A stretch of DNA of 60,960 bases, from contig JAFXVJ010000054.1 in assembly GCA_017524615.1 (NCBI GenBank), positions 1 to 60,960 on the forward strand, in the 5' to 3' direction. The stretch comes from Clostridia bacterium (GTDB taxonomy: Bacteria > Bacillota > Clostridia > Christensenellales > Aristaeellaceae). Below the pieces are notes generated by a model, which had not been told where the DNA came from, ran no database searches, and was given only the letters and a program-made list of their open reading frames with translations. The translations under genes were made by a program, and so were the position numbers. This document shows positions 1 to 60,960 of the stretch, in pieces (position 1 is the first letter of the stretch; every line of letters starts with the position of its first letter).

Positions 1-28
1 CCTGAGCCAGGATCAAACTCTTGTGTTT
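1..28 (-). rRNA. rrs: 16S ribosomal RNA, 5' end only (partial)
   Basis: Read on the minus strand, positions 21 to 1 give AGAGTTTGATCCTGGCTCAG, the universal 27F site at the start of bacterial 16S rRNA. Counting back from E. coli position 8 puts the mature 5' end near position 28. The rest of the gene lies to the left, outside the window. A promoter with the right orientation lies about 205 bases upstream, so this is a functional operon head rather than a fragment. Confidence 0.93.
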
Positions 29-232
29 AATCCTTCAACTTGCGATCTCTGGTGTCGCCTCCGCTTCGGTTCCTCCCCTCACAGGGATTCCCTCCGCGGC
101 GGCTACCGCGTCACAAGTCAAAACTCATTTCAGAATTAACTGTCGTTTTTTTCTCTCTTCTCTGTATCGTTTTCAAGATTCTCGCGCCCTTCCGGACCCT
201 CTTTCGAGGCCCCGTTTGCCGAGCGCTTGAAT
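29..232 (-). other. rRNA operon leader region
   Basis: This is the transcribed leader between the rRNA promoter and the mature 16S 5' end. No protein gene is supported here. It is expected to carry antitermination and RNase III processing signals, but I could not assign a boxA or a processing stem with confidence. Confidence 0.6.
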
Positions 233-262
233 AGAATATCACAAATCCTCCCTCCCTGTCAA
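233..262 (-). promoter_or_regulatory. rRNA operon promoter
   Basis: On the minus strand there is a perfect -35 TTGACA (262-257), an 18-base spacer and a -10 TATTCT (238-233). The -35 is preceded by an A-run that could act as an UP element. The 16-base string AAAAAGGTGTTGACAG recurs at 42230-42245 in the promoter of an unidentified transcript. Confidence 0.85.
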
Positions 263-371
263 CACCTTTTTTTCAAAAAAACCAATTTTCTTCAATCTTT
301 TTTTCGTCTTTTATTTCGTCCATAAAATTGCCGAACAATCCGTAATTCAACGTTTTTATCATTCGTAATAA

Positions 372-400
372 TTGGGAATATTCTGTTTCTTCCTTATATA
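372..400 (+). promoter_or_regulatory. Possible promoter for the PRC-barrel gene
   Basis: TTGGGA (372-377), a 17-base spacer and TATATA (395-400) lie about 65 bases before the next plus-strand gene. The surrounding 270-400 sequence is AT-rich and has no supported gene. The -35 is weak, so this is tentative. Confidence 0.4.
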
Positions 401-462
401 AATGTCCGCCCACACAATCTTTGCCAGCATGGCGACGAGGGAGCAGGACACAATAGAGGCGG

Positions 463-927
463 GTGAAGGAAATGACCGGACTGAAAAAAATGATCGGACT
501 TCCGGTGATCATGAACGGAAAGCCGGCGGGCAGCGTGCTGCGGGGCGTGCTGAACGAGGACGGGCGAAGCCTGCGGGGCATGGTGATCCGGGGCGGCTTG
601 CGAGGCTCCCGATGGCTGCCCCGGGAACAAATTGAACTGGTGGGGCGGGTATCGGTCATCGCCCGGGGAAAACCGGAAAGACTGCCCCGGGACGCGGGCT
701 ATCACCTGTTCCGCGTTTCCGATCCTGAGGGCACCCGGCTGGGGATCGTGACGGATGCCCTGCTGAACGAAGAAACGCTGCGGGTATCCGCCCTGGAAAT
801 TTCCGGCGGGCCGGTAGACGATCTGATCACGGGACGATGGTATGCCACGTCGTTTTACGTTCAGCCACTGGGCAATATCGGGCATGTGACGGTCACTTGC
901 CCGCGGGAGGAGGTGAAACCCTCATGA
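463..927 (+). CDS. PRC-barrel domain protein
   Basis: A protein of about 154 residues with two PRC-barrel-like halves. Each holds the small beta-barrel pattern of a hydrophobic strand, a G-x-P turn and a charged strand (GLPVIMNGKPAGSV near residues 12-25; RVSDPEGTRLGIVTDALL near 84-101). Proteins of this type in Clostridia (YlmC/YmxH-like) are cytoplasmic and often linked to envelope or sporulation functions; the exact role here is unknown. The start is uncertain: GTG at 463, or ATG at 472 preceded by GAAGGA. The stop overlaps the start of the next small ORF (ATGA), which suggests translational coupling. Confidence 0.75.
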   Translation: MKEMTGLKKMIGLPVIMNGKPAGSVLRGVLNEDGRSLRGMVIRGGLRGSRWLPREQIELVGRVSVIARGKPERLPRDAGYHLFRVSDPEGTRLGIVTDALLNEETLRVSALEISGGPVDDLITGRWYATSFYVQPLGNIGHVTVTCPREEVKPS

Positions 928-1049
928 GCCGATACATCACGGTGGGGCTGCTGGGATATCTGGTCGGCATGAAGCAGAAGGATCTTCAAAAAATGGTCGG
1001 CTGGGCCCGAATGAAGAAGAAGCTGATGCGGATGATGCGGCTGGGATAA
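924..1049 (+). CDS. Small basic protein, 41 residues, coupled to the PRC-barrel gene
   Basis: A strong ribosome-binding site (GGAGGAGGTGA, 906-916) precedes an ATG that overlaps the upstream stop as ATGA. The product has a short hydrophobic start (YITVGLLGYLVG) and a very basic, Met-rich tail (KKKLMRMMRLG), consistent with a membrane-peripheral amphipathic peptide. I do not recognise the family. The RBS and the overlap argue that it is translated. A GC hairpin follows at 1069-1095. Confidence 0.6.
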   Translation: MSRYITVGLLGYLVGMKQKDLQKMVGWARMKKKLMRMMRLG

Positions 1050-1068
1050 ACAGCGTCTGATTCGAAAA

Positions 1069-1095
1069 CGCCGCGGGGCTTTGGTTCCCGCGGCG
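1069..1095 (+). terminator. GC-rich hairpin, weak terminator candidate
   Basis: CGCCGCGGG and CCCGCGGCG form a perfect 9-bp stem with a 9-base loop just after the small ORF. No T-tract follows, so it may be an attenuating or RNA-stabilising hairpin rather than a true terminator. Confidence 0.4.
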
Positions 1096-1123
1096 CAGTA
1101 TCCGGAAGAAAGGAGGGGGTACC

Positions 1124-2167
1124 ATGACCGTCCTGCCCGAAGCGCGGGGGTTGAGCCGGGCTTGGCGCTGGGGAATCGGCAGCGCATTGGCGCTGACGCT
1201 TGCGATGGTTTGGCGGCCCCTGTCCCGGCTGATATGGCAGCTTGTTCTGGCATTGCTGCTGGCGGCACTGGCGCTGCCTCTCTGCCGGAAAATGGAAAGA
1301 AAAATATCCCGCCCCTGGGCCGCCGCCACCGCGGTAGCCGTGCTGGCGTCCGGGATATTGGGAATGATCGGCTTGCTGGTGCCCGTTGTGATCAGCCAGG
1401 TGAGTCTGGTGGCTTCTCAGATGCCCCGGCTGGTAACGGCGGTGCGGGAATTGTGGGACGGCATACAGCGCCAGGAGTGGATGGAAAAGCTGGGCCTGGA
1501 TTTGGAGGGGCCGGACACCTGGATCCGTCAGCTTGCGGACTGGATCGGCATCAGCCTGCCCAATTTGATCGCCGGTCTGGGCGCGGGAGTGGATACCCTG
1601 TCCCGGGCATTCCTATCGCCTGTGCTGGCCTTTTATTTTCTTCGGGATCGGGAAACCTTCTGCTATCGGCTTTCCCTGTGGATCCCGTTCCGGCATCGGA
1701 AGCAGGTGCTGGGCGCCATCCAGGAGATGCGACGGGAGGCGGGCGGATACATGCGGGGCCAGCTGCTGGTGGCCCTGGCGGTGGCGGCGCTGACTGCCAT
1801 CGGGCTTTTTTTCGCAGGCACTCCGGGATGGCTGGTGCTGGGCCTCCTGATGGGGCTGTGTGAATTCATCCCTTATGTGGGTCCGTTTATCGGCGGCGTG
1901 CCTATCGCCCTGTTTTCGCTGCCCCTGGGGATGCGCACCACGCTGTGGGCTCTGGGGGTGACCATTCTGGTGCAGCAAATCGAGGGGTCTTTTCTGTCTC
2001 CGCGTCTGATGGGCGGGGCGACCGGGTTGCATCCCGTTTATGTGCTGGTTCTTTTGTCGGCCGGCGGCATGCTGGGAGGGCTGGCGGGAATGATGGCCGC
2101 GCTGCCGGTCTTCGTGTGCGTCCGGGGAGCCAGCCGTGTGCTGTACGAATCACGGAAATGTCTTTGA
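1124..2167 (+). CDS. AI-2E family transporter (UPF0118-type membrane protein)
   Basis: The product has 347 residues, the usual size for this family. The N-terminal half carries a hydrophobic pair (VWRPLSRLIWQLVLALLLAALALPL, then the stretch AVAVLASGILGMIGLLVPVVI). A soluble middle section follows, and then the conserved C-terminal block of helices with LVLGLLMGLCEFIPYVGPFIGG near residues 240-260 and the late SFLSPRLMGG motif. Family members act in the cytoplasmic membrane as exporters or Na+/H+ antiporters; the substrate cannot be read here. RBS AAGGAGGGGG lies just before the ATG at 1124. The gene stands alone; the promoter of the next operon starts 40 bases later. Confidence 0.9.
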   Translation: MTVLPEARGLSRAWRWGIGSALALTLAMVWRPLSRLIWQLVLALLLAALALPLCRKMERKISRPWAAATAVAVLASGILGMIGLLVPVVISQVSLVASQMPRLVTAVRELWDGIQRQEWMEKLGLDLEGPDTWIRQLADWIGISLPNLIAGLGAGVDTLSRAFLSPVLAFYFLRDRETFCYRLSLWIPFRHRKQVLGAIQEMRREAGGYMRGQLLVALAVAALTAIGLFFAGTPGWLVLGLLMGLCEFIPYVGPFIGGVPIALFSLPLGMRTTLWALGVTILVQQIEGSFLSPRLMGGATGLHPVYVLVLLSAGGMLGGLAGMMAALPVFVCVRGASRVLYESRKCL

Positions 2168-2206
2168 CAGAAATGGCAATTTGTTTTATTTCCGCCCTTT
2201 TTCTCC

Positions 2207-2235
2207 TTGAAGTCCATCGGCAAATAGTGTATAAT
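2207..2235 (+). promoter_or_regulatory. Promoter of the ireB-ruvX-DUF1292 operon
   Basis: TTGAAG (2207-2212), a 17-base spacer and a perfect TATAAT (2230-2235), 25 bases before the ireB start. It has the right spacing for the housekeeping sigma factor. Confidence 0.8.
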
Positions 2236-2259
2236 AATATGAAGAAGGGAGGGAGCGCG

Positions 2260-2523
2260 ATGACAGACAGATTTGAAACCATGAGAATGCGCCCACTGCC
2301 GGAAGGACGGGAAACCGCATCGGAGATCCTGGCCCATGTTTACAGCGCCCTTCAGGGAAAAGGGTATGATCCCATTACGCAGTTGGTGGGCTTTGTGCTG
2401 ACGGGCGATCCCACCTACATCACCAGTTTTCAGGGCGCCCGGAGCATGATCTGCCGTCTGGAGCGGGACGAGATCCTGGAAGAGCTGGTGCGATTCTATG
2501 TGGAGAATAAGCTGAACGCATGA
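2260..2523 (+). CDS. ireB: IreB family regulatory phosphoprotein (DUF965)
   Basis: The product has 87 residues, the typical length of the IreB/YrzL family. In Enterococcus, IreB is a small cytoplasmic phosphoprotein and a substrate of the Ser/Thr kinase IreK, affecting cephalosporin tolerance. The conserved core GYDPITQLVGFVLTGDPTYITS and the C-terminal RDEILEELVRFYVE are clear. The start was chosen for RBS AAGGGAGGG before the ATG at 2260; a longer in-frame extension upstream is the shadow of the preceding gene. The stop overlaps the ruvX start (ATGA), the usual Bacillota gene order. Confidence 0.93.
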   Translation: MTDRFETMRMRPLPEGRETASEILAHVYSALQGKGYDPITQLVGFVLTGDPTYITSFQGARSMICRLERDEILEELVRFYVENKLNA

Positions 2524-2960
2524 CGGGAAGAATTCTGGCGCTGGACGTGGGCGACAGGCGCATCGGCATCGCGCTCAGCGATGCTTCGCGGCTCATCGCC
2601 ACGCCTCACAGTGTGTATACCCGGGTGGGGTATACACCGGATGTAAAATATATCGCGCAATTGTATCACAGCGTATCCGCCACGCTGCTGGTATGCGGAT
2701 TGCCGCGGAACATGGACGGCTCCATTGGCTTTCAGGCGGAAAAAGTACAGGCTTTCGCGGAAAAGCTGACAGAAGCCGGGCTTCCGGTGGCATTTCAGGA
2801 TGAAAGGCTGTCCACCGTATCCGCCCACCAGGCGCTGATCGAGGGCGGCATGCGGCGGGAGGAACGAAAGGGCACCGTGGATAAAGTGGCTGCCGCCGTC
2901 ATCCTGCAGCAGTATCTGGATGCTCAGCGGTCCGCGCAATCGCCGGAAACGGCACATTAA
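2520..2960 (+). CDS. ruvX: Holliday junction resolvase-like protein RuvX/YqgF
   Basis: The 146-residue protein has the RNase H-like fold of the YqgF family. The N-terminal ILALDVGDRRIGIALSD carries the first catalytic Asp; VCGLPRNMDGS near residue 59, DERLST near 96 and the final DKVAAAVILQQYL supply the other acidic positions. YqgF/RuvX is associated with pre-16S rRNA processing and recombination in the cytoplasm. Its 4-base overlap with ireB and short gap to the DUF1292 gene match the conserved yrzL-yrrK-yrzB operon of Bacillota. Confidence 0.93.
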   Translation: MTGRILALDVGDRRIGIALSDASRLIATPHSVYTRVGYTPDVKYIAQLYHSVSATLLVCGLPRNMDGSIGFQAEKVQAFAEKLTEAGLPVAFQDERLSTVSAHQALIEGGMRREERKGTVDKVAAAVILQQYLDAQRSAQSPETAH

Positions 2961-2979
2961 ATAATGGAGGAAACGACCC

Positions 2980-3294
2980 ATGACAGATGATAACAACAAC
3001 ATCCCTCAGGACGAGGAACTGCCCGAGGGTATCATCGAATTGACCGATGAGGACGGCGTGACGACCCAATTTGAATATCTGACCACCATTGAATACGAGG
3101 ACGAACTGTATGTCGTGCTGATGGTGCTGGACGATGAAGAAACGGACGATGACGAAGGGGAAGTGCTGATCCTGAAAATCGAGAAGGATCCCGAGACCGG
3201 CGAGGATATGTACGTCACCGTGGACGATGATCATGTGTCCCAGGCCGTATTCGATCAATTCGTGGCCATGATGGATGAAGAAGAGGAAGAATGA
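2980..3294 (+). CDS. DUF1292 family acidic protein (YrzB-like)
   Basis: This 104-residue, strongly acidic protein has the DUF1292 core: IELTDEDGVTTQFEYLTTIEYEDELYVVLM, then acid-rich segments and a final DEEEEE tail. The RBS is TGGAGGAAACG before the ATG at 2980. Its function is unknown in the family. It follows ruvX in one operon, as in most Bacillota, and is followed two bases later by a second copy of the same domain, which is less usual. Confidence 0.88.
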   Translation: MTDDNNNIPQDEELPEGIIELTDEDGVTTQFEYLTTIEYEDELYVVLMVLDDEETDDDEGEVLILKIEKDPETGEDMYVTVDDDHVSQAVFDQFVAMMDEEEEE

Positions 3295-3295
3295 C

Positions 3296-3688
3296 ATGAA
3301 TCCCGATGCGCTGATTGGCGCGCAGGTCGAGCTATCCGCCCCGGACGGGCGGATTTTTCGATTCACTGTGGCGTCGTTGATCCCATACGCCGGGGAAACC
3401 TATGCCGTGCTGTCGTCCGCGGATGATGGGGGAGACCTGCTGGTGACCCACATCGAAAGCGACGGGGACGGCATGCTCTCTTTTATCGTGGCGACGGAAG
3501 AAGATATCATTACCACCGTCCTGGAAAAGCAGGTGGCGCAGACCATCGCCCGGGCATTGACGGGCGTGGAGGACACGGACCAGGAAGCGGACGCCGCGCC
3601 GGTCTGCACCTGCGGGCAGGCGCAATGCGTCTGCGGCGCCCGCGCCTGGCGGCCCACGCCCAGCTATATCCGAAAGGCAAAATCGTAG
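3296..3688 (+). CDS. Second DUF1292-like protein with a Cys-rich tail
   Basis: This 130-residue paralogue of the preceding protein keeps the core pattern (VELSAPDGRIFRFTVASL followed by GETYAVLSSADDGGDLLV) but adds a C-terminal extension. The extension holds four closely spaced cysteines (CTCGQAQCVC near residues 110-119) that could bind metal. Start ATG 3296 sits one base after the upstream stop with GAGGAAGA as RBS, indicating coupled translation and tandem duplication. The operon ends at the parS/terminator hairpin 30 bases downstream. Confidence 0.78.
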   Translation: MNPDALIGAQVELSAPDGRIFRFTVASLIPYAGETYAVLSSADDGGDLLVTHIESDGDGMLSFIVATEEDIITTVLEKQVAQTIARALTGVEDTDQEADAAPVCTCGQAQCVCGARAWRPTPSYIRKAKS

Positions 3689-3716
3689 CATGCCGCTCCC
3701 TCCGTTCATCATTTTT

Positions 3717-3747
3717 CGGATGTTTCACGTGAAACATCCGTTTTTAT
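3717..3747 (+). terminator. Intrinsic terminator whose stem is a parS site
   Basis: Positions 3717-3740 form a perfect 24-base palindrome (12-bp arms CGGATGTTTCAC / GTGAAACATCCG) followed by TTTTTATT. The core 3721-3736, TGTTTCACGTGAAACA, is a ParB-binding parS sequence. It terminates the ireB operon and probably also nucleates ParB. Confidence 0.82.
3721..3736. promoter_or_regulatory. parS chromosome partition site 1
   Basis: TGTTTCACGTGAAACA is a perfect 16-bp palindrome identical to the well-known bacterial parS consensus bound by ParB/Spo0J. Two more copies lie at 6059 and 6105, as expected close to a replication origin. Confidence 0.85.
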
Positions 3748-3901
3748 TCTGAAGCGTTTTTATTGTTTCTTTGCAAGTCTTTTCATCACTTTCAGCCCCT
3801 ATTCCGCTTTAGATTGCAAAAGTGAAAAAAAACAACGGTTTTTCGTATGTTTTTGCCATTCACGGGCCATACTATGACCAAACGGTAAAGGAGGCTATGG
3901 T

Positions 3902-4105
3902 ATGGCAGATAAAATTGCGCTGCTGCTCATCATTGTGGGCGCCATCAATTGGGGTTTGGTGGGGGTATTCCAGTTCGACCTGATTTCCTATATCTTCGGC
4001 GGGCAGTCGGCCCTGGTGAGCCGGATTCTGTACACGCTGGTCGGCGCGGCCGGGCTGTGGAGCATTTCTTTGCTGTTCCGGGATCGGGATCCGGTGAAGG
4101 ATTGA
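3902..4105 (+). CDS. DUF378 family small membrane protein
   Basis: This 67-residue protein has two predicted membrane helices: IALLLIIVGAINWGLVGVF near residues 5-23 and ILYTLVGAAGLWSISLLF near 42-59. The family hallmark INWGLVG is present, with FDLISYIFGG between the helices. The function of the family is unknown. RBS AAAGGAGG lies before the ATG at 3902. It is monocistronic: a terminator precedes it and a long repeat region follows. Confidence 0.9.
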   Translation: MADKIALLLIIVGAINWGLVGVFQFDLISYIFGGQSALVSRILYTLVGAAGLWSISLLFRDRDPVKD

Positions 4106-4308
4106 ATGGGGTTTCGTTCCGGTTACGCTGACCGGAGTACCAGTCCCATTTGCTGCCGTCCGTGATTTGAATGGCCAGTCATACGATTCTCGTTCTAAGG
4201 TCCAAATTGGCAAGGATGAAATAAGAGCAAAGGGACGACGGGGTATTCTCTTTCGGAGCCCGAAAGAGAACCAGAAAGGGCGCTATAACGGCGGTGGTCA
4301 TCGTATAG
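4106..4308 (+). other. Non-coding stretch with a strong hairpin
   Basis: No gene is supported. It contains an 11-bp perfect stem with a 3-base loop (TTCTCTTTCGG / CCGAAAGAGAA, 4246-4270) and leads directly into the large structured repeat. A 78-codon open frame here has no RBS and no recognisable sequence. Confidence 0.6.
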
Positions 4309-4710
4309 CTTCTGGCCCGGCCGCTGAAAGCGGCCATCCCGGATGCAAAGCATCCGGGGAAAGCCGGGGAATCATCCTCAGGGAAAAGCTCGCTTTTCCC
4401 TGAGGATTTCCCCGGCTTTCATTGGGCCAGAAGGGTCAAACTTTCGCAACCCCAGCGTAACACGCGACGATTCCTTGGTTCTATCGATCAAGCAGCTTCG
4501 CGAGGAGTGGGTCCAGGGGATCATCCCCTGGCGCGGGGTTCAGGGGCCGCGAAGGCCCCTGCCTCGTTCTCCTCTTCTTTTCTCTCTCTTTGCGATTTGT
4601 GTTTTAAATCTTAACAGATTTGGGATGGATTCTTTGTTCTGGCAAAGCTGACCGGAGCGATGCGCTGCCAGAACGAAAAAGACGCCCAAGAATATAAGAT
4701 TTTTGAAGAA
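4309..4710 (+). repeat. Structured interspersed repeat, copy 1
   Basis: A non-coding element of about 400 bp. It starts with a module bounded by CTTCTGGCCC (4309) and GGGCCAGAAG (ending 4433) that encloses hairpins GGCCGC/GCGGCC, GGATG/CATCC and a long stem (AAAGCCGGGGAA..., 4372-4420). Two short GC hairpins follow (CCAGGGGATCATCCCCTGG; CAGGGGCC/GGCCCCTG). It ends in a stem bounded by AATCTTA (from about 4606) and TAAGATT. About 280 bp are almost identical to the inverted copy at 60605-60960. Most differences change codons in the shared open frame, so it is not protein-coding. Confidence 0.85.
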
Positions 4711-4903
4711 GAATAGTATCCGTTCCCGAGCAGAAGAAAAGGGCAGGGATGATCGGAAAAATGCATCCGTTTTTCCGGAATCTCTGTCCTTCTTCACGTA
4801 TGAAAACGGCGGCGGATGTCCTTCATCCGGCCGCGGATCATGGATAGATCCTATCCGTCGCGGTCCACTTGTCGGCTATGAATATGTTTCCTCCTCCGTA
4901 CGC

Positions 4904-5989
4904 CTACATCTGTGTGATTTCACCGTTTGCCACCCGCAGCACGCACGCGGGACGCGCGCCGATGAAATCCGCCTGATCGGTGCAGGTCAATAATGCCTGC
5001 GCCCGTCCGATCCGCGCGATCAGCCGGCGGCGGCGGTCCGGATCCAGCTCGCTGAGCACGTCGTCCAGCAGCAGCAGCGGCGGCTCGCCCTGGGCAGCTT
5101 CCAGCAGGTCAAAGGCCGCCAGTTTCATGGATAGGGCGGCCGTGCGCATCTGTCCCTGGGAGCCGAAGGCGCGGATGGGTTCTCCCGACAGGGTCAGTTC
5201 GATCTCGTCGCGATGCGGTCCAAAGCAAGTGGTCAGCCGTCGCTGATCCTCATCCCGGCAGGCGATGAGTCCCCGGAGCATATCCTCCGCCGGGTCAGCG
5301 CTGTCGGCCAGCGCGCCGGCATAGCGCATGGAAAAGCGCTCATCTTCCCGGCCGCCGATATACAGATAGTGCACCTGCGTGCGCTGTTCGAGGCGCTGGC
5401 AGGCTTCACGCCGCAAACGCACCACCGGCGCCGCGGCGATGGCCAGCTGTTCATCCCAGGTGGGCAACTGCCGAAAATCACCCTGTTTCAGCAGGGCATT
5501 TCTTTGTTTCAGGGCGCTCATATAGGTCTGCAGTGCATAAAAATACGCCTTTTGATGCTGCGACAGCAGCATATCCAGAAAACGCCGCCGGGCCTGAGGC
5601 CCCTCCTTCACCAGCGCTAAATCCTCCGGGGAAAAGATTACGCAGGTGGCATGGCCCATCAGTTCCCCCATTCTGGGGGCGGTTTTTCCGTTCACGAACA
5701 CGATTTTTCTGCGCCGGGCATTTTCAAACAGCCGCACGCCCACCTCATGCACGCCGTCCCGCCGTTCCACGGTCAGTTGGACGGCGGCGGTATCCTGGCC
5801 CTTGCGGATCATTTCTTTATCGTTGGCGGTGCGGTGACTGCGGCCCACGCAGCACAAATGGACGGCTTCCAGCAGGTTGGTTTTTCCCGCGCCGTTTTCC
5901 CCCACCAGTACCGTTACGCCCTCCGGCGGCGACAGCATCACCTGATGGTATCCCCGAAAATCCCGCAGCCGCAGGCCCGTCATGCGCAT
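4904..5989 (-). CDS. recF: DNA replication and repair protein RecF
   Basis: The 361-residue SMC-like ATPase loads RecA at ssDNA gaps with RecO and RecR. Walker A GENGAGKT lies at residues 30-37, the ABC signature-like region GSQGQMRTAALSMKLA near 280, and Walker B PLLLLDDVLSELD near 310. The start ATG at 5989 was chosen for RBS AAGGAGGAACGGAT; a longer frame to 6025 adds 12 unlikely residues. recF is usually in the dnaA-dnaN-recF cluster. Here it is alone, 5 kb from dnaN, and two parS sites lie immediately upstream. Confidence 0.95.
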   Translation of the reverse strand: MRMTGLRLRDFRGYHQVMLSPPEGVTVLVGENGAGKTNLLEAVHLCCVGRSHRTANDKEMIRKGQDTAAVQLTVERRDGVHEVGVRLFENARRRKIVFVNGKTAPRMGELMGHATCVIFSPEDLALVKEGPQARRRFLDMLLSQHQKAYFYALQTYMSALKQRNALLKQGDFRQLPTWDEQLAIAAAPVVRLRREACQRLEQRTQVHYLYIGGREDERFSMRYAGALADSADPAEDMLRGLIACRDEDQRRLTTCFGPHRDEIELTLSGEPIRAFGSQGQMRTAALSMKLAAFDLLEAAQGEPPLLLLDDVLSELDPDRRRRLIARIGRAQALLTCTDQADFIGARPACVLRVANGEITQM

Positions 5990-6058
5990 ATCCGTTCCTC
6001 CTTCAATCCGCCTGTAGTATGCCATAAGCCCCCTGGAATGTCAATGCCCGGCCTTTGA

Positions 6059-6074
6059 TGTTTCACGTGAAACG
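6059..6074. promoter_or_regulatory. parS site 2
   Basis: TGTTTCACGTGAAACG matches parS at 15 of 16 positions. It sits 70 bases upstream of recF, with the next copy 46 bases away (start to start). Confidence 0.75.
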
Positions 6075-6104
6075 TTTGTCCTTCACACGCGGGCGGAAGC
6101 GATG

Positions 6105-6120
6105 TGTTTCACGTGAAACA
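6105..6120. promoter_or_regulatory. parS site 3
   Basis: TGTTTCACGTGAAACA is a perfect palindrome identical to site 1. It lies in the divergent gap between recF and the flippase gene. Confidence 0.85.
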
Positions 6121-6233
6121 AGCTGTTTGATGCCGAAAAATGTGCCGGCATTTGTCTGTCCGTATCCATCGCTCCGATGGGATGGAACGAGCTCTCCACG
6201 CATACGTTAGGAGAGGGAAGCGGGGGATGCGGA

Positions 6234-7544
6234 TTGGCAAAAACGGATCTGAAACGTCAGGCCATGATCACGGCATGCAGCGGCGCGCTGGTGCGCGGGA
6301 TGGGTTTTGCGCTGCGGCTGTGGATTTCCCGGGCGTTGGGGGCGGAGGCCGTGGGCGTCATGGAACTGGCGGCAGGTGCCCATGCGCTTGCCGTCACGCC
6401 GGGGGCGGCCGGCCTGCCAGGCGCGGTCAGCCGTCTGACGGCCAGGGCCGCCACGCCGTCGGAACGCGCGCAGGTACTGCGTGCCGGCCGAAAAATGGCG
6501 CTTGGCCTGGGATGCGTCCTTTCTCTTCTTTTCTTTCTCTTATCTCCTTGGATAAGCCGCTGGCTGGGCGATGAAAGAACGCTCCCCTCCCTTTGGCTGT
6601 ACGCGCCGTGCGCGCTGTTGATCGCCTTGTCCAGCGTTTACGACGGCTTTTGCTTCGGACAGGGAAAAGCCTTGCCCCCCGCCGTCAGTGAACTGACGGA
6701 ACAGATGATCCGCCTGGGCATCATTCTGAGCTTATCTTCTCTGATTCCCCGGGTCACTGTGGCCTGGCGCGCCGCGCTGCCCGCGATGGCGGCCATGATG
6801 GGAGAAACAGCGGGGCTGATCTCCGTTCGGCTGATGAGCGGTATTGAAAAAAAAACAAAAAAGCAGCGAACAGACGGCATTCTTCGATCAGCACTGTGGC
6901 GGCTGTCCCTTCCCTTGATGCTCAATCGCCTGTCGCATACCGGCCTGCACACCCTGTGCGGCGTAATCATTCCCATGCGTCTCATGGCGGGCGGCCTGGA
7001 TCACCGGGAGGCGCTGAGCCGCCTGGGCATGCTGAACGGCATGGTGATGCCGCTGATGTTCCTGCCGGGCCTGTTTTCCGGCGCTCTTTCCGCAGTGGGC
7101 GGTCCGGCAATGGCCCGCTGCCAGACCAGGAAGGCCGAAAACCGCCTGGCCCGGCGGATGCTCCTGTCGGCGTTTGGGGTGGGAATCGCCTGCGCCGGTT
7201 TGCTGTGCGTTCTGGCGCCGTTCCTGTCGATCCGGCTGTACCGGCTGCCGGAATTGGCGGATCTGATGCGGATCTGCTCTCCCATGGCCGTCCTGCTGCC
7301 CTTGCAGCAAGCCCTCAACGGGCTGATGACGGGCCTGGGGCTGCAAAAAAAATCGCTGACCGCCGGTTTGCTTGGAGCGGCGGCGACACTGCTGTGCACC
7401 TGGCAGTGGGTGCCCGCCGGTGGGATCATCGGCGCGGCCCACGCCTCCATGGTGGGCCATAGCCTGACGCTGTTTTGCTTATTCGTCAGTCTTTGGCTGC
7501 GCAATCGGAAATCATGTCAGGCGGACCGGGAAGCGGCCTGTTGA
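6234..7544 (+). CDS. MATE-type lipid/polysaccharide flippase (SpoVB/MurJ-like)
   Basis: A multi-pass membrane protein of about 436 residues with repeated hydrophobic helices and the opening pattern of the SpoVB/polysaccharide-exporter group (SGALVRGMGFALRLWISRALGAEAVGVMEL). It resembles stage V sporulation protein B and probably flips lipid-linked envelope precursors. The start is uncertain: TTG at 6234 has a GGGGG element 8 bases upstream and gives a natural N-terminus; ATG at 6177 adds 19 unlikely residues without an RBS. An A-run (6847-6861) is a possible slippage site, but the frame continues through it. Confidence 0.82.
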   Translation: MAKTDLKRQAMITACSGALVRGMGFALRLWISRALGAEAVGVMELAAGAHALAVTPGAAGLPGAVSRLTARAATPSERAQVLRAGRKMALGLGCVLSLLFFLLSPWISRWLGDERTLPSLWLYAPCALLIALSSVYDGFCFGQGKALPPAVSELTEQMIRLGIILSLSSLIPRVTVAWRAALPAMAAMMGETAGLISVRLMSGIEKKTKKQRTDGILRSALWRLSLPLMLNRLSHTGLHTLCGVIIPMRLMAGGLDHREALSRLGMLNGMVMPLMFLPGLFSGALSAVGGPAMARCQTRKAENRLARRMLLSAFGVGIACAGLLCVLAPFLSIRLYRLPELADLMRICSPMAVLLPLQQALNGLMTGLGLQKKSLTAGLLGAAATLLCTWQWVPAGGIIGAAHASMVGHSLTLFCLFVSLWLRNRKSCQADREAAC

Positions 7545-7552
7545 TTTGGGGA

Positions 7553-7581
7553 TGTACAATGCCTGGCGTCTGTGGTATAAT
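7553..7581 (+). promoter_or_regulatory. Promoter of the flavoprotein pair
   Basis: An extended -10 TGGTATAAT (TATAAT at 7576-7581) with a weak -35 TGTACA (7553-7558) at 17-base spacing. It leaves a leader of about 215 bases before the first gene; no riboswitch was recognised in the leader. Confidence 0.65.
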
Positions 7582-7796
7582 CTGCTTGTTATCGCCTATA
7601 AACAGAAAAAAACGGAAAAAGCGGAAAAAAAGGAAGCGGCGTTTTGCAGCCGGCATTTCCAGCCGGGCATGGCAGTACATCAAAGATCACGGGATGCGAT
7701 ACGGCAGCGAGGGACCGTGACGGTTCCTTCTGGGCGGAATGCGCATACTGCGCCTGATGAAACAGCAAAACGACGCGGAGCAAAGGAGAGAATGCT

Positions 7797-9257
7797 ATGT
7801 ATGACGTATTGATCATCGGTGGAGGGGTGATCGGCTGCGCGGTGGCGCGGAAGCTGTCCCAGTATCAGGGCAGATTCGCCGTGCTGGAACGGGCGGAGGA
7901 CGTGGCCGACGGCGCCAGCAAAGCGAACAGCGGCATCGTTCATGCCGGATTCGACGCGAAGCCGGGAACAAAAAAAGCGTATTATAACGTAAAAGGCGCA
8001 AAAATGTATGCGCAATTGGCAAAGGAATTAGGTGTTCCCTACGCCAACATCGGGGCCATGGTGCTGGGATTTTCGGAGGAGGATCGGGACATTCTGAAAA
8101 CGCTGCTGCGCCAGGGCATCGAAAACGGCGTGGATCAATTGCGCATCATCGAGCGGGAAGAGATCCTGGAAAAGGAGCCCAACGTCAATCCCCAGGCCGT
8201 GTGCGCCCTGGACGTGCCCACCAGCGCGGTGGTGAGTCCCTATGAAATGACGCTGGCCTTGGCCTATCATGCCGCGCAGAACGGCGTGGAATTCCTGTTG
8301 AACTGTCCGGTCACCCGGATCTATGAGGATCATGAGACGTGGCATGTGGAAACGCCGCGAGGCGTACTCGAAAGCCGGGCCATCGTCAATTGCGCGGGCG
8401 TGGGAGCGGCGGAATTGCACAACATGATTTCCGATGAGCATCTGGAAATCATTCCCCGCCGGGGTGAATACTATCTGCTGGATTCCACGGTGAAATGTCC
8501 CTTCAGCCGTACCATGTTCCAGGTGCCCGGAAAAATGGGCAAGGGCGTGCTCATTTCGCCCACGGCCCACGGAAACGCCCTGCTGGGCCCCTCCGCCGAG
8601 GATATTTCCGACGGGTATGACACAGCCACCACCCGCAAGGGCCTGGATTTCGTGATGGATAAGTGCCGGCTGACCTGGCCTGATGCGAACGTCCGTTCTG
8701 CTATTACCACGTTTGCCGGGGTGCGCGCCCATCCAGCCACCAATGATTTTCTCATCGGTGAAACGCACGGCGCGCCGGAGAACGCCTTTGAGGCCATCGG
8801 CATCGAAAGCCCCGGCCTGACCGCCGCGCCCGCCATCGGAGCAGACCTGGGCGAACAGGTAGCGGAGCATTTGAAGCTGCCTGACGCCAAATTCGTCAAG
8901 GCAGCCGTTCCCCTGCTCAAGCCCTTCGCCGCCATGACGGAGGAGGAACGCGCCGACGCCTGCCGCCGGGATCCCGAATACGGCCGTATTGTGTGCCGGT
9001 GCGAGGTGATCACCGAGGCGGAAATCCGGGATGCCATCCGCCGTCCGGTGGGCGCCCGGTCCATCGACGGGGTCAAGCGCCGCACCCGCGCCGGCATGGG
9101 CCGGTGCCAGGGAGGATTCTGCTCTCCCAGGGTGATGGAAATCCTGTGCGAGGAATTGCATTGCTCGCCTCTGGATATCACCAAATCCGGTGGGAACAGT
9201 CATTTGCTTGTGGGCACCCTGAACGATATTGCAAAGGAGGCGCAGGGCCATGATTGA
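7797..9257 (+). CDS. FAD-dependent oxidoreductase, GlpA-like, with BFD [2Fe-2S] domain
   Basis: This 486-residue protein has an N-terminal FAD-binding DAO fold (IIGGGVIGCAVARKLSQY, residues 5-22, then ANSGIVHAGFD). A C-terminal BFD-like domain carries four cysteines: CRCEV near residue 400 and GMGRCQGGFC near 437. The architecture is that of anaerobic glycerol-3-phosphate dehydrogenase subunit A or L-2-hydroxyglutarate oxidase homologues of Clostridia; the substrate is inferred, not proven. RBS AAAGGAGAG lies before the ATG at 7797. Eight bases overlap the next gene, so the two are co-translated as a heteromeric dehydrogenase. Confidence 0.88.
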   Translation: MYDVLIIGGGVIGCAVARKLSQYQGRFAVLERAEDVADGASKANSGIVHAGFDAKPGTKKAYYNVKGAKMYAQLAKELGVPYANIGAMVLGFSEEDRDILKTLLRQGIENGVDQLRIIEREEILEKEPNVNPQAVCALDVPTSAVVSPYEMTLALAYHAAQNGVEFLLNCPVTRIYEDHETWHVETPRGVLESRAIVNCAGVGAAELHNMISDEHLEIIPRRGEYYLLDSTVKCPFSRTMFQVPGKMGKGVLISPTAHGNALLGPSAEDISDGYDTATTRKGLDFVMDKCRLTWPDANVRSAITTFAGVRAHPATNDFLIGETHGAPENAFEAIGIESPGLTAAPAIGADLGEQVAEHLKLPDAKFVKAAVPLLKPFAAMTEEERADACRRDPEYGRIVCRCEVITEAEIRDAIRRPVGARSIDGVKRRTRAGMGRCQGGFCSPRVMEILCEELHCSPLDITKSGGNSHLLVGTLNDIAKEAQGHD

Positions 9258-10530
9258 TACGGTCGTTTCGGTGAATGTGCTGGTGATCGGCGCGGGCCCG
9301 GCGGGGCTGGCCGCCGCCATCGCCGCGAAAAAAGCGGGAGAAAACAGTCTGATCGTGCTGGAACGGGAAGATCAGCCGGGCGGTATCCTGCGTCAGTGCA
9401 TCCACAACGGGTTCGGTCTGCACCGGTTCAAGGAGGAGCTGACAGGCCCGGAATACGCCCAGCGCGACATCGACGCTGCCCGGGAATTGGATATTGATAT
9501 CCGTACCGGCGTGACGGTGCTGTCCGTGTCCCATGACCGGCGGGTCACCGCCGTCAGCCGGGAAAACGGGCTGCAGGTATTCCAGGCCAAGGCCATCGTG
9601 CTGGCTATGGGCTGCCGTGAACGTCCCCGGGGCGCGCTGGCCATCCCGGGCACCCGCTGCGCCGGCATTTACAGCGCCGGCACCGCGCAGAAATTCGTCA
9701 ATTTGGAGGGATACATGCCCGGCCGCCGGGTCGTGATCCTGGGGAGCGGCGATATCGGCCTGATCATGGCCAGGCGCATGACCCTGCAGGGCGCGAAGGT
9801 GCTGGCCTGTGTGGAGCTGATGCCCTATTCCAGCGGCCTGAACCGCAACATCGTGCAGTGCCTGCAGGATTACGGCATTCCTTTGTATCTCAGTCATACC
9901 GTCATTGATATTCACGGCCGGGACCGGCTGACCGGCGTTACGGTGGCCAAGGTGGACGAAAACCGCAGGCCCATTCCCGGCACGGAAATGGAATTTGACT
10001 GCGATACGCTGCTTCTGTCCGTCGGCCTGATCCCGGAAAACGAATTGAGCGCCGGGGCGGGCGTGGAGCTGTCGCGGGTCACCGGCGGCGCGGTGGTCAG
10101 CGATACCCTGGAAACCAGCATCCCCGGCGTGTTCGCCTGCGGCAACGTGCTGCACGTGCACGATCTTGTGGATCATGTGAGCAACGAATCCTTCCGGGCC
10201 GGCGAAATGGCCGCCCGCTACGCCCAGGGCGAGCGCCGCACAGGCCGCGAAATCCCCGTGCGGGACGGCAGGGGCGTCCGGGGCGTGGTTCCGCAAAAAC
10301 TGGTGCTGGACAGCGAAAACAAGGGCGTGGATCTCATGTTCCGCCCCGATCGGGTGTATCGGGATCATTACCTCACCGTCCGCGCCGACGGAAAGGTTCT
10401 GTCCTCCGTCCGCAAAATGATCCTGACCCCCGGCGAAATGGTGGTACAGCCGCTGAATGAGCAGCAACTGGCAATCTGTCGGGACGCGCAGGAAATCACC
10501 GTGTCCATTACGGAAGAAAAGGCGGTCTGA
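9250..10530 (+). CDS. FAD/NAD(P)-dependent oxidoreductase, GlpB-like partner
   Basis: A 426-residue pyridine-nucleotide-disulfide-type flavoprotein. The first dinucleotide motif is VIGAGPAGLAAAIAA near residues 13-27, the second is VVILGSGDIGLIMARR near 161-176, and the FAD end motif GVFACGNVLHVHD lies near 294-306. The C-terminal tail of about 90 residues (VRGVVPQKLVL ... MILTPGEMV) is usual for the partner of the GlpA-like protein. RBS AAAGGAGGCG precedes ATG 9250. In many Clostridia a DUF1667 gene and glycerol kinase follow; neither is present, as a repeat and terminator come next. Confidence 0.86.
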   Translation: MIDTVVSVNVLVIGAGPAGLAAAIAAKKAGENSLIVLEREDQPGGILRQCIHNGFGLHRFKEELTGPEYAQRDIDAARELDIDIRTGVTVLSVSHDRRVTAVSRENGLQVFQAKAIVLAMGCRERPRGALAIPGTRCAGIYSAGTAQKFVNLEGYMPGRRVVILGSGDIGLIMARRMTLQGAKVLACVELMPYSSGLNRNIVQCLQDYGIPLYLSHTVIDIHGRDRLTGVTVAKVDENRRPIPGTEMEFDCDTLLLSVGLIPENELSAGAGVELSRVTGGAVVSDTLETSIPGVFACGNVLHVHDLVDHVSNESFRAGEMAARYAQGERRTGREIPVRDGRGVRGVVPQKLVLDSENKGVDLMFRPDRVYRDHYLTVRADGKVLSSVRKMILTPGEMVVQPLNEQQLAICRDAQEITVSITEEKAV

Positions 10531-10557
10531 TCCTGTTTTTCAGGCTGAACACGATAA

Positions 10558-10912
10558 CGCCATGCGTGAATCGTAAAAACGAGAGACAGATCTTTCGATT
10601 CCGTTCCATTTTTTATACTATACTCAAATTAAAATAGCAAGTAAAAAAGTATAACGCTCCTGTCATCCCGAGCGGAGTGGAGCGAGAGCGGAACGAAGTC
10701 GAGGGATCTTTGAGAAACAGATTACTTCCAGCAGCATATTATCCAGTTTCCAGATCCCTCCGCTCAGCTTCGCTCTCGCTCCGCTTCGGTCGGGATGACA
10801 TTGTAACTTCGTCTATCTTCCTTGCCGATTTTATTTGAGGATTGTATTACTCAACTCCGCTCAGGATGACAGGAAAGCCCGTTTCTTTCTCCCGAACGCT
10901 CCGTAAAGAATC
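10558..10912. repeat. Truncated 'TGTCATCCC' family repeat interrupted by a second element
   Basis: The outer parts (10558-10614 and 10850-10912) match the elements at 40076-40290 and 49526-49776: ACAGATCTTT..TTCC on the left, then CTCCGCTCA and the GGAAAGCCCGTTTCTTTCT end block. They are separated by an inserted element at about 10615-10849. The left terminal repeat of the outer copy is missing. Confidence 0.75.
10615..10849. repeat. Nested palindromic element (MITE-like)
   Basis: The ends are imperfect inverted repeats: CTCAAATTAAAATAGCAAG (10623-10641) against CTTGCCGATTTTATTTGAG (10821-10839). Inside is a long palindrome from TGTCATCCCG (10661) to CGGGATGACA (10800) with arms of about 50 bases rich in AGCGGAG/GAGCGAGAGCG. 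It has no ORF. It appears inserted into the older repeat that flanks it. Confidence 0.72.
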
Positions 10913-10918
10913 AAAAAG

Positions 10919-10963
10919 AAGGACCCATGGGAAACAGCGATCGTTCTCCCATGGGTCCTTTTT
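10919..10963. terminator. Bidirectional terminator between the flavoprotein pair and dnaN
   Basis: A 14-bp perfect stem (AAGGACCCATGGGA / TCCCATGGGTCCTT) with a 14-base loop. A T-tract follows on the plus strand, and an A-run precedes it that gives a T-tract on the minus strand. It fits the convergent genes on either side. Confidence 0.88.
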
Positions 10964-11022
10964 CCGTTTATCCTGTGTCTGATAGCCCAGCGGGCCACAT
11001 CCTGAGCTCCCGGCTTTTTCTG

Positions 11023-12150
11023 TTACCGATTGAAAATGCGCACCGGCAGCACCAGGAAGGTGAATTCGTTGCCTTCAACGGGCTTGATCATGCAAGGGGA
11101 AACATTGCTGTTAAAGCACATGCAAATGCGTTCGTCGTCAATGTTGTGGATGATGTCCGTCAGATAACGTGAATTGAAGGCGATGGACAGCTCATTGCCC
11201 TCCATGTCGATATTCAGATCCTCATGCACATCCCCGCGCTCTGCATTGGCGGTCATCTCCATGCGGCCATCCGTCAGCAGCTTCAGATAGATCAGGTTAT
11301 TTTTTCCTTCCCGGGCCATCAGGGAGCAGCGGTCGATAGCGTCGGAAAGCGCGGAACGCATCACCATCACTTCAGTAGTCCAGGAGGAAGGCAGGATCTT
11401 CTGATAGTCAATGTATTCGCCGGTCAGCAGCGTGGCGTACACCTTGACCGATCCAAACGAGTACATGATGTGGGAGGAATTAAACGTGATCTGGCACGTA
11501 TCGTCGCTGTCCGGCAGCATTTTGCTCACTTCGCCCAGCGCCCTTCCCGGCACCACGGCGTGAATGTGGTCGCCGGATAAGCCGGCAGGCAGCTCGTTTT
11601 CCACTTCCATGCGCTGCATCGCCAGGCGGAATCCGTCCAGACCCACCAGCAGCGTTTCTTTTTCATACACTTCCATCAGCACGCCGGTCAGAATCTTCCG
11701 GCTTTCGTCCGTGGATACGGCAAAGAGCACCTTGCCCACCGCGTTCCGGAACCGGTCGCAGGGCATGCTCACGTGGTGATCTCCCGCCACATCCCGGATA
11801 TCCGGGAAATCCTCGGCTGCCATGCAGGCCATGGAAGTGTTGCTGCCTTGGCTGCGGATCTTGGCCCGCAGGCGCTCGTCCACCTGCACGTCCACCTCGC
11901 CCACAGGCTGCTTGCGCATCATTTCGGCGAACAGCTTGGCCGGCAGCAGGGCGCAGCCATCTTCCTCCACTTCGGCGCTCACCTGCGCCTTGATGGAGAT
12001 TTCACCGTCCGTGCAGGTCAGCATCAGCCCGTCATCGGTGGTTTCTACCAGCACGCCGTCATAGGCCTGCTTTACCGGCCGGGCCGATACCGCCCGGATC
12101 ACCATGCCCAGCCCGAAATTCATTTCATCTGTCTGCACTCGAAAATGCAT
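11023..12150 (-). CDS. dnaN: DNA polymerase III beta subunit (sliding clamp)
   Basis: The 375-residue ring-forming clamp has the three-domain repeat, opening MHFRVQTDEMNFGLGMVIRAV and ending with the normal short, hydrophobic C-terminus (FLVLPVRIFNR). It tethers PolC, encoded at 20.6 kb, to DNA. The start ATG at 12150 has AAGGA nine bases upstream; an ATG at 12159 would add three residues with almost no spacing to the RBS. dnaA is not upstream. Instead there is a 540-base region with DnaA boxes, then a phosphatase gene. Confidence 0.95.
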   Translation of the reverse strand: MHFRVQTDEMNFGLGMVIRAVSARPVKQAYDGVLVETTDDGLMLTCTDGEISIKAQVSAEVEEDGCALLPAKLFAEMMRKQPVGEVDVQVDERLRAKIRSQGSNTSMACMAAEDFPDIRDVAGDHHVSMPCDRFRNAVGKVLFAVSTDESRKILTGVLMEVYEKETLLVGLDGFRLAMQRMEVENELPAGLSGDHIHAVVPGRALGEVSKMLPDSDDTCQITFNSSHIMYSFGSVKVYATLLTGEYIDYQKILPSSWTTEVMVMRSALSDAIDRCSLMAREGKNNLIYLKLLTDGRMEMTANAERGDVHEDLNIDMEGNELSIAFNSRYLTDIIHNIDDERICMCFNSNVSPCMIKPVEGNEFTFLVLPVRIFNR

Positions 12151-12159
12151 TGTCAACAT

Positions 12160-12689
12160 TCCTTTCCTTGCGCGCGGCGCGTCCTGCCCCGTCGTAGTAG
12201 TTATATATGCTTAGTAGTATTAGTAGTATCTGTGGAAAAGTGAATAACTGCGAAAAAACAGGGAATGGCTGGGAAAGCCGCGTTTTTTGCATGGGAAAAC
12301 CATGTGGATAAAATGGGATCATGGTGGAAAATGCACCCAACATTTTGGGATACCGCATATTTTCAGCGCGCTCTGACGGATGCCGCACTTCCGCACTTTT
12401 CCATTTTCTCATATTTTTGAAAAAAAATCAAGTGCGCGTTCTCCGAATGAAGCAGGGGGCTTGTTCCCGTTCGATCCGTCAGTGGGCGGATCCCGCTTTT
12501 CCACATTTTCCACATTTGCGCATTTCCTCGCGCTGAGGAAAAACAAATCCAGAGGGGACAAGGGTTCCCGATTGAAATCCAGGAAACTATGCCGGCTTTA
12601 TCCACAAAACCGGCCCAATTATCCACAGGGCGGCTTAAACGCGGCATCGCAGGGATGCCGGGCGGGCGTTTCGCGCGCTGCTCCAGGCC
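12160..12689. other. oriC-like region with DnaA boxes, no gene
   Basis: This 530-base gap upstream of dnaN holds perfect DnaA boxes TTATCCACA at 12598-12606 and 12619-12627 and an inverted one (TGTGGATAA) at 12303-12311. Near-consensus copies are a tandem TTTTCCACA pair (12497-12514) and TGTGGAAAA (12231-12239). An AT-rich tract lies at 12402-12431 and a TAG-repeat unwinding-type motif at 12194-12228. The layout resembles the B. subtilis dnaA-dnaN intergenic origin half. Confidence 0.75.
12194..12228 (-). promoter_or_regulatory. DnaA-trio-like repeat and unwinding element
   Basis: On the minus strand a DnaA-box-like TTTTCCACA (12239-12231) is followed by GA, then a duplicated 9-mer of ACT/TAC triplets (TACTACTAA twice, 12228-12211), then AT-rich GCATATATAAC and a further ACTACTAC. 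Box, short spacer, repeated CTA/TAC triplets and AT-rich DNA is the arrangement described for the B. subtilis basal unwinding system. Confidence 0.6.
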
Positions 12690-13409
12690 TTATCTGCTGC
12701 TTTCAAGCAGAATCCTCTCGGCGTTATCGTGGGTTAGGGCGCGGGCAAGGTCCTCGCCGTACTCTTCCGTCAGCTTTTCACAGGCGGCCTTGAGCTTATT
12801 GCTTCGGCCGGGCAGGTCATGCGAATCGGTGGATACGAAATCCACCAGCCCTTCACTGAAGATTTTATGCAGGTACCGTTCCCGGAAAAACTTATGCTTG
12901 CGCACCACGGTGCCGGCATTGACCTGGATCAGCGCGTTGCAGCTTCTGCGCAGCTGGGAAAGCTGGGCCGGCTTTTTGATGCTGTCATACCGTTCCACAT
13001 GCGCAACCACCGGCACATAGCCCGCGGAAGCAATGCTTTCCACGGATCGCAGGATATAATCGAAGGAATCGTCCGGGGAAAACTCCACCAGGGCATACTG
13101 GGTGTTGGCCAGGGTAGGCACCCGCCCTTCCCGCAGCAGGCGGGGGGTATGCTGGGTATACAGGATTTCCGATCCGGTATACAGGCGAATCTGTATATCC
13201 TCCTTTTCCATCCAGGCGCGGGTTTCCTCCAGGTGCGCGGCATAATCCTCATAAGGAAAGGGCACCTGGCCGGGGGTGATATGGGGGGTGGTGATGATGG
13301 CTTCCACGTCGTTGGCCACTGCCTCCCGCAGCATTTTGACGGTGCTTTCAAAGGAACGGGCGCCGTCGTCAATGCCGTAAATCAGATGGTGGTGCATATC
13401 GATCATCAT
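12690..13409 (-). CDS. CpsB/YwqE-type tyrosine-protein phosphatase (PHP family)
   Basis: The 239-residue metal-dependent PHP phosphatase opens with MIDMHHHLIYGIDDGA (the metal-binding H-x-H and D). TPHIT lies near residue 41, SEIL near 79, VVAHVERY near 135 and the final STDSHD near 193, all metal-ligand motifs of the CpsB/Wzb-like family. These enzymes dephosphorylate bacterial tyrosine kinases that control capsule or exopolysaccharide export. No kinase or capsule genes are nearby, so its partner lies elsewhere. It sits where dnaA would be expected next to dnaN. Confidence 0.9.
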   Translation of the reverse strand: MMIDMHHHLIYGIDDGARSFESTVKMLREAVANDVEAIITTPHITPGQVPFPYEDYAAHLEETRAWMEKEDIQIRLYTGSEILYTQHTPRLLREGRVPTLANTQYALVEFSPDDSFDYILRSVESIASAGYVPVVAHVERYDSIKKPAQLSQLRRSCNALIQVNAGTVVRKHKFFRERYLHKIFSEGLVDFVSTDSHDLPGRSNKLKAACEKLTEEYGEDLARALTHDNAERILLESSR

Positions 13410-13465
13410 AGGCGGGTATCTTCCTCTTTTCAGCTTTGGTGGACGCAGGATTGAACGTCGTCCTC

Positions 13466-13494
13466 ATTATATCTGTCCGCGGGAAAAATGTCCA
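13466..13494 (-). promoter_or_regulatory. Promoter of the PHP phosphatase gene
   Basis: On the minus strand: TGGACA (13494-13489), 17-base spacer, perfect TATAAT (13471-13466), about 57 bases before the start codon. Confidence 0.75.
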
Positions 13495-13646
13495 CATTTT
13501 TTCCGATTTTTCAGTGAGGAACGCCGGAAAGGGAAAGCCGCGCCGCTCGTTTGTCTCCGGTTGCGCCCCGCGGGGATCTATGATAAAATAACGCCGGAGC
13601 CCTCCTTGCGGGAGGGCCGACGCGACATGAAAGAGGAGAGGAAACG

Positions 13647-14204
13647 ATGAGTGGATCCAGCGGCCCGTGTGTGGTGTGTCTGGGCTTTTTCGACGGGGTG
13701 CATCGGGGACACCTGGCGCTGCTCCAGGCCGCCCGGCGGGAGGCCGACAGGCTGGGGCTGCCGGTGTGCGCGCACACGTTTGACCGGGCGCCGGGTGAAA
13801 AAGGAGCGGAACTGACCACCCTCCGGGAGCGGGAGGCGCTGCTGCGGGCAGCGGGCGCGGACCGGGTGGAGGTCAGCGCCTTTGACGAAGCCATGCGCCG
13901 CACCAGCGGGGAAGATTTTTTCCGCAGGGTGGTGATGGAAAAGCTGCATGCCGTTCACGTGGTGTGCGGCGATGACCACCGCTTCGGCTATCAGGGAAAA
14001 TGCGGGGTTCGGGAATTGCGCGCGCTGTGCGACGAGGCTGGGATCGGGCTGACGGTGGTGCCGCCGGTGACGCTGGAAAACGGGCGCCGGGTGTCCAGTT
14101 CCGCCGTGCGGGAGGCACTCACAGTGGGCGATATCGCATCGGTCCGGGACATGCTGGGGCGGGAGCCATCCGCCCGGATGCTGGCCCTTTTCAATACGCC
14201 GTGA
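13647..14204 (+). CDS. FAD synthetase family protein (RibF nucleotidyltransferase domain only)
   Basis: This 185-residue protein carries the adenylyltransferase signature CLGFFDGVHRGHLALLQ (residues 10-26), VCGDDHRFGYQGKCGV near 110 and VSSSAVREALTVGD near 150, corresponding to RibF motifs. Bacterial RibF is normally bifunctional (about 310 residues) with a C-terminal riboflavin kinase. Here the protein stops at the end of the first domain, and no kinase reading frame follows. It may transfer AMP to FMN alone or have a changed substrate. RBS AGAGGAGAGG lies before the ATG at 13647. Confidence 0.82.
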   Translation: MSGSSGPCVVCLGFFDGVHRGHLALLQAARREADRLGLPVCAHTFDRAPGEKGAELTTLREREALLRAAGADRVEVSAFDEAMRRTSGEDFFRRVVMEKLHAVHVVCGDDHRFGYQGKCGVRELRALCDEAGIGLTVVPPVTLENGRRVSSSAVREALTVGDIASVRDMLGREPSARMLALFNTP

Positions 14205-14277
14205 GCGTGCATGCGCGCGAATGCCGCCAAAGGCCGGACGAATCCGCGGCCGGCGGCCAAAAACGTGCAACAAACGC

Positions 14278-14306
14278 TTGCTATATCGGGCAAAACAGAG
14301 TAAAAT
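14278..14306 (+). promoter_or_regulatory. Promoter of the frr-uppS-cdsA operon
   Basis: TTGCTA (14278-14283), 17-base spacer, TAAAAT (14301-14306), 33 bases before the frr start. Confidence 0.7.
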
Positions 14307-14339
14307 AGACACAAAGATGATACGAACGGAGGTATGACC

Positions 14340-14897
14340 ATGTATCGTGCAGTGATCGACAACGCCAAGAGCAGAATGGAAAAAACAAAGGATATTTATC
14401 AGCGGGATATGCTGTCCCTGCGCGCCGGCCGGGCCAATCCTCAGATCCTGGACCGCATCACCGTGGATTACTACGGCACTGCCACCCCCTTAAAGCAGAT
14501 GGGCAACATCAACAGCCCTGAACCCCGGCTGCTTACCATCTCCCTGTGGGATCCCAAGGCCATTCCCCTGGTGGAAAAGGCCATCCAGAAGAGCGACCTG
14601 GGCATGAACCCCTCCAACGACGGCAAGGTGATCCGCCTGGTGGTGCCGGAATTGAATGAGGAACGCCGCAAGGAGCTGACCAAGGTGGTGCGCAAGAGCG
14701 CGGAGGAAGCCAAGGTGGCCATGCGCAACACACGCCGGGACGCCATGGAGCAGATCAAAAAGCTGAAAAAGGATTCCCAGATCACCGAGGATGATCAGCG
14801 CAAGGCGGAGGAAGAATTGCAGAAAATGACCGACGGCCAGATCAAGGATGTGGATAAGATCGCCGCTGAAAAAGAAAAGGAGATCATGGAGGTCTGA
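14340..14897 (+). CDS. frr: Ribosome recycling factor
   Basis: The 185-residue protein has the canonical RRF length and sequence: KTKDIYQRDMLSLRAGRANP near residues 16-35, DYYGTATPLKQMGNI near 45-59, PNDGKVIRL-type motif NPSNDGKVIRLVVPELNEER near 93-112, and the coiled-coil C-terminus. With EF-G it splits post-termination ribosomes. ATG 14340 was chosen over 14334 because GGAGGT sits six bases upstream of it. tsf and pyrH, the usual upstream neighbours, are absent. The stop overlaps the next ORF by one base. Confidence 0.96.
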   Translation: MYRAVIDNAKSRMEKTKDIYQRDMLSLRAGRANPQILDRITVDYYGTATPLKQMGNINSPEPRLLTISLWDPKAIPLVEKAIQKSDLGMNPSNDGKVIRLVVPELNEERRKELTKVVRKSAEEAKVAMRNTRRDAMEQIKKLKKDSQITEDDQRKAEEELQKMTDGQIKDVDKIAAEKEKEIMEV

Positions 14898-15106
14898 TGC
14901 GGGATATACTGGGCCGCCCTGTGAGGGAGGCCCTTTCTTCCCTCCCGGCGGACGCGCCGCGGCCCCGCGTGGTGGAAACCTCCGCCCCTGTCCGGCATGC
15001 GCCGGATAAGCGGGAGGGCACCCTGCGGGTGGTGGCGTGCCGGGACGGGGTATGGATCGCGGCGCGGTTTTTGGACCGGCCTCCGCGGGAAAAAGAGGGC
15101 CAATGA
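14897..15106 (+). CDS. Small protein of unknown function between frr and uppS
   Basis: A 69-residue ORF whose ATG shares a base with the frr stop (TGATG) and whose TGA overlaps the uppS ATG (ATGA). RBS GGAGG lies in the last frr codons. The sequence is Arg/Pro-rich with a C-terminal strand pattern (GTLRVVACRDGVWIAARFLD). I do not recognise the family. The tight two-sided coupling is the main evidence that it is translated. Confidence 0.6.
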   Translation: MRDILGRPVREALSSLPADAPRPRVVETSAPVRHAPDKREGTLRVVACRDGVWIAARFLDRPPREKEGQ

Positions 15107-15816
15107 ACAGGGACACGCTTCCCCGGCACGTGGCCATCATTATGGATGGCAACGGGCGCTGGGCCAAACAGCACAAGATCCAGGTGGCGCTGGGCCACCG
15201 CAAGGGCGTGGAGGCGCTGCGCGCCATTATCCGGGAAAGCAGCGATTTGGGGATCGAGGCCCTTTCTTTGTATGCCTTTTCCACCGAAAACTGGCGGCGC
15301 TCCCCCCAGGAGGTGGAGGCCCTGATGGGCCTGCTGCTGGAATATTTCACCTCCGAAATCGACGAGCTGGATGAAAAAAACGTGCGCATCCGCATCCTGG
15401 GCGATAAGGACGGCATGCCTGACAGGCAGCGCCGGGCCCTGATCAACGCGGAGGAGCGCACGGAAAAGAATACCGGCCTGAAATTGAACATCGCCATCAA
15501 TTACGGCGGCCGGGCGGAATTGGCCCGAGCGGCCCGGATGCTGGCGGAAAAGGCCGTGCGCGGAGATATCCGGCCGGAGGACATCGATGAAGAAGCGCTG
15601 GCCGGGGAATTATACACCCGGGGCCTGCCCGACGTGGACCTGCTGATCCGCACCAGCGGGGAAATGCGGCTGAGCAATTTTCTTCTGTTTCAGTGCGCCT
15701 ACGCCGAATTTTTGTTTCCCACCGTGCTGTGGCCCGATTTCGGAGTGGAGGATTATCACGCCGCGCTGGACGCCTTCGCGGGCCGGAACCGGCGGTTTGG
15801 AGGACGAAGCGAATGA
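15103..15816 (+). CDS. uppS: Undecaprenyl diphosphate synthase
   Basis: The 237-residue cis-prenyltransferase extends farnesyl diphosphate with isopentenyl units to make the C55 lipid carrier for cell-wall synthesis. HVAIIMDGNGRWA (residues 9-21) contains the catalytic Asp, LSLYAFSTENW lies near 58-68, and the C-terminal DLLIRTSGEMRLSNFLLFQCAYAEF carries the R-x-S-G motif. ATG 15103 has AGAGGG upstream and overlaps the preceding stop. cdsA follows with an ATGA overlap, the standard Bacillota order. Confidence 0.96.
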   Translation: MNRDTLPRHVAIIMDGNGRWAKQHKIQVALGHRKGVEALRAIIRESSDLGIEALSLYAFSTENWRRSPQEVEALMGLLLEYFTSEIDELDEKNVRIRILGDKDGMPDRQRRALINAEERTEKNTGLKLNIAINYGGRAELARAARMLAEKAVRGDIRPEDIDEEALAGELYTRGLPDVDLLIRTSGEMRLSNFLLFQCAYAEFLFPTVLWPDFGVEDYHAALDAFAGRNRRFGGRSE

Positions 15817-16643
15817 TACAGCGTACCGTTACCGGGTTGTGCCTGATTCTGCTGCTGGCGCTGGCGCTGTGGGCCGGCGGCTGGGTGTTTTCCGTGCTCT
15901 ATATGGCCACCATCTGCTGCTCCATGTATGAAATGTACCGCGCAATGAAAGATGCGGGCCACCGCCCCGTGGAATGGCCCTGCTGGCTGTGCGTGGCGCT
16001 GTCCATTGTGCTGTTCAATCTGAAAAGCAGCGTCACCCTGCTCATGCCCCTGGTGGGCGGGGCGTTCATGATGGTGGCCACCATGGTCATATTACGCACC
16101 GAACCCCAATTGGAGGATATCTTCACCTCTGCCCTGCCGCTGGTGGGGGTGCTGCTGCCCGGCATGTGCATGCTGGGACTGCAGAACGCGCCCACCCGGG
16201 GATATCAGCTGCTGCTGACGCTGATGGCTTTCGGCATTCCCCTGGCCGGGGATACCGCCGCCTATTTTATCGGCAGCCGCTTTGGCGTGCGCAAGCTCTG
16301 CCCCGCCGTCAGCCCCAATAAATCTCTGGAGGGGGCCGCCGCCGGGCTGGTGGGCAGCATCCTGTTTTCCATGATTTGCGCGGGCATTGTGTCCGCCTTT
16401 ACGGAGATCCCTCCTTTCTGGCATTTTCCCATCCTGGGCCTGTTCGTGGGCGCCGCGGGACAGATGGGCGATCTGTTCGCCTCCCTGATCAAGCGTCACT
16501 GCGGCATCAAGGATTACGGCGCCATCTTCCCCGGCCATGGCGGCATGATGGACCGGCTGGACAGCGTGTACTGGGCTACGGTGGTCATTTATATGTATCT
16601 GAACCTGAATACCTTCGTCCCGGCAGCGCTGCCGGCGGCGTGA
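15813..16643 (+). CDS. cdsA: Phosphatidate cytidylyltransferase (CDP-diacylglycerol synthase)
   Basis: The 276-residue integral membrane enzyme converts phosphatidate and CTP into CDP-diacylglycerol for phospholipid synthesis. It has about seven to eight hydrophobic helices and the C-terminal family signature: SPNKSLEGAAAG near residue 167, then GQMGDLFASLIKRHCGIKDY and FPGHGGMMDRLDS near 240-252. The start ATG at 15813 overlaps the uppS stop. Confidence 0.95.
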   Translation: MIQRTVTGLCLILLLALALWAGGWVFSVLYMATICCSMYEMYRAMKDAGHRPVEWPCWLCVALSIVLFNLKSSVTLLMPLVGGAFMMVATMVILRTEPQLEDIFTSALPLVGVLLPGMCMLGLQNAPTRGYQLLLTLMAFGIPLAGDTAAYFIGSRFGVRKLCPAVSPNKSLEGAAAGLVGSILFSMICAGIVSAFTEIPPFWHFPILGLFVGAAGQMGDLFASLIKRHCGIKDYGAIFPGHGGMMDRLDSVYWATVVIYMYLNLNTFVPAALPAA

Positions 16644-16664
16644 TCTGAAACGAGGCAGTTCCTT

Positions 16665-17813
16665 ATGCGCGGTATTGCAATCCTGGGCAGCACCGGTTCC
16701 ATCGGCCGTCAGGCCATCGAAGTGATTTCCCTGCATCCCCACCGCTTTTTTGTGACGGCCCTCACCGCCCACAGGAACGCGGCGCTTTTATTTGATCAGG
16801 TGCGTCTGCTGCGGCCCCGGATGGCCGCCCTGACCGGAGAAACGGCGCCTCCTGATATTCCCGACGATCTGTCCTTCTGTGATTTCCGTTTCGGTCCCCG
16901 GGCCCTGGAGGAAGTGGCCCGGGAAAGCGAGGGCCAGGATGTGCTGGCTGCCGTGGTGGGCGTGGCGGGCCTAAAGGCCGTGCTGGCCGCCCGGCAGGCG
17001 GGCAAGCGGGTGCTGCTGGCCAACAAGGAAACGCTGGTGGCCGGGGGCGAAATGGTGATGGATGCCTGCCCGGACGGCCCGGACGGCCCCACCCTGCTGC
17101 CGGTGGACAGCGAACACAGCGCCATTTTTCAGTGCCTGCAGGGCGCCGGGCCCAACGCTTATGAAAAAATCCTGCTCACCGCTTCCGGCGGGCCCTTCCG
17201 TACCTGGGATAAGGAGCGCATGAAAAACGCCACCGTGGAGCAGGCCCTGGGTCACCCCACGTGGAACATGGGCGCGAAAATCACGGTGGATTCCGCTTCC
17301 ATGTTCAACAAAGCCCTGGAGATCATCGAGGCCAAGTGGCTGTTCCGCGCCCGGCCGGAGCAGATCCGGGTGGTGGTGCATCCCCAGTCCATCGTCCATT
17401 CCGCGGTGCAGTTCCGGGATGGAGCGGTGATCGCTCAAATGGGCGTGCCGGACATGCGCCTGCCCATCCTGTACGCCATGAGCTATCCGGAACGGCTGGA
17501 AACGGGGGTTGAGGAACTGGATCTGTTCTCCGTGGGTCAATTGACCTTTGAAAAGCCCGATCCGGACAGATTCCCCGCTCTTCGCATGGCTTACGAAGCC
17601 CTGCGCCTGGGCGGCGCGGCGGCCTGCGTGCTCAACGCGGCCAACGAGGAAGGCTGCTATGCCTTCCTGCGGGGAGAAATCCCCTTCGGACGTATTTCGG
17701 AAATCGTGGCCGATGCGCTGGATCGGTACGGCGCCCTGCCCGCCCGCAGCTTGCAGGATATCGACCGGGCCGACGCCCTGGCCCGGGAAGCCGCCCGCGG
17801 CCTGTTGGGGTAA
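16665..17813 (+). CDS. dxr: 1-deoxy-D-xylulose 5-phosphate reductoisomerase
   Basis: The 382-residue enzyme catalyses the NADPH-dependent rearrangement/reduction of DXP to MEP, the committed step of the non-mevalonate isoprenoid pathway that feeds uppS. GSTGSIGRQAIEVI (residues 7-20) binds NADPH, LANKETLVAGG lies near 122, the metal site is PVDSEHSAIFQCL near 146, and the substrate loop is HPTWNMGAKITVDSASM near 203. Another pathway gene, ispG, lies 1.2 kb downstream. Confidence 0.96.
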   Translation: MRGIAILGSTGSIGRQAIEVISLHPHRFFVTALTAHRNAALLFDQVRLLRPRMAALTGETAPPDIPDDLSFCDFRFGPRALEEVARESEGQDVLAAVVGVAGLKAVLAARQAGKRVLLANKETLVAGGEMVMDACPDGPDGPTLLPVDSEHSAIFQCLQGAGPNAYEKILLTASGGPFRTWDKERMKNATVEQALGHPTWNMGAKITVDSASMFNKALEIIEAKWLFRARPEQIRVVVHPQSIVHSAVQFRDGAVIAQMGVPDMRLPILYAMSYPERLETGVEELDLFSVGQLTFEKPDPDRFPALRMAYEALRLGGAAACVLNAANEEGCYAFLRGEIPFGRISEIVADALDRYGALPARSLQDIDRADALAREAARGLLG

Positions 17814-17902
17814 GATCAGAAAAACCGGCATATCCTGTTCAACGGGCAAATGTCCCGGCGCAGGGGGCTTTTCGCCCGCATTCGCCGTTCCAAGGAGGTT
17901 CT

Positions 17903-19027
17903 ATGTCCACAGTTGTTTATATTCTGGCCGCTGTCCTGATGCTGGGCATCATGGTGACGGTGCACGAGGCGGGGCATTTTTTCGCCGCCCGGCTGACGGG
18001 CATTCCGGTCAAGGAGTACGCCATCGGCTTTGGTCCCAGGGTGCTGTCCTGGAACAGCAAAAAGCATGAAACCAAATTCTTCCTGCGGGCCATACCCGCC
18101 GGGGGATACTGCATGTTCTACGGCGAGGACGACACCCGGGGCAAAGAAGCGAAAACCGACCCCCGGGCCATCGGCAATTATCCGGTGTGGAAGCGGTTCA
18201 TCACCATCCTGATGGGCCCCATGATGAATTTCATCCTGGCCCTGATCGCGGCTACGCTTTTGTTCTCCGTCATCGGCGTGCAGACGGATTTCACATATCC
18301 CAACTATCCCACCATCCGAAGCGTCTCTGCCGGCAGCCCCGCCCAGCAGGCGGGCTTACGGCCGGGGGACGCGCTGATCGCCATCGGGGGGGAGGACGCC
18401 AAGGGCCTGACGGAGGATGGACAGGCGCTGAAAATCAACGCCCTGCTGGATGCCTACGACCCCGCGGAGAAGGAACTGCGCATTACGGTGCAGCGCAACG
18501 GCGAGCAGCGGGGGGTCTCCCTCGTTCCCCGGTACGATCCGCAGGAGGGGCGGTATTTGATGGGCGTGGTGCTCAACACCGGCTATCTGCCCACCTTCAC
18601 CCCCGTGCCCCTGCCGGAGGCGGTGAAGCTGAGCGCGGAATGCTGCGTGGACGCGGCGGGCCAGATCCTGGGCGGCCTGTGGCATCTGGTCACAAGCGGC
18701 GACGGACTGGAAAACTCCATGGGCCCGCTGGGCACCGTGCAGTACATCGCCGAAGAAACGAGGGATTCCACCGGGATTTCTGCTCAAATGGTGTGGTACC
18801 GGTATATTGAATTGCTGGTGGTCATCAGCGTGAATCTGGGCCTGTTCAACCTGATCCCCATTCCGGGGCTGGACGGCAGCCGGCTGATTTTCCTGCTCAT
18901 CGAGGCCATTCGGCGCAAGCCTGTGCCCCAGAAGGTGGAAGCCTATGTGCACATGAGCGGATACCTGGTGCTGATCATGCTGATGCTCTTCATGACCGGC
19001 AAGGACATTCTGCGCATTTTCGGATAA
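17903..19027 (+). CDS. rseP: RIP metalloprotease RseP/RasP (site-2 protease)
   Basis: The 374-residue intramembrane zinc protease carries the catalytic HEAGH in the first helix (TVHEAGHFFAARLTG near residues 20-34). The second metal motif is NLIPIPGLDGSRL near 316-328. One PDZ-like domain lies between them (VSAGSPAQQAGLRPGDALIAIGG). It cleaves anti-sigma factors or signal-peptide remnants in the membrane; the large ECF partner protein at 37.5 kb is a possible substrate in this genome (inference). RBS AAGGAGGTTCT lies before the ATG at 17903. Confidence 0.94.
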   Translation: MSTVVYILAAVLMLGIMVTVHEAGHFFAARLTGIPVKEYAIGFGPRVLSWNSKKHETKFFLRAIPAGGYCMFYGEDDTRGKEAKTDPRAIGNYPVWKRFITILMGPMMNFILALIAATLLFSVIGVQTDFTYPNYPTIRSVSAGSPAQQAGLRPGDALIAIGGEDAKGLTEDGQALKINALLDAYDPAEKELRITVQRNGEQRGVSLVPRYDPQEGRYLMGVVLNTGYLPTFTPVPLPEAVKLSAECCVDAAGQILGGLWHLVTSGDGLENSMGPLGTVQYIAEETRDSTGISAQMVWYRYIELLVVISVNLGLFNLIPIPGLDGSRLIFLLIEAIRRKPVPQKVEAYVHMSGYLVLIMLMLFMTGKDILRIFG

Positions 19028-19054
19028 ATACGGAGATACGGGGAGGAAAAAACC

Positions 19055-20119
19055 ATGGGCGCGAGCAAGCAGGTGCGCGCCGGCAGCGTGCTGATCGGCG
19101 GCGGCAGCCCCATTTCCATTCAGTCCATGACCAATACCGACACCCGGGATGTGCCCGCCACCCTGGACCAGATCAAGCGGCTGGCAGCGGCGGGATGCGA
19201 TCTGGTGCGCATTTCGGTGTATGACCGGGCCTGCGCCGGGGCGGTCAGGCGGCTGGTGGATCAAAGCCCGGTCCCGCTGGTGGCGGACATTCATTTCGAC
19301 CACACCCTGGCCATCGCCGCCATGGAGAACGGCATCCACAAAATGCGCATCAACCCGGGCAACATCGGCTCCGCCGATAACGTGCGCCGGGTGGCGGACT
19401 GCGCGAAGGCCCACCGTGTGCCCATCCGCATCGGGGTCAATTCCGGCTCCCTGGAAAAGGATATTCTGCAAAAGTACGGCGGGGTCACCGCGCAGGGCAT
19501 GGTGGAAAGCGCCCTGGGCCATATCCGATTGCTTGAGCAGGCGCATTTTGACGATATCGTCATTTCCCTCAAGGCCAGCAGCGTGCCCCTGACGGTGCAG
19601 GCCTACCGGCTGATGCACGATACCTGCGATTATCCCCTGCACCTGGGCGTTACGGAAGCGGGCCTGCCGGGGCAGGGCACCATCAAATCCGCCATCGGCA
19701 TCGGGTCGCTTTTGCTGGACGGCATCGGCGACACGATCCGCGTCTCCCTCACCAGCGACCCGGTGGATGAGCCCCGGGCGGCGCTGGATATCCTGCGGGC
19801 GCTGGGGCTGCGCAAGGGCATTCATTTCGTGTCCTGCCCCACCTGCGGGCGCACCCAGATCAACGTGATGGAAATCGCCGGCCGCGTGCAGCGCGAATTC
19901 GCGGATGCGGACATGCCCGTCACCGTGGCCGTCATGGGCTGCGTGGTCAACGGCCCCGGCGAAGCCCGGGACGCCGACATCGCCCTGTGCGGCGGCAAGG
20001 ACTGCGGGGCGCTGTACATCAAGGGCCAGTTCGTGCGCAAGCTGACGGGCGACCTGGCGGAAGAATTCGTGCAGGCGGTCAGGGAATACCTGGCGGCGCT
20101 TTCGGAGAACCGGGCATGA
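19055..20119 (+). CDS. ispG: 4-hydroxy-3-methylbut-2-enyl diphosphate synthase
   Basis: The 354-residue [4Fe-4S] enzyme of the MEP pathway converts MEcPP to HMBPP. The N-terminal TIM barrel starts with SIQSMTNTDTRDV. The C-terminal cluster domain has its Cys ligands in FVSCPTCGRTQ near residue 265 and AVMGCVVNGPGEARDADI near 295. RBS GGGGAGG lies before the ATG at 19055. With dxr, rseP and uppS it forms the isoprenoid/lipid-carrier block. The stop overlaps the start of a broken GNAT gene. Confidence 0.96.
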   Translation: MGASKQVRAGSVLIGGGSPISIQSMTNTDTRDVPATLDQIKRLAAAGCDLVRISVYDRACAGAVRRLVDQSPVPLVADIHFDHTLAIAAMENGIHKMRINPGNIGSADNVRRVADCAKAHRVPIRIGVNSGSLEKDILQKYGGVTAQGMVESALGHIRLLEQAHFDDIVISLKASSVPLTVQAYRLMHDTCDYPLHLGVTEAGLPGQGTIKSAIGIGSLLLDGIGDTIRVSLTSDPVDEPRAALDILRALGLRKGIHFVSCPTCGRTQINVMEIAGRVQREFADADMPVTVAVMGCVVNGPGEARDADIALCGGKDCGALYIKGQFVRKLTGDLAEEFVQAVREYLAALSENRA

Positions 20120-20583
20120 TCACGCCCTGGAAGCCGGAAATCAAGGACCTGTGGTTCCGTCAAGCCCTGTTGGCTGATCCGGAAACCATGGCCTATAACC
20201 GCGCCTGGGGCGGAACGATCCCGTTTCCTGAGGAAAAGTGGGAAAAATGATATCAGGCCTGGCTTATGGCGCCCGAATTCCAGCGGTATTACCGGTATCT
20301 GCTGGATACCGACGCCCACCGCTTCGTAGGCGAGATCGCCTACCGGCTGGACGGGGAAAGGAACGTGCACCTCTGCAGCGTGATCGTGCTGGCCGGCTGC
20401 CGGCACCGCGGGTTCGGCTCCGCCGGGATCCGGCTGCTCTGCGGGGCCGCGAAGGCGAACGGCGTGCCCGCGCTTTACGACGATATCGCCGCGGACAACC
20501 CTTCCTGCTTCCTGTTCCTGAAACACGGGTTTGAACCCATCGGGCAAAGCGGGGACGCAATCACGGTAAAAAAGGAATTATAA
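20116..20583 (+). pseudogene. GNAT family N-acetyltransferase interrupted by an in-frame TGA
   Basis: The ATG at 20116 overlaps the ispG stop (ATGA) and opens a frame that reads to a TGA at 20248-20250, then continues in the same frame to 20583. The first part (LADPETMAYNRAWGGTIPFPEEKW) and the second (FVGEIAYRLD, then IVLAGCRHRGFGSAGIRLLC with the acetyl-CoA R-x-x-G-x-G/A pattern, ending HGFEPIG) together form one acetyltransferase of about 155 residues. The TGA falls just before YQAW, where relatives as I recall them have Trp, so a TGG-to-TGA change is likely. Confidence 0.78.
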
Positions 20584-20613
20584 CGCGCTGATGCGAACGA
20601 ACGGAAAAACACC

Positions 20614-23600
20614 ATGACATACGAAGAATTGCTCCGGGCCGTATCCCAGGCGCTGCCCGAAACGGAGGGCAAGATCGCCATCGAGCGGGTGCGGTATGTA
20701 AAAAGTGAAAACAAGGCCTATTTTTCCTTTCTTTCCGACGTGCTGATCGGGGAGAAGGGCTTTTTCGAGATCAAAAAAGCGCTGGGCCAGGCCTTTCCGG
20801 GGCTGAAATTTTCCCTGCGGGTGGCCTCGCCCTCCCTGGCGCGGGAATTTTTGCAGAACCCCGATAAATACTGCGCGCCTCTCAATCATTTCCTGATCCG
20901 CCATTATCCCGCCGTGGCCTCCTGGGAATTTGACATGCGCTGGACCCCGGGCAACGGCCGGGTCACCCTGGAAATGCCCGACTCGTTTTCCTGCGATTAT
21001 CTGGAACGGCAGGGGGTGCGGGATCAGCTGGCCACGGTGATCCATGATGTGTTCCGGCTGGATACGGAAGTGAACCTGAAAATCTGCGGGGACGAGGAAA
21101 AACGCCTGCGCGCCTTACAGGCGGAACGGGCGGAGCAGGATCGCGTGGCCGCCGAGCGGGCCCAGCGGTACGAGGAAATCGCCGCCAGCGCCCGACAGGG
21201 GGAAAAGCCCAAGGAAAAGGATAACCGCATCAAGGGCCGGGCCATTGCCGATCCGCCGGTGCCCATCAAGGAGCTGACCGACGACACCGGCGTGGTGGTC
21301 ATCCGGGGCAAGGTGCTCTCCTGCGAGGACAAGGAAATCTCCGGCGGCGAAATGGTGCTGCTTTCCTTCCTGGTCACCGATTTCACCTCCACCATCCGGG
21401 TGAAGGCCTTCCTGCGCTACCATCCCCGGGCCCGCAAGGACGAGGAGGCACCGCCCGTCACCGAGGAAGAGCGGGCCGCCGTGCAGAAGGTGGTCAAGGC
21501 CGTCAGGCCCGGCATGGGCATCCTCGTCCGGGGCGATACCCAGTACGACAAATTCTCCCATGAAACGGTGGTCATGGCCCGGGACATGAGCGCCTGCGAT
21601 CTGCCGGTGCGCATGGATACCGCGGAGGAAAAGCGCATCGAATTGCACCTGCACACCCAGATGAGCAACATGGACGCCGTCTCCTCCGCCACCGCCCTGA
21701 TCGAGCGGGCGGCGAAATGGGGCCATGAGGCCATCGCCGTAACGGATCACGGGGTGGTGCAGGCCTTCCCCGAGGCTTTCGGCGCGGCGAAAAAGCATGG
21801 CATCAAGCTGCTGCCCGGCGTGGAGGGATACCTCACCGACGATGATCAGGTGGTTACCGGCCGGGAAGAGGAAATGCCCATCGACGGGCCTATCATCGTG
21901 CTGGATTTTGAAACCACCGGCCTCAACACAAGCAAGGACCGGATTATCGAAATCGGCGCGGTGAAGCTGAGCCACGGCCAGGTGGTGGATTCCTACGGCG
22001 AACTGATCGACCCCGGCATGTTGCTGCCGCCCAGGATCACCGAAATCACCCACATCACCGATCAAATGCTCCGCGGCCAGCCCACCATCGCCGAGGCTAT
22101 GCCCAAGCTGCTTTCCTTTATGGACGGCTGCCCCATCGCCGCGCACAACGCCAAATTCGACTGCGCCATGCTGGACAGCGAATTAAAGCGCCTGGGCCTT
22201 TCCTATGACGTGCCCCATGTGGACACGCTGACGCTGGCCCGGAAACTGTATCCCGAGCTCAAATCCCACCGGCTGGGGTCGGTGTGCAAGCGGCTGGGCG
22301 TGTCGCTCAAGGACGCGCACCGGGCGGTCAATGACGCCGCCGCCACCGCCCAGTGCCTGGCCCGCATGATCGAGGACGCCAGGAAAAAGGGCGCCGCTAC
22401 CCTCAAGGACCTGAACGACATCGCCAGCGGCTATACCTTGGGCAATTCCTGGCACATCGTGCTCCTGGCCGCCAGCCAGGACGGCATGACCAACCTGAAC
22501 CACATGATCTCGGAAGCCCACCTGAAGTATTTCAAGCGCAAGCCCCACATACCCCGGGCCGTGCTGCAAAAATACCGCAAGGACATCATCGTGGGCAGCG
22601 CCTGCGAATCGGGCGAACTGTACTCCGCCATGGTGGACGGGGCGACGGACGACAAGCTGGCCAGGATCGCCCGGTTTTACGATTATCTGGAGATCCAGCC
22701 CATCGGCAACAATGAATTCCTCCTGCGGGAAGGCCGGGTGGACAGCGAAGAGACCCTGCGGGAATACAACCGGCGCATCGTGCGGCTGGGAGAAAAGCTG
22801 GGCATTCCCGTGTGCGCCACCGGCGACGTGCATTTCCTGGACCCCGAGGACGCCGTTTTCCGCTCCATCATCCAGGCGGGACAGGGGTATGCCGACGCCG
22901 ATCATCAGCCGCCCCTGTATTTCAAAACCACCGATGAAATGCTGAAGGAATTTGCCTACCTGGGCAAAGAAAAAGCCCATGAGGTGGTCATCAGGAATCC
23001 CAAGCTGATCGCCGGCCGGGTGGGGGAAGTGAACCTGTTCCCCAAGCATCCCGAGGGAAAGACCACCTTCTCCCCCTTCTGGCCCGAGGCGGAAAACGAC
23101 ATCAAATCCTTGACCTACGGCACCGCCTACCGGCTCTACGGCGACGAACTGCCCGACATCGTGCAAAAGCGCATCGACAAGGAACTGAACGCCATCGTGG
23201 GCTACGGCTACTGCACCCTGTATTCCATCGCCCAGAAGCTGGTGAAAAAATCCCTGGCGGACGGGTACGTGGTAGGCAGCCGCGGCAGCGTCGGCTCCTC
23301 CTTCGTGGCGTTTTTGACGGGCATCACCGAAATCAATTCCCTGCCGCCCCACTACCGCTGCGAAACCTGCCGGAAGGCGGATTTTGATATCCCGCCCCAG
23401 TACACCATCGGCGTGGATCTGCCGGACAAAAACTGCCCCGTCTGCGGCAATCCCCTGGTGAAGGACGGGTTTGACATCCCCTTCGAGGCCTTCCTCGGCT
23501 TCAAGGGAGACAAGGTGCCGGATATCGACCTGAACTTCTCCGGCGAATATCAGCCCACGGCCCACAACTACGTGAAGGAGCTGTTCGGGCCGGAATACGT

Positions 23601-24951
23601 GTTCCGGGCCGGAACCATCGGCACCCTGGCGGAAAAAACGGCTTACGGCTTTGTGCTGAAATATCTGGAGGAACGGAACCTCACCGTGTCCGACGCGGAA
23701 AAGGAGCGCCTGGCCGCCGGGTGCGTGGGCGTCAAGCGCACCACCGGCCAGCATCCCGCCGGCATGGTGGTGCTGCCACAGGAATATGACATCTGCCAGT
23801 TCACCGCCGTGCAGCATCCCGCCGACGACGTGGAATCCGCCACCATCACCACCCACTACGATTTCAACTCCATGCACGATATCCTGGTGAAGCTGGATAT
23901 CCTAGGCCACGACGATCCCACCATGCTACACATGCTGGAGGAGCTGACGGGGGTCAATTTCAAAAAGATCCCCCTGGGGGACAAGGGCGTGATGAGCCTG
24001 TTTTCCTCGCCCGAAGCCCTGGGCGTGACCAGGGAAGAAATCGGCTGCAACACCGGCACCTTCGGCGTGCCTGAATTCGGCACCGCTTTCGTGCGCCAGA
24101 TGCTGGAGGATACCCATCCCTCCACCATGCAGGAGCTGATCCGCATTTCAGGCCTTTCCCATGGCACCGATGTGTGGCTTGGCAACGCCAAGGACCTGAT
24201 CGACAGGGGCATCGTGCCCCTTTCCCAGTGCCTGTGCACCCGCGAGGACATCATGAACCAGCTGATGCAGCAGGGCGTGCCCGCCAAGATGGCTTTTGAC
24301 ACCATGGAATTTGTGCGCAAGGGCAAGGGCCTCAAGCCGGAGATGGTGGAGGCCATGCATGAGCACAACGTGCCCGCCTGGTTTGAAGACAGCTGCCGGA
24401 AGATCAAATACATGTTCCCCAAGGGCCACGCCGCCGCCTATGTGACCATGGCCCTGCGCGTGGCGTGGTACAAGGTCTATTATCCCCAGGCGTATTACGC
24501 CGCTTACTTCACCATCCGCGGCGACGGCTTCGATGCCTGCACCATGATCCTGCCCATCGGCCAGGTGCGGCAGAAGCTGAAGGAAATGAACCAGCTGGAC
24601 CAGGAAAAGAAAACCACCGCCAAGGATAAAGACGCCATCACCGCCCTGGAAATGGTATTGGAAATGATGGCCCGTGGCTATTATTTCCTGCCCGCCGACC
24701 TGTACAAGAGCGATGTGAGACGCTTCATCCCCGAAGGGGACAAGGGGCTCAGGGTGCCCTTCACCGCCCTGGGTGGCCTGGGCGAAGCCGCGGCCCAGGG
24801 CATCGTGGACGCCCGGAGCATACCTTTCATTTCCGTGGAGGATCTGAAAAACCGGGGCAAGGTATCCAGCGCGGTGCTGGATCTGCTGCGGGAACACGGG
24901 TGCCTCAGGGAGCTGGCCGAAACCAATCAGGTGACGCTGTTTCAGATGTAA
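20614..24951 (+). CDS. polC: DNA polymerase III alpha subunit, PolC type
   Basis: The 1445-residue Gram-positive replicative polymerase. In order: an N-terminal domain; an OB fold (VVIRGKVLSCEDKEISGGEM near residue 229); a PHP domain (IELHLHTQMSNMDAVSS near 342) split by the DEDDh proofreading exonuclease (IIVLDFETTGLN near 427; HNAKFDCAMLD near 512); a palm with PDIDLNFSGEYQ near 970; and a C-terminal fingers/clamp-binding part. Length and order match PolC. It follows the broken GNAT gene and is co-directional with the frr-to-ispG block. Confidence 0.97.
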   Translation: MTYEELLRAVSQALPETEGKIAIERVRYVKSENKAYFSFLSDVLIGEKGFFEIKKALGQAFPGLKFSLRVASPSLAREFLQNPDKYCAPLNHFLIRHYPAVASWEFDMRWTPGNGRVTLEMPDSFSCDYLERQGVRDQLATVIHDVFRLDTEVNLKICGDEEKRLRALQAERAEQDRVAAERAQRYEEIAASARQGEKPKEKDNRIKGRAIADPPVPIKELTDDTGVVVIRGKVLSCEDKEISGGEMVLLSFLVTDFTSTIRVKAFLRYHPRARKDEEAPPVTEEERAAVQKVVKAVRPGMGILVRGDTQYDKFSHETVVMARDMSACDLPVRMDTAEEKRIELHLHTQMSNMDAVSSATALIERAAKWGHEAIAVTDHGVVQAFPEAFGAAKKHGIKLLPGVEGYLTDDDQVVTGREEEMPIDGPIIVLDFETTGLNTSKDRIIEIGAVKLSHGQVVDSYGELIDPGMLLPPRITEITHITDQMLRGQPTIAEAMPKLLSFMDGCPIAAHNAKFDCAMLDSELKRLGLSYDVPHVDTLTLARKLYPELKSHRLGSVCKRLGVSLKDAHRAVNDAAATAQCLARMIEDARKKGAATLKDLNDIASGYTLGNSWHIVLLAASQDGMTNLNHMISEAHLKYFKRKPHIPRAVLQKYRKDIIVGSACESGELYSAMVDGATDDKLARIARFYDYLEIQPIGNNEFLLREGRVDSEETLREYNRRIVRLGEKLGIPVCATGDVHFLDPEDAVFRSIIQAGQGYADADHQPPLYFKTTDEMLKEFAYLGKEKAHEVVIRNPKLIAGRVGEVNLFPKHPEGKTTFSPFWPEAENDIKSLTYGTAYRLYGDELPDIVQKRIDKELNAIVGYGYCTLYSIAQKLVKKSLADGYVVGSRGSVGSSFVAFLTGITEINSLPPHYRCETCRKADFDIPPQYTIGVDLPDKNCPVCGNPLVKDGFDIPFEAFLGFKGDKVPDIDLNFSGEYQPTAHNYVKELFGPEYVFRAGTIGTLAEKTAYGFVLKYLEERNLTVSDAEKERLAAGCVGVKRTTGQHPAGMVVLPQEYDICQFTAVQHPADDVESATITTHYDFNSMHDILVKLDILGHDDPTMLHMLEELTGVNFKKIPLGDKGVMSLFSSPEALGVTREEIGCNTGTFGVPEFGTAFVRQMLEDTHPSTMQELIRISGLSHGTDVWLGNAKDLIDRGIVPLSQCLCTREDIMNQLMQQGVPAKMAFDTMEFVRKGKGLKPEMVEAMHEHNVPAWFEDSCRKIKYMFPKGHAAAYVTMALRVAWYKVYYPQAYYAAYFTIRGDGFDACTMILPIGQVRQKLKEMNQLDQEKKTTAKDKDAITALEMVLEMMARGYYFLPADLYKSDVRRFIPEGDKGLRVPFTALGGLGEAAAQGIVDARSIPFISVEDLKNRGKVSSAVLDLLREHGCLRELAETNQVTLFQM

Positions 24952-24997
24952 CCGGCAATCGCTCTTGAACGGAATGTAAATTTTCTCCTGTCGGGAT

Positions 24998-25025
24998 TTG
25001 CCGAACAGGAAAAACGTGCTATAAT
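24998..25025 (+). promoter_or_regulatory. Promoter of the VanW pair
   Basis: TTGCCG (24998-25003), 16-base spacer, TATAAT (25020-25025) with an extended TGC in front, leaving a leader of about 78 bases. Confidence 0.75.
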
Positions 25026-25103
25026 GGAACATGGCTTGCTACGGAACGCCCGGCCGTTCCTCAAAGCCGCCCTACAGAGGAAGAACGCTTGGAGGTTTTC
25101 ACT

Positions 25104-26108
25104 GTGATCATGAAGCGAATCGCGCTGCTGGCGCTGGCCCTGTGCCTGCTGACCGGGTCCGTGGCTGTGGCCCAGGATGAGAGCACCGTCATTTACAACG
25201 GCATCATCACCCGCCGGTATCCCAACAGCTACACCAATGTCTACGCGGAAATGGACACCGATACCGACCCGATCAAAACCATGAACGCGGGCAACAAAAT
25301 CCAGATCCTGGCGGTGTATCCCGGCTGGGTGGCCATCCGCCTGGGCGCCGACGGCGTGGGGTATGTGCTGCGCCACCGCATCGACGTGACTGAGAACCTG
25401 GATCCCGTTCATACGCCCAATTACCCCATCCTGCCCATGGCATATTACGCCGTGATCGACCGGGAGGTGGAGGTGAAGGAAGCGAAGGACATGCGCAGTC
25501 CCACCCTGTCCGTGCTTACCCCCGGCGCCCGCATCGCCATTGAGGGCGTGGAGGGCGGCTGGGTGCGGGTGATCCACAAGCGGGAATACGGCTATATCAA
25601 TTCCAATGATTTGGCCGATCTGCTGCCTGTGGCCCCCAATGTGGAGGAAGCCGGCACCGATATCCCGATTTCCGTGTTCGTATCCTTCTACAATGATAAC
25701 CCCGACCGCATCGTGAACCTGGAAATCTGCTGCCGCCACATCAGCAAGGTGGTGAATCCCGGCGACACCATGAATTTCAACGACATGGTGAAGCCCTTCG
25801 ACGCCTCCAACGGCTATCGCCTGGCGCCGGTGCTGAAGGATGACGGCGTGAAAATGGGCTACGGCGGCGGCTCCTGCCAGGTGTCCTCCACCCTGTGGGA
25901 TGCCCTGATGCAGCTGCCCGGCATCACCGTGCTGCAGCGCAATCCCCACGGCAACAACGCCGCGTCCTATCTGCCCCATGGCATGGACGCCGCATCCGCC
26001 ACCAAGGATCAGAACCTGGTGTTCCGCAACGATTATGATTTCCCCATTCGTATCGACGCCTCCACCCACGATCTGGCCCTGTTCATTGCCATTTATAAGG
26101 AGATGTAA
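25104..26108 (+). CDS. Exported SH3-like/VanW domain protein 1
   Basis: A protein of about 334 residues with an N-terminal signal peptide (IALLALALCLLTGSVAVA, cleavage after AVA), one or two SH3-like beta segments (GWVAIRLGADGVGYVLRHRID; GARIAIEGVEGGWVRVIHKREYGYI) and a C-terminal VanW domain with its hallmark YGGGSCQVSSTLWDAL. VanW proteins occur in glycopeptide-resistance clusters and in many Clostridia; their activity is unknown. The start is GTG 25104 (GGAGG eight bases before) or ATG 25110. It is followed three bases later by a paralogue. Confidence 0.85.
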   Translation: MIMKRIALLALALCLLTGSVAVAQDESTVIYNGIITRRYPNSYTNVYAEMDTDTDPIKTMNAGNKIQILAVYPGWVAIRLGADGVGYVLRHRIDVTENLDPVHTPNYPILPMAYYAVIDREVEVKEAKDMRSPTLSVLTPGARIAIEGVEGGWVRVIHKREYGYINSNDLADLLPVAPNVEEAGTDIPISVFVSFYNDNPDRIVNLEICCRHISKVVNPGDTMNFNDMVKPFDASNGYRLAPVLKDDGVKMGYGGGSCQVSSTLWDALMQLPGITVLQRNPHGNNAASYLPHGMDAASATKDQNLVFRNDYDFPIRIDASTHDLALFIAIYKEM

Positions 26109-26111
26109 GCC

Positions 26112-27134
26112 ATGAAGCGCCTGATGGCATTGCTGCTGGTGCTCCTGGCGATGCCCTTATCCGCCGCCCTGGGCGCCGTGGAAGACGAAGATGTGTCCAA
26201 CAAGCTGTACACCGTGCGCACCCGCGTTTCCTGCCGCATCTACGCGGATTGGGAGGGCACGGACGGCATCAATTCCATCGGCGTGCTGCCTGAGCATGTG
26301 CGGGTGGGCGTGTATGCCCTGTATCCCACGTTCGCGCTGGTATCCTATGACGCGGACCGGCTGATGGGCTATGTCAGCCGGGTGTGCCTGGAGGATCCCC
26401 GGGTGGTCAACGCTTTCACCACCCCGCCATACGGCGTGGATTTTAATCATTTTTTGGCGGCTGTGTCTGCGCCGGACGCCCCTGTCACCTCCCTGCCCGG
26501 CGGCGGGGAAACCTTCATCACCCTGCACGCGGGGGCCAGGGTGTCCTTCATCGGGTTTGAAGGCGGCTATGGCAAGCTGATCTATCACCGCCAGTATGGT
26601 TATGTGGATTCCCGGCTGCTTGGAGAAATCGTCCCCGTGTATGAGGCCCCGGAAACAGCGGGCACCGAAGCGCCCATCGCTGCGTATACCTCCTTCTATA
26701 AAGTGACCGACGACGAATCCAATATCAACCGGATGGCCAATATTGCCGTGGCCTGCCGGAAGCTGAGCGAATTGCCCCTGCCGGCCTTTTCCAATTTGAA
26801 TTTTAACCGCGATATCGGGCCTTACCGGGCGTCGGAGGGTTATCTGCCGGCCGGCGTGCTCATCAACGGCGAATTGCAGCAGGGTTACGGCGGCGGCACC
26901 TGCCAGGTGTCCTCGACCCTGTATAACGTGGTGCTGCAACTGCCCGGGCTGACGGTGCTTCAGCGCCGGGCCCATGGCAATAACGGCGCCTCCTACCTGC
27001 CCATCGGCGTGGACGCCGCCGTGGGCAATTCCACCCTCAATTTCCGCTTCCGCAACGATTATCCCTTCTCCATCCGCATCGACGCATCCAGCCAGGATGG
27101 GGCGCTTACCATCGCCATATACCGGGCGGATTGA
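26112..27134 (+). CDS. Exported SH3-like/VanW domain protein 2
   Basis: This 340-residue paralogue of the preceding protein has the same layout: signal peptide (LMALLLVLLAMPLSAALG), SH3-like strands (ARVSFIGFEGGYGKLIYHRQYGYV) and a VanW domain (YGGGTCQVSSTLYNVVLQLPGLTVLQ). The ATG lies three bases after the stop of copy 1, with AAGGAG inside that copy's last codons. Tandem duplication with divergence is evident. A strong hairpin ends the unit. Confidence 0.85.
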   Translation: MKRLMALLLVLLAMPLSAALGAVEDEDVSNKLYTVRTRVSCRIYADWEGTDGINSIGVLPEHVRVGVYALYPTFALVSYDADRLMGYVSRVCLEDPRVVNAFTTPPYGVDFNHFLAAVSAPDAPVTSLPGGGETFITLHAGARVSFIGFEGGYGKLIYHRQYGYVDSRLLGEIVPVYEAPETAGTEAPIAAYTSFYKVTDDESNINRMANIAVACRKLSELPLPAFSNLNFNRDIGPYRASEGYLPAGVLINGELQQGYGGGTCQVSSTLYNVVLQLPGLTVLQRRAHGNNGASYLPIGVDAAVGNSTLNFRFRNDYPFSIRIDASSQDGALTIAIYRAD

Positions 27135-27143
27135 TGCCGCATA

Positions 27144-27187
27144 AAGCCAATAGCCATAGCGGGCTTACCCGCTATGGCTATTGGCTT
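27144..27187. terminator. Hairpin between convergent genes
   Basis: A perfect 20-bp stem (AAGCCAATAGCCATAGCGGG and its complement) with a 4-base loop lies between the VanW operon and the minus-strand GerMN gene. There is no clear T-tract on either side, but the position and stability fit a bidirectional terminator. Confidence 0.75.
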
Positions 27188-27196
27188 CATACGGTA

Positions 27197-28243
27197 TCAG
27201 TCTATTTCGATCACACCGGGATAATAGGTCATGATGTCGGTATCCCGGTTGAGAAACGTGGTTTGGGCGGCCTGCGGCGGCTGATATTCCTTCCCCTCCA
27301 CGGCGATTTTCACCTGCTTCACCCCGGGAAACTGGGCGGCGGTGAACATCACCGCCCGCAGGGTCTGGATGCCCGTTTCCCCCTGAACAGCATCCATGAA
27401 TTCCTTGGTGAAATTGACGGTGACCACTCCGTCCTTCACGGTGACGCCCAACAGGCCGCAATCCTTGGGCAGGGGCGCGTTCAGCCCGCTGTCAGGCTTG
27501 GGGCCCCGGGCCAATTCCAGCATGGCGGTGGTCACATCCGCGTTGGAGAACACGGTGCGGGTGACGGGCACCAGCATCCGGCCGCTGGCGGAGGGAAAAT
27601 ACAATTGCAGGGTGTGGGGCCCCGCGTCCGCGAGGGTATCCACGCTTTCCAGGTTCAGAGCCGCCCCGGTGAATACGCCGCTCACATCGGTGCCGTGGGT
27701 CAGCTTGCTGCGCTTTTGGCCGTCAAAGAGGAAGGAGACCTCATCCACCGTGTCAAATTCGCACAGGGTTTGGGCGACGGACTGCACCATCAGGGTCTCC
27801 TGCTCGGCGCTGGCGCAGTTGAGCGCTTCCTTGGACAAATCCACCCGGGCCTTGCCGCCGGAAATGTCCAGATCGAATGTGGTGCCTTCAGGCACGGTGG
27901 TTTTCAGGCCCAGCCGTGCGGCGGACAGGTCGTTGGCGCTGCTGGCGACCATCAGGGACAAGGTGGCTTTGGCGATGCCGTCCGTTTTGTCCACCTGCCG
28001 GGTGACCGGCACCAGATAGCCTTCCCCGTCCTGATAATAGACCACAGTGGCCTGGGTGTCGGCAGCGGTCAGCAGCGTCTGATCCGACACCACGGGAATG
28101 TTTTCCGTCCAGGAATCATAGGAGGCGGTCACCCCGCGGTCCTGACGCAGCGCCAGGGCCACCACCAGCGCCGAAGCGCACAGGATCAGCATCCGTTCCA
28201 CGTCTACCCGCCGAAGCTTCCATTTTCTGTTTTCTTTCTTCAT
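27197..28243 (-). CDS. Membrane-anchored protein with two GerMN domains
   Basis: The 348-residue protein has a short basic cytoplasmic start, one membrane segment (MLILCASALVVALAL near residues 18-32) and two tandem GerMN-type domains. Each has the pattern of a strand-rich Y/F-x-D/P start (VVYYQDGEGYLVPVTRQV; LQLYFPSASGRMLVPVTRTV) and a later V-D-L/V-N-F-x-K/S element (GKARVDLSKEAL; GVVTVNFTKEFMD). GerM is a B. subtilis sporulation/germination lipoprotein. Here the exact role is unknown, but an envelope location is likely. ATG 28243 has GAAGGAG upstream. Confidence 0.85.
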   Translation of the reverse strand: MKKENRKWKLRRVDVERMLILCASALVVALALRQDRGVTASYDSWTENIPVVSDQTLLTAADTQATVVYYQDGEGYLVPVTRQVDKTDGIAKATLSLMVASSANDLSAARLGLKTTVPEGTTFDLDISGGKARVDLSKEALNCASAEQETLMVQSVAQTLCEFDTVDEVSFLFDGQKRSKLTHGTDVSGVFTGAALNLESVDTLADAGPHTLQLYFPSASGRMLVPVTRTVFSNADVTTAMLELARGPKPDSGLNAPLPKDCGLLGVTVKDGVVTVNFTKEFMDAVQGETGIQTLRAVMFTAAQFPGVKQVKIAVEGKEYQPPQAAQTTFLNRDTDIMTYYPGVIEID

Positions 28244-28325
28244 GCCCGCACACTCCTTCACGTTGTCCTCGCGACAGGATATGAGGCGGGATAGAAAAGT
28301 ATGCCTGCCCGGCGGACGCGGCAGC

Positions 28326-28718
28326 TTAGCCGGGGACGCTTTCCCGAATCATAGGCAGCGCCGCCCGGTCCGCGGGCAGCCAAGCCACGGCATCCAGCTC
28401 CGCCGGGCCCAGCCAGCGGGCGGATTCATGCTCCTTCAGGGTCAGGCGGCCGTCCCGGATCAGGCACAGATAGCAGCCCATGGACAGGTGAAAATCCGGG
28501 TAGTCATATTCCACCTGGCACAGCTTCCTCTCCACGGTCACCATCACGTCCAGCTCTTCCCGGATTTCCCGGATCAGGGCCTGTTCCGGCGTTTCGCCGG
28601 GCTCGATTTTCCCGCCGGGGAATTCCCAGCCGTCTTTTTGCGGGCCGTACCCCCGCTGGGTGGCAAAAACGCGGTCCCCCTCCCGGATGACTGCCGCCAC
28701 GACCTGAATGGTTTTCAT
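28326..28718 (-). CDS. NUDIX hydrolase, MutT-like (8-oxo-dGTP diphosphatase type)
   Basis: The 130-residue protein has the NUDIX box GGKIEPGETPEQALIREI followed by REELD (residues 37-59), matching G-x5-E-x7-R-E-U-x-E-E. The opening MKTIQVVAAVI and the FPGGK context match (deoxy)nucleoside triphosphate pyrophosphohydrolases of the MutT/CtfA-like group that clean oxidised nucleotides. ATG 28718 has RBS GGAGGGATC; a longer frame upstream overlaps the promoter and is rejected. Confidence 0.9.
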   Translation of the reverse strand: MKTIQVVAAVIREGDRVFATQRGYGPQKDGWEFPGGKIEPGETPEQALIREIREELDVMVTVERKLCQVEYDYPDFHLSMGCYLCLIRDGRLTLKEHESARWLGPAELDAVAWLPADRAALPMIRESVPG

Positions 28719-28755
28719 GTGATCCCTCCGGCTTGATACAGTCTGCGCTGCCAGT

Positions 28756-28784
28756 ATTATACCAAAGCGCCACAGCCCTTTCAA
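28756..28784 (-). promoter_or_regulatory. Promoter of the NUDIX gene
   Basis: On the minus strand: TTGAAA (28784-28779), 17-base spacer, TATAAT (28761-28756). Near-consensus. Confidence 0.82.
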
Positions 28785-28906
28785 GCGGAAGCAAAAATGA
28801 AAGCGCTGATGCTGTTCTCCGGCTTGCTTGAAAAAAGCATGAGAAACTGACGCAGATGATGTATAATGAAAAAAAGGCGCTGAGCGCCCGGAAAGGAGCA
28901 GAAGCC

Positions 28907-29335
28907 ATGATTACAGGATTGAGCCATACGGCCATCCGCACCCGGAATATCCTGGACAGCGTGCGGTACTATACGGAGGTGCTGGGGCTGCGGGAGGCGT
29001 TCCGCATGATGGGCCAGGATGGCAGCCTGGCAACGGTGTACATTTTCATCGCCCCGGGTCAGTATCTGGAATTGTTTTCCAATGGCACCCGGGAGGGAAC
29101 AGCGGGCCGGGATGTGATCGGAATGTGCCACATCTGCCTGAAAACGGAGGATATCCGGCGCACCTACGCCGATGTCCAGGCCCGGGGCGGATCGCTGGAT
29201 TCGGAGATCTACACAGGAAAATCCAAGTGCCTCATGTTCTGGACCCACGACCCGGACGGCACGCCCATCGAAGTGATGGAAATGCCCCCGGAATCCCTGC
29301 AGGCCCAGGCGGATCAGCGGCTGGGACAGGTGTAA
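28907..29335 (+). CDS. VOC family protein (glyoxalase/bleomycin resistance fold)
   Basis: The 142-residue protein starts MITGLSHTAIRTRNILDSVRYY, with the first metal-ligand His and the N-terminal half of the paired beta-alpha-beta-beta-beta fold. The second half has GMCHICLKTEDIRRTYADV and ends in the typical WTHDPDGTPIEVME, with the last Glu ligand. The substrate is unknown (lactoylglutathione lyase-like). ATG 28907 has AAAGGAG before it. TATAAT at 28862-28867 suggests its own promoter. Confidence 0.88.
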   Translation: MITGLSHTAIRTRNILDSVRYYTEVLGLREAFRMMGQDGSLATVYIFIAPGQYLELFSNGTREGTAGRDVIGMCHICLKTEDIRRTYADVQARGGSLDSEIYTGKSKCLMFWTHDPDGTPIEVMEMPPESLQAQADQRLGQV

Positions 29336-29413
29336 ACGCGCCTGTCTGTCTGCCACAGCCGGCGTGCCGGAGGGACAAATCAGCCCGAAGGCGCATTTTT
29401 AAGGATAAGGCAT

Positions 29414-29441
29414 TTGTATTTTTCCGGAGATATGCTATAAT
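29414..29441 (+). promoter_or_regulatory. Promoter of the WG-repeat pair
   Basis: TTGTAT (29414-29419), 16-base spacer, TATAAT (29436-29441) with an extended TGC in front. It leaves a leader of about 140 bases in which I recognised no regulatory RNA. Confidence 0.65.
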
Positions 29442-29580
29442 GAAAGCATCCTGGCAGGAAGGCGCGCTTCTTCGCACCTGCCCCTGCCGAAAAACATGCG
29501 CCGGGAATTGGCAGACAGCGCCCGCGAAAGCGTGCCCGGCAGCCGCCGCGAAAAAGCATCAGGAAAGGAAGGAAAACCCT

Positions 29581-30978
29581 ATGAACGCGAAGATACGATT
29601 TTGTGCCCTCCTGCTGGCAGCGCTGCTGCTGACGCCGCTTTTTTCCCTGGCCGAGAACGTTGCCTTTGAGCCTGTTGCGCCGCAGGCGCCGGACATTGCC
29701 TTTGAACCCATATTGCAGTATATGCCGGGCATCTCGTCGGTGTCCGCCACCGGATATGTGATCGTCACAGGCAAGGAAAAGCTGAAGGCCGTATTCACCA
29801 CCGCCGGAGAACAGCTGTCCCCTTACCGGTATCCCAATTTGTCCTATGTGAGCTTTGATTATTTCGTCGGCTTTGACGAAGCGGGCGACAACACCCGGGC
29901 GCTGGTCAACGTGGCGGGGGAAACCCTGACAGAAGCGGCGTACGGCGGCTTCAAGGCATTCAGCCGGAAGTGGGCAGTGGGCTATGTGGTCAGCCCCACC
30001 GAAAAGAAAAACAGTCAGTACACCCGCGGCAAGGAGTATTTTCTGATCGACCGCTATGACCTGTTTTATCTGGACGGCTCCCTGACCGTCACTCAGCCCG
30101 TGGCGTCCCTGTCGCCGGAGCAGTATGCCGCGGCCGCCGCGCATGGCGATTATATCGCCATCCAGGACGGCGAAGGCCAAATTACCCTGCATGGGCCGGA
30201 TTTCACGGCCTATGATCTGCCCATGGAAAAAACCACCTCTTCCATTTTCGCGGTGGACGAGTACTATGGCATCGTGAATCTGGCCACGGGGGAGACCGTG
30301 GGCGAGGGCTTTGTTGCCGTCAAGGAACTCAATACCTCCCGCGGGCTGATGTTCGTGGGCACCCGGTATGATTTCAAAGGAACGAAGATTTCCGTTGTCG
30401 CGGATGGAGAAGGCCGGGAACTGGCGGAGCTGGAATACACCGTATCTTCGGTTTCGGGCGACTATGCGGTCGTCACCGACAAGAGCAAAAACAAAGGCCT
30501 GTATTCCCTGTCGGAGGGGCGGATCATCGTGCCCTGCGAGTATAAAAACATCATGGTAAGCAAGGTATCCACCGATCCTTACGTGCACAACGGTTACGTG
30601 GCCGTGGAGAAAGGGGACCTGCGGGGTTATGTGGACATCCGCACGGGACAGCTGTCCTGTGAAATGAAGTATAATCGCAAGGAAGTGACCACCGTTGGCT
30701 GCTCCACCTTCTGGAAGGTCGAGGACGGCCTGTACATGCTGGCAGCGGCGGACGGCGTGGAAACCGAAGTGCGCGTGGATTCCATTTATGCCAAAACCCA
30801 GGGGAACGGGTACCTGCTGATCGCGAAGAAGGGTGAATTCTACGGCCTGATCGATTGGCACGGCCAGGAGGTGCTGCCCTTCATTCACAGCAAGCTCATC
30901 ACCCTCACGGCGGATTCCACCGCCCTGATCCGCACCAGCACCGGCACGGAATTGGACCGCATCGTGATAGGAGAATAA
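29581..30978 (+). CDS. Exported WG-repeat-like protein 1
   Basis: The 465-residue protein has a signal peptide (IRFCALLLAALLLTPLFSLA, cleavage after SLA) and then repeated beta-rich units of the WG type. Examples are KLKAVFTTAGEQLSPYRYPNL, KGLYSLSEGRIIVPCEYKNI, RGYVDIRTGQLSCEMKY and FYGLIDWHGQEVLPF. WG repeats build beta-propeller-like or solenoid scaffolds; the ligand is unknown. RBS GGAAAGGAAGG. A paralogue follows four bases later. Confidence 0.82.
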   Translation: MNAKIRFCALLLAALLLTPLFSLAENVAFEPVAPQAPDIAFEPILQYMPGISSVSATGYVIVTGKEKLKAVFTTAGEQLSPYRYPNLSYVSFDYFVGFDEAGDNTRALVNVAGETLTEAAYGGFKAFSRKWAVGYVVSPTEKKNSQYTRGKEYFLIDRYDLFYLDGSLTVTQPVASLSPEQYAAAAAHGDYIAIQDGEGQITLHGPDFTAYDLPMEKTTSSIFAVDEYYGIVNLATGETVGEGFVAVKELNTSRGLMFVGTRYDFKGTKISVVADGEGRELAELEYTVSSVSGDYAVVTDKSKNKGLYSLSEGRIIVPCEYKNIMVSKVSTDPYVHNGYVAVEKGDLRGYVDIRTGQLSCEMKYNRKEVTTVGCSTFWKVEDGLYMLAAADGVETEVRVDSIYAKTQGNGYLLIAKKGEFYGLIDWHGQEVLPFIHSKLITLTADSTALIRTSTGTELDRIVIGE

Positions 30979-30982
30979 GGCC

Positions 30983-32356
30983 ATGATCAATGCACGAAGG
31001 ATCACTTGGCGGCTGGCCGCCCTGGTCCTGATGGCAGCGCTGCTGACGGGCGGCATGTCCGTCGCCGGGGCAGAAAGAAATGCCGCCACCATGCGTGTGC
31101 TGTCAGGGATGCAGAGCATCCGGGCGGTCAAGCAGACTGACCGCCTGATCGTGCAGGCGGAAAATGGCCTGTGGGGTGCTTGCGATACCAGGGGACATCA
31201 GGTGCTGCCCTGCGATTATGAACCGCTTGCCTATCTGGGCTATGACTTTTTTTCATCCGCCCTGGATCAGGATCCCCTGGCCAACGCCCTGGCGCTCATC
31301 TCCCCGGACGGCACCCGCCTGTCCGGCTACCGGTACGGTATCATCCGGGTGTATAACAATCATTGGGCCGTGGGCTGGGAAGTATCTCCCGCCACAAAGG
31401 ACGCCTACGACTACAAAAAGGATAAGTCCCATTACTATTTCATCAACAGCTGTGATGTGTATTATCTGGACGGTACGCCGCATCTGGCGGGCAGTTTCTC
31501 CGACGGCGGTTTTTCTCAGGGCGCTGCCCACGGAGAGTACCTGTCCGTGCTCAGCCGGGACGGCCAGGTGACCGTTTACGACCGTGATTTTCAGCCCACA
31601 GGCTTTACACCCGCCAAGATCAGCCAAGGCGTGTATGGCGTGGACAGCTTCACCCTGAAAAACCGGGTGACCCATGAAACCATTCTGGAGGGCATTGCCA
31701 GCGCCAAGGAAATCCAGGTGGGAGACCGGCTGCTGCTGCAGGTGTCCCGCACCCTCTATAACGGCAGCAGCGAAAACGGTCTGTGCGATTTGACCGGCGC
31801 GTGGGTGCTGCCGCTGGGCGATTACACCGTTGAGCGCGTCAGCGGGGATTGGGCGGTGCTTGCGCAGCAGGGAAAGCAGGGGCTGTATTCCCTGTCCAAG
31901 CAGCGGCTGGTGCTGCCCTGTGAATTTGACCAGATCGTGTCCAGCACCCAGACCGTGGATCCGTTCCTGTTTTATGACTGTTATCTGTGCGCGGAAAAGG
32001 ATGGGGCGCGGTACGCCCTGAACACCGAAACGGACGAGCTGATCCGCGCCTATGACATAGACACCAAAAATATGAAATGGTTTGGCGGATCCGCGTATTT
32101 CAAGGATCAGGGCAAACGCGTGATCTTAGGGCCGGACGGCCGCAGGTCTTCCCTGAATGGGTTCCGGTATCAGGCTGCCCGGGGCGATGGCCGCCTGATC
32201 CTTGTGCAGGGGGAGGACGGCCGCTATGGCGTGCTTACCTATACCGGTCAATTGCTGGTGGAGGCCTGGTACACCGTGCCGCCCGTCATCACCGATGACG
32301 GCGCCATCATCCTGTCCACCCCCAGAGGCTGCGACCTGCTGAACGTGTACTGGTAA
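30983..32356 (+). CDS. Exported WG-repeat-like protein 2
   Basis: This 457-residue paralogue of protein 1 has a signal peptide (WRLAALVLMAALLTGGMSVAGA) and matching repeats (LWGACDTRGHQVLPCDYEPL, QGLYSLSKQRLVLPCEFDQI, RYGVLTYTGQLLVEAWY). RBS GGAGAATAAGG overlaps the end of protein 1, so the pair is an operon. The unit is closed by a clear terminator. The function is not known; both products should lie outside the membrane. Confidence 0.82.
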   Translation: MINARRITWRLAALVLMAALLTGGMSVAGAERNAATMRVLSGMQSIRAVKQTDRLIVQAENGLWGACDTRGHQVLPCDYEPLAYLGYDFFSSALDQDPLANALALISPDGTRLSGYRYGIIRVYNNHWAVGWEVSPATKDAYDYKKDKSHYYFINSCDVYYLDGTPHLAGSFSDGGFSQGAAHGEYLSVLSRDGQVTVYDRDFQPTGFTPAKISQGVYGVDSFTLKNRVTHETILEGIASAKEIQVGDRLLLQVSRTLYNGSSENGLCDLTGAWVLPLGDYTVERVSGDWAVLAQQGKQGLYSLSKQRLVLPCEFDQIVSSTQTVDPFLFYDCYLCAEKDGARYALNTETDELIRAYDIDTKNMKWFGGSAYFKDQGKRVILGPDGRRSSLNGFRYQAARGDGRLILVQGEDGRYGVLTYTGQLLVEAWYTVPPVITDDGAIILSTPRGCDLLNVYW

Positions 32357-32393
32357 CCATCCTGATAGCTGTTTTCAGACGAAAAACCGATGC

Positions 32394-32454
32394 ATATGCT
32401 CCTTTTCCGGAGGACAAGCCCCAAACGCTTGCTTCTGGGAGGGAGCATATTTTT
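32394..32454 (+). terminator. Intrinsic terminator after the WG-repeat pair
   Basis: Outer stem ATATGCTCC / GGAGCATAT with an inner CAAGC/GCTTG stem-loop, followed by TTTT. Confidence 0.85.
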
Positions 32455-32559
32455 GTGAGGCGGGCCCATCTCCCGCACGCCCCGATCCCTGCCGCCGGCG
32501 GAGCATGTGGTTATTTTCCCTGCGACGGTCAGCATATCCTGAAGGCGGGGGTGGGCTGC

Positions 32560-33258
32560 ATGAAAAAACGAACGCTGCGCGTGCATCTGTCCGCTTGGAT
32601 CACGCTGCTGGCGTCCCTGGCGCTTGCGGGGCTGCCGTTGGCGGCCCGGATGGGGGCGCGGGAGGCGGAAGCCCCCCGCCGGCTGCTGATCTGGATTGAC
32701 CTGAGCCAAAAACGGCTGACACTGTACGAAAACGGCACGGCTGCCGCGGCCTGCCCCATTGCCTCCGGCGCGCCGGGCACGCCCTCTCCTGTGGGCGTTT
32801 TCCGGGTGAACAGCCGGTTTACCACGGAGCTGTCCGGCTTCGGCACCCGGTTTTTAGGGCTCAGCGTACCCTGGGGCAGCTATGGCATCCATGGCACCAA
32901 CCGCCCCGAATCCATCGGGCAAAGCGCCTCCCACGGCTGTATCCGTCTGTCGGTAAAAAATGCGGAGGCCCTGTACCGGGCGGTGCCCAACGGCACGCGG
33001 GTGGTCATCGAGGGCGGGCCGTATGGGCCCCTGGGCTGGGGCTTGCGCCTTCTTCGGGAAGGGGACCGGGGCGCGGATGTGCGGCAAATGCAATTGCGCC
33101 TGATCCAGCGGGGGTTTTTGCGGAGCGGAGCGGACGGGGTGTTCGGCCCCGCCACCCGGCAGGCGGTGATCGCGGCCCGGAGGTCCCTGGGCCTGCCGTC
33201 CGGGGACACCGCCGACGCGGAATTGCAGCGGCGCCTGGGCATGCTGCCCTTTGAGTGA
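32560..33258 (+). CDS. L,D-transpeptidase (YkuD domain) with C-terminal peptidoglycan-binding domain
   Basis: The 232-residue exported enzyme has an N-terminal signal anchor (WITLLASLALAGLPLAA near residues 11-27), then a YkuD domain with the catalytic motif YGIHGTNRPESIG...SHGCIRLS near residues 107-130 (His and Cys nucleophile). The final 60 residues are a PG_binding_1-like repeat (GDRGADVRQMQLRLIQRGFL, GVFGPATRQAV). It would form 3-3 cross-links or attach proteins to peptidoglycan. The start ATG at 32560 gives the signal peptide; the longer frame to 32455 has no RBS. Confidence 0.9.
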   Translation: MKKRTLRVHLSAWITLLASLALAGLPLAARMGAREAEAPRRLLIWIDLSQKRLTLYENGTAAAACPIASGAPGTPSPVGVFRVNSRFTTELSGFGTRFLGLSVPWGSYGIHGTNRPESIGQSASHGCIRLSVKNAEALYRAVPNGTRVVIEGGPYGPLGWGLRLLREGDRGADVRQMQLRLIQRGFLRSGADGVFGPATRQAVIAARRSLGLPSGDTADAELQRRLGMLPFE

Positions 33259-33309
33259 GCCCCGCGGCGCCCCCGCGCACAGAAAATGGCCGAAATCATG
33301 GGATTATCC

Positions 33310-33338
33310 TTGACAAAAGCCCCACAAATGGCGATAAT
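33310..33338 (+). promoter_or_regulatory. glyS promoter
   Basis: TTGACA (33310-33315), 17-base spacer, GATAAT (33333-33338), 33 bases before the start codon. The leader is too short for a T-box. Confidence 0.82.
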
Positions 33339-33371
33339 GAAACGAATACTTCTGAAAGGTGAGTGGAAACC

Positions 33372-34760
33372 ATGGCGCAACTGACGATGGACAAACTGGT
33401 GGCTCTGTGCAAGGTGCGGGGCTTTATTTTTCCGGGCAGCGAAATATACGGCGGCCTGGCCAATTCCTGGGATTACGGCCCCCTGGGCGTGGAATTCAAG
33501 AACAACGTGAAAAAGGCCTGGCTCAAAAAATTCGTGCAGGAAAGCAAATATAACGTGGGCCTGGACAGCGCCATCCTGATGAACCGGATGGTGTGGGTGG
33601 CCACCGGTCACGTGGCCACGTTCAACGATCCCCTCATGGACTGCCGGGCCTGCAAATCCCGCTTCCGGGCGGACAAGCTGATCGAGGACTGGGGCAAGGC
33701 GAACGGCCAGGAGATCCAGGCCGACGGCTGGACCAACGAGCAGTACGAAGCCTTCATCGCGGAAAAGGGCATCGTGTGCCCCACCTGCGGCAAGAAGGAC
33801 TTTACCGGCATCCGCAAGTTCAACCTGATGTTCAAAACCCATCAGGGCGTCACGGAGGATTCTTCCAATGAAATCTACCTGCGGCCCGAAACGGCCCAGG
33901 GCATTTTCGTGAATTTCAAGAACATCGTGCGCTCCACCCGCCGCAAGCTTCCCATGGGCGTGGCTCAGGTGGGCAAGGCCTTCCGCAACGAAATCACCCC
34001 CGGCAATTTCATCTTCCGCATCCGGGAATTTGAGCAGATGGAGCTGGAATTCTTCTGCAAGCCCGGCACCGACCTGGAATGGTTTGCATACTGGCGCGCC
34101 TTCTGCCGCGATTGGCTGCTGAAGCTGGGCATCAAGGAAGAATCCCTGCGCCTGCGGGATCACAGCAAGGAAGAATTGGCCTTCTATTCCAAGGCCACCA
34201 CGGACTTTGAATTCCTCTTCCCCTTCGGCTGGGGCGAACTGTGGGGCATCGCGGACCGCACGGACTACGACCTGACCCGCCATCAGGAGACCAGCGGCGA
34301 ATCCATGGACTATATCGACCCCGTCACCAATGAGCGCTATGTGCCCTACGTGATCGAGCCCTCCCTGGGCGCGGACCGGGCGGCCCTGGCCTTCCTGTGC
34401 AACGCCTATGACGAGGAAGAATTGGAGGGCGGCGACGTGCGCACCGTGCTGCACCTGCATCCCGCCCTGGCGCCCTTCAAGGCCGCCGTGCTGCCCCTGC
34501 AAAAGAATAAGCTGGGCGGCCTGGCCACCCAGATCCATGAGGAGCTGAGCAAGTATTTCATGGTGGATTACGATGAAACCGGCTCCATCGGCAAGCGCTA
34601 CCGCCGTCAGGACGAGGTGGGCACCCCCGTGTGCGTCACCGTGGACTTTGAAACCGAGGAAACGGGCACCGTCACCGTCCGCGACCGGGACACCATGGAG
34701 CAAAAACGCATCCCCGTGGCGGAACTGAAGCAGTATATCGAGGAGATGCAGCAGTTCTGA
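33372..34760 (+). CDS. glyS: Glycyl-tRNA synthetase (single-polypeptide, dimeric class II type)
   Basis: The 462-residue enzyme charges tRNA-Gly. The opening [31 protein letters not shown] is diagnostic of the archaeal/eukaryal-type GlyRS found in many Bacillota. An insertion with a Cys4-like pair ([14 protein letters not shown]) lies near residues 93-142, class II motif 2 ([12 protein letters not shown]...[14 protein letters not shown]) near 200, and motif 3 ([18 protein letters not shown]) near 325. ATG 33372 follows AAAGGTGAG; the ATG at 33363 has poor spacing. A terminator follows at 34927. Confidence 0.95.
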
Positions 34761-35130
34761 CAGGATGCTTCATGAGCGGCGCATGGATCGCAAAGCGTGA
34801 AATGTGAAAGAAGAAATAATCCTTACGTAATACTGTTCCGAGAAGCAGGGCGAAACGCGCTTGCGGGGGATATGCAATGCCTGCCCGCGCGTATCTCGCG
34901 GAGCTGTTGAACGGATTCGAAAAAAGAAGCCATTTGCGGAAGAAACGAATGCTCTTCCGCAGATGGCTTTTTTTCAATGGCGCGTCCTGCGCCGGCAGGG
35001 ACGCAGGGCAGTCCGTCCCGAAGCAGCGGAGCGCTGTCGGCTTAATTTGAGGGCTTGTATCCGCAGACGGGGCCCGGGTGGGATTTTCTGTACCGGATGG
35101 TTTTTGAGCGCAGGAGGAAGCCTTCGCAGA
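34761..35130 (+). other. Gap between convergent glyS and sdaAA
   Basis: Apart from the glyS terminator I see no gene, promoter or repeat here. The last 90 bases are GC-rich and lie directly downstream of the sdaAA stop. Confidence 0.5.
34927..34974 (+). terminator. glyS terminator
   Basis: A 17-bp stem (AAGCCATTTGCGGAAGA / TCTTCCGCAGATGGCTT, one G-U pair) with a 9-base loop and a T7 tract. It lies about 165 bases after glyS. Confidence 0.9.
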
Positions 35131-35991
35131 TCATTCCCCCGGTCCGCGGCGTCCGCAGGCGGAGGGACAGGCCGCGCAGCCGCCCTCGCCGGTTTCCCGG
35201 AGGGAAGGGGGCAGCTGTTCGCCCACGGCTTTCATGGCGTCGATCACCTCGTCCGGGGGCAGGGGGCAGGGAATGCCCGCCAGGGCCAGATCGGCGGCCA
35301 CAAACGCCCCGGCCACGCCGGAGGCGTTGCGGTACACGCACGGCACCTCCACCAGCCCGCGCACGGGATCGCATACCAGGCCCATGATGTTCATCAGCGC
35401 GAAGCCGCAGGCATCGGCGCACTGCTGGGCCGTGCCGTTCCGAACGCACACCAGCGCCGCGGCTGCCATGGCCGCCGCGCTGCCGCATTCCGCCTGGCAG
35501 CCGCCCTGCGCCCCGGATATGCTGGCCCGGGCCGCAATCACCTCGCCCACGGCCCCGGCCACGATCAGGCCGTCGATCAGCTGATCATCCGTCAGGCCGT
35601 ATTCCTCCTGGGCGGTGAGGAGCGCGGCGGGCAATATGCCGCAGGCCCCGGCCGTAGGCGCGGCCACGATTTTGCCCATGGCGGCATTGCTTTCCGCAAT
35701 GGCCAGGGCCCTTGCGGCCGCCCGGCCCAGATACCCGCCCCCCGCGGTGCGGCCGTCCTGCGCGGCTGCCATCAGTTTGACGGCCTGGCCGCCGGTCATG
35801 CCGCTCATGGAGTGGGTGCCGGGATCAAATCCCCGCTCCGCGCTCTGCCGCATCACCGCCAGCGCCTGGCGCATCCGTTCGTTGATTTCCTCGGCTTTCA
35901 GGCCGTTATACCGAATCTCGTTCAGCCGGGCCGCCCGGGCGATGCCAACGCCCTCGGCGGATGAAACCAGGCTGGCAAGCGAATATTCCAC
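35131..35991 (-). CDS. sdaAA: L-serine ammonia-lyase, iron-sulfur-dependent, subunit alpha
   Basis: The 286-residue subunit of the oxygen-sensitive [4Fe-4S] L-serine dehydratase deaminates serine to pyruvate and ammonia. It has MSGMTGGQAVKLM near residues 63-75, APTAGACGILPAAL near 110, GAQGGCQAECGSAAAMAA near 160 and the later CDPVRGLVEVPC near 207, the conserved Cys-bearing motifs of the alpha subunit. The C-terminal tail is short and Cys-rich (GGCAACPSACG). It lies 60 bases downstream of sdaAB, in one operon. Confidence 0.94.
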   Translation of the reverse strand: MEYSLASLVSSAEGVGIARAARLNEIRYNGLKAEEINERMRQALAVMRQSAERGFDPGTHSMSGMTGGQAVKLMAAAQDGRTAGGGYLGRAAARALAIAESNAAMGKIVAAPTAGACGILPAALLTAQEEYGLTDDQLIDGLIVAGAVGEVIAARASISGAQGGCQAECGSAAAMAAAALVCVRNGTAQQCADACGFALMNIMGLVCDPVRGLVEVPCVYRNASGVAGAFVAADLALAGIPCPLPPDEVIDAMKAVGEQLPPSLRETGEGGCAACPSACGRRGPGE

Positions 35992-36054
35992 GGATCATTC
36001 CTCCCCTTCCGGACCGTTTTTCCCTACTGCGCGCCGTGTGCTTCCTGATTGTTG

Positions 36055-36714
36055 TCAAATCTGATCCAGCAGCGTCACATCGCTGATGGCGGGCAGGATC
36101 TTCAGGGCGGAAATCAGGCTGTCCCGGGGCCGCTGATCCAGTTCGATGGCCATGATGGCCTCGCCCCCCGCCTCCCGGCGGAACACCCGCATGGCGGCGA
36201 TGTTGATGCGCATGCTGGACAGCATGTGGGTCACGGTGGCAATGGCCCCCGGCTCGTCGGTGTGACGGATCACCAGGGTGGTTTTTTCTCCGGAAAAGCC
36301 CACTTCCAGCCCGTCCAGATACTGCACCAGGATGCTGCCGCCCCCCACCGACGCGGCCTGCACCGTCACGTGCTTGCCCGACGCGCCGATCACATCCACC
36401 ACCACGGTGTTGGGGTGGGCGTCCCGCAGCTTCACGGGCCGGAAGCTGATGTCCATGCCTGCGTCCCTGGCCAGTTTCAGGCTGCGGCGCAATCGTTCGT
36501 CGTCCACGCCCATGTTCATCAGTCCCCCGGCCACCGCCCGATCGGTGCCGTGCCCCTGATAGGTTTTTTCAAACGACCCGTGGAAGGACACCACCGCTTT
36601 CACGGGCTGCTCCCCCAGCAGCTGCCGGGCCACCCGGCCGATGCGCGCCGCGCCCGCGGTGTGGGATGAGCTGGGCCCGATCATGACCGGGCCGATGATA
36701 TCAAACAGGTTCAT
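36055..36714 (-). CDS. sdaAB: L-serine ammonia-lyase, iron-sulfur-dependent, subunit beta
   Basis: The 219-residue subunit starts MNLFDIIGPVMIGPSSSHTAGAARIG, the conserved beta-domain motif. It ends with an ACT-like regulatory domain (TTLVIRHTDEPGAIATVTHML near residues 145-165). It forms the two-subunit serine dehydratase with sdaAA. ATG 36714 has GGAGGGGAG upstream; the longer frame to 36768 is rejected because its extra residues do not fit the family. Confidence 0.94.
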   Translation of the reverse strand: MNLFDIIGPVMIGPSSSHTAGAARIGRVARQLLGEQPVKAVVSFHGSFEKTYQGHGTDRAVAGGLMNMGVDDERLRRSLKLARDAGMDISFRPVKLRDAHPNTVVVDVIGASGKHVTVQAASVGGGSILVQYLDGLEVGFSGEKTTLVIRHTDEPGAIATVTHMLSSMRINIAAMRVFRREAGGEAIMAIELDQRPRDSLISALKILPAISDVTLLDQI

Positions 36715-36781
36715 GCCGCGCTTATCTCCCCTCCGTTCCCCGGGCGAGCCGAGGAATTTGAAAGCCATCTGTACACCCAGT

Positions 36782-36811
36782 ATTATATCCCATATTCGTC
36801 CGGATTGACAA
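36782..36811 (-). promoter_or_regulatory. sdaAB-sdaAA promoter
   Basis: On the minus strand: TTGTCA (36811-36806), 18-base spacer, TATAAT (36787-36782). Confidence 0.8.
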
Positions 36812-36995
36812 GAAAATCAAAAAATCTCCCCGCTGTTCAGCCGGGGACGGATAAGATATGGGAAATACATAAGATACGCGCGGGCGGGCATTGCATCCCG
36901 CGCGCCCCCGCAGGCCTGTTTCGTCCGGATCGAATCAGATAGCCAGTCATGGCGTTTTGATCGCCGCATGAGCCATGACAAAATTTCCGCAAGCA

Positions 36996-37023
36996 GAAAA
37001 CATTTTGTCCGTTTCAGCCGTCT
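36996..37023 (+). promoter_or_regulatory. Possible ECF-type promoter of the sigma factor gene
   Basis: GAAAAC (36996-37001), 17 bases, then CGTCTT (37019-37024) resembles the AAC/CGTC promoters used by many ECF sigma factors and lies about 50 bases before the gene. It would imply autoregulation. The match is loose. Confidence 0.35.
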
Positions 37024-37071
37024 TTATGATGTGAGAGTACTCCGCACACTGTTTGGAAGGGAGGCCATCCG

Positions 37072-37545
37072 ATGGCCGATCGCTGGGAATATGAACGCGT
37101 CGCCCAGGAGGCGCTGCCGGCGCTGTACAAAATCGCCATGGGCATCCTGCGCTCCGACGCGGACGCCCGGGACGCGGTGCAGCAGGCGCTGCTGAAGGGC
37201 TGGGAGAAAAAGGAAAACGCGCGGGAGGGGAAATTCCGCTGGTATCTGCATCGCATCCTGGTCAATGAATGCCGGAACATTCAGCGCCAGCGCATGCGGG
37301 TATTCCCGGCGGACATGCCCCCTGCCGTGGAGCAAATGCCCCCGGATTACCGGGATCTGTACGACGCCATTTACCAGCTGCCGGAGGATATGCGGCTGCC
37401 GCTGCTGCTCAAGTATATCGAGGGCTGCTCCGAAAAGGAAGGAGCGGCATGCCTGGGCATCCCCGTGACAACCTTCAAAAACAGGCAGCATCGCGCGCGA
37501 AAGCAATTACGCAAGATCCTGGATCGGGAGGTGATGTTCGAATGA
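37072..37545 (+). CDS. ECF-type RNA polymerase sigma factor
   Basis: The 157-residue protein has sigma region 2 (LYKIAMGILRSDADARDAVQQALLKGWEK near residues 18-46; KFRWYLHRILVNECRNI near 53-69). Region 4 carries a helix-turn-helix (LPEDMRLPLLLKYIEGCSEKEGAACLGIPVTTFKNRQHRARKQLR). There is no region 1 or 3, so it is an extracytoplasmic-function factor. RBS GGAAGGGAGG lies before the ATG at 37072. The stop overlaps the downstream membrane protein (ATGA), the classic sigma/anti-sigma arrangement. Confidence 0.92.
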   Translation: MADRWEYERVAQEALPALYKIAMGILRSDADARDAVQQALLKGWEKKENAREGKFRWYLHRILVNECRNIQRQRMRVFPADMPPAVEQMPPDYRDLYDAIYQLPEDMRLPLLLKYIEGCSEKEGAACLGIPVTTFKNRQHRARKQLRKILDREVMFE

Positions 37546-39992
37546 AGCGCACAGTGCATGTCAATCAGGAAACCGTCCATGCCTTGCTGCCCTCCATCCC
37601 TCCGGACTTTGAGCGGGATATGCGGGACATGATCCAGGCGATGCCCGCGGAAAGAAAGGAACTGCCCATGAGAAAGAAATTATCTGTGGGATTGATTCTG
37701 GTGCTTGCTTCTCTGCTGCTGGCGGGGTGCGCCCTGGCGGCCACGCTGCTTGGCGGCAAGGATTTTGTGGATCATGTGGTGGCCCCCAAGGCCGCCGAAT
37801 CGGATTCCAGCCGCTTCACCCAGGAGGAGGTGCAGGAGATTCTGCGCATCGCCCGGGAAAACGAATTGACCCTGGATGACGATATCGAACAGCGTTTGCT
37901 GGACACGGAAAACGGATACTACAAGGAAGAACTGATGCGCCTGTTTGTGAAGCAGGAATACGGGCGCCTGCCCGGCGCCTGGCCCATCGAGGTGCAGCAC
38001 TGGTATGACGAAATGCTCAACGCCTGCGGCCAGGGCGACGGATATGTATACAATGTGCTCCCGGCGGAGGGCGAGATCACCCAGGAGGAAGCCCTGCAAA
38101 TCGCCTACGATTACATCTGCCAGCACTGGGAAAAGGATCCCCAGGTAGAGGACAAAGCCCTCTATACCCGCTTTCTCAGCTATACGGAAACGGTGGTGAA
38201 TCCCCATTTGACGGAGCGGCAGTGGATATTGGAATACCAAGCCAAGGATCTGTACCATTCCGATTACCGGCTGTTCATCGCTCCGGACGGCACGGTGAAG
38301 GAAGCGGTCCACATGCCCAGCTCCTTAAACGACGAATGGAACGCCTTTGACGGCGGCGTAGGCGGCCGCATCGACCGGAAGTATGAAAACGAATACGGTG
38401 CGGTGATTTACACGACCGATTACGTGATGGAATACCAGGATCTGCTGCGCCAGTTTGTGATGAAGCACGGAGACGAGCGCTTGTCCAGCGGGGAGAAGCA
38501 CATCCTGAACCAGACCTATCTGAAGCCGGACAGCGCCATGATCACCGCCGAGGAGGCCATTGCCCGGGCCAAGGAGGCCTGCGGCGATCTGGAATGGGCC
38601 AGCATGTACCGCGATGGGGAGACCGCCATCTGCATGCAGGCGGACGGCAGGGCCGTGTGGAAGGTGACCCTGCGCATATACGATCAGCCCTACCGCGCCC
38701 ACTGGACCCGGGTGTGGGCGCAATTGGATGCCCACACCGGCGATGTGCTCTATTGCGATACGGCAGCGGATACGCCCGCCGAGCTGGGCGGCCAGTGGCG
38801 CTGGAGCGTGACGGAGGAATACTGGGCGGCGCACCGTCCCGTGGCGGAAGCCACCCCCGCGCCCGTCGGCCCCGCGGCCACCCCGCGGCCGGACGGCATG
38901 CCATCCTGCTTTGGGGATGAAACCATGGCGCCCGCCTGGTATTGGGAACGGCTGGAGCAGGTGGGCTTCACCAACGAAACCGCCGGGAAAATGCTGACGG
39001 AATGGGAAAACACCTACGGCCGGGATACGAAGTGGTGGCCCCTGGAAGCCCAGGCCGTATACGACCTGCATTTCAATATGGGCGATATTCCCCCGCGCTA
39101 CCGGCCTTATACCGTGTTCTGCGGCCTGCCCGGCCCAGAGGATCTGCCCCGGGAGCAGGCGGAAAGAATCGCCCGGGACGCCTTTACGCAGGCCTATGGC
39201 GAGCAGGCGGGGCTGACCGCGGATCAGTGGCTGACCGCCGCGCACTTCTACTTCCATTCCCCCGATTCCCACACGAATTCCTGGTCCTTTGAGTTCGTGC
39301 GGCCGGATACCAACGAGACGATGGGGTTTGTGTCGCTCAATTCCGTGAATGGGGAAATCAACGGCATGACCTGCGGCGATGCGGAGGATCCTTTCATTCT
39401 CTCCGGTGAAATCATCGCCACCCCCACGCCCCAGCCTGACGGCAAGCCCTGGATGTGGGGCCTCGATTTCGCTCCGCCGGCATTCTGGCATCAGCTGGAG
39501 GAAACAATGGCGGAATGGGGCGTTACCTTTGACAATATCGAAGAAAAGGCCACCGAATGGCGGAAAACCTACGCTGATGGGGAATTGAGCCGACAGAATG
39601 ACCTGTGGCCCATCGAATGCGAAGTGATGTATCACACCCTGTGCGGCATGGATCCGAACTGCCTGACCAATTACATTCCCTTCCCCAAGGCGGACGGCAT
39701 CACCAGAGAGCAGGCCGTCGAAATCGCCTGGCCCGCCTTCCGGGAGCAGTGCGATCAGGCGCCCGGCCCGGAGGCGAAGGCCATCGTGACCCCGGAATGG
39801 CAGGCGGAAATGATCCCATTCGCCATGCTGTACCATGACGACGAGCCGGATTATCACGGCTTCACCGGCACCCGCTGGGTGGTGCAGTTCATGCACTGGG
39901 AGGGCGACGCCTACGAAACCCGCGGGTGGGTGTACATCGACGAGGACGGGAATGTGATGATGGCCGAATTGGAGCTGTTCGGCAATGGCTGA
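37542..39992 (+). CDS. Large membrane-anchored putative anti-sigma protein with PepSY-like repeats
   Basis: The 816-residue protein is translationally coupled to the ECF factor. A cytoplasmic N-terminus of about 48 residues (KRTVHVNQETVHALLPSIP...) precedes one membrane helix (LSVGLILVLASLLLAGCALAATLL near 48-70). A very long extracytoplasmic part follows, with at least four related modules: ITQEEALQIAYDYI, ITAEEAIARAKEAC, LPREQAERIARDAF and ITREQAVEIAWPAF. These are the helix-start pattern of PepSY-like domains, joined by Pro-rich linkers (ATPAPVGPAATPRP; ATPTPQPDG). Size is far above usual anti-sigma factors. The anti-sigma role is inferred from position. Confidence 0.72.
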   Translation: MKRTVHVNQETVHALLPSIPPDFERDMRDMIQAMPAERKELPMRKKLSVGLILVLASLLLAGCALAATLLGGKDFVDHVVAPKAAESDSSRFTQEEVQEILRIARENELTLDDDIEQRLLDTENGYYKEELMRLFVKQEYGRLPGAWPIEVQHWYDEMLNACGQGDGYVYNVLPAEGEITQEEALQIAYDYICQHWEKDPQVEDKALYTRFLSYTETVVNPHLTERQWILEYQAKDLYHSDYRLFIAPDGTVKEAVHMPSSLNDEWNAFDGGVGGRIDRKYENEYGAVIYTTDYVMEYQDLLRQFVMKHGDERLSSGEKHILNQTYLKPDSAMITAEEAIARAKEACGDLEWASMYRDGETAICMQADGRAVWKVTLRIYDQPYRAHWTRVWAQLDAHTGDVLYCDTAADTPAELGGQWRWSVTEEYWAAHRPVAEATPAPVGPAATPRPDGMPSCFGDETMAPAWYWERLEQVGFTNETAGKMLTEWENTYGRDTKWWPLEAQAVYDLHFNMGDIPPRYRPYTVFCGLPGPEDLPREQAERIARDAFTQAYGEQAGLTADQWLTAAHFYFHSPDSHTNSWSFEFVRPDTNETMGFVSLNSVNGEINGMTCGDAEDPFILSGEIIATPTPQPDGKPWMWGLDFAPPAFWHQLEETMAEWGVTFDNIEEKATEWRKTYADGELSRQNDLWPIECEVMYHTLCGMDPNCLTNYIPFPKADGITREQAVEIAWPAFREQCDQAPGPEAKAIVTPEWQAEMIPFAMLYHDDEPDYHGFTGTRWVVQFMHWEGDAYETRGWVYIDEDGNVMMAELELFGNG

Positions 39993-40018
39993 TCGCAAAT
40001 CGCCCGGATAGTCGGCCC

Positions 40019-40063
40019 ATGCGGGGCATCAGGGACCGCGGAGGCCCCTGATACGCCCCGCAT
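40019..40063 (+). terminator. Long GC hairpin after the sigma/anti-sigma operon
   Basis: ATGCGGGGC / GCCCCGCAT outer stem continued by ATCAGGG / CCCTGAT. No T-tract follows. It is the likely end of the transcript or part of the adjacent repeat. Confidence 0.6.
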
Positions 40064-40075
40064 CCCCTTGAAATC

Positions 40076-40290
40076 GGTTCTTCACGGATCGTCAGGGAAA
40101 CGAAAATCCTTCGGTGTCATCCCGCGTCCTGAACGCAGGGAAGGAACTGGAGCCGGGAGGCGAAGCGCAGCCGAGGGATCCATGCGTGCATCCGGCGAAC
40201 AGATCTTTCAGTTCCATTTCGCTCCCGCTTCCCTCCGCTCAAGATGACAGGAAAGCCCGTTTCTTTCTCCCGGACTTTCCGTGAAGAACC
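40076..40290. repeat. 'TGTCATCCC' family repeat, complete copy with terminal inverted repeats
   Basis: A 215-bp non-coding element with perfect 13-bp terminal inverted repeats GGTTCTTCACGGA (40076-40088) and TCCGTGAAGAACC (40278-40290). It is flanked by the direct repeat TTGAAAT (40068-40074 and 40291-40297), consistent with a target-site duplication. The inside carries TGTCATCCCG (40115) and an imperfect palindrome. Confidence 0.8.
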
Positions 40291-40318
40291 TTGAAATAGG
40301 GCCCCAAATGGCTATAAT
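40291..40318 (+). promoter_or_regulatory. Promoter of the vanX-like gene
   Basis: TTGAAA (40291-40296), 16-base spacer, TATAAT (40313-40318) with extended GGC. The -35 lies exactly in the direct repeat flanking the mobile-like repeat on its left. Confidence 0.8.
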
Positions 40319-40367
40319 AAGAAGAAAGGCGCCGTTCCCCGGCGCATGAAAAAGGGAGGGAATTGCC

Positions 40368-40997
40368 TTGAAATTTTCCGATGACCCGTCAGGGTTCGTG
40401 TGCCTCGGGGAGGCGGTGCCGGATGTGATCCTGGAGATCCGGTATTATTCCACGTTCAACTTTATCGGCGAAAGGATCAGCGGCTATGAACAGCCCATCG
40501 CCTTGCTCACGAAGGAGGCTGCCGCGGCGCTTCGGGCGGTCAGCCGGGATGTGGCGGAAAAAGGCTACCGGCTGAAAATCTTTGACGCCTATCGCCCGCA
40601 GACGGCGGTAGATCATTTCATGCGCTGGGCGCAGGACATGGCGGACACCCGGATGAAGGCGTACTTTTATCCGGAATTGGATAAGCGCGTTTTGGTTCCC
40701 AACGGCTATATCGCCGCCCATTCCGGCCACAGCCGGGGCAGCACGGTGGACCTGACCCTCTTTGACATGCGCACCGGCGGGGAGGCAGACATGGGCGGCC
40801 CCTTTGATTATTTCGGGGAACGCAGCCATTACAGCTTCCCATCCCTGTCCCCTGCGCAAAGGGCCCGCCGCGGCCTGCTGCGGGAGGCCATGGTACGCCG
40901 CGGCTTCAGGCCGCTGGCGGAAGAATGGTGGCATTTCACGCTGGAAGGGGAGCCCTGGCCGGACACGTATTTCTGCTTTCCCGTCAAAGCGAAGTGA
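40368..40997 (+). CDS. D-alanyl-D-alanine dipeptidase (VanX/DdpX family)
   Basis: The 209-residue zinc dipeptidase has LKIFDAYRPQTAVDHF near residues 67-82 (catalytic Arg), the metal motif HSGHSRGSTVDLTL near 121-134 (H and D ligands) and EEWWHF near 184-189 (Glu base and His ligand). It hydrolyses D-Ala-D-Ala. No vanH or vanA ligase is nearby, so a peptidoglycan-recycling role is likelier than vancomycin resistance. The start is TTG at 40368 with GGGAGGG seven bases upstream. It has its own promoter. Confidence 0.9.
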   Translation: MKFSDDPSGFVCLGEAVPDVILEIRYYSTFNFIGERISGYEQPIALLTKEAAAALRAVSRDVAEKGYRLKIFDAYRPQTAVDHFMRWAQDMADTRMKAYFYPELDKRVLVPNGYIAAHSGHSRGSTVDLTLFDMRTGGEADMGGPFDYFGERSHYSFPSLSPAQRARRGLLREAMVRRGFRPLAEEWWHFTLEGEPWPDTYFCFPVKAK

Positions 40998-41046
40998 CCG
41001 CCAAGCCTACGGTTCGCAGAAAGAAATGTCTAACACTGTTCTGAAT

Positions 41047-41190
41047 CTAAAATCTTATCATCTTTGGGTGTCTTTTCCGCCCTGGCGTTGCTTCATTCCG
41101 GTCAACGCAGCGCTGCTGCGCCTCCCTCCATTCAGCTTAGCCAGGGCGAAAAACTCATCCCAAATCTGATCATCTTTTATACTGAGAATA
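41047..41190. repeat. End-module of the structured repeat, copy 3 (partial)
   Basis: AAATCTTA..CATCTTTGGG at the left and ATCCCAAATCTG at the right match the terminal hairpin modules at about 4606-4700 and 60612-60690. An inner stem CGCCCTGGC / GCCAGGGCG replaces their GTTCTGGC / GCCAGAAC stem. The rest of the 400-bp element is absent, so this module exists on its own. Confidence 0.65.
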
Positions 41191-41293
41191 GCATAAAAAA
41201 CCGGCTTTTCGGTTCAATGAAAAATCTGAGGAGCGCGGATAGATCAATCCTGTTTTCTCCAAATGACAGCTCCGCATGCTTTGGAAAGCGGGA

Positions 41294-42070
41294 TCATCCG
41301 AACATCCAGCGCACGATTTTTACGATATACTCCGACCAGAAGCGCATATCGTGCTGTCCGGGGCTTTCGCGGTACTCATGGGGAACGTTCAGCTCCGTCA
41401 GGAAGCGGTGCATGGCGCGGTTGGGCTCGATGAGAAAATCCTCGGTGCCGCAGCACAGATACATTTCCGGCAGCTTTTTCCCCGCCGCCAGCAGCCGGCG
41501 CACCTGGACCTCCGGGTTGCAGTCCCGCTGCTCCACGGTTTCCAGATCGCCGAAGCACTCACGGTAGTATTCATAATTGGCCATGCCGTTATCCTGGCCG
41601 GGTTTCATGCCCGCGATGCCGTGCACGATCAGCGCCGAGGACAGGGCGCCCGCCTTGCCGAAGCGCTCCGGATAGGCCAGGGCAGTGTGCAGCGCGCCGA
41701 AGCCGCCCATGGACATGCCGGCGATGCAGGTGTCCTCCGGCCTGCAAGCCAGGCCGAAGGTTTTGCGCACATAGTCCACCAATTCCTCGCCCAGCATGGA
41801 CTGATACGCCCGGCCGGTCGCTTCGCCGTTCAAATAGAAAGAGTTTTCCGCCGTCGGCATCACGATGGCAAAGTTGTACTGCTGGGCCAATTCCTCCGGC
41901 ACCCAGTTGCCCGCTTTGCCGGTGTAGCCATGCAGCAGGAACAGGGTGCGCATGGGCCCCGCGGGCTCCTGATGGGGGATGTCCGTGCGGATATCGTTGG
42001 GAATGAGCATTTCAAAGGATGTCATGCGGTGCAGGGCGTTAGAGAAGTATTCGATGCGGAAATAGGCCAT
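41294..42070 (-). CDS. Alpha/beta-hydrolase esterase (FrmB/EstA-like)
   Basis: The 258-residue serine esterase has an oxyanion region LFLLHGYTGKAGNWV near residues 43-57, the nucleophile elbow GMSMGGFGALHTAL near 122-135, the acidic residue in CCGTEDFLIE near 200 and the catalytic His in SPGQHDMRFW near 236. The family includes S-formylglutathione hydrolase-like and acetyl-xylan esterases. There is no signal peptide, so it is cytoplasmic. ATG 42070 follows AGGAGGATCG; the longer frame to 42115 is rejected. Confidence 0.88.
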   Translation of the reverse strand: MAYFRIEYFSNALHRMTSFEMLIPNDIRTDIPHQEPAGPMRTLFLLHGYTGKAGNWVPEELAQQYNFAIVMPTAENSFYLNGEATGRAYQSMLGEELVDYVRKTFGLACRPEDTCIAGMSMGGFGALHTALAYPERFGKAGALSSALIVHGIAGMKPGQDNGMANYEYYRECFGDLETVEQRDCNPEVQVRRLLAAGKKLPEMYLCCGTEDFLIEPNRAMHRFLTELNVPHEYRESPGQHDMRFWSEYIVKIVRWMFG

Positions 42071-42237
42071 GGCGCGATCCTCCTTCTGTGATCTAATCGC
42101 TGATCCGGGCCCCATTCGGCGGACGGATCCGATGGATACAGTGTAGCATGAAGGGTGGGAAAAGGCAAGGGCGACCCGCGCCGGGGATCGTTCATTTCCA
42201 ATCTGGAAATTTTTTTACCAAAATTCATAAAAAGGTG

Positions 42238-42266
42238 TTGACAGAGTGGAAATGCTGTGGTAATAT
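42238..42266 (+). promoter_or_regulatory. Very strong rRNA-like promoter
   Basis: TTGACA (42238-42243), 17-base spacer, TAATAT (42261-42266), preceded by a T/A-rich tract. The 16 bases AAAAAGGTGTTGACAG are identical to the rRNA operon promoter at the window start. Confidence 0.85.
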
Positions 42267-42369
42267 AAAGGCGAAAAGAGAGAGAAGAGTAGAAACGGAA
42301 GGACCCCAATCCCAACCAACCGACGAAAGCATCAAGCAAACGGACGGCATGGAGAAGGAGGAGATTCCC

Positions 42370-42435
42370 ATGGATCAGGCAAATTGGCGGTGGGGGCAAT
42401 ATCTTCAATCGGAAAGGCTGAATCGCGCTGTATAA
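42370..42435 (+). CDS. Short ORF, 21 residues, with a perfect ribosome-binding site
   Basis: AGGAGG (42356-42361) lies 8 bases before the ATG at 42370, and the frame ends at TAA 42433-42435. The peptide starts MDQANWRWGQYL and ends SERLNRAV, with two Trp and three Arg. It is soluble and amphipathic, not a signal peptide. It is the only translatable unit behind the rRNA-like promoter. It could be a leader peptide or a functional small protein. I do not recognise it. Confidence 0.5.
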   Translation: MDQANWRWGQYLQSERLNRAV

Positions 42436-42774
42436 GATGGCTGCATCATCAGGCAGCAACGCATGGAGCGAAAAGAAAACCAGCGGATCAGACCAAAACA
42501 GAAAAAACCAAAATAATAGAAAAGGATAAGCTCAATCAGGATATGACCGGCCCGCCCCCACCGGAACAGGGAAAAAGGATCACTGCGAAAGAGAAAGAAC
42601 AAGATAAACCGAACCAGACATCAGGAAATCGATTCGGATGGATCCAAACAAAACGAAGCCGCGAAACCAAACCAGATCAAGGGTCAAAAGCATGCAGGGC
42701 CCTGACTTCGCGCCTTTGAAGCAAAGCTTTCTCGCCATGATCCCATAAACGGGTTAAAAATATAATAGAAAAAC

Positions 42775-42805
42775 ATCAGGGCTGCCGTGAGGGCAGCCCT
42801 GATTT
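42775..42805. terminator. Terminator shared by the T-poor transcript and the PhoR gene
   Basis: A perfect 12-bp stem ATCAGGGCTGCC / GGCAGCCCTGAT with a 5-base loop. On the minus strand it is followed by a good T-tract (A-run at 42769-42773 on plus); on the plus strand only TT follows. Confidence 0.82.
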
Positions 42806-43026
42806 GTGCTGTCATGCGCGGACCGCGTATCAGCCTGTCGGCAAAGGATCCGGGGGATGCAGGCGGCGCGTACGTCGCTTGGGAGCGGTCCCGGACCGCT
42901 TCCCCGATCGGGTTTCGGACGAAACCCGACGGGCCCATCGGCAGACGGCCGCCGCCGGCAGCGCGCCGATATGCTTTTCCGCGCCGTGCTTCAGTTCGGG
43001 CTGCGCTTCCGTGTGGGCAAGGCACC

Positions 43027-44745
43027 TTACCCTGCCGGCGGAGGGACAATGAAGGAAAATTCGCTGCCTTGGCCGGGGGTGCTGGTCAATTGAATGCTCA
43101 GGCCCATTTTTTCCAGGATTTCCTTGGCGATGGACAGGCCCAGGCCGCTGCCCTTGTCGCTGCGGCCCCGTTCAGCCTGGTGGAAACGGTCGAAGGCCAG
43201 GCGCTGTGTTTCCTCATCCATGCCGATGCCGGTATCCCGAACGAAGAATCGGGTGCCGCCGGATGCCGCCTGGGCTCCCAGGATGACCTCGCCGCCGGAT
43301 GGCGTATATTTCCGGGCGTTGTCCAGAAAAATGGTCAGCGTTTGGGACAGGCGATCCTCATTGGACCAGATGTCCGGCAGCGGCGCGTCGGGCAGGGAGC
43401 GAAGAAAGCGAATGCCTTTTTGCTCAAACAGGCTGCTGTTGCGGTCATGCAGCTCGTAAATCAGTTCATTGGGATCGATGCGTTCCATTTCAAAGGCGGC
43501 GGGATTGGACTGCAGGGAGCTGAGCTCCAGCAGATCATCCACCAGCCGGGACAGGCGGGTGGCCTCATCCACGATGATGCTGTAATAGCGCTGACGGTCC
43601 CCCTCCTCGCTGACCAGGCCGTCCCGCAGGCCTTCGCCCAGCCCCCGAATGGACGCCAGGGGCGTGCGCAGTTCATGGGAAATATTGGCCACGTAATCAT
43701 AGCGGGTGCGCTCCAGCCGTTCCTGCTCCGTAATATCCCGGATCAGGGCTACCACGCCGCGGCTGGCCCCCTCCTCCTCCCGGGGCAGGCGGGAAATGGC
43801 GCAGTACAGCACCCGGTCTCCCGCGGTGAATTTCAGATCCCACTGATCCTCCGGCTGCTTTTCCTGCAAGGCGGCCATCACGGAGCGATAGGCGGGGGTT
43901 TCCTCTCCGCCCAACAGCTCCCAGGCGGCGGCATTTTCATGCAGGATGCTGCCCCTGTCATCCACCGCCAGAATGCCTTCGCTCAGCCCCTCCAGGATCA
44001 GGCTCATGCTTTCTTTTTCACATTTCAGCTCCCCGATGGCCTTGGCCACGCTGCGGCTCATGTAATTGAGGGCGCTGGCGATTTCCCGCGTGTCCCGTCC
44101 GGGCAGATCCTCCGGCAGGGTCACCTGCTCCCCCTCGGTGATCCGTCCCGCCATCTGGGTGATGATCCGCGCGGGCCGGGCGGCGCGGCGGGCAACCAGG
44201 GTGCTGATCAGCACGGTCACGGCGGATATGGCCACCATGGAGATCAGCAGCCGGTTTCGGAAGGACACCGCCGCCCCGTTGAAGGCGTGCATGGGCAGGC
44301 CCGCCAGCACGGAGCCATTCTCCGTGCGCCGACCCATCATCAGCACGGCGGTGTCGCCGAGGCGGACCTGGGCGGAAACGGAAGGCTCCCGGCGCAGGCT
44401 GTCCAGCAGGGTGCCCAGGGCGCCGCCGCCCTCGGAACAGGACACGCTTCGGGTGCGGGCCAGCACCTGCTGATCCGGCCCCAGGAAAATGCAGAACGCG
44501 CCGCCGGTGAACAGGAGCGGGTTGGCCGCGGCATCCAGGTCTTCCCGGGCGATTTCACCGCTTTCGTACTGCGCCAGCAGCGTTTCCGCCTGCGTCAGGG
44601 CGCCGGACAGGCTGCGGTTGATGGAATCGGTGTAGATATCCGAAAAATAATAGCTGCTCACGGCGAAATACACCACCGTCACGCAGAGCAGGCACAGGAT
44701 CAATTCCGTCAGGAACCGGGCCACGGAAAAGGACAGCTTAGGCAT
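43027..44745 (-). CDS. Sensor histidine kinase, PhoR/WalK type
   Basis: The 572-residue membrane kinase. An N-terminal helix (ELILCLLCVTVVYFAVSSYYF near residues 14-34) is followed by an extracytoplasmic sensor domain of about 140 residues. A second helix (LLISMVAISAVTVLISTLVA near 168-187), HAMP, then a PAS domain (GILAVDDRGSILHENAAAWELLGG near 252-275) come next. HisKA has the phospho-acceptor ANISHELRTPLASI near 349-362, and HATPase_c ends with DTGIGMDEETQ and GSGLGLSIAKEIL. It overlaps the response-regulator gene by 8 bases. Signal unknown; phosphate or envelope stress are the usual options. Confidence 0.93.
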   Translation of the reverse strand: MPKLSFSVARFLTELILCLLCVTVVYFAVSSYYFSDIYTDSINRSLSGALTQAETLLAQYESGEIAREDLDAAANPLLFTGGAFCIFLGPDQQVLARTRSVSCSEGGGALGTLLDSLRREPSVSAQVRLGDTAVLMMGRRTENGSVLAGLPMHAFNGAAVSFRNRLLISMVAISAVTVLISTLVARRAARPARIITQMAGRITEGEQVTLPEDLPGRDTREIASALNYMSRSVAKAIGELKCEKESMSLILEGLSEGILAVDDRGSILHENAAAWELLGGEETPAYRSVMAALQEKQPEDQWDLKFTAGDRVLYCAISRLPREEEGASRGVVALIRDITEQERLERTRYDYVANISHELRTPLASIRGLGEGLRDGLVSEEGDRQRYYSIIVDEATRLSRLVDDLLELSSLQSNPAAFEMERIDPNELIYELHDRNSSLFEQKGIRFLRSLPDAPLPDIWSNEDRLSQTLTIFLDNARKYTPSGGEVILGAQAASGGTRFFVRDTGIGMDEETQRLAFDRFHQAERGRSDKGSGLGLSIAKEILEKMGLSIQLTSTPGQGSEFSFIVPPPAG

Positions 44746-45436
44746 CTCCGCGCACCTCCGCCTTATAACCTACGCCGTACACTGACCGCAGCAGGATATC
44801 CGTGTCCTCCGGCAGCTTTTTGCGGATGCGCTTGATGCTGGTATCCACCACCCGTGGATCGCCGTTGAAATCAAAGCCCCAGATATTATCCAGCAATTGC
44901 TCCCGGGTGAATACCTGGCGGGGATGGCTGGCCATCAGATGCAGAATCTCCACTTCCTTGGGCGACAGCAGCACGCTTTCGTCCTTCACCCGCACCTCGT
45001 AGCATTTCAAGTCGATTTCCGTGTTGCCCACGGTCAGCCTGCCCTGTTCCGGCGCGGCTTGGATTTGGTTCATGCGGCGGAAGATCACCGCGATGCGGGA
45101 TACGATCTCCCGGGGAGAAAAGGGCTTTACGATGTAATCGTCCGCCCCCAGGGCGAAGCCCAGCAGCTTATCCACTTCCTCCCCTTTGGCCGTCAGCATG
45201 ATGATGGGAGCCGTGGAGACGGCGCGGATGTCGGCGCACACCTGAATGCCCGTGCGCCCGGGCATCATGATGTCCAGGATCACCAGATCCGGCCGCATGC
45301 GCTGGAACGCTTCCATCACATCGTCCCCCCGGAACACGGAATAAACCTCGTAATCCTCCCGGGTCAGATAAATCCGCAGGGACTCATGAATGCCGATTTC
45401 ATCATCGGCGATCATAATCAGCTTCTTTTTGTTCAT
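44738..45436 (-). CDS. OmpR/PhoB-type response regulator
   Basis: The 232-residue protein has a receiver domain with the acidic pair IADDE near residue 9, the phospho-acceptor Asp in LVILDIMMPG near 53, the conserved TAKGEE and KPFSPREIV (Lys). Its C-terminal winged helix has the pattern LSPKEVEILHLMASHPRQVF...VVDTSIKRIRKKL...VYGVGYK. ATG 45436 has GGGAGGAG upstream; the frame to 45457 is rejected. It is first in the operon with the kinase. Confidence 0.94.
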   Translation of the reverse strand: MNKKKLIMIADDEIGIHESLRIYLTREDYEVYSVFRGDDVMEAFQRMRPDLVILDIMMPGRTGIQVCADIRAVSTAPIIMLTAKGEEVDKLLGFALGADDYIVKPFSPREIVSRIAVIFRRMNQIQAAPEQGRLTVGNTEIDLKCYEVRVKDESVLLSPKEVEILHLMASHPRQVFTREQLLDNIWGFDFNGDPRVVDTSIKRIRKKLPEDTDILLRSVYGVGYKAEVRGDA

Positions 45437-45492
45437 GCCGCTCCTCCCGGTCCGCATTCCTCGTGAAAAAAACGTGTGCCCAATACGGTATC

Positions 45493-45522
45493 ATTATATC
45501 ACGGGCCCTTCCCGGCGGGCAA
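45493..45522 (-). promoter_or_regulatory. Promoter of the two-component operon
   Basis: On the minus strand: TTGCCC (45522-45517), 18-base spacer, TATAAT (45498-45493) with an extended TGA in front. Confidence 0.72.
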
Positions 45523-45654
45523 GCCCTGCCGCATGAACATCATCATTCTGATGCGGGCTCTGGCCGCGGCTGTTCAGGCGTCGGCGGATCCTGTTTTTTT
45601 CAAAAAGAGTCAAATCTGTCCGGTGCTTGTATCAGATCAAAAAAGGAAAACAAA

Positions 45655-45765
45655 GGAAGCCTGAAAAACGGGAGAGGGAAAAACGAAAAAAATGAAAAAG
45701 ACGTAAAAAACGTAAAAAAACGTAAAAACGTAAAAATCCTAAAAAACCGCAAAAAACCAAATACG
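45655..45765 (+). repeat. Phased A-tracts and CGTAAAAA tandem repeats (likely curved DNA)
   Basis: Runs of 4-7 A recur roughly every 8-11 bases, including a short tandem (ACGTAAAAA units at about 45706-45740). A-tracts at near-helical spacing bend DNA. The tract ends about 20 bases before the -35 of the DUF1846 promoter. Confidence 0.65.
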
Positions 45766-45779
45766 GGCTGCATGTTCCC

Positions 45780-45809
45780 TTGTGCATGGAGGCCCTGCCG
45801 TGCTATAAT
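45780..45809 (+). promoter_or_regulatory. Promoter of the DUF1846 gene
   Basis: TTGTGC (45780-45785), 18-base spacer, TATAAT (45804-45809) with an extended TGC, just downstream of the A-tract array. Confidence 0.72.
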
Positions 45810-45848
45810 AGATAGGTATGGGATTGTTTACGCGAGGGGGATCGGCAC

Positions 45849-47336
45849 ATGCGGATCGGGTTTGACCACGACAAATATACGGCGATGCAATCGGAGCATA
45901 TCCGGGAGCGGATCAGTGCCTTCGGGGGCAAATTGTATCTGGAATTGGGGGGCAAGCTGTTCGACGATTATCACGCCTCCCGGGTGCTGCCGGGCTTCCG
46001 CCCGGACAGCAAGGTATCCATGCTGCTGAATCTGAAGGACCAGGCGGAGCTGGTGATCGCCATCAACGCCGACGATATTGAGAAAAGCAAGGTACGGGGC
46101 GACCTGGGCATCACCTACGACGCCGACGTGCTGCGCCTGATCGACGCGTTCCGCGCCATCGGCCTGTACGTGGGCAGCGTGGTCATGACCCGGTGGCAGG
46201 AGCAGCACGCGGCGGTCAATTTCAAAAAGCGGCTGGAAAACCTGGGCATCCGCGTGTACCGCCATTATCCCATCGAGGGCTATCCGTATAACGTGAAGCA
46301 CATCGTCAGCGAAGAGGGCTTCGGCCGCAATGAGTATGTGGAAACCAGCCGGCCCCTGGTGCTGGTTACCGCGCCCGGCCCGGGCAGCGGCAAAATGGCC
46401 ACCTGCCTCAGCCAACTGTATCAGGAGCAGAAGCGGGGCATCAAGGCCGGATACGCCAAATTTGAAACCTTCCCCATCTGGAACCTGCCGCTCAAGCATC
46501 CGGTAAACGTGGCCTATGAAGCCGCCACCGCCGACCTGGACGACGTAAACATGATCGACCCCTTCCACCTGGAGGCCTATGGGGAAACCACGGTGAATTA
46601 TAACCGGGATATCGAAATCTTCCCGGTGCTCAACGCCCTGTTTGAATATATATACGGCACCTCCCCCTACAAGTCGCCCACGGATATGGGCGTCAACATG
46701 GTGGGCAACTGCATCACGGACGACGTGGTGTGCCGCGAAGCCGCCAGGCAGGAGATCATCCGCCGTTATTATGCCGCCCGGTGCCTGGTGCGCCAGGGAC
46801 ACGCGGAAATGAGCGAAGTGGAAAAGCTGGAGCTGCTGCTGCAGAAAATGAACCTGTCCGACGACGACCGGCCCGTGATCGCTTCGGCCCGCGCCCGGGC
46901 CGAAGCGACCGGCGCCCCCGCCCTGGCCATTCAGCTGCCCGACGGCCGTATCATTACCGGCAAGACCAGCGATTTGCTGGGCCCTTCCGCCGCCGCGGTA
47001 ATCAATGCGGTGAAAGCCCTGGGCAACATCGAAAAGAAGCTGCACCTGATTTCGCCTTCTGTGATCGAGCCCATCCAGACCCTGAAATGCCAGTATTTGG
47101 GCAATCACAATCCCCGGCTGCATTCGGATGAGATCCTGCTGGCCCTGTCCATCTGCGCCGCCACCGACGAAACCGCCGCCCTGGCCATGGCGCAACTGAA
47201 AAAGCTGGAAGGGTGCGAGGCCCATTCCACCGTGATTCTCGCCCCGGTGGATGAAAACATTTTCCGCCGCCTGAAAATCAACCTGACCTGCGATCCCCAG
47301 TATCAGAGCCACAAGCTGTATCATCCTTCCCGGTAA
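45849..47336 (+). CDS. DUF1846 (UPF0371) family protein
   Basis: The 495-residue protein matches this conserved family throughout: GFDHDKYTAMQSEHIRERI at the start, VVMTRWQEQ near residue 115, RVYRHYPIEGYPYNV near 133, and the P-loop-like VTAPGPGSGKMATCLSQLYQE near 175-195. VAYEAATADL and a C-terminal domain with NHNPRLHSDE follow. The fold includes a nucleotide-binding part, but the cellular function is not established. The gene stands alone with its own promoter and a GC-rich region after it. Confidence 0.92.
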   Translation: MRIGFDHDKYTAMQSEHIRERISAFGGKLYLELGGKLFDDYHASRVLPGFRPDSKVSMLLNLKDQAELVIAINADDIEKSKVRGDLGITYDADVLRLIDAFRAIGLYVGSVVMTRWQEQHAAVNFKKRLENLGIRVYRHYPIEGYPYNVKHIVSEEGFGRNEYVETSRPLVLVTAPGPGSGKMATCLSQLYQEQKRGIKAGYAKFETFPIWNLPLKHPVNVAYEAATADLDDVNMIDPFHLEAYGETTVNYNRDIEIFPVLNALFEYIYGTSPYKSPTDMGVNMVGNCITDDVVCREAARQEIIRRYYAARCLVRQGHAEMSEVEKLELLLQKMNLSDDDRPVIASARARAEATGAPALAIQLPDGRIITGKTSDLLGPSAAAVINAVKALGNIEKKLHLISPSVIEPIQTLKCQYLGNHNPRLHSDEILLALSICAATDETAALAMAQLKKLEGCEAHSTVILAPVDENIFRRLKINLTCDPQYQSHKLYHPSR

Positions 47337-47478
47337 TTCTCCGGGCGATGCCCGCGGGAGCTGTCAGCCGTCGGTTTGCGCCCGCCTTCCCGGGCCGCTC
47401 GGCCGGGAACAGGGGGCGGCGCGCTTTCCAAATACTGTATTTTCTTCCGTTTTCATCTTGTGAACGAATAAAAAAACA

Positions 47479-47507
47479 TTGTCACAGGATGTCTGTTATG
47501 GTATAAT
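47479..47507 (+). promoter_or_regulatory. Promoter of the receiver-like/SPFH operon
   Basis: TTGTCA (47479-47484), 17-base spacer, TATAAT (47502-47507) with extended TGG. The leader of about 110 bases holds a GC stem (GGACGG / CCGTCC) but no recognised riboswitch. Confidence 0.82.
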
Positions 47508-47619
47508 AGCGAGGCAACCTGCCGGAGGACGGTCAGCCGTCCCGGCGGGCCATGAATGGGTGCACGCCGAGCATGATGGTATCATTCATTTGGAATTCTA
47601 TCTATGCATGGAGGAACGC

Positions 47620-48435
47620 ATGTACAAGCTGCTGCTCGTAACAGACCGGGAGGATATCCTTTCCCTGTTCCGGGATCAAGTGGATTGGCCCAGGATGAAT
47701 TGCCGGGCGCCCTATGTGGCCGGAGATCCGCAGGAAGCCATTTCCCTGCTCAACAGCAAGGCCATCGACGCCGTGGGGTATCGCCTGGAGCATCAGGACG
47801 CCTTCCCGCTCACCAAATTCCTGCGCTACGGCCGTCCCAGCCTGCCCATTTTTGAGGTATCCGCGGATCGGGAGAGGCAATTGGCCGCGCTGAAGCAGAC
47901 GGTTTCGGTGCTGGATCGGCTGCACGCCGACGCCTACGACGACTATTACGATGAAGAAGCCATGCTGACCATCCAGCGGGATGAATTGGTGCATAATCTG
48001 CTGGCCGGGGAAATGCGGGATTGGGAAGCGGTGAAGCGGGAAATGAAGCTGATCCGTTCCCATGTCAGCCTGGATCAGCCCTGCGTGCTCTATGAAATCG
48101 ATATGCCCCAGGGCGAGGTATATTTGTCCGGGCATCAGGGGCATGCCCAGCAGCGGCTGGAAAGCGCCCTGCGCAACAATTTCTTCGGCCGGTATGTGGA
48201 CGGGATCTACTACGCCGTGGCGGTGCTCACCCCCCGGCACATCCGCATCGTCTGCATGCCTACCCACGGGCATGAGCCGGAATCCCCGGATGCCCTGGGC
48301 GCGCGCACCGACACGCACATCGCCGAAAGCATCCAACGGATCAAGGAATACCTGGATCTGGATATGAATGTGACACAGTCCGCCTGGCTGGACAGCGTGA
48401 AGGGGCTGCTGTGCCAGGCGCAGCCTGAATCGTAA
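47620..48435 (+). CDS. Degenerate response-regulator-like protein without a DNA-binding domain
   Basis: The 271-residue protein. Residues 1-110 look like a receiver (YKLLLVTDREDILSLFRDQVDW, then AISLLNSKAIDAVGYRL), but the phospho-acceptor position, expected five residues after D50, is Arg. Residues 120-270 resemble the middle domain of AraC/YesN-type regulators (QRDELVHNLLAGEM...CVLYEID). The C-terminal AraC helix-turn-helix is missing; the protein stops there. ATG 47620 follows GGAGGAACGC. It lies 15 bases before an SPFH gene, so it probably serves that protein rather than transcription. Function unknown. Confidence 0.65.
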   Translation: MYKLLLVTDREDILSLFRDQVDWPRMNCRAPYVAGDPQEAISLLNSKAIDAVGYRLEHQDAFPLTKFLRYGRPSLPIFEVSADRERQLAALKQTVSVLDRLHADAYDDYYDEEAMLTIQRDELVHNLLAGEMRDWEAVKREMKLIRSHVSLDQPCVLYEIDMPQGEVYLSGHQGHAQQRLESALRNNFFGRYVDGIYYAVAVLTPRHIRIVCMPTHGHEPESPDALGARTDTHIAESIQRIKEYLDLDMNVTQSAWLDSVKGLLCQAQPES

Positions 48436-48450
48436 GGAGGAATGAAGCAT

Positions 48451-49449
48451 ATGGGTATCTTTTCCACCATTGCCGGCCAGTTCATCGACGTGATCGAATG
48501 GAAGGACAATACAGGCGACACCATGGTGTACCGCTACGACCGGGGCGGCAAGGAAATCATGATGGGCGCCCAGCTCACCGTGCGGGAGAGCCAGGTGGCC
48601 ATCATGGTGAACGAAGGCAAGCTGGCCGATGTGTTCCAGCCCGGACGCTACACCCTGTCCACCCAAAACATGCCCATCATGACCGCTCTGCAGTCCTGGA
48701 AATACGGCTTCAATTCGCCCTTCAAGGCGGAGGTGTATTTCGTCAACACCCACCTGTTCCTGGATCAGAAATGGGGCACCAGCAACCCCGTCATGATGCG
48801 GGACAGCGAATTCGGCATGATCCGGCTGCGGGCCTTTGGCAACTATTCCTTCCGGGTCAGCGAGCCCGTCACCTTCCTCAAGGAGGTGTTCGGCACCAGC
48901 GCGTACATGACCGTGGAGGGCGTGAACGGGCAGATCAAGCGCACCCTGGTATCGGGCCTGAGCGACGCGCTGGCCCAAAGCAAAATCCCCGCGCTGGATC
49001 TGGCCGCTAATTATGACGAGCTGTCTCAGTACGCGCTAAAGACCCTGGCGCCCCGGATCGAATCCCTGGGGCTGAAGCTGGAAAGCTTCCTGATCGAGAA
49101 TATTTCCCTGCCTGATGAGGTGGAAAAGGCCATCGACCGGCGTACCTCCATGGGCGTGGCCGGAAACCTGCACCAGTATACCCAGTACCAGACCGCCGAG
49201 GCCATCCGCGAATCCGCGAACAATCCGGGCGGCGCCGCGGGCATGGGCGCCGGGCTGGGCGTAGGCGCGATCATGAGCCAGGTGATGCAGGCCGCCGTTC
49301 AGCAGCAGGCTTCTCCCGCTCCCGCGGCCCCCGCTGCGCAGGAGAATGCTCCCGCTTCTGCGGCAGAATTCAAGTTCTGTCCCGAATGCGGCACGCGCCT
49401 GCCCCGTACCGCCAAATTCTGCGTGGAATGCGGCACCAAACAGCCCTGA
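48451..49449 (+). CDS. SPFH domain protein with C-terminal zinc ribbon (YdjI-like)
   Basis: The 332-residue protein has an N-terminal SPFH/Band-7 part (FIDVIEWKDNTGDTMVYRYD; RLRAFGNYSFRVSEPVTFLKEVFG near residues 125-148; ESLGLKLESFLIENISLP near 207-224). A low-complexity Ala/Pro/Gln linker follows, then a final double-CxxC zinc ribbon (FKFCPECGTRLP...KFCVECGTKQP). Close relatives are annotated 'virion core protein' or YdjI and lie in membrane-stress loci. ATG 48451 is nine bases after GGAGG; 48442 is too close. A terminator follows at 49792. Confidence 0.88.
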   Translation: MGIFSTIAGQFIDVIEWKDNTGDTMVYRYDRGGKEIMMGAQLTVRESQVAIMVNEGKLADVFQPGRYTLSTQNMPIMTALQSWKYGFNSPFKAEVYFVNTHLFLDQKWGTSNPVMMRDSEFGMIRLRAFGNYSFRVSEPVTFLKEVFGTSAYMTVEGVNGQIKRTLVSGLSDALAQSKIPALDLAANYDELSQYALKTLAPRIESLGLKLESFLIENISLPDEVEKAIDRRTSMGVAGNLHQYTQYQTAEAIRESANNPGGAAGMGAGLGVGAIMSQVMQAAVQQQASPAPAAPAAQENAPASAAEFKFCPECGTRLPRTAKFCVECGTKQP

Positions 49450-49525
49450 TGGTCTCATATTGAAACACGAACGGAAGAGACTGTTTCCAATGGGGAAGCG
49501 TTCAGCGGCCGATTAAGAAAATCCA

Positions 49526-49776
49526 GGCTTTTCACGGATTTGAGGCAAACGAAAACCCTGCGGTGACATCCCCAAGTGAAGCGAAGCCGGGAGGCGAGGC
49601 GAAAACCTCTCGATGTCATCCCGCGCAGCGAAGCCAAGAGGCGGAGCGCAGTCGAGGGATCTGTGTGTGCGTCGTTAATGCGACAAACAGATCTTTTGAC
49701 TCCGTTCCGCTTTTCGCGCCACTCCGCTCAAGAGGACAGAGGCCGCTTCTTTCTTCCTGACTTTCCGTGAAGAATC
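49526..49776. repeat. 'TGTCATCCC' family repeat, copy 3
   Basis: Left end GGCTTTTCACGGA and right end TCCGTGAAGAATC are imperfect terminal inverted repeats matching the copy at 40076-40290. TGTCATCCCGCGCAGCGAAGC begins the inner palindrome at 49614. An extra 55-bp partial duplication (49560-49613) precedes it. No ORF is supported. Confidence 0.75.
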
Positions 49777-49791
49777 AAAAATTCATACAAT

Positions 49792-49836
49792 TTGGCACGG
49801 GATTCCAACCGGATTGGTAGCATCCCGTGCCAATTT
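49792..49836 (+). terminator. Terminator after the SPFH gene
   Basis: A 12-bp stem TTGGCACGGGAT / ATCCCGTGCCAA with an inner CCAA/TTGG pairing, followed by TTTC. It lies 340 bases downstream of the gene, beyond the repeat, which suggests the repeat inserted between gene and terminator. Confidence 0.75.
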
Positions 49837-50003
49837 CATTTGGAAATATGTGTTTTGAGGAAGCCCCCTCCACATGAGCACACCGTATATGTGCGTTGAC
49901 GGAACCCGGCGGGGCGTGGTCCGGCCCGGTCTTGCCCCCACGCTATCTGCGGATGCCGCCCAGATGACGCAGGCAGCGCTCGGCAGTCAGGGGAATCTCC
50001 GCG

Positions 50004-50849
50004 TCACCGCAGCACAACTTCGCCCGTGCAGGGCATCACGGCATCTTCCCGGATGATTTCGCCCACGCTGTCCAGCACGATCCGGCCGGACCGGGGATTC
50101 TTGACCGACAGCACATGGCCCCGGATATCGGCCTCCACGTCGGAGTATTCAAAAGCCAGGTCGGTATCCGCCATGGTGCAGTTGACGAGCTTCAGGTTGG
50201 TGCAATAGCACAGGGGCTGGGTGCCGATGATGTGGCAGTTGATCAGTGTCAGCCCATCGGAATACCAGGCCAGATATTCTCCCTGGACGGTGCTGTTGCG
50301 CACGGTCACATTTTTCGTGTGCCAGAAAGCGTCCTTGGTGTCCAGGATGCTGTCGTCGATTTCCAGGTTCCGGACATACTGGAAGGAGTACTTGCCCTTC
50401 ATGCGGACCCTGCGCAGGCGGATATCGCTGCTGTCCAAAAACAGGTATTCGGATGCCACCTGGGTATCCGTCAGGGTGATGTCCTGGGACTTCCAGCCGA
50501 ATTCCTGGGAAACCACCTGGCAATGATCCAGGCTGATCCGCTGGCATTCCCGCACGGCCTTGATGCCCCCCAGGGTGCTGTTGGTGATGACCCCGTCCGT
50601 GGCATACCAGATGGCGGCGCGGGTTTTTTCGTCCATGGACGATTGATCCATCCGGAAGCCCTGCACGTGCCACAGGGGATAGCGCAGGGAAAAGCAGCAG
50701 TCCTTCAAACGGATATCCCGGGCTTCCTTCAGGGCTGATTCCCCGTCTGCCGGCCCGGCAAAGACGCAGCCCTCCAGATCCCCGTGCTGCAGGTGATACA
50801 GCGCTCGTTCTTCGTCATACTGCGCATGGGAAAGAACCGTTCTTTCCAT
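50004..50849 (-). CDS. DUF3737 family protein (right-handed beta-helix type)
   Basis: The 281-residue cytoplasmic protein of repeating short strands reads typically as ITNSTLGGIKAVRECQRISL, ITLTDTQVASEYLFLDSSDI, NLEIDDSILDTKDAFWHTKN and LTLINCHIIGTQPLCYCTNL, a parallel beta-helix pattern. It matches the DUF3737 family in length and sequence. Function is not known. RBS GGAGGAGAAT lies before the ATG at 50849. It is downstream of, and co-directional with, rpoC across a 215-base gap. Confidence 0.88.
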   Translation of the reverse strand: MERTVLSHAQYDEERALYHLQHGDLEGCVFAGPADGESALKEARDIRLKDCCFSLRYPLWHVQGFRMDQSSMDEKTRAAIWYATDGVITNSTLGGIKAVRECQRISLDHCQVVSQEFGWKSQDITLTDTQVASEYLFLDSSDIRLRRVRMKGKYSFQYVRNLEIDDSILDTKDAFWHTKNVTVRNSTVQGEYLAWYSDGLTLINCHIIGTQPLCYCTNLKLVNCTMADTDLAFEYSDVEADIRGHVLSVKNPRSGRIVLDSVGEIIREDAVMPCTGEVVLR

Positions 50850-51064
50850 ATTCTCCTCCCTGTTCTAAAAGCGGGGGAACCGCTTGATTTTCACAACGGT
50901 CCTCCCGCTTGATTTCGCTTGCAATATTCTGGTATCTGTTCAGTGAACAGAGGCAAGATGCGCGGCATGCCTCCCAGGGTCTTCCCAGTGGAAAAACCCG
51001 GAAAAAGCGCAGGGACGGAGAATGCTCCATCCTCCCGGCTGACACGCCGCCAGGGCGCGCAGGA

Positions 51065-54000
51065 TCAGTAAGTCTCCTGCAATTCGATGTTCTTGTACCG
51101 CTTCAGGCCCGTACCGGCGGGGATCAGCTTGCCGATAATGACGTTTTCCTTCAGGCCCAGCAGCGGGTCCACCTTGCCCTTGATGGCGGCTTCGGTGAGC
51201 ACGCGGGTGGTTTCCTGGAAGGACGCGGCGGACAGGAAGGATTCGGTGGCCAGGGAGGCCTTGGTGATGCCCAGCAGGATGCGCTTGGCAATGGCCGGCC
51301 GGCCGCCCTCCATGATGGTCTTTTCGTTGGCCTGCTCGAATTCGTAAATGTCCACCAGGCCGCCGGGCAGCAGATCGGTGTCGCCGGCATCCTCGATGCG
51401 CACCTTGCGCAGCATCTGACGCACGATCACCTCGATATGCTTATCGGCGATGCGCACACCGGAGGAATAGTAGGCGGACAGAACTTCCTTCAGCAGGTAT
51501 TCCTGCACGGCCCGGACGCCCAGGATGCGCAGCAGATCATGGGGATTGATGGAGCCTTCGATCAGCTCGTCGCCGGCCGCCACGGTCTGGCCGTCCTGCA
51601 CCTTCAGGCGGGCGCCGTAATGGATCTGATAGACCTTCTTTTCGCTGGCGTCCTCTTCGCTGGTGACGATGATTTCCCGCTTTTTCTTGTTTTCCACGAT
51701 CTGCACCGAGCCGGAGATTTCGGCCAGGGTGGCGTCGCGCTTGGGCTTGCGGGCCTCAAACAGCTCTTCCACGCGGGGAAGACCCTGGGTAATATCGTCC
51801 GCGGAAGCAACGCCGCCGGAGTGGAAGGTACGCATGGTCAGCTGGGTGCCGGGCTCGCCGATGGACTGGGCGGCGATGATGCCGACGGCTTCGCCGATAT
51901 CCACGTTGCCGCCGTGGGCCAGGTTCATGCCGTAGCAGCGGGCGCACACGCCATGCTCACAATGGCAGGTGAGCACGGAACGGACGCTCATTTTCGTCAC
52001 GCCGGCCTTCTTGATCTGCTGCGCCTTGCCATAGTCGATCAGCTCGTTCACATGGGCCAGCAATTCGCCGGTGATGGGATGATACACATCCTCGGCGGCG
52101 TAGCGGCCGCGAATGCGGTCGTCAATGCCCTCGATTTCGCCGATGGGCTGCACCGTGATGCCGCGGACCTTTTCGCCCCGGGCCTCAAAGCAGTCGACCT
52201 CGCGGACGATGACCTCCTGGGCCACATCGACCAGACGGCGGGTGAGGTAACCGGAGTCAGCGGTACGCAGGGCGGTATCAGCCAGGGATTTGCGGCTGCC
52301 GTGGGAGGACATGAAGAATTCCAGCACGTTCAGGCCTTCGCGGAAGTTGGCGCGGATAGGCACCTCGATGGCGCGTCCGGAAGGAGAAGCCATCAGGCCG
52401 CGCATGCCGGCCAGCTGGGCCACCTGGCCCGCGCTGCCGCGGGCGCCGGACCCGGTCATCATGCTGATGGGGTTGTAGGTGGGCAGCACTTCCATCACGC
52501 GGTTCTTCAGGCGGTTGGTGGTATCCTGCCAGGCCTGAATGACCATGCGGTAGCGCTCGTCCTCGCTCATTTCGCCGCGGCGGTATTTCCGGTTGATGCG
52601 GGCCACCAGATCATCGGTTTCCTTCAGCCAGGTCTGCTTTTCTGGCGGGATGATGATGTCGCTGACGGACACGGTGATGGCGCCGCGGGTGGAATACTTA
52701 TAGCCCAGGTTCTTGATGGCGTCCAGCACCTTGGCGGTCTGACTTTCGCCGTGGGCCCGGAAGCAGCGCTCCACGATGGCGCCCAGGTCCTTCTTGACCA
52801 CCTTGTGGTCGATTTCCAGCACGAACTGGTCGTCCATGGTTTCACGGGGCTTGAAGCCCAGATCCTGGGGCACCACGTCGTTGAAGATCAGCAATCCCAG
52901 GGTGGTGTCGATCACGCGGCGTTCGGTGACGCCTTCCCAGGTGCGCTCCACACGCACCTTGATGGGGGCTTGCAGGGAAATCTGCTGGCACTGATAGGCC
53001 ATCATGGCCTCGTCGGGAGAGGCGAACACGCGGCCCGCGCCCTTGGCATCCTCCCGGGTGATGGTCAGATAGTGGCAGCCGATGACCATGTCCTGGGTGG
53101 GGGAAATGACGGGCATGCCGTCCTGGGGCTTCATGATGTTGTTGGCGCACAGCATCAGGAACCGGGCCTCGGCCTGGGCTTCCATGCTGAGCGGCACGTG
53201 CACGGCCATCTGGTCGCCGTCAAAGTCGGCGTTGTAGGCGGTGCAGGCCAGGGGATGCAGGCGGATGGCCTTGCCCTCCACCAGGATGGGCTCAAAGGCC
53301 TGGATGCCCAGGCGGTGCAGCGTGGGGGCGCGGTTCAGCAGCACCGGGTGCTCCTTGATCACGTCCTCCAGAATGTCCCACACCTCGGGCTTCACCTTTT
53401 CCACCATGCGCTTGGCGGATTTGACGTTGTGGGCGATGCGCAGGGACACCAGCTTTTCCATCACGAAGGGCTTGAACAATTCAAGCGCCATATCCTTGGG
53501 CAGGCCGCACTGATACAGCTTCAGCTCGGGGCCGACCACGATAACGGAACGGCCGGAATAGTCCACGCGCTTGCCCAGCAGGTTCTGACGGAAACGGCCC
53601 TGCTTGCCCCGCAGCAGATCGCTCAGGGATTTCAGCGCCCGGTTGCCGGGGCCGGTGACGGGCCGTCCGCGGCGGCCGTTATCGATCAGGGCGTCGACGG
53701 CCTCTTGCAGCATGCGCTTTTCATTGCGCACGATGATATCCGGGGTGCCCAATTCCAGCATCCGCTTTAAGCGGTTGTTGCGGTTGATCACCCGGCGGTA
53801 CAGATCGTTGAGGTCGGAGGTGGCGAATCGGCCGCCGTCCAGCTGCACCATGGGCCGCAGATCCGGGGGGATGACGGGGATCACGTCCATGATCATCCAC
53901 TCGGGCTTGTTGTGGGACAGGCGGAAAGCCTCCACCACTTCCAGGCGCTTGATGGCGTGGGTGCGTTTCTGGCCCTCGCCCTCGCGGTCCCGTTCCTTTT

Positions 54001-54622
54001 CGATCAGCTCGGCGATTTCCTTTTTCAAGGAAGCGCTCAGCTCATCCAGATCCAGGGCCAGCAGCATTTCCTTTACTGCTTCGGCGCCGATGCCCGCCTT
54101 GAAGGAGCCCCGCTCCTCCTCGGTCATGGCCATGATGGAGCGGTACTTGGAATCGGTGATCAGCTCATTGCGGCTCACCTTGGTGGCTGCCTCGTTGCCG
54201 GGATCCAGCACGATATAGGAAGCAAAATACAGCACCTTTTCCAGGGCCCGGGGGCTCACGTCCAGCAGCATGCCCATCCGGGAGGGGATGCCCTTAAAAT
54301 ACCAGATGTGACTCACCGGCGCGGCCAGGGCGATATGGCCCATGCGCTCACGGCGCACCTTGGCCCGGGTGATCTGCACGCCGCACTTGTCGCACACCTT
54401 TTCCTTGTCCTTGAACTTGACGCGCTTGTATTTGCCGCAGGAGCATTCCCAGTCCTTCTGGGGCCCAAAGATCCTTTCGCAGTACAGGCCGTCCCTCTCG
54501 GGCTTCAGGGTGCGGTAGTTAATGGTTTCAGGCTTGCTCACCTCGCCGTAGCTCCAAGCCAGGATCTGCTCCGAGGAGGCCATGCCGATCTGAATGGAAT
54601 CAATATTGGTTTGTTCAAACAT
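51065..54622 (-). CDS. rpoC: RNA polymerase beta' subunit
   Basis: The 1185-residue catalytic subunit has an N-terminal zinc ribbon ([13 protein letters not shown]...VCDKCGVQI near residues 57-80). The active-site motif [17 protein letters not shown] lies near 460, with three Mg2+-binding Asp residues. The trigger-loop region is [31 protein letters not shown] near 770-800, and a second zinc site ([13 protein letters not shown]) near 885. It is separated from rpoB by 71 bases. Downstream rpsL-rpsG-fusA, usual in Bacillota, is missing. Confidence 0.97.
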
Positions 54623-54693
54623 GGATTGTAACTCCCTCCGCTTTGGCCGCTTCGGGCCGCTCTCTCCGCGCAGGCGGAAAAGAAACGCCCAGG

Positions 54694-57600
54694 TTACTCA
54701 AGATCGTCGTCATCGTCCAGCTTCATATCGTCCAGCACGTCATCCACTTCAAAATCAGCGAAATCGTCGTCCAGGCTGATATCGTCGTCCAGATCAATGT
54801 CTTCTCCGCCGGGCAGGTTGGCGTCGTCCTCCATGAACCCGTCATCGGGCAGAGGCTCGCGGCCGGCAGGCAGGGAATCGCCGGTATCATCATCGTCGTC
54901 TTCCAGTTCGCGAAGCTCGATTTCCTGATGGTTTTCATCCAGCACACGAATATCCAGCGCCAGGGCCTGCAGTTCCTTGATCAGCACCTTGAAGGATTCG
55001 GGCACGCCGGGGGTGGGAATGTTCTGACCCTTCACGATGGCTTCGTAGGTCTTCACGCGGCCCACCACATCGTCGGATTTCACGGTCAGGATCTCCTGGA
55101 GGGTATTGGCGGCGCCGTAGGCTTCCAGCGCCCACACTTCCATTTCGCCGAAGCGCTGGCCGCCGAACTGGGCCTTGCCGCCCAGGGGCTGCTGCGTCAC
55201 CAGGGAGTAGGGGCCGGTGGAGCGGGCATGCATCTTATCGTCTACCAGATGGTGGAGCTTTAAGAAGTACATGATGCCCACGGTGACGGGGTTTTCGAAG
55301 GGATCGCCGGTGCGGCCGTCGTAGAGGATGGTCTTGCCGTCGGGGCGCAGGCCGGCCTTGGACAGGCATTCCTCGATGTCTTCCTTGGTGGCGCCGTCAA
55401 ACACGGGGGTGGCGATATGCCAGCCCAGGGTCCGGGCGGCGATGCCCAGGTGGACCTCCAGCACCTGACCGATGTTCATACGGGAAGGCACGCCCAGGGG
55501 GTTCAAAACGATGTCCAGCGGGGTGCCGTCGGGCAGGAAGGGCATATCCTCTTCGCGCAGGATGCGGGAAACGACGCCCTTGTTGCCGTGGCGGCCGCTC
55601 ATCTTGTCACCCACGGAGATCTTTCTCTTCTGGGCGATGTACACGCGCACCATTTCGTTGACGCCGGGGGACAATTCGTCCTTATTCTCCCGGGTGAAAA
55701 TTTTCACGTCCACGATGATGCCGCCCTCGCCGTGGGGCACCTTCAGGGAGGTATCGCGCACTTCCCGGGCCTTTTCGCCGAAGATGGCGCGCAGCAGGCG
55801 TTCTTCAGCGGTCAGCTCGGTTTCGCCCTTGGGGGTCACCTTGCCCACCAGGATGTCGCCGGACCGGACTTCCGCGCCGATGCGGATGATGCCGTTCTCG
55901 TCCAGATCCCGGATGGCGTCCTCGCCCACGTTGGGGATATCCCGGGTGATCTCCTCCGGGCCCAGTTTGGTTTCCCGGGCTTCGGATTCGTATTCTTCAA
56001 TATGAATGGAAGTGTATTTATCTTCCTTCACCAGCCGCTCGCTGATGAGCACGGCGTCCTCGTAGTTGTAGCCTTCCCAGGTCATGAAGCCGATGAGCAT
56101 ATTCTTGCCCAGGCCGATTTCGCCGTTTTCGGTGGAGGGGCCGTCCGCCAGCAGGTCGCCCACTTCGATCTTCTGGCCCTGATACACGCGGGGCCGCTGA
56201 TTGATGCAGGTGCCCTGGTTGCTGCGGGCGAACTTGGTCAGCTTATACAGATGCTTTTCGCCGATTTCATCCTGGATGACGATCTCGTCGGCGGCCACGG
56301 AATACACCGTGCCGGCATGCTTGGACAGAAGGACCACGCCGGAGTCATGGGCGGCCTTGTATTCCATGCCGGTGCCCACGATGGGGGCTTCGGGCACCAG
56401 AAGCGGCACGGCCTGACGCTGCATGTTGGAGCCCATCAGGGCGCGGTTGGCGTCGTCGTTCTCCAGGAAGGGGATCATGGCCGTGGCGACGGACACCACC
56501 TGCTTGGGCGATACGTCGATATAATCCACGTCCTTGGCGGGCACTTCGATGGTTTCCTCCCGCCAGCGCACCACGATGCGGCTGTTGACGAAGGTGCCGT
56601 CTTCCTTGACGGGCTCCTTGGCCTGGCCCACCTTGTAGTTGTCCTCTTCGTCGGCGGTCATGTATTCGATGATGTCGGTCACTTTGCCCGTGGCCTTGTC
56701 CACCTTGCGGTAGGGCGCCTCGATGAAGCCGTACTCGTTGATGCGGGCATAGGTGGCCAGCGAGCCGATCAGGCCGATGTTGGGGCCTTCAGGCGTTTCA
56801 ATGGGGCAGATGCGGGCATAGTGGGAATAGTGCACGTCGCGCACTTCCATGCCCGCGCGGTCGCGGTTCAGGCCGCCGGGGCCCAGGGCGGACAGACGGC
56901 GCTTGTGGGTCAGTTCCGCCAGCGGGTTGGGCTGATCCATGAACTGGCTCAGCTGGGAGGAGCCGAAGAATTCCTTGATGGCGGCGCTGACGGGCCGGAT
57001 GTTGATCAGTTCGCCGGGCTTGACGTCGTTGGCGTCCTGAATGGCCATGCGCTCGCGCACCACGCGCTCCAGACGGGAAAGGCCGATGCGCACCTGGTTC
57101 TGCAGCAGTTCGCCCACGCTGCGCAGGCGGCGGTTGCCCAGATGGTCGATATCGTCGGTAACGCCTACGCCGTAGGGCAGGCCCAGCAGATAGCTGACGG
57201 AGGCCACGATATCGTCGATGATGATGTGCTTGGGCACCAGATCGTACACGCTTTCGCTGACCACGCGCTTGAGGTCTTCTTCCGGGGTCTCATTGAGGAT
57301 CTTGAGCAGGGTGGGCAGATGCACCATTTCCAGGATGCCCGCTTCCCTGGGATTGAAGGGCAGGAAGCCGGAGGCGTCCACGAAGTTGTTGCCGATCACC
57401 TTGTGCACCACGTTTTCGCACTGCAAAAGCACCACGTTCACGCCGGCGTTCTGTACCTGGATGGCCTTTTCCCGGGTGATGTAGGCGCCTTTTTCCACCA
57501 GCACCTCGCCGGACACGGGGCTGACGATATCCTCCGCGGCGGTCTGGCCGGTGATGCGGGCGGCCACGCCCAGCTTTTTGTTGAACTTATAGCGGCCCAC

Positions 57601-58410
57601 GCGCATCAGGTCATAGCGCTTGGGATCGAAAAACAGGCTGCGCAGCAGGGCCTTGGCGCCGTCCTCGGTGGGCGGCTCGCCGGGCTTCTGGCGCTTGTAG
57701 ATTTCCAGCAGGCCCTGGGTTTGGGTCTTGGTGGAGTCGCTGCGGGCGATGGTGGTCATCAGACGCTCGTCCTCGCCCAAAAGATCGGTGATTTCCTGAT
57801 CGGTGCCGTAGCCCAGCGCGCGAAGGAGCACGGTGATGGGCAGCTTGCGGGCGCGGTCAATGCGCACCCACAGCACGTCGTTGCTGTCGGTTTCATATTC
57901 CAGCCAGGCGCCCCGGTTGGGGATGATCTGAGAGGAGAACAGATGCTTGCCCGCTTTGTCGATCTGCACGTCAAAATAAGCGCCGGGAGAGCGGACCAAT
58001 TGGCTCACGATGACGCGCTCCGCGCCGTTGATGATAAAAGTGCCATGCTCGGTCATCAGCGGGAAATCGCCCATGAATACTTCCGATTCCTTAATTTCGC
58101 CGGTTTCCCGGTTCTTCAGGCGGACAAATACCTTGAGCGGGGCCGCATAGGTCAGGTCGCGTTCCTTGCACCGCTCCACAGAATTCTTGGGCGTTCCGTC
58201 CAGCGAGTAATCGACGAACTCCAGCACCAGATTTTCGCTGTAATCGGTGATGGGGGACACATCCGCCAGAACCTCTTTCAGATCCTCGGTCAGAAAACGC
58301 TTGTAGCTGTTTTTCTGCACCTCGATCAGGTTGGGCATGTCCAGGACCTCGTCGATGCGCGAGAAGCTCATCCGCTTGCGCAGCTTCCCCATTTGGACCT
58401 CGTGCACCAT
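54694..58410 (-). CDS. rpoB: RNA polymerase beta subunit
   Basis: The 1238-residue subunit has [28 protein letters not shown] (rifampicin-region motif near residues 485-512), [25 protein letters not shown], and the C-terminal [22 protein letters not shown] that contacts beta'. A tail of about 70 residues is almost all Asp/Glu/Leu ([21 protein letters not shown]), seen in some Clostridia. RBS GGGGTGAT lies before the ATG at 58410. It has its own strong promoter; rplJ-rplL are not upstream. Confidence 0.97.
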
Positions 58411-58551
58411 AAAGCTATCACCCCTTTATTGCTCTCAATGCCGGAAAAAGCGCATATGTCCCCCTTCCCCATTTGCCCTTCCGTCCGTTTCCGACGGGGG
58501 CTGGGATCGAGGCGACAGTACCGCACTTTACCGATACTGATGCAATCATAG

Positions 58552-58580
58552 AGTATAGCATAATCCTATGCCCCTGTCAA
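58552..58580 (-). promoter_or_regulatory. rpoBC promoter
   Basis: On the minus strand: TTGACA (58580-58575), 17-base spacer, TATACT (58557-58552). It leaves a 140-base leader before rpoB. Confidence 0.88.
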
Positions 58581-58716
58581 CCGTTTTCCTGCAAGATAAT
58601 GAAATTTTTTGGATCTGTTTTCGACTGTTTTCGGATCCGCTCCGCCGGGGGCTGAACGGACGGGCGGGATATGCGCGGACGGGTATGGCATATCCCCCTG
58701 CGGGGCCCCCCGATGC

Positions 58717-58745
58717 TTGACGGCCCGGACAAGATCCACTATAAT
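58717..58745 (+). promoter_or_regulatory. Promoter of the sugar-phosphate isomerase gene
   Basis: TTGACG (58717-58722), 17-base spacer, TATAAT (58740-58745). The leader is about 220 bases; I recognise no riboswitch in it, though its length is unusual. Confidence 0.82.
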
Positions 58746-58966
58746 AACAAATGGAAGAATAACAAGCGCCTGTTTCTGAACCGGGAAGGATGCGTTTGCG
58801 GCGCCCGAGACCGCTGCGGTGCTTTCCTTGGTCTGCCTCCGGCAAGCCATCAAGCGCCCAGAATGGCGGACTGATACGCTCAAAACCGCATATTCCTCTT
58901 TTGGAAACAGACGGAAAAAACGCCGGAGCAGCCGGCGGTTCATTACGGTGAAGGAGGGCTTTCATC

Positions 58967-59728
58967 ATGCAGATCGGAGCGCAGCTGTATACCCTGCGGA
59001 TGTATGCGCAGAATGAACGGGATCTGGGAAGGACGTTGGAAAAGGTTTCTGAAATCGGCTACCGCACGGTACAGATTTCCGGGGTGGGCCCTGTCGCGCC
59101 GCAGCGGATCAAGGCGCTGTGCGATGACAACGGCCTGCAAATCGTGCTGACGCACTGCGCCGACGATGATTTCCTGGAGCGCATCGATGCATTGATCGAG
59201 CGCCACCTCCTGTACGGCTGCCGCTATGTGGGCACCGGAGGCATGCCGGAGCGCTACCGGCGGTACGGATGGGTGGATCATTTCGCGGAGGATTTCGCGG
59301 AGCCGGCCCGGAAGCTGAAGGAAGCGGGCATGCTGTTCATGTATCACAATCACGCTTTTGAATTTGCCCGCCAGGCGGACGGCCGCACCCTGATGGACCG
59401 CTTGCTGGAACTGATGCCCGCGGAGCTGATGGGCGTCACGGCGGACACCTATTGGCTGCACTATGCCGGCCTGGATGTGAACGACTGGCTGCAAAAGTAT
59501 GCCGACCGGCTGCACTGCGTACACCTGAAGGATATGACGCCCCACAATTTTGAAAACCGCATGGCTGCGGTGGGCCGGGGCAATATGAATTTCCCCGCCA
59601 TTCTGGAGACTCTGCGGGACAACGGCGTCACCGAATATGCCCTGGTGGAGCAGGATGACTGCTACGGGGAATCCCCCTTCGACTGCATGCGGCAAAGCTA
59701 CGATTATCTGGCCTCGATGGGGTTCTGA
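58967..59728 (+). CDS. Sugar phosphate isomerase/epimerase (xylose isomerase-like TIM barrel)
   Basis: The 253-residue protein starts MQIGAQLYTLRMYAQNERDLGRTLEKVSEIGYRTVQISG, typical of AP-endonuclease-2/IolE-like barrels. Metal ligands are supplied by LFMYHNHAFEF near residue 122, MGVTADTYWLHYAG near 157 and VHLKDMTP near 181, and YALVEQDD near 223 gives the last Glu. The substrate is unknown; such enzymes often pair with Gfo/Idh/MocA dehydrogenases. RBS GAAGGAGGG. A decayed fragment of exactly such a dehydrogenase follows 20 bases later. Confidence 0.9.
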   Translation: MQIGAQLYTLRMYAQNERDLGRTLEKVSEIGYRTVQISGVGPVAPQRIKALCDDNGLQIVLTHCADDDFLERIDALIERHLLYGCRYVGTGGMPERYRRYGWVDHFAEDFAEPARKLKEAGMLFMYHNHAFEFARQADGRTLMDRLLELMPAELMGVTADTYWLHYAGLDVNDWLQKYADRLHCVHLKDMTPHNFENRMAAVGRGNMNFPAILETLRDNGVTEYALVEQDDCYGESPFDCMRQSYDYLASMGF

Positions 59729-59748
59729 CAGACAGGAGCGGGAAGGAT

Positions 59749-59814
59749 ACGGCAGCGGACACCGTTCGACTGGGGATCATCGGCGCGGGCAGTACCGGCG
59801 CCGCTCATGGATGA
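59749..59814 (+). pseudogene. Remnant of a Gfo/Idh/MocA family dehydrogenase (N-terminal 21 codons)
   Basis: After an intact-looking RBS (GGAGCGGGAAGGAT) a frame reads TAADTVRLGIIGAGSTGAAH and stops at TGA 59812-59814. GIIGAGSTGAAH is the Rossmann G-x-G-x-x-G-x-x-H motif that opens Gfo/Idh/MocA oxidoreductases. The start codon appears as ACG instead of ATG, and the remaining 300 or so codons are absent. It is therefore a deleted gene, formerly co-transcribed with the isomerase. Confidence 0.65.
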
Positions 59815-59840
59815 ACAGTTTTCCCTTCTTCAGGAAAAAC

Positions 59841-59894
59841 AAAAAACTCCCGCCGCAAAGAGGATCGGGAGATAATCCTCTCCACGGAAGGGAG
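59841..59894 (-). terminator. Terminator of the DUF4250 gene
   Basis: On the minus strand an outer stem CTCCC / GGGAG encloses an inner AGAGGAT / ATCCTCT stem and is followed by TTTTTTGTTTTT. Confidence 0.8.
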
Positions 59895-59908
59895 CTGTTG
59901 ACCTGCAA

Positions 59909-60094
59909 TCATGCCGGTACAAAGGCGTTGCAGTCCGGATCGTATCGGTAGCCGGCCGCCGCCATCACGGCAGTCAGGCGGTCCGGGTCCTCCTCCAGAT
60001 CGTCGCACAATTGATCCAGGGAAGCGTATCGGTCCCGCAGCTTCATGTTCAGCACGCTCAGCAGCATGATGGGGTCTTGGGGCAATCCGGCCAT
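59909..60094 (-). CDS. DUF4250 family small protein
   Basis: The 61-residue protein opens LPQDPIMLLSVLNMKLRDRYASLDQLCDDL and ends GYRYDPDCNAFV, the conserved ends of DUF4250. It is predicted to be a small helical cytoplasmic protein of unknown function, common in Clostridia. RBS GGAAGGATG lies before the ATG at 60094. It has its own promoter and terminator. Confidence 0.88.
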   Translation of the reverse strand: MAGLPQDPIMLLSVLNMKLRDRYASLDQLCDDLEEDPDRLTAVMAAAGYRYDPDCNAFVPA

Positions 60095-60149
60095 GGCAGT
60101 TCATCCTTCCGTGATGCAATCAATCGGGCCCTTCGCCCGGAACAGCCGG

Positions 60150-60178
60150 ATTATACCACTTTTCCGCCGTGCTGACAA
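60150..60178 (-). promoter_or_regulatory. Promoter of the DUF4250 gene
   Basis: On the minus strand: TTGTCA (60178-60173), 17-base spacer, TATAAT (60155-60150). Confidence 0.82.
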
Positions 60179-60215
60179 TGCCCGGGCGGGATCGCCGGGG
60201 CGGAAAGAGATTTTG

Positions 60216-60599
60216 ATGGGAATAATAATGGAAGAAAAAAAGCCTTTGCTGCTGTGCCTGCATATGGATCCGGGGCGGGTCATGCGCCTGTCCTTCCTGG
60301 CGTCGGCCCTGGGAGCGCGGGTCAGGGCCGTGCCCGATGATCAGCTGGGCCTGCCCCTGGAGGCCCTGTGCGGCATGGATAAGCCCTGCGGCCATCCCGC
60401 GCCCGCCCGGGTGGAGGAGGAAATGCTGGTGATGGCGTTTTTCCCGGATGCGCTGTTGGATCGCCTGCTGCCGCTGCTGCGGAAGGAAATGGGCGGTGTG
60501 CGCCTCAAGGCGGTGCTGACTCCCCATAACTGCCGCTGGACCGCCGGCATGCTCTATGCCGCGCTCTCCCGGGAGGCGGAGCGGACAGCCGGAGGGTAA
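60216..60599 (+). CDS. DUF3783 family protein
   Basis: A 127-residue protein (123 if the ATG at 60228 is used). The C-terminal half fits DUF3783: EEMLVMAFFPDALLDRLLPLLRKEMGGVRLKAVLTPHNCRWT, a short alpha/beta domain with the late TPHN motif. Function unknown. The RBS is weak (AAAGAG before 60216), so the start is uncertain. It is divergent from the DUF4250 gene. Confidence 0.75.
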   Translation: MGIIMEEKKPLLLCLHMDPGRVMRLSFLASALGARVRAVPDDQLGLPLEALCGMDKPCGHPAPARVEEEMLVMAFFPDALLDRLLPLLRKEMGGVRLKAVLTPHNCRWTAGMLYAALSREAERTAGG

Positions 60600-60604
60600 T
60601 ATTA

Positions 60605-60960
60605 TTTTTCTTCTAAAATCTTACATCTTTGGGCGCCTTTTTCGTTCCGCTCTGCCAGAACAAAGAATCCATCCCAAATCTGTTAAGATTATAAAACACA
60701 ATTTGCAAAGAGAGAGATAAGAAGAGGAGGACGAGGCAGGGGCCTACGCGGCCCCTGAACCCCACGCCAGGGGATGATCCCCTGGACCCACTCCTCGCAA
60801 AGCTGCTTGATCGATAGAACCAAGGAATCGTCGCGTGTTACGCTGGGATTGCGGAAAGATTGAGAGCTTCTGGCCCAATGAAAGCCGGGATCCTCCTCAG
60901 AAAAAAGCGAGCTTTTCTCTCTGGATGATCCCCCGGCTTTCCCCGGATGCAATGCATCCG
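60605..60960 (-). repeat. Structured interspersed repeat, copy 2 (inverted, runs off the window)
   Basis: On the minus strand this copy matches 4424-4710 closely: the same GGGCCAGAAG border, the CCAGGGGATCATCCCCTGG hairpin, the CAGGGGCC..GGCCCCTG hairpin and the ATCTTAACAGATTTGGGATG end-module. The end hairpin is shortened by about 20 bases. The multi-hairpin module continues to the window edge. Confidence 0.85.

Follow-up and report, generated by a model that had tools for sequence, protein, structure and literature searches.

Transfer-messenger RNA (tmRNA) is structured and engages ribosomes by way of a short ORF. RNAIII of Staphylococcus aureus, a dual-function regulatory RNA of 514 nt, encodes delta-haemolysin, and SprF1 of S. 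aureus, a type I antitoxin of 138 nt, has no ORF (both as described in the available part of PMC9266662). ROOL has no function described in the available text of PMC12286853. Short ORFs are common in bacterial small RNAs, at least about a tenth of which are estimated to carry a coding ORF (available part of PMC5521070).

The unit described here lies at positions 42238–42803 of the plus strand of the window, the whole 60,960-nt stretch of DNA that was analysed, and is made up of a promoter and an RBS, followed by a frame of 21 codons, a tract poor in T and a stem of 12 bp. Its tentative explanation is a strongly transcribed structured RNA of approximately 535 nt that would also serve as an efficient mini-mRNA. 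The parts of the unit are as follows.

42205..42237, plus strand: A/T-rich upstream (UP-like) region, alike side by side to the region upstream of the rRNA promoter
42238..42266, plus strand: promoter TTGACA-17-TAATAT (TTGACA at 42238–42243, TAATAT at 42261–42266)
42273..42369, plus strand: leader ending in the RBS GGAGGAGATTCCC, with a transcription start at about 42273 inferred from the promoter
42370..42435, plus strand: mini-ORF of 21 codons plus TAA (MDQANWRWGQYLQSERLNRAV), with AGGAGG, ATG at 42370 and TAA at 42433–42435
42775..42803, plus strand: terminator-like stem-loop of 12 perfect pairs (42775–42786 with 42792–42803)

The promoter at 42238–42266 is the single site matching TTGACA-N16..18-TAnnAT on either strand of the window, and each of the other 20 members of the family defined below has a TTGAC(A/T)-17-TAnnAT promoter at the equivalent position. 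The promoter of this window is identical at 16 of 16 bases to the rRNA promoter region at window positions 256–271 on the minus strand. The gene at the window start (1–271, minus strand) reads like 16S rRNA at its 5′ end; Rfam gave no match there, presumably because few of its bases fall inside the window. We infer an UP function for 42205–42237 from its sequence. In the DNA search this region also matched places near contig ends in relatives, which we take for rRNA promoters. An earlier note on this DNA had claimed the strong promoter, the 16 bases in common with the rRNA promoter, a 21-residue frame with a perfect RBS, the T-poor tract and the 12-bp stem, and all were found as described. The stem is followed here by a short T run alone (TTGTG), and in most other members the 3′ element is followed by a stem whose T run is longer.

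The T content is 9.6% and the A content 44.1% across 42436–42696, and 12.5% and 39.4%, respectively, across the 487-nt body (42274–42760). The composition had been called unusual, which holds for the AT skew of the body, at 0.52 against a highest value of 0.43 among stretches starting outside 41700–43000, but not for low T by itself: 53 of 6,048 same-length stretches, taken in steps of 10 bases and including those overlapping the unit, are as low in T or A. Near window position 1660, a stretch of similar length has an A content down to 10.3%, mirroring the T-poor unit on the other strand.

On comparative sequence grounds, the unit is a member of a previously undescribed structured RNA family of approximately 450–580 bases, present in this rumen bacterium and its close relatives. 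A first DNA search of 41 genomes, with inspection, showed that further genomes of the genus carry the unit. Scanning contigs with a pattern gave 14 records titled as uncultured Clostridia, Clostridiales or Christensenellaceae, of which 12 repeated known units and two were new (L029 and L036, the units of genomes G138 and G137). Deer, goat or buffalo, mostly the forestomachs of these animals, are named in six of the titles; seven carry RUG codes, which we take to denote rumen genomes, and one gives no source. Covariance models built from 10 members (R1) and 19 members (R2) were run against genomes of the bacterial family, with stricter filters in the search of all 308 and membership set at E < 1e-7. 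The result is 21 members, of which 20 come from as many of the 29 genus genomes and one lies on a contig attributed to a different genus: L001 (this window), L009, L010, L012, L014, L015, L016, L018, L019, L020, L021, L022, L024, L025, L029, L036, L100, L101, L102, L109 and L119. The last of these comes from G181, the only one of the six searched genomes of its genus with a member. L119 sits among the rows of the main genus in the tree (88/72 with L101) and the G181 assembly is 59% complete, so its contig may have been misbinned.

The earlier note had set as grounds against the unit its loss from relatives that keep the flanking genes. In the members, promoter and short frame are kept although the flanking genes differ. 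Retention is nevertheless partial, as the covariance models detect no unit in nine of the 29 genus genomes, five of which are at least 91% complete; of the nine genus genomes with a completeness of 90% or more and a contamination of 5% or less, four carry the RNA and five lack it. Some model match at E up to 0.05 occurs in 102 of the 308 genomes, the best beyond the 21 members being at 1.1e-5, for a further site in G140, and at 2.4e-5. Judged from the weak matches that were inspected, beyond which many at E up to 0.05 remain, these are mostly protein starts with the same RBS (the further G140 site among them, along with EF-Tu-like and GAPDH-like frames); L122, L136, L144 and L147 are without a recognisable start signal. 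Plasmids and phages gave no blastn match to the unit, and viral contigs gave none to one exact 23-base pattern, on which basis a mobile element was rejected.

A separate intergenic unit occurs in L089/L084 (G001:C76:10500-14500, at 2113–3053 on the minus strand) and in L162 (G022:C121). It has the same RBS and a 23-codon frame, several hundred bases before the next gene. Identity between the two genomes is 77% over its first 257 nt, and the frame in G022 starts with GTG. This unit was set aside as different, no P2-like arrangement being seen by eye. The main RNA was found in neither G001 nor G022.

The predicted fold of the RNA is organised around a long-range helix, P2, whose 5′ strand lies within the mini-ORF. 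Its elements in the window are listed below.

42388..42397, plus strand: 5′ strand of helix P2, CGGTGGGGGC, within the ORF (21 of 21 members)
42426..42430, plus strand: 5′ strand of helix P2b, CGCTG (comparison and fold)
42440..42457, plus strand: hairpin P2a, GCTGC/GCAGC (comparison and fold)
42460..42470, plus strand: small hairpin P2c, CGC/GCG (minimum-energy fold here; by eye in several other members)
42481..42485, plus strand: 3′ strand of helix P2b, CAGCG (comparison and fold)
42554..42563, plus strand: 3′ strand of helix P2, GCCCCCACCG (comparison and single-sequence fold)
42577..42582, plus strand: 5′ strand of helix P3, GGATCA (comparison and fold)
42738..42743, plus strand: 3′ strand of helix P3, TGATCC (comparison and fold)
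42742..42755, plus strand: 3′ element CCC-N(5..8)-GGGTT (the permissive pattern CCC-N2..8-GGGTT is present in 21 of 21 members)

P2 was the best helix between the ORF and downstream sequence in all 16 members examined before the last five were found, and then in all five of these. Counting from the A of the AUG as zero, it starts at +17 or +18 in the 16 members, except for L018 (+21), and at +18, +18, +18, +20 and +18 in the later five. It comprises 8–13 uninterrupted base pairs, G-U allowed, and its partner is a C-rich strand at +145 to +249. When the downstream bases were shuffled 200 times, between 0 and 7 shuffles per member gave a helix as good (n = 21), and at most one did so in each of the five later members. 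The eight core pairs are formed in 167 of 168 cells. Pair 5 is C-G in 11 members, U-A in eight and G-C in two, and on a tree built with the P2 strands masked the minimum numbers of changes at pairs 5, 8, 9, 10 and 11 are 3, 3, 5, 2 and 5, with pairs 9, 10 and 11 unpaired in 4, 7 and 7 rows, respectively. In single-sequence folds the mean pair probability of P2 exceeds 0.5 in 20 of the 21 members, reaching 0.97 in that of this window; it is 0.06 in L119.

P2b and P2a are nested inside P2, and P3 lies downstream. Variants of these helices include UCUGC/GCAGA, CCUGC/GCAGG and GCUGC/GCAGC for P2b, GCUUG/CAAGC, GCCUG/CAGGC and GCUGC/GCAGC for P2a, and GGAUC/GAUCC for P3, which is GGAUG/CAUCC in clade C, was not found in L018 and is doubtful in L109. 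The 3′ element overlaps P3 and is a candidate hairpin or extension of it. A clade-specific helix inside P3, P4, scores well in clades A, B and C, L102 and L119. In L021 and L022, near-repeats of the 5′ segment of P4 (GGAACGGAGCGCAAAAAAGAA and variants), at about +200 to +310 from the ATG, expand the 3′ domain.

An alignment anchored by hand on the helices, made from 16 of the 21 members before the other five were found, has 16 rows, 13 of them distinct, and 93.9% of its 345 cells pair. Its covariation score is 0.292, compared with 0.112 ± 0.015 for shuffled rows (reached by 0 of 500 shuffles) and 0.029–0.074 for slid pairings. Two weaker measures separate less well from shuffles: both partners have changed in 10 of 27 pairs (7.6 shuffled; 33 of 500 shuffles reach 10), and 21 pair types occur (18.6 shuffled; 73 of 500 reach 21). 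Hand anchoring favours pairing, and three further views were therefore taken, namely the best-helix scan described above, which chose its position freely, a model-fitted alignment and the single-sequence folds. The model-fitted alignment of 19 members, which leans toward structure, gave a covariation of 0.204 against 0.060 shuffled and at most 0.087 slid; L018 and L109, poorly aligned by the model, were omitted from alignment A5, and a second, low-scoring L025 row (E 0.025) was left out. The minimum-energy fold of the RNA in this window contains P2, P2b, P2a, P2c and P3. Folding energies are modestly below those of shuffled sequences (z from +0.07 to −3.08 in 16 members). The suggestion that the skewed composition marks an unstructured RNA is thus contradicted by long-range helices that covary, although the folding energies are only modestly low.

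A hairpin, P1, ends 16–20 nt before the AUG in clades A, B and C and in L100–L102 (CCGGA-CAGU-UCCGG, UUCGGA-UAGU-UCCGAA and GGA-UCGU-UCC, among others). In the same members it is separated from P2 by 33–37 nt, which we take to be about one ribosome footprint. P1 is individually strong in clade B, L101, L102, L009 and L025 and in no others, and is unsupported in the member of this window, L018, L109 and L119. By prediction, the start signal (0.44) is no more open than the average of the RNA (0.48). Sequestration of the start codon by the 3′ TGATCC strand was rejected: in L100, L101 and L102, ATGGCCCA replaces ATGGATCA, yet the GGATCA/TGATCC pairing of P3 is kept, and P3 therefore shows no covariation, by eye, with the start.

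An RBS–AUG start signal is present in 21 of 21 members, and no other stretch of the aligned RNA is as well conserved. Both observations are partly ascertainment, because every member was found by searches that included the start signal, five of the 21 by a model that also included P2. In the 2.55-Mb genome, GGAGGAGATTCCCATG has exactly two sites, one at the mini-ORF and one at an EF-Tu-like start (G000:C3:17246-17261), and a site with one mismatch precedes a GAPDH-like frame (C22:4289-4304); these two frames are presumed to be EF-Tu and GAPDH from their N-termini. The 16-base start signal also occurs before EF-Tu-like and other frames in other genera of the family. The frame ends at +51 to +78 in all 21 members. 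The chance of a stop in this range is 0.08–0.34 for each member, with a product of about 10^-6 over nine diverged members, a value to be read with the range having been picked post hoc and the nine members not being fully independent.

In four separate ORF pairs (L015/16, L021/22, L019/20 and L010/12), 15 changed codons are non-synonymous and four synonymous. AATTGAATA is invariant in 10 of 10 rows of alignment A3 (clades A and B), yet clade A reads it as (C)AA-TTG-AAT-A and clade B as A-ATT-GAA-TA. The residues encoded by the P2 strand are AAG or AVG in part of the members and RRR or RWG in the rest. With mostly non-synonymous changes and frames that depend on the clade, the peptide is not what is conserved; the pattern points to selection on the RNA and, it seems, on its translation signals. 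Mean hydropathy of the peptides ranges from −2.02 to +0.19 (n = 21) and is below zero in 18, unlike the hydrophobic peptide of a type I toxin.

These results set the RNA apart from the systems outlined above. It resembles RNAIII (as described in the available part of PMC9266662) in its length of about 500 nt, structure, short ORF and C-rich stretches. The toxin encoded by RNAIII is its second function, whereas the product of the ORF here, judged for conservation alone, is not conserved, and the C-rich strand here is paired with the ORF and varies among clades; the RNA gives no Rfam match. If the 5′ part of the RNA acts on ribosomes or through them, it would recall SprF1, by analogy; unlike SprF1, the RNA has a full start signal with a short ORF, and no partner toxin came to notice. 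The scan of both strands of the window for TTGACA-type promoters gave no second one that might serve an antisense antitoxin. ROOL, GOLLD and OLE are likewise large structured bacterial RNAs; the family differs from them in its start signal and mini-ORF and in the lack of any phage, plasmid or viral match in the searches above. Compared with small RNAs that carry coding ORFs (available part of PMC5521070), the signal here is reversed.

Rfam 15 gave no match at gathering in the whole window (ROOL, GOLLD, OLE, 6S and tmRNA included), three sub-gathering matches with E values of 0.39–1.1 over 42000–43100, and one sub-gathering match (E 0.62) at the loci of seven other members, which fits the earlier claim that the promoter leads to no recognisable gene. 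ARAGORN predicted neither a tRNA nor a tmRNA in the window. A substitute for tmRNA was rejected: separate tmRNA genes score over the cut-off in 24 of the 29 genus genomes, including this one (G000:C24:20446-20792), and the RNA itself has no tmRNA match. Hfq (PF17209) and CsrA (PF02599) matched in none of the 29 genus genomes, which are incomplete drafts, compared with 5 and 3 of 14 control genomes, respectively. GGA motifs give z values of 0.3 to 2.7 in 16 members, all positive and most near 1, without strong excess. With no Hfq or CsrA match and mild GGA enrichment, a CsrA/RsmA sponge and an Hfq-dependent small RNA are both disfavoured. The literature, which was covered in part, yielded no paper naming this RNA. 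It is filed as a new family among translated structured RNAs, and not as a member of RNAIII, SprF1 or the ornate RNAs.

The nearest upstream frames are alike within four groups of genomes ({G014, G023}, {G003, G011, G137}, {G005, G007, G013, G020} and {G004, G010, G019}), and the downstream frames are alike in G010 and G013 by BLAST, and in G019 by eye. The other members have no flanking frame in common at E 1e-10. The choice of these frames was automatic and probably put some on the wrong strand; for four of the 21 genomes it yielded no downstream frame. The same downstream gene, as expected of a cis-acting leader or attenuator, does not recur in relatives. As the neighbours vary and a terminator-like stem closes the unit, a leader peptide, as the earlier note had suggested, is unlikely for an adjoining gene; the unit appears to be independent and separately transcribed rather than the leader of any one gene.

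The reading preferred here, with a probability of roughly 0.4, is that of a ribosome-gated RNA, that is, a translated regulatory RNA whose long-range helix would be opened by the ribosome. A ribosome would dock on the EF-Tu-like start signal of the mini-ORF, and its leading edge, given the size of the ribosome footprint, would reach the foot of P2, 17–21 nt from the A of the AUG. On elongating, it would have to melt P2; it would stop near helix P2b, and P2 could then re-form behind it. The RNA would alternate in this way between two states, folded when free of ribosomes and open when translated, with translation capacity, and not the peptide, as its input. Candidate outputs are a base-pairing target, a bound protein or the stability of the RNA itself. 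Action in trans is most likely, because no common gene lies downstream.

An antisense-type riboregulator of the RNAIII kind would pair with mRNAs and carry its short ORF by happenstance. The lack of an Hfq match in 29 of 29 genomes speaks against it, though RNAs of this type need not use Hfq. Such RNAs are known (available part of PMC9266662), and the size, small ORF, long-range pairing and C-rich strand would all fit; that strand, however, covaries with the ORF and varies among clades, unlike a conserved seed, and this reading is unlikely, if the least so of the rivals. Somewhat less likely, and drawn by analogy, is a ribosome-docking decoy, in which an RNA made under an rRNA-like promoter would engage ribosomes through an optimal start signal, hold them at P2 and damp the translation of other mRNAs. 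The rRNA-like promoter, a start signal identical to that of the EF-Tu-like frame, a stable helix at the presumed leading edge of the ribosome and, in clades A, B and C and L100–L102, a P1 that frames the 33–37-nt window are all consistent with it, and SprF1, whose 5′ end binds ribosomes and attenuates translation, is a precedent (available part of PMC9266662). A short frame with a constrained stop position would release the ribosome, though, and a pure decoy would need no stop, P2b, P2a or P3.

Several conserved helices and A-rich stretches would also suit a structural or scaffold RNA like OLE, ROOL or GOLLD, and large structured bacterial RNAs exist, one of them from cow rumen (available part of PMC12286853). 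The start signal would then be incidental or stabilise the transcript, but it is the most conserved stretch (partly through ascertainment) and the end of the frame is constrained, which leaves this reading slightly less likely still than the decoy. A small-protein gene, one option of the earlier note, with the peptide of 17–26 residues as its product is improbable: the translation signals of the members are excellent and there is weak residue likeness near the start (MDQ/MDH/MAH/MNQ, AVG/AAG), but the 15 to 4 excess of non-synonymous codons in four separate pairs, P2 nucleotides that encode AAG/AVG or RRR/RWG according to clade, and conserved nucleotides read in shifting frames all disfavour it. 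The patchy occurrence, in 20 of 29 genus genomes, would be expected of a decayed or chance unit whose promoter and frame have no function; compensatory changes across wide divergence make this highly improbable.

Taken one step further, the ribosome-gated reading would make translation of a throwaway mini-ORF the functional input, with an EF-Tu-grade start placing the ribosome against a long-range helix that the ORF itself forms. The RNA, with its rRNA-like promoter, might then let the cell gauge or buffer its free ribosomes, doing for ribosomes what 6S RNA does for RNA polymerase; this extension is doubtful on present comparisons. The finding adds a covariation-supported RNA family in a little-studied group of rumen bacteria, and one with an unusual rule, in which the start signal, the length of the frame and a long-range helix inside the ORF are kept while the peptide drifts. 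If the ribosome-gated model is true, the family would offer a clean system for how bacteria sense free ribosomes through an RNA, and would caution against labelling such ORFs as small proteins or such RNAs as noncoding.
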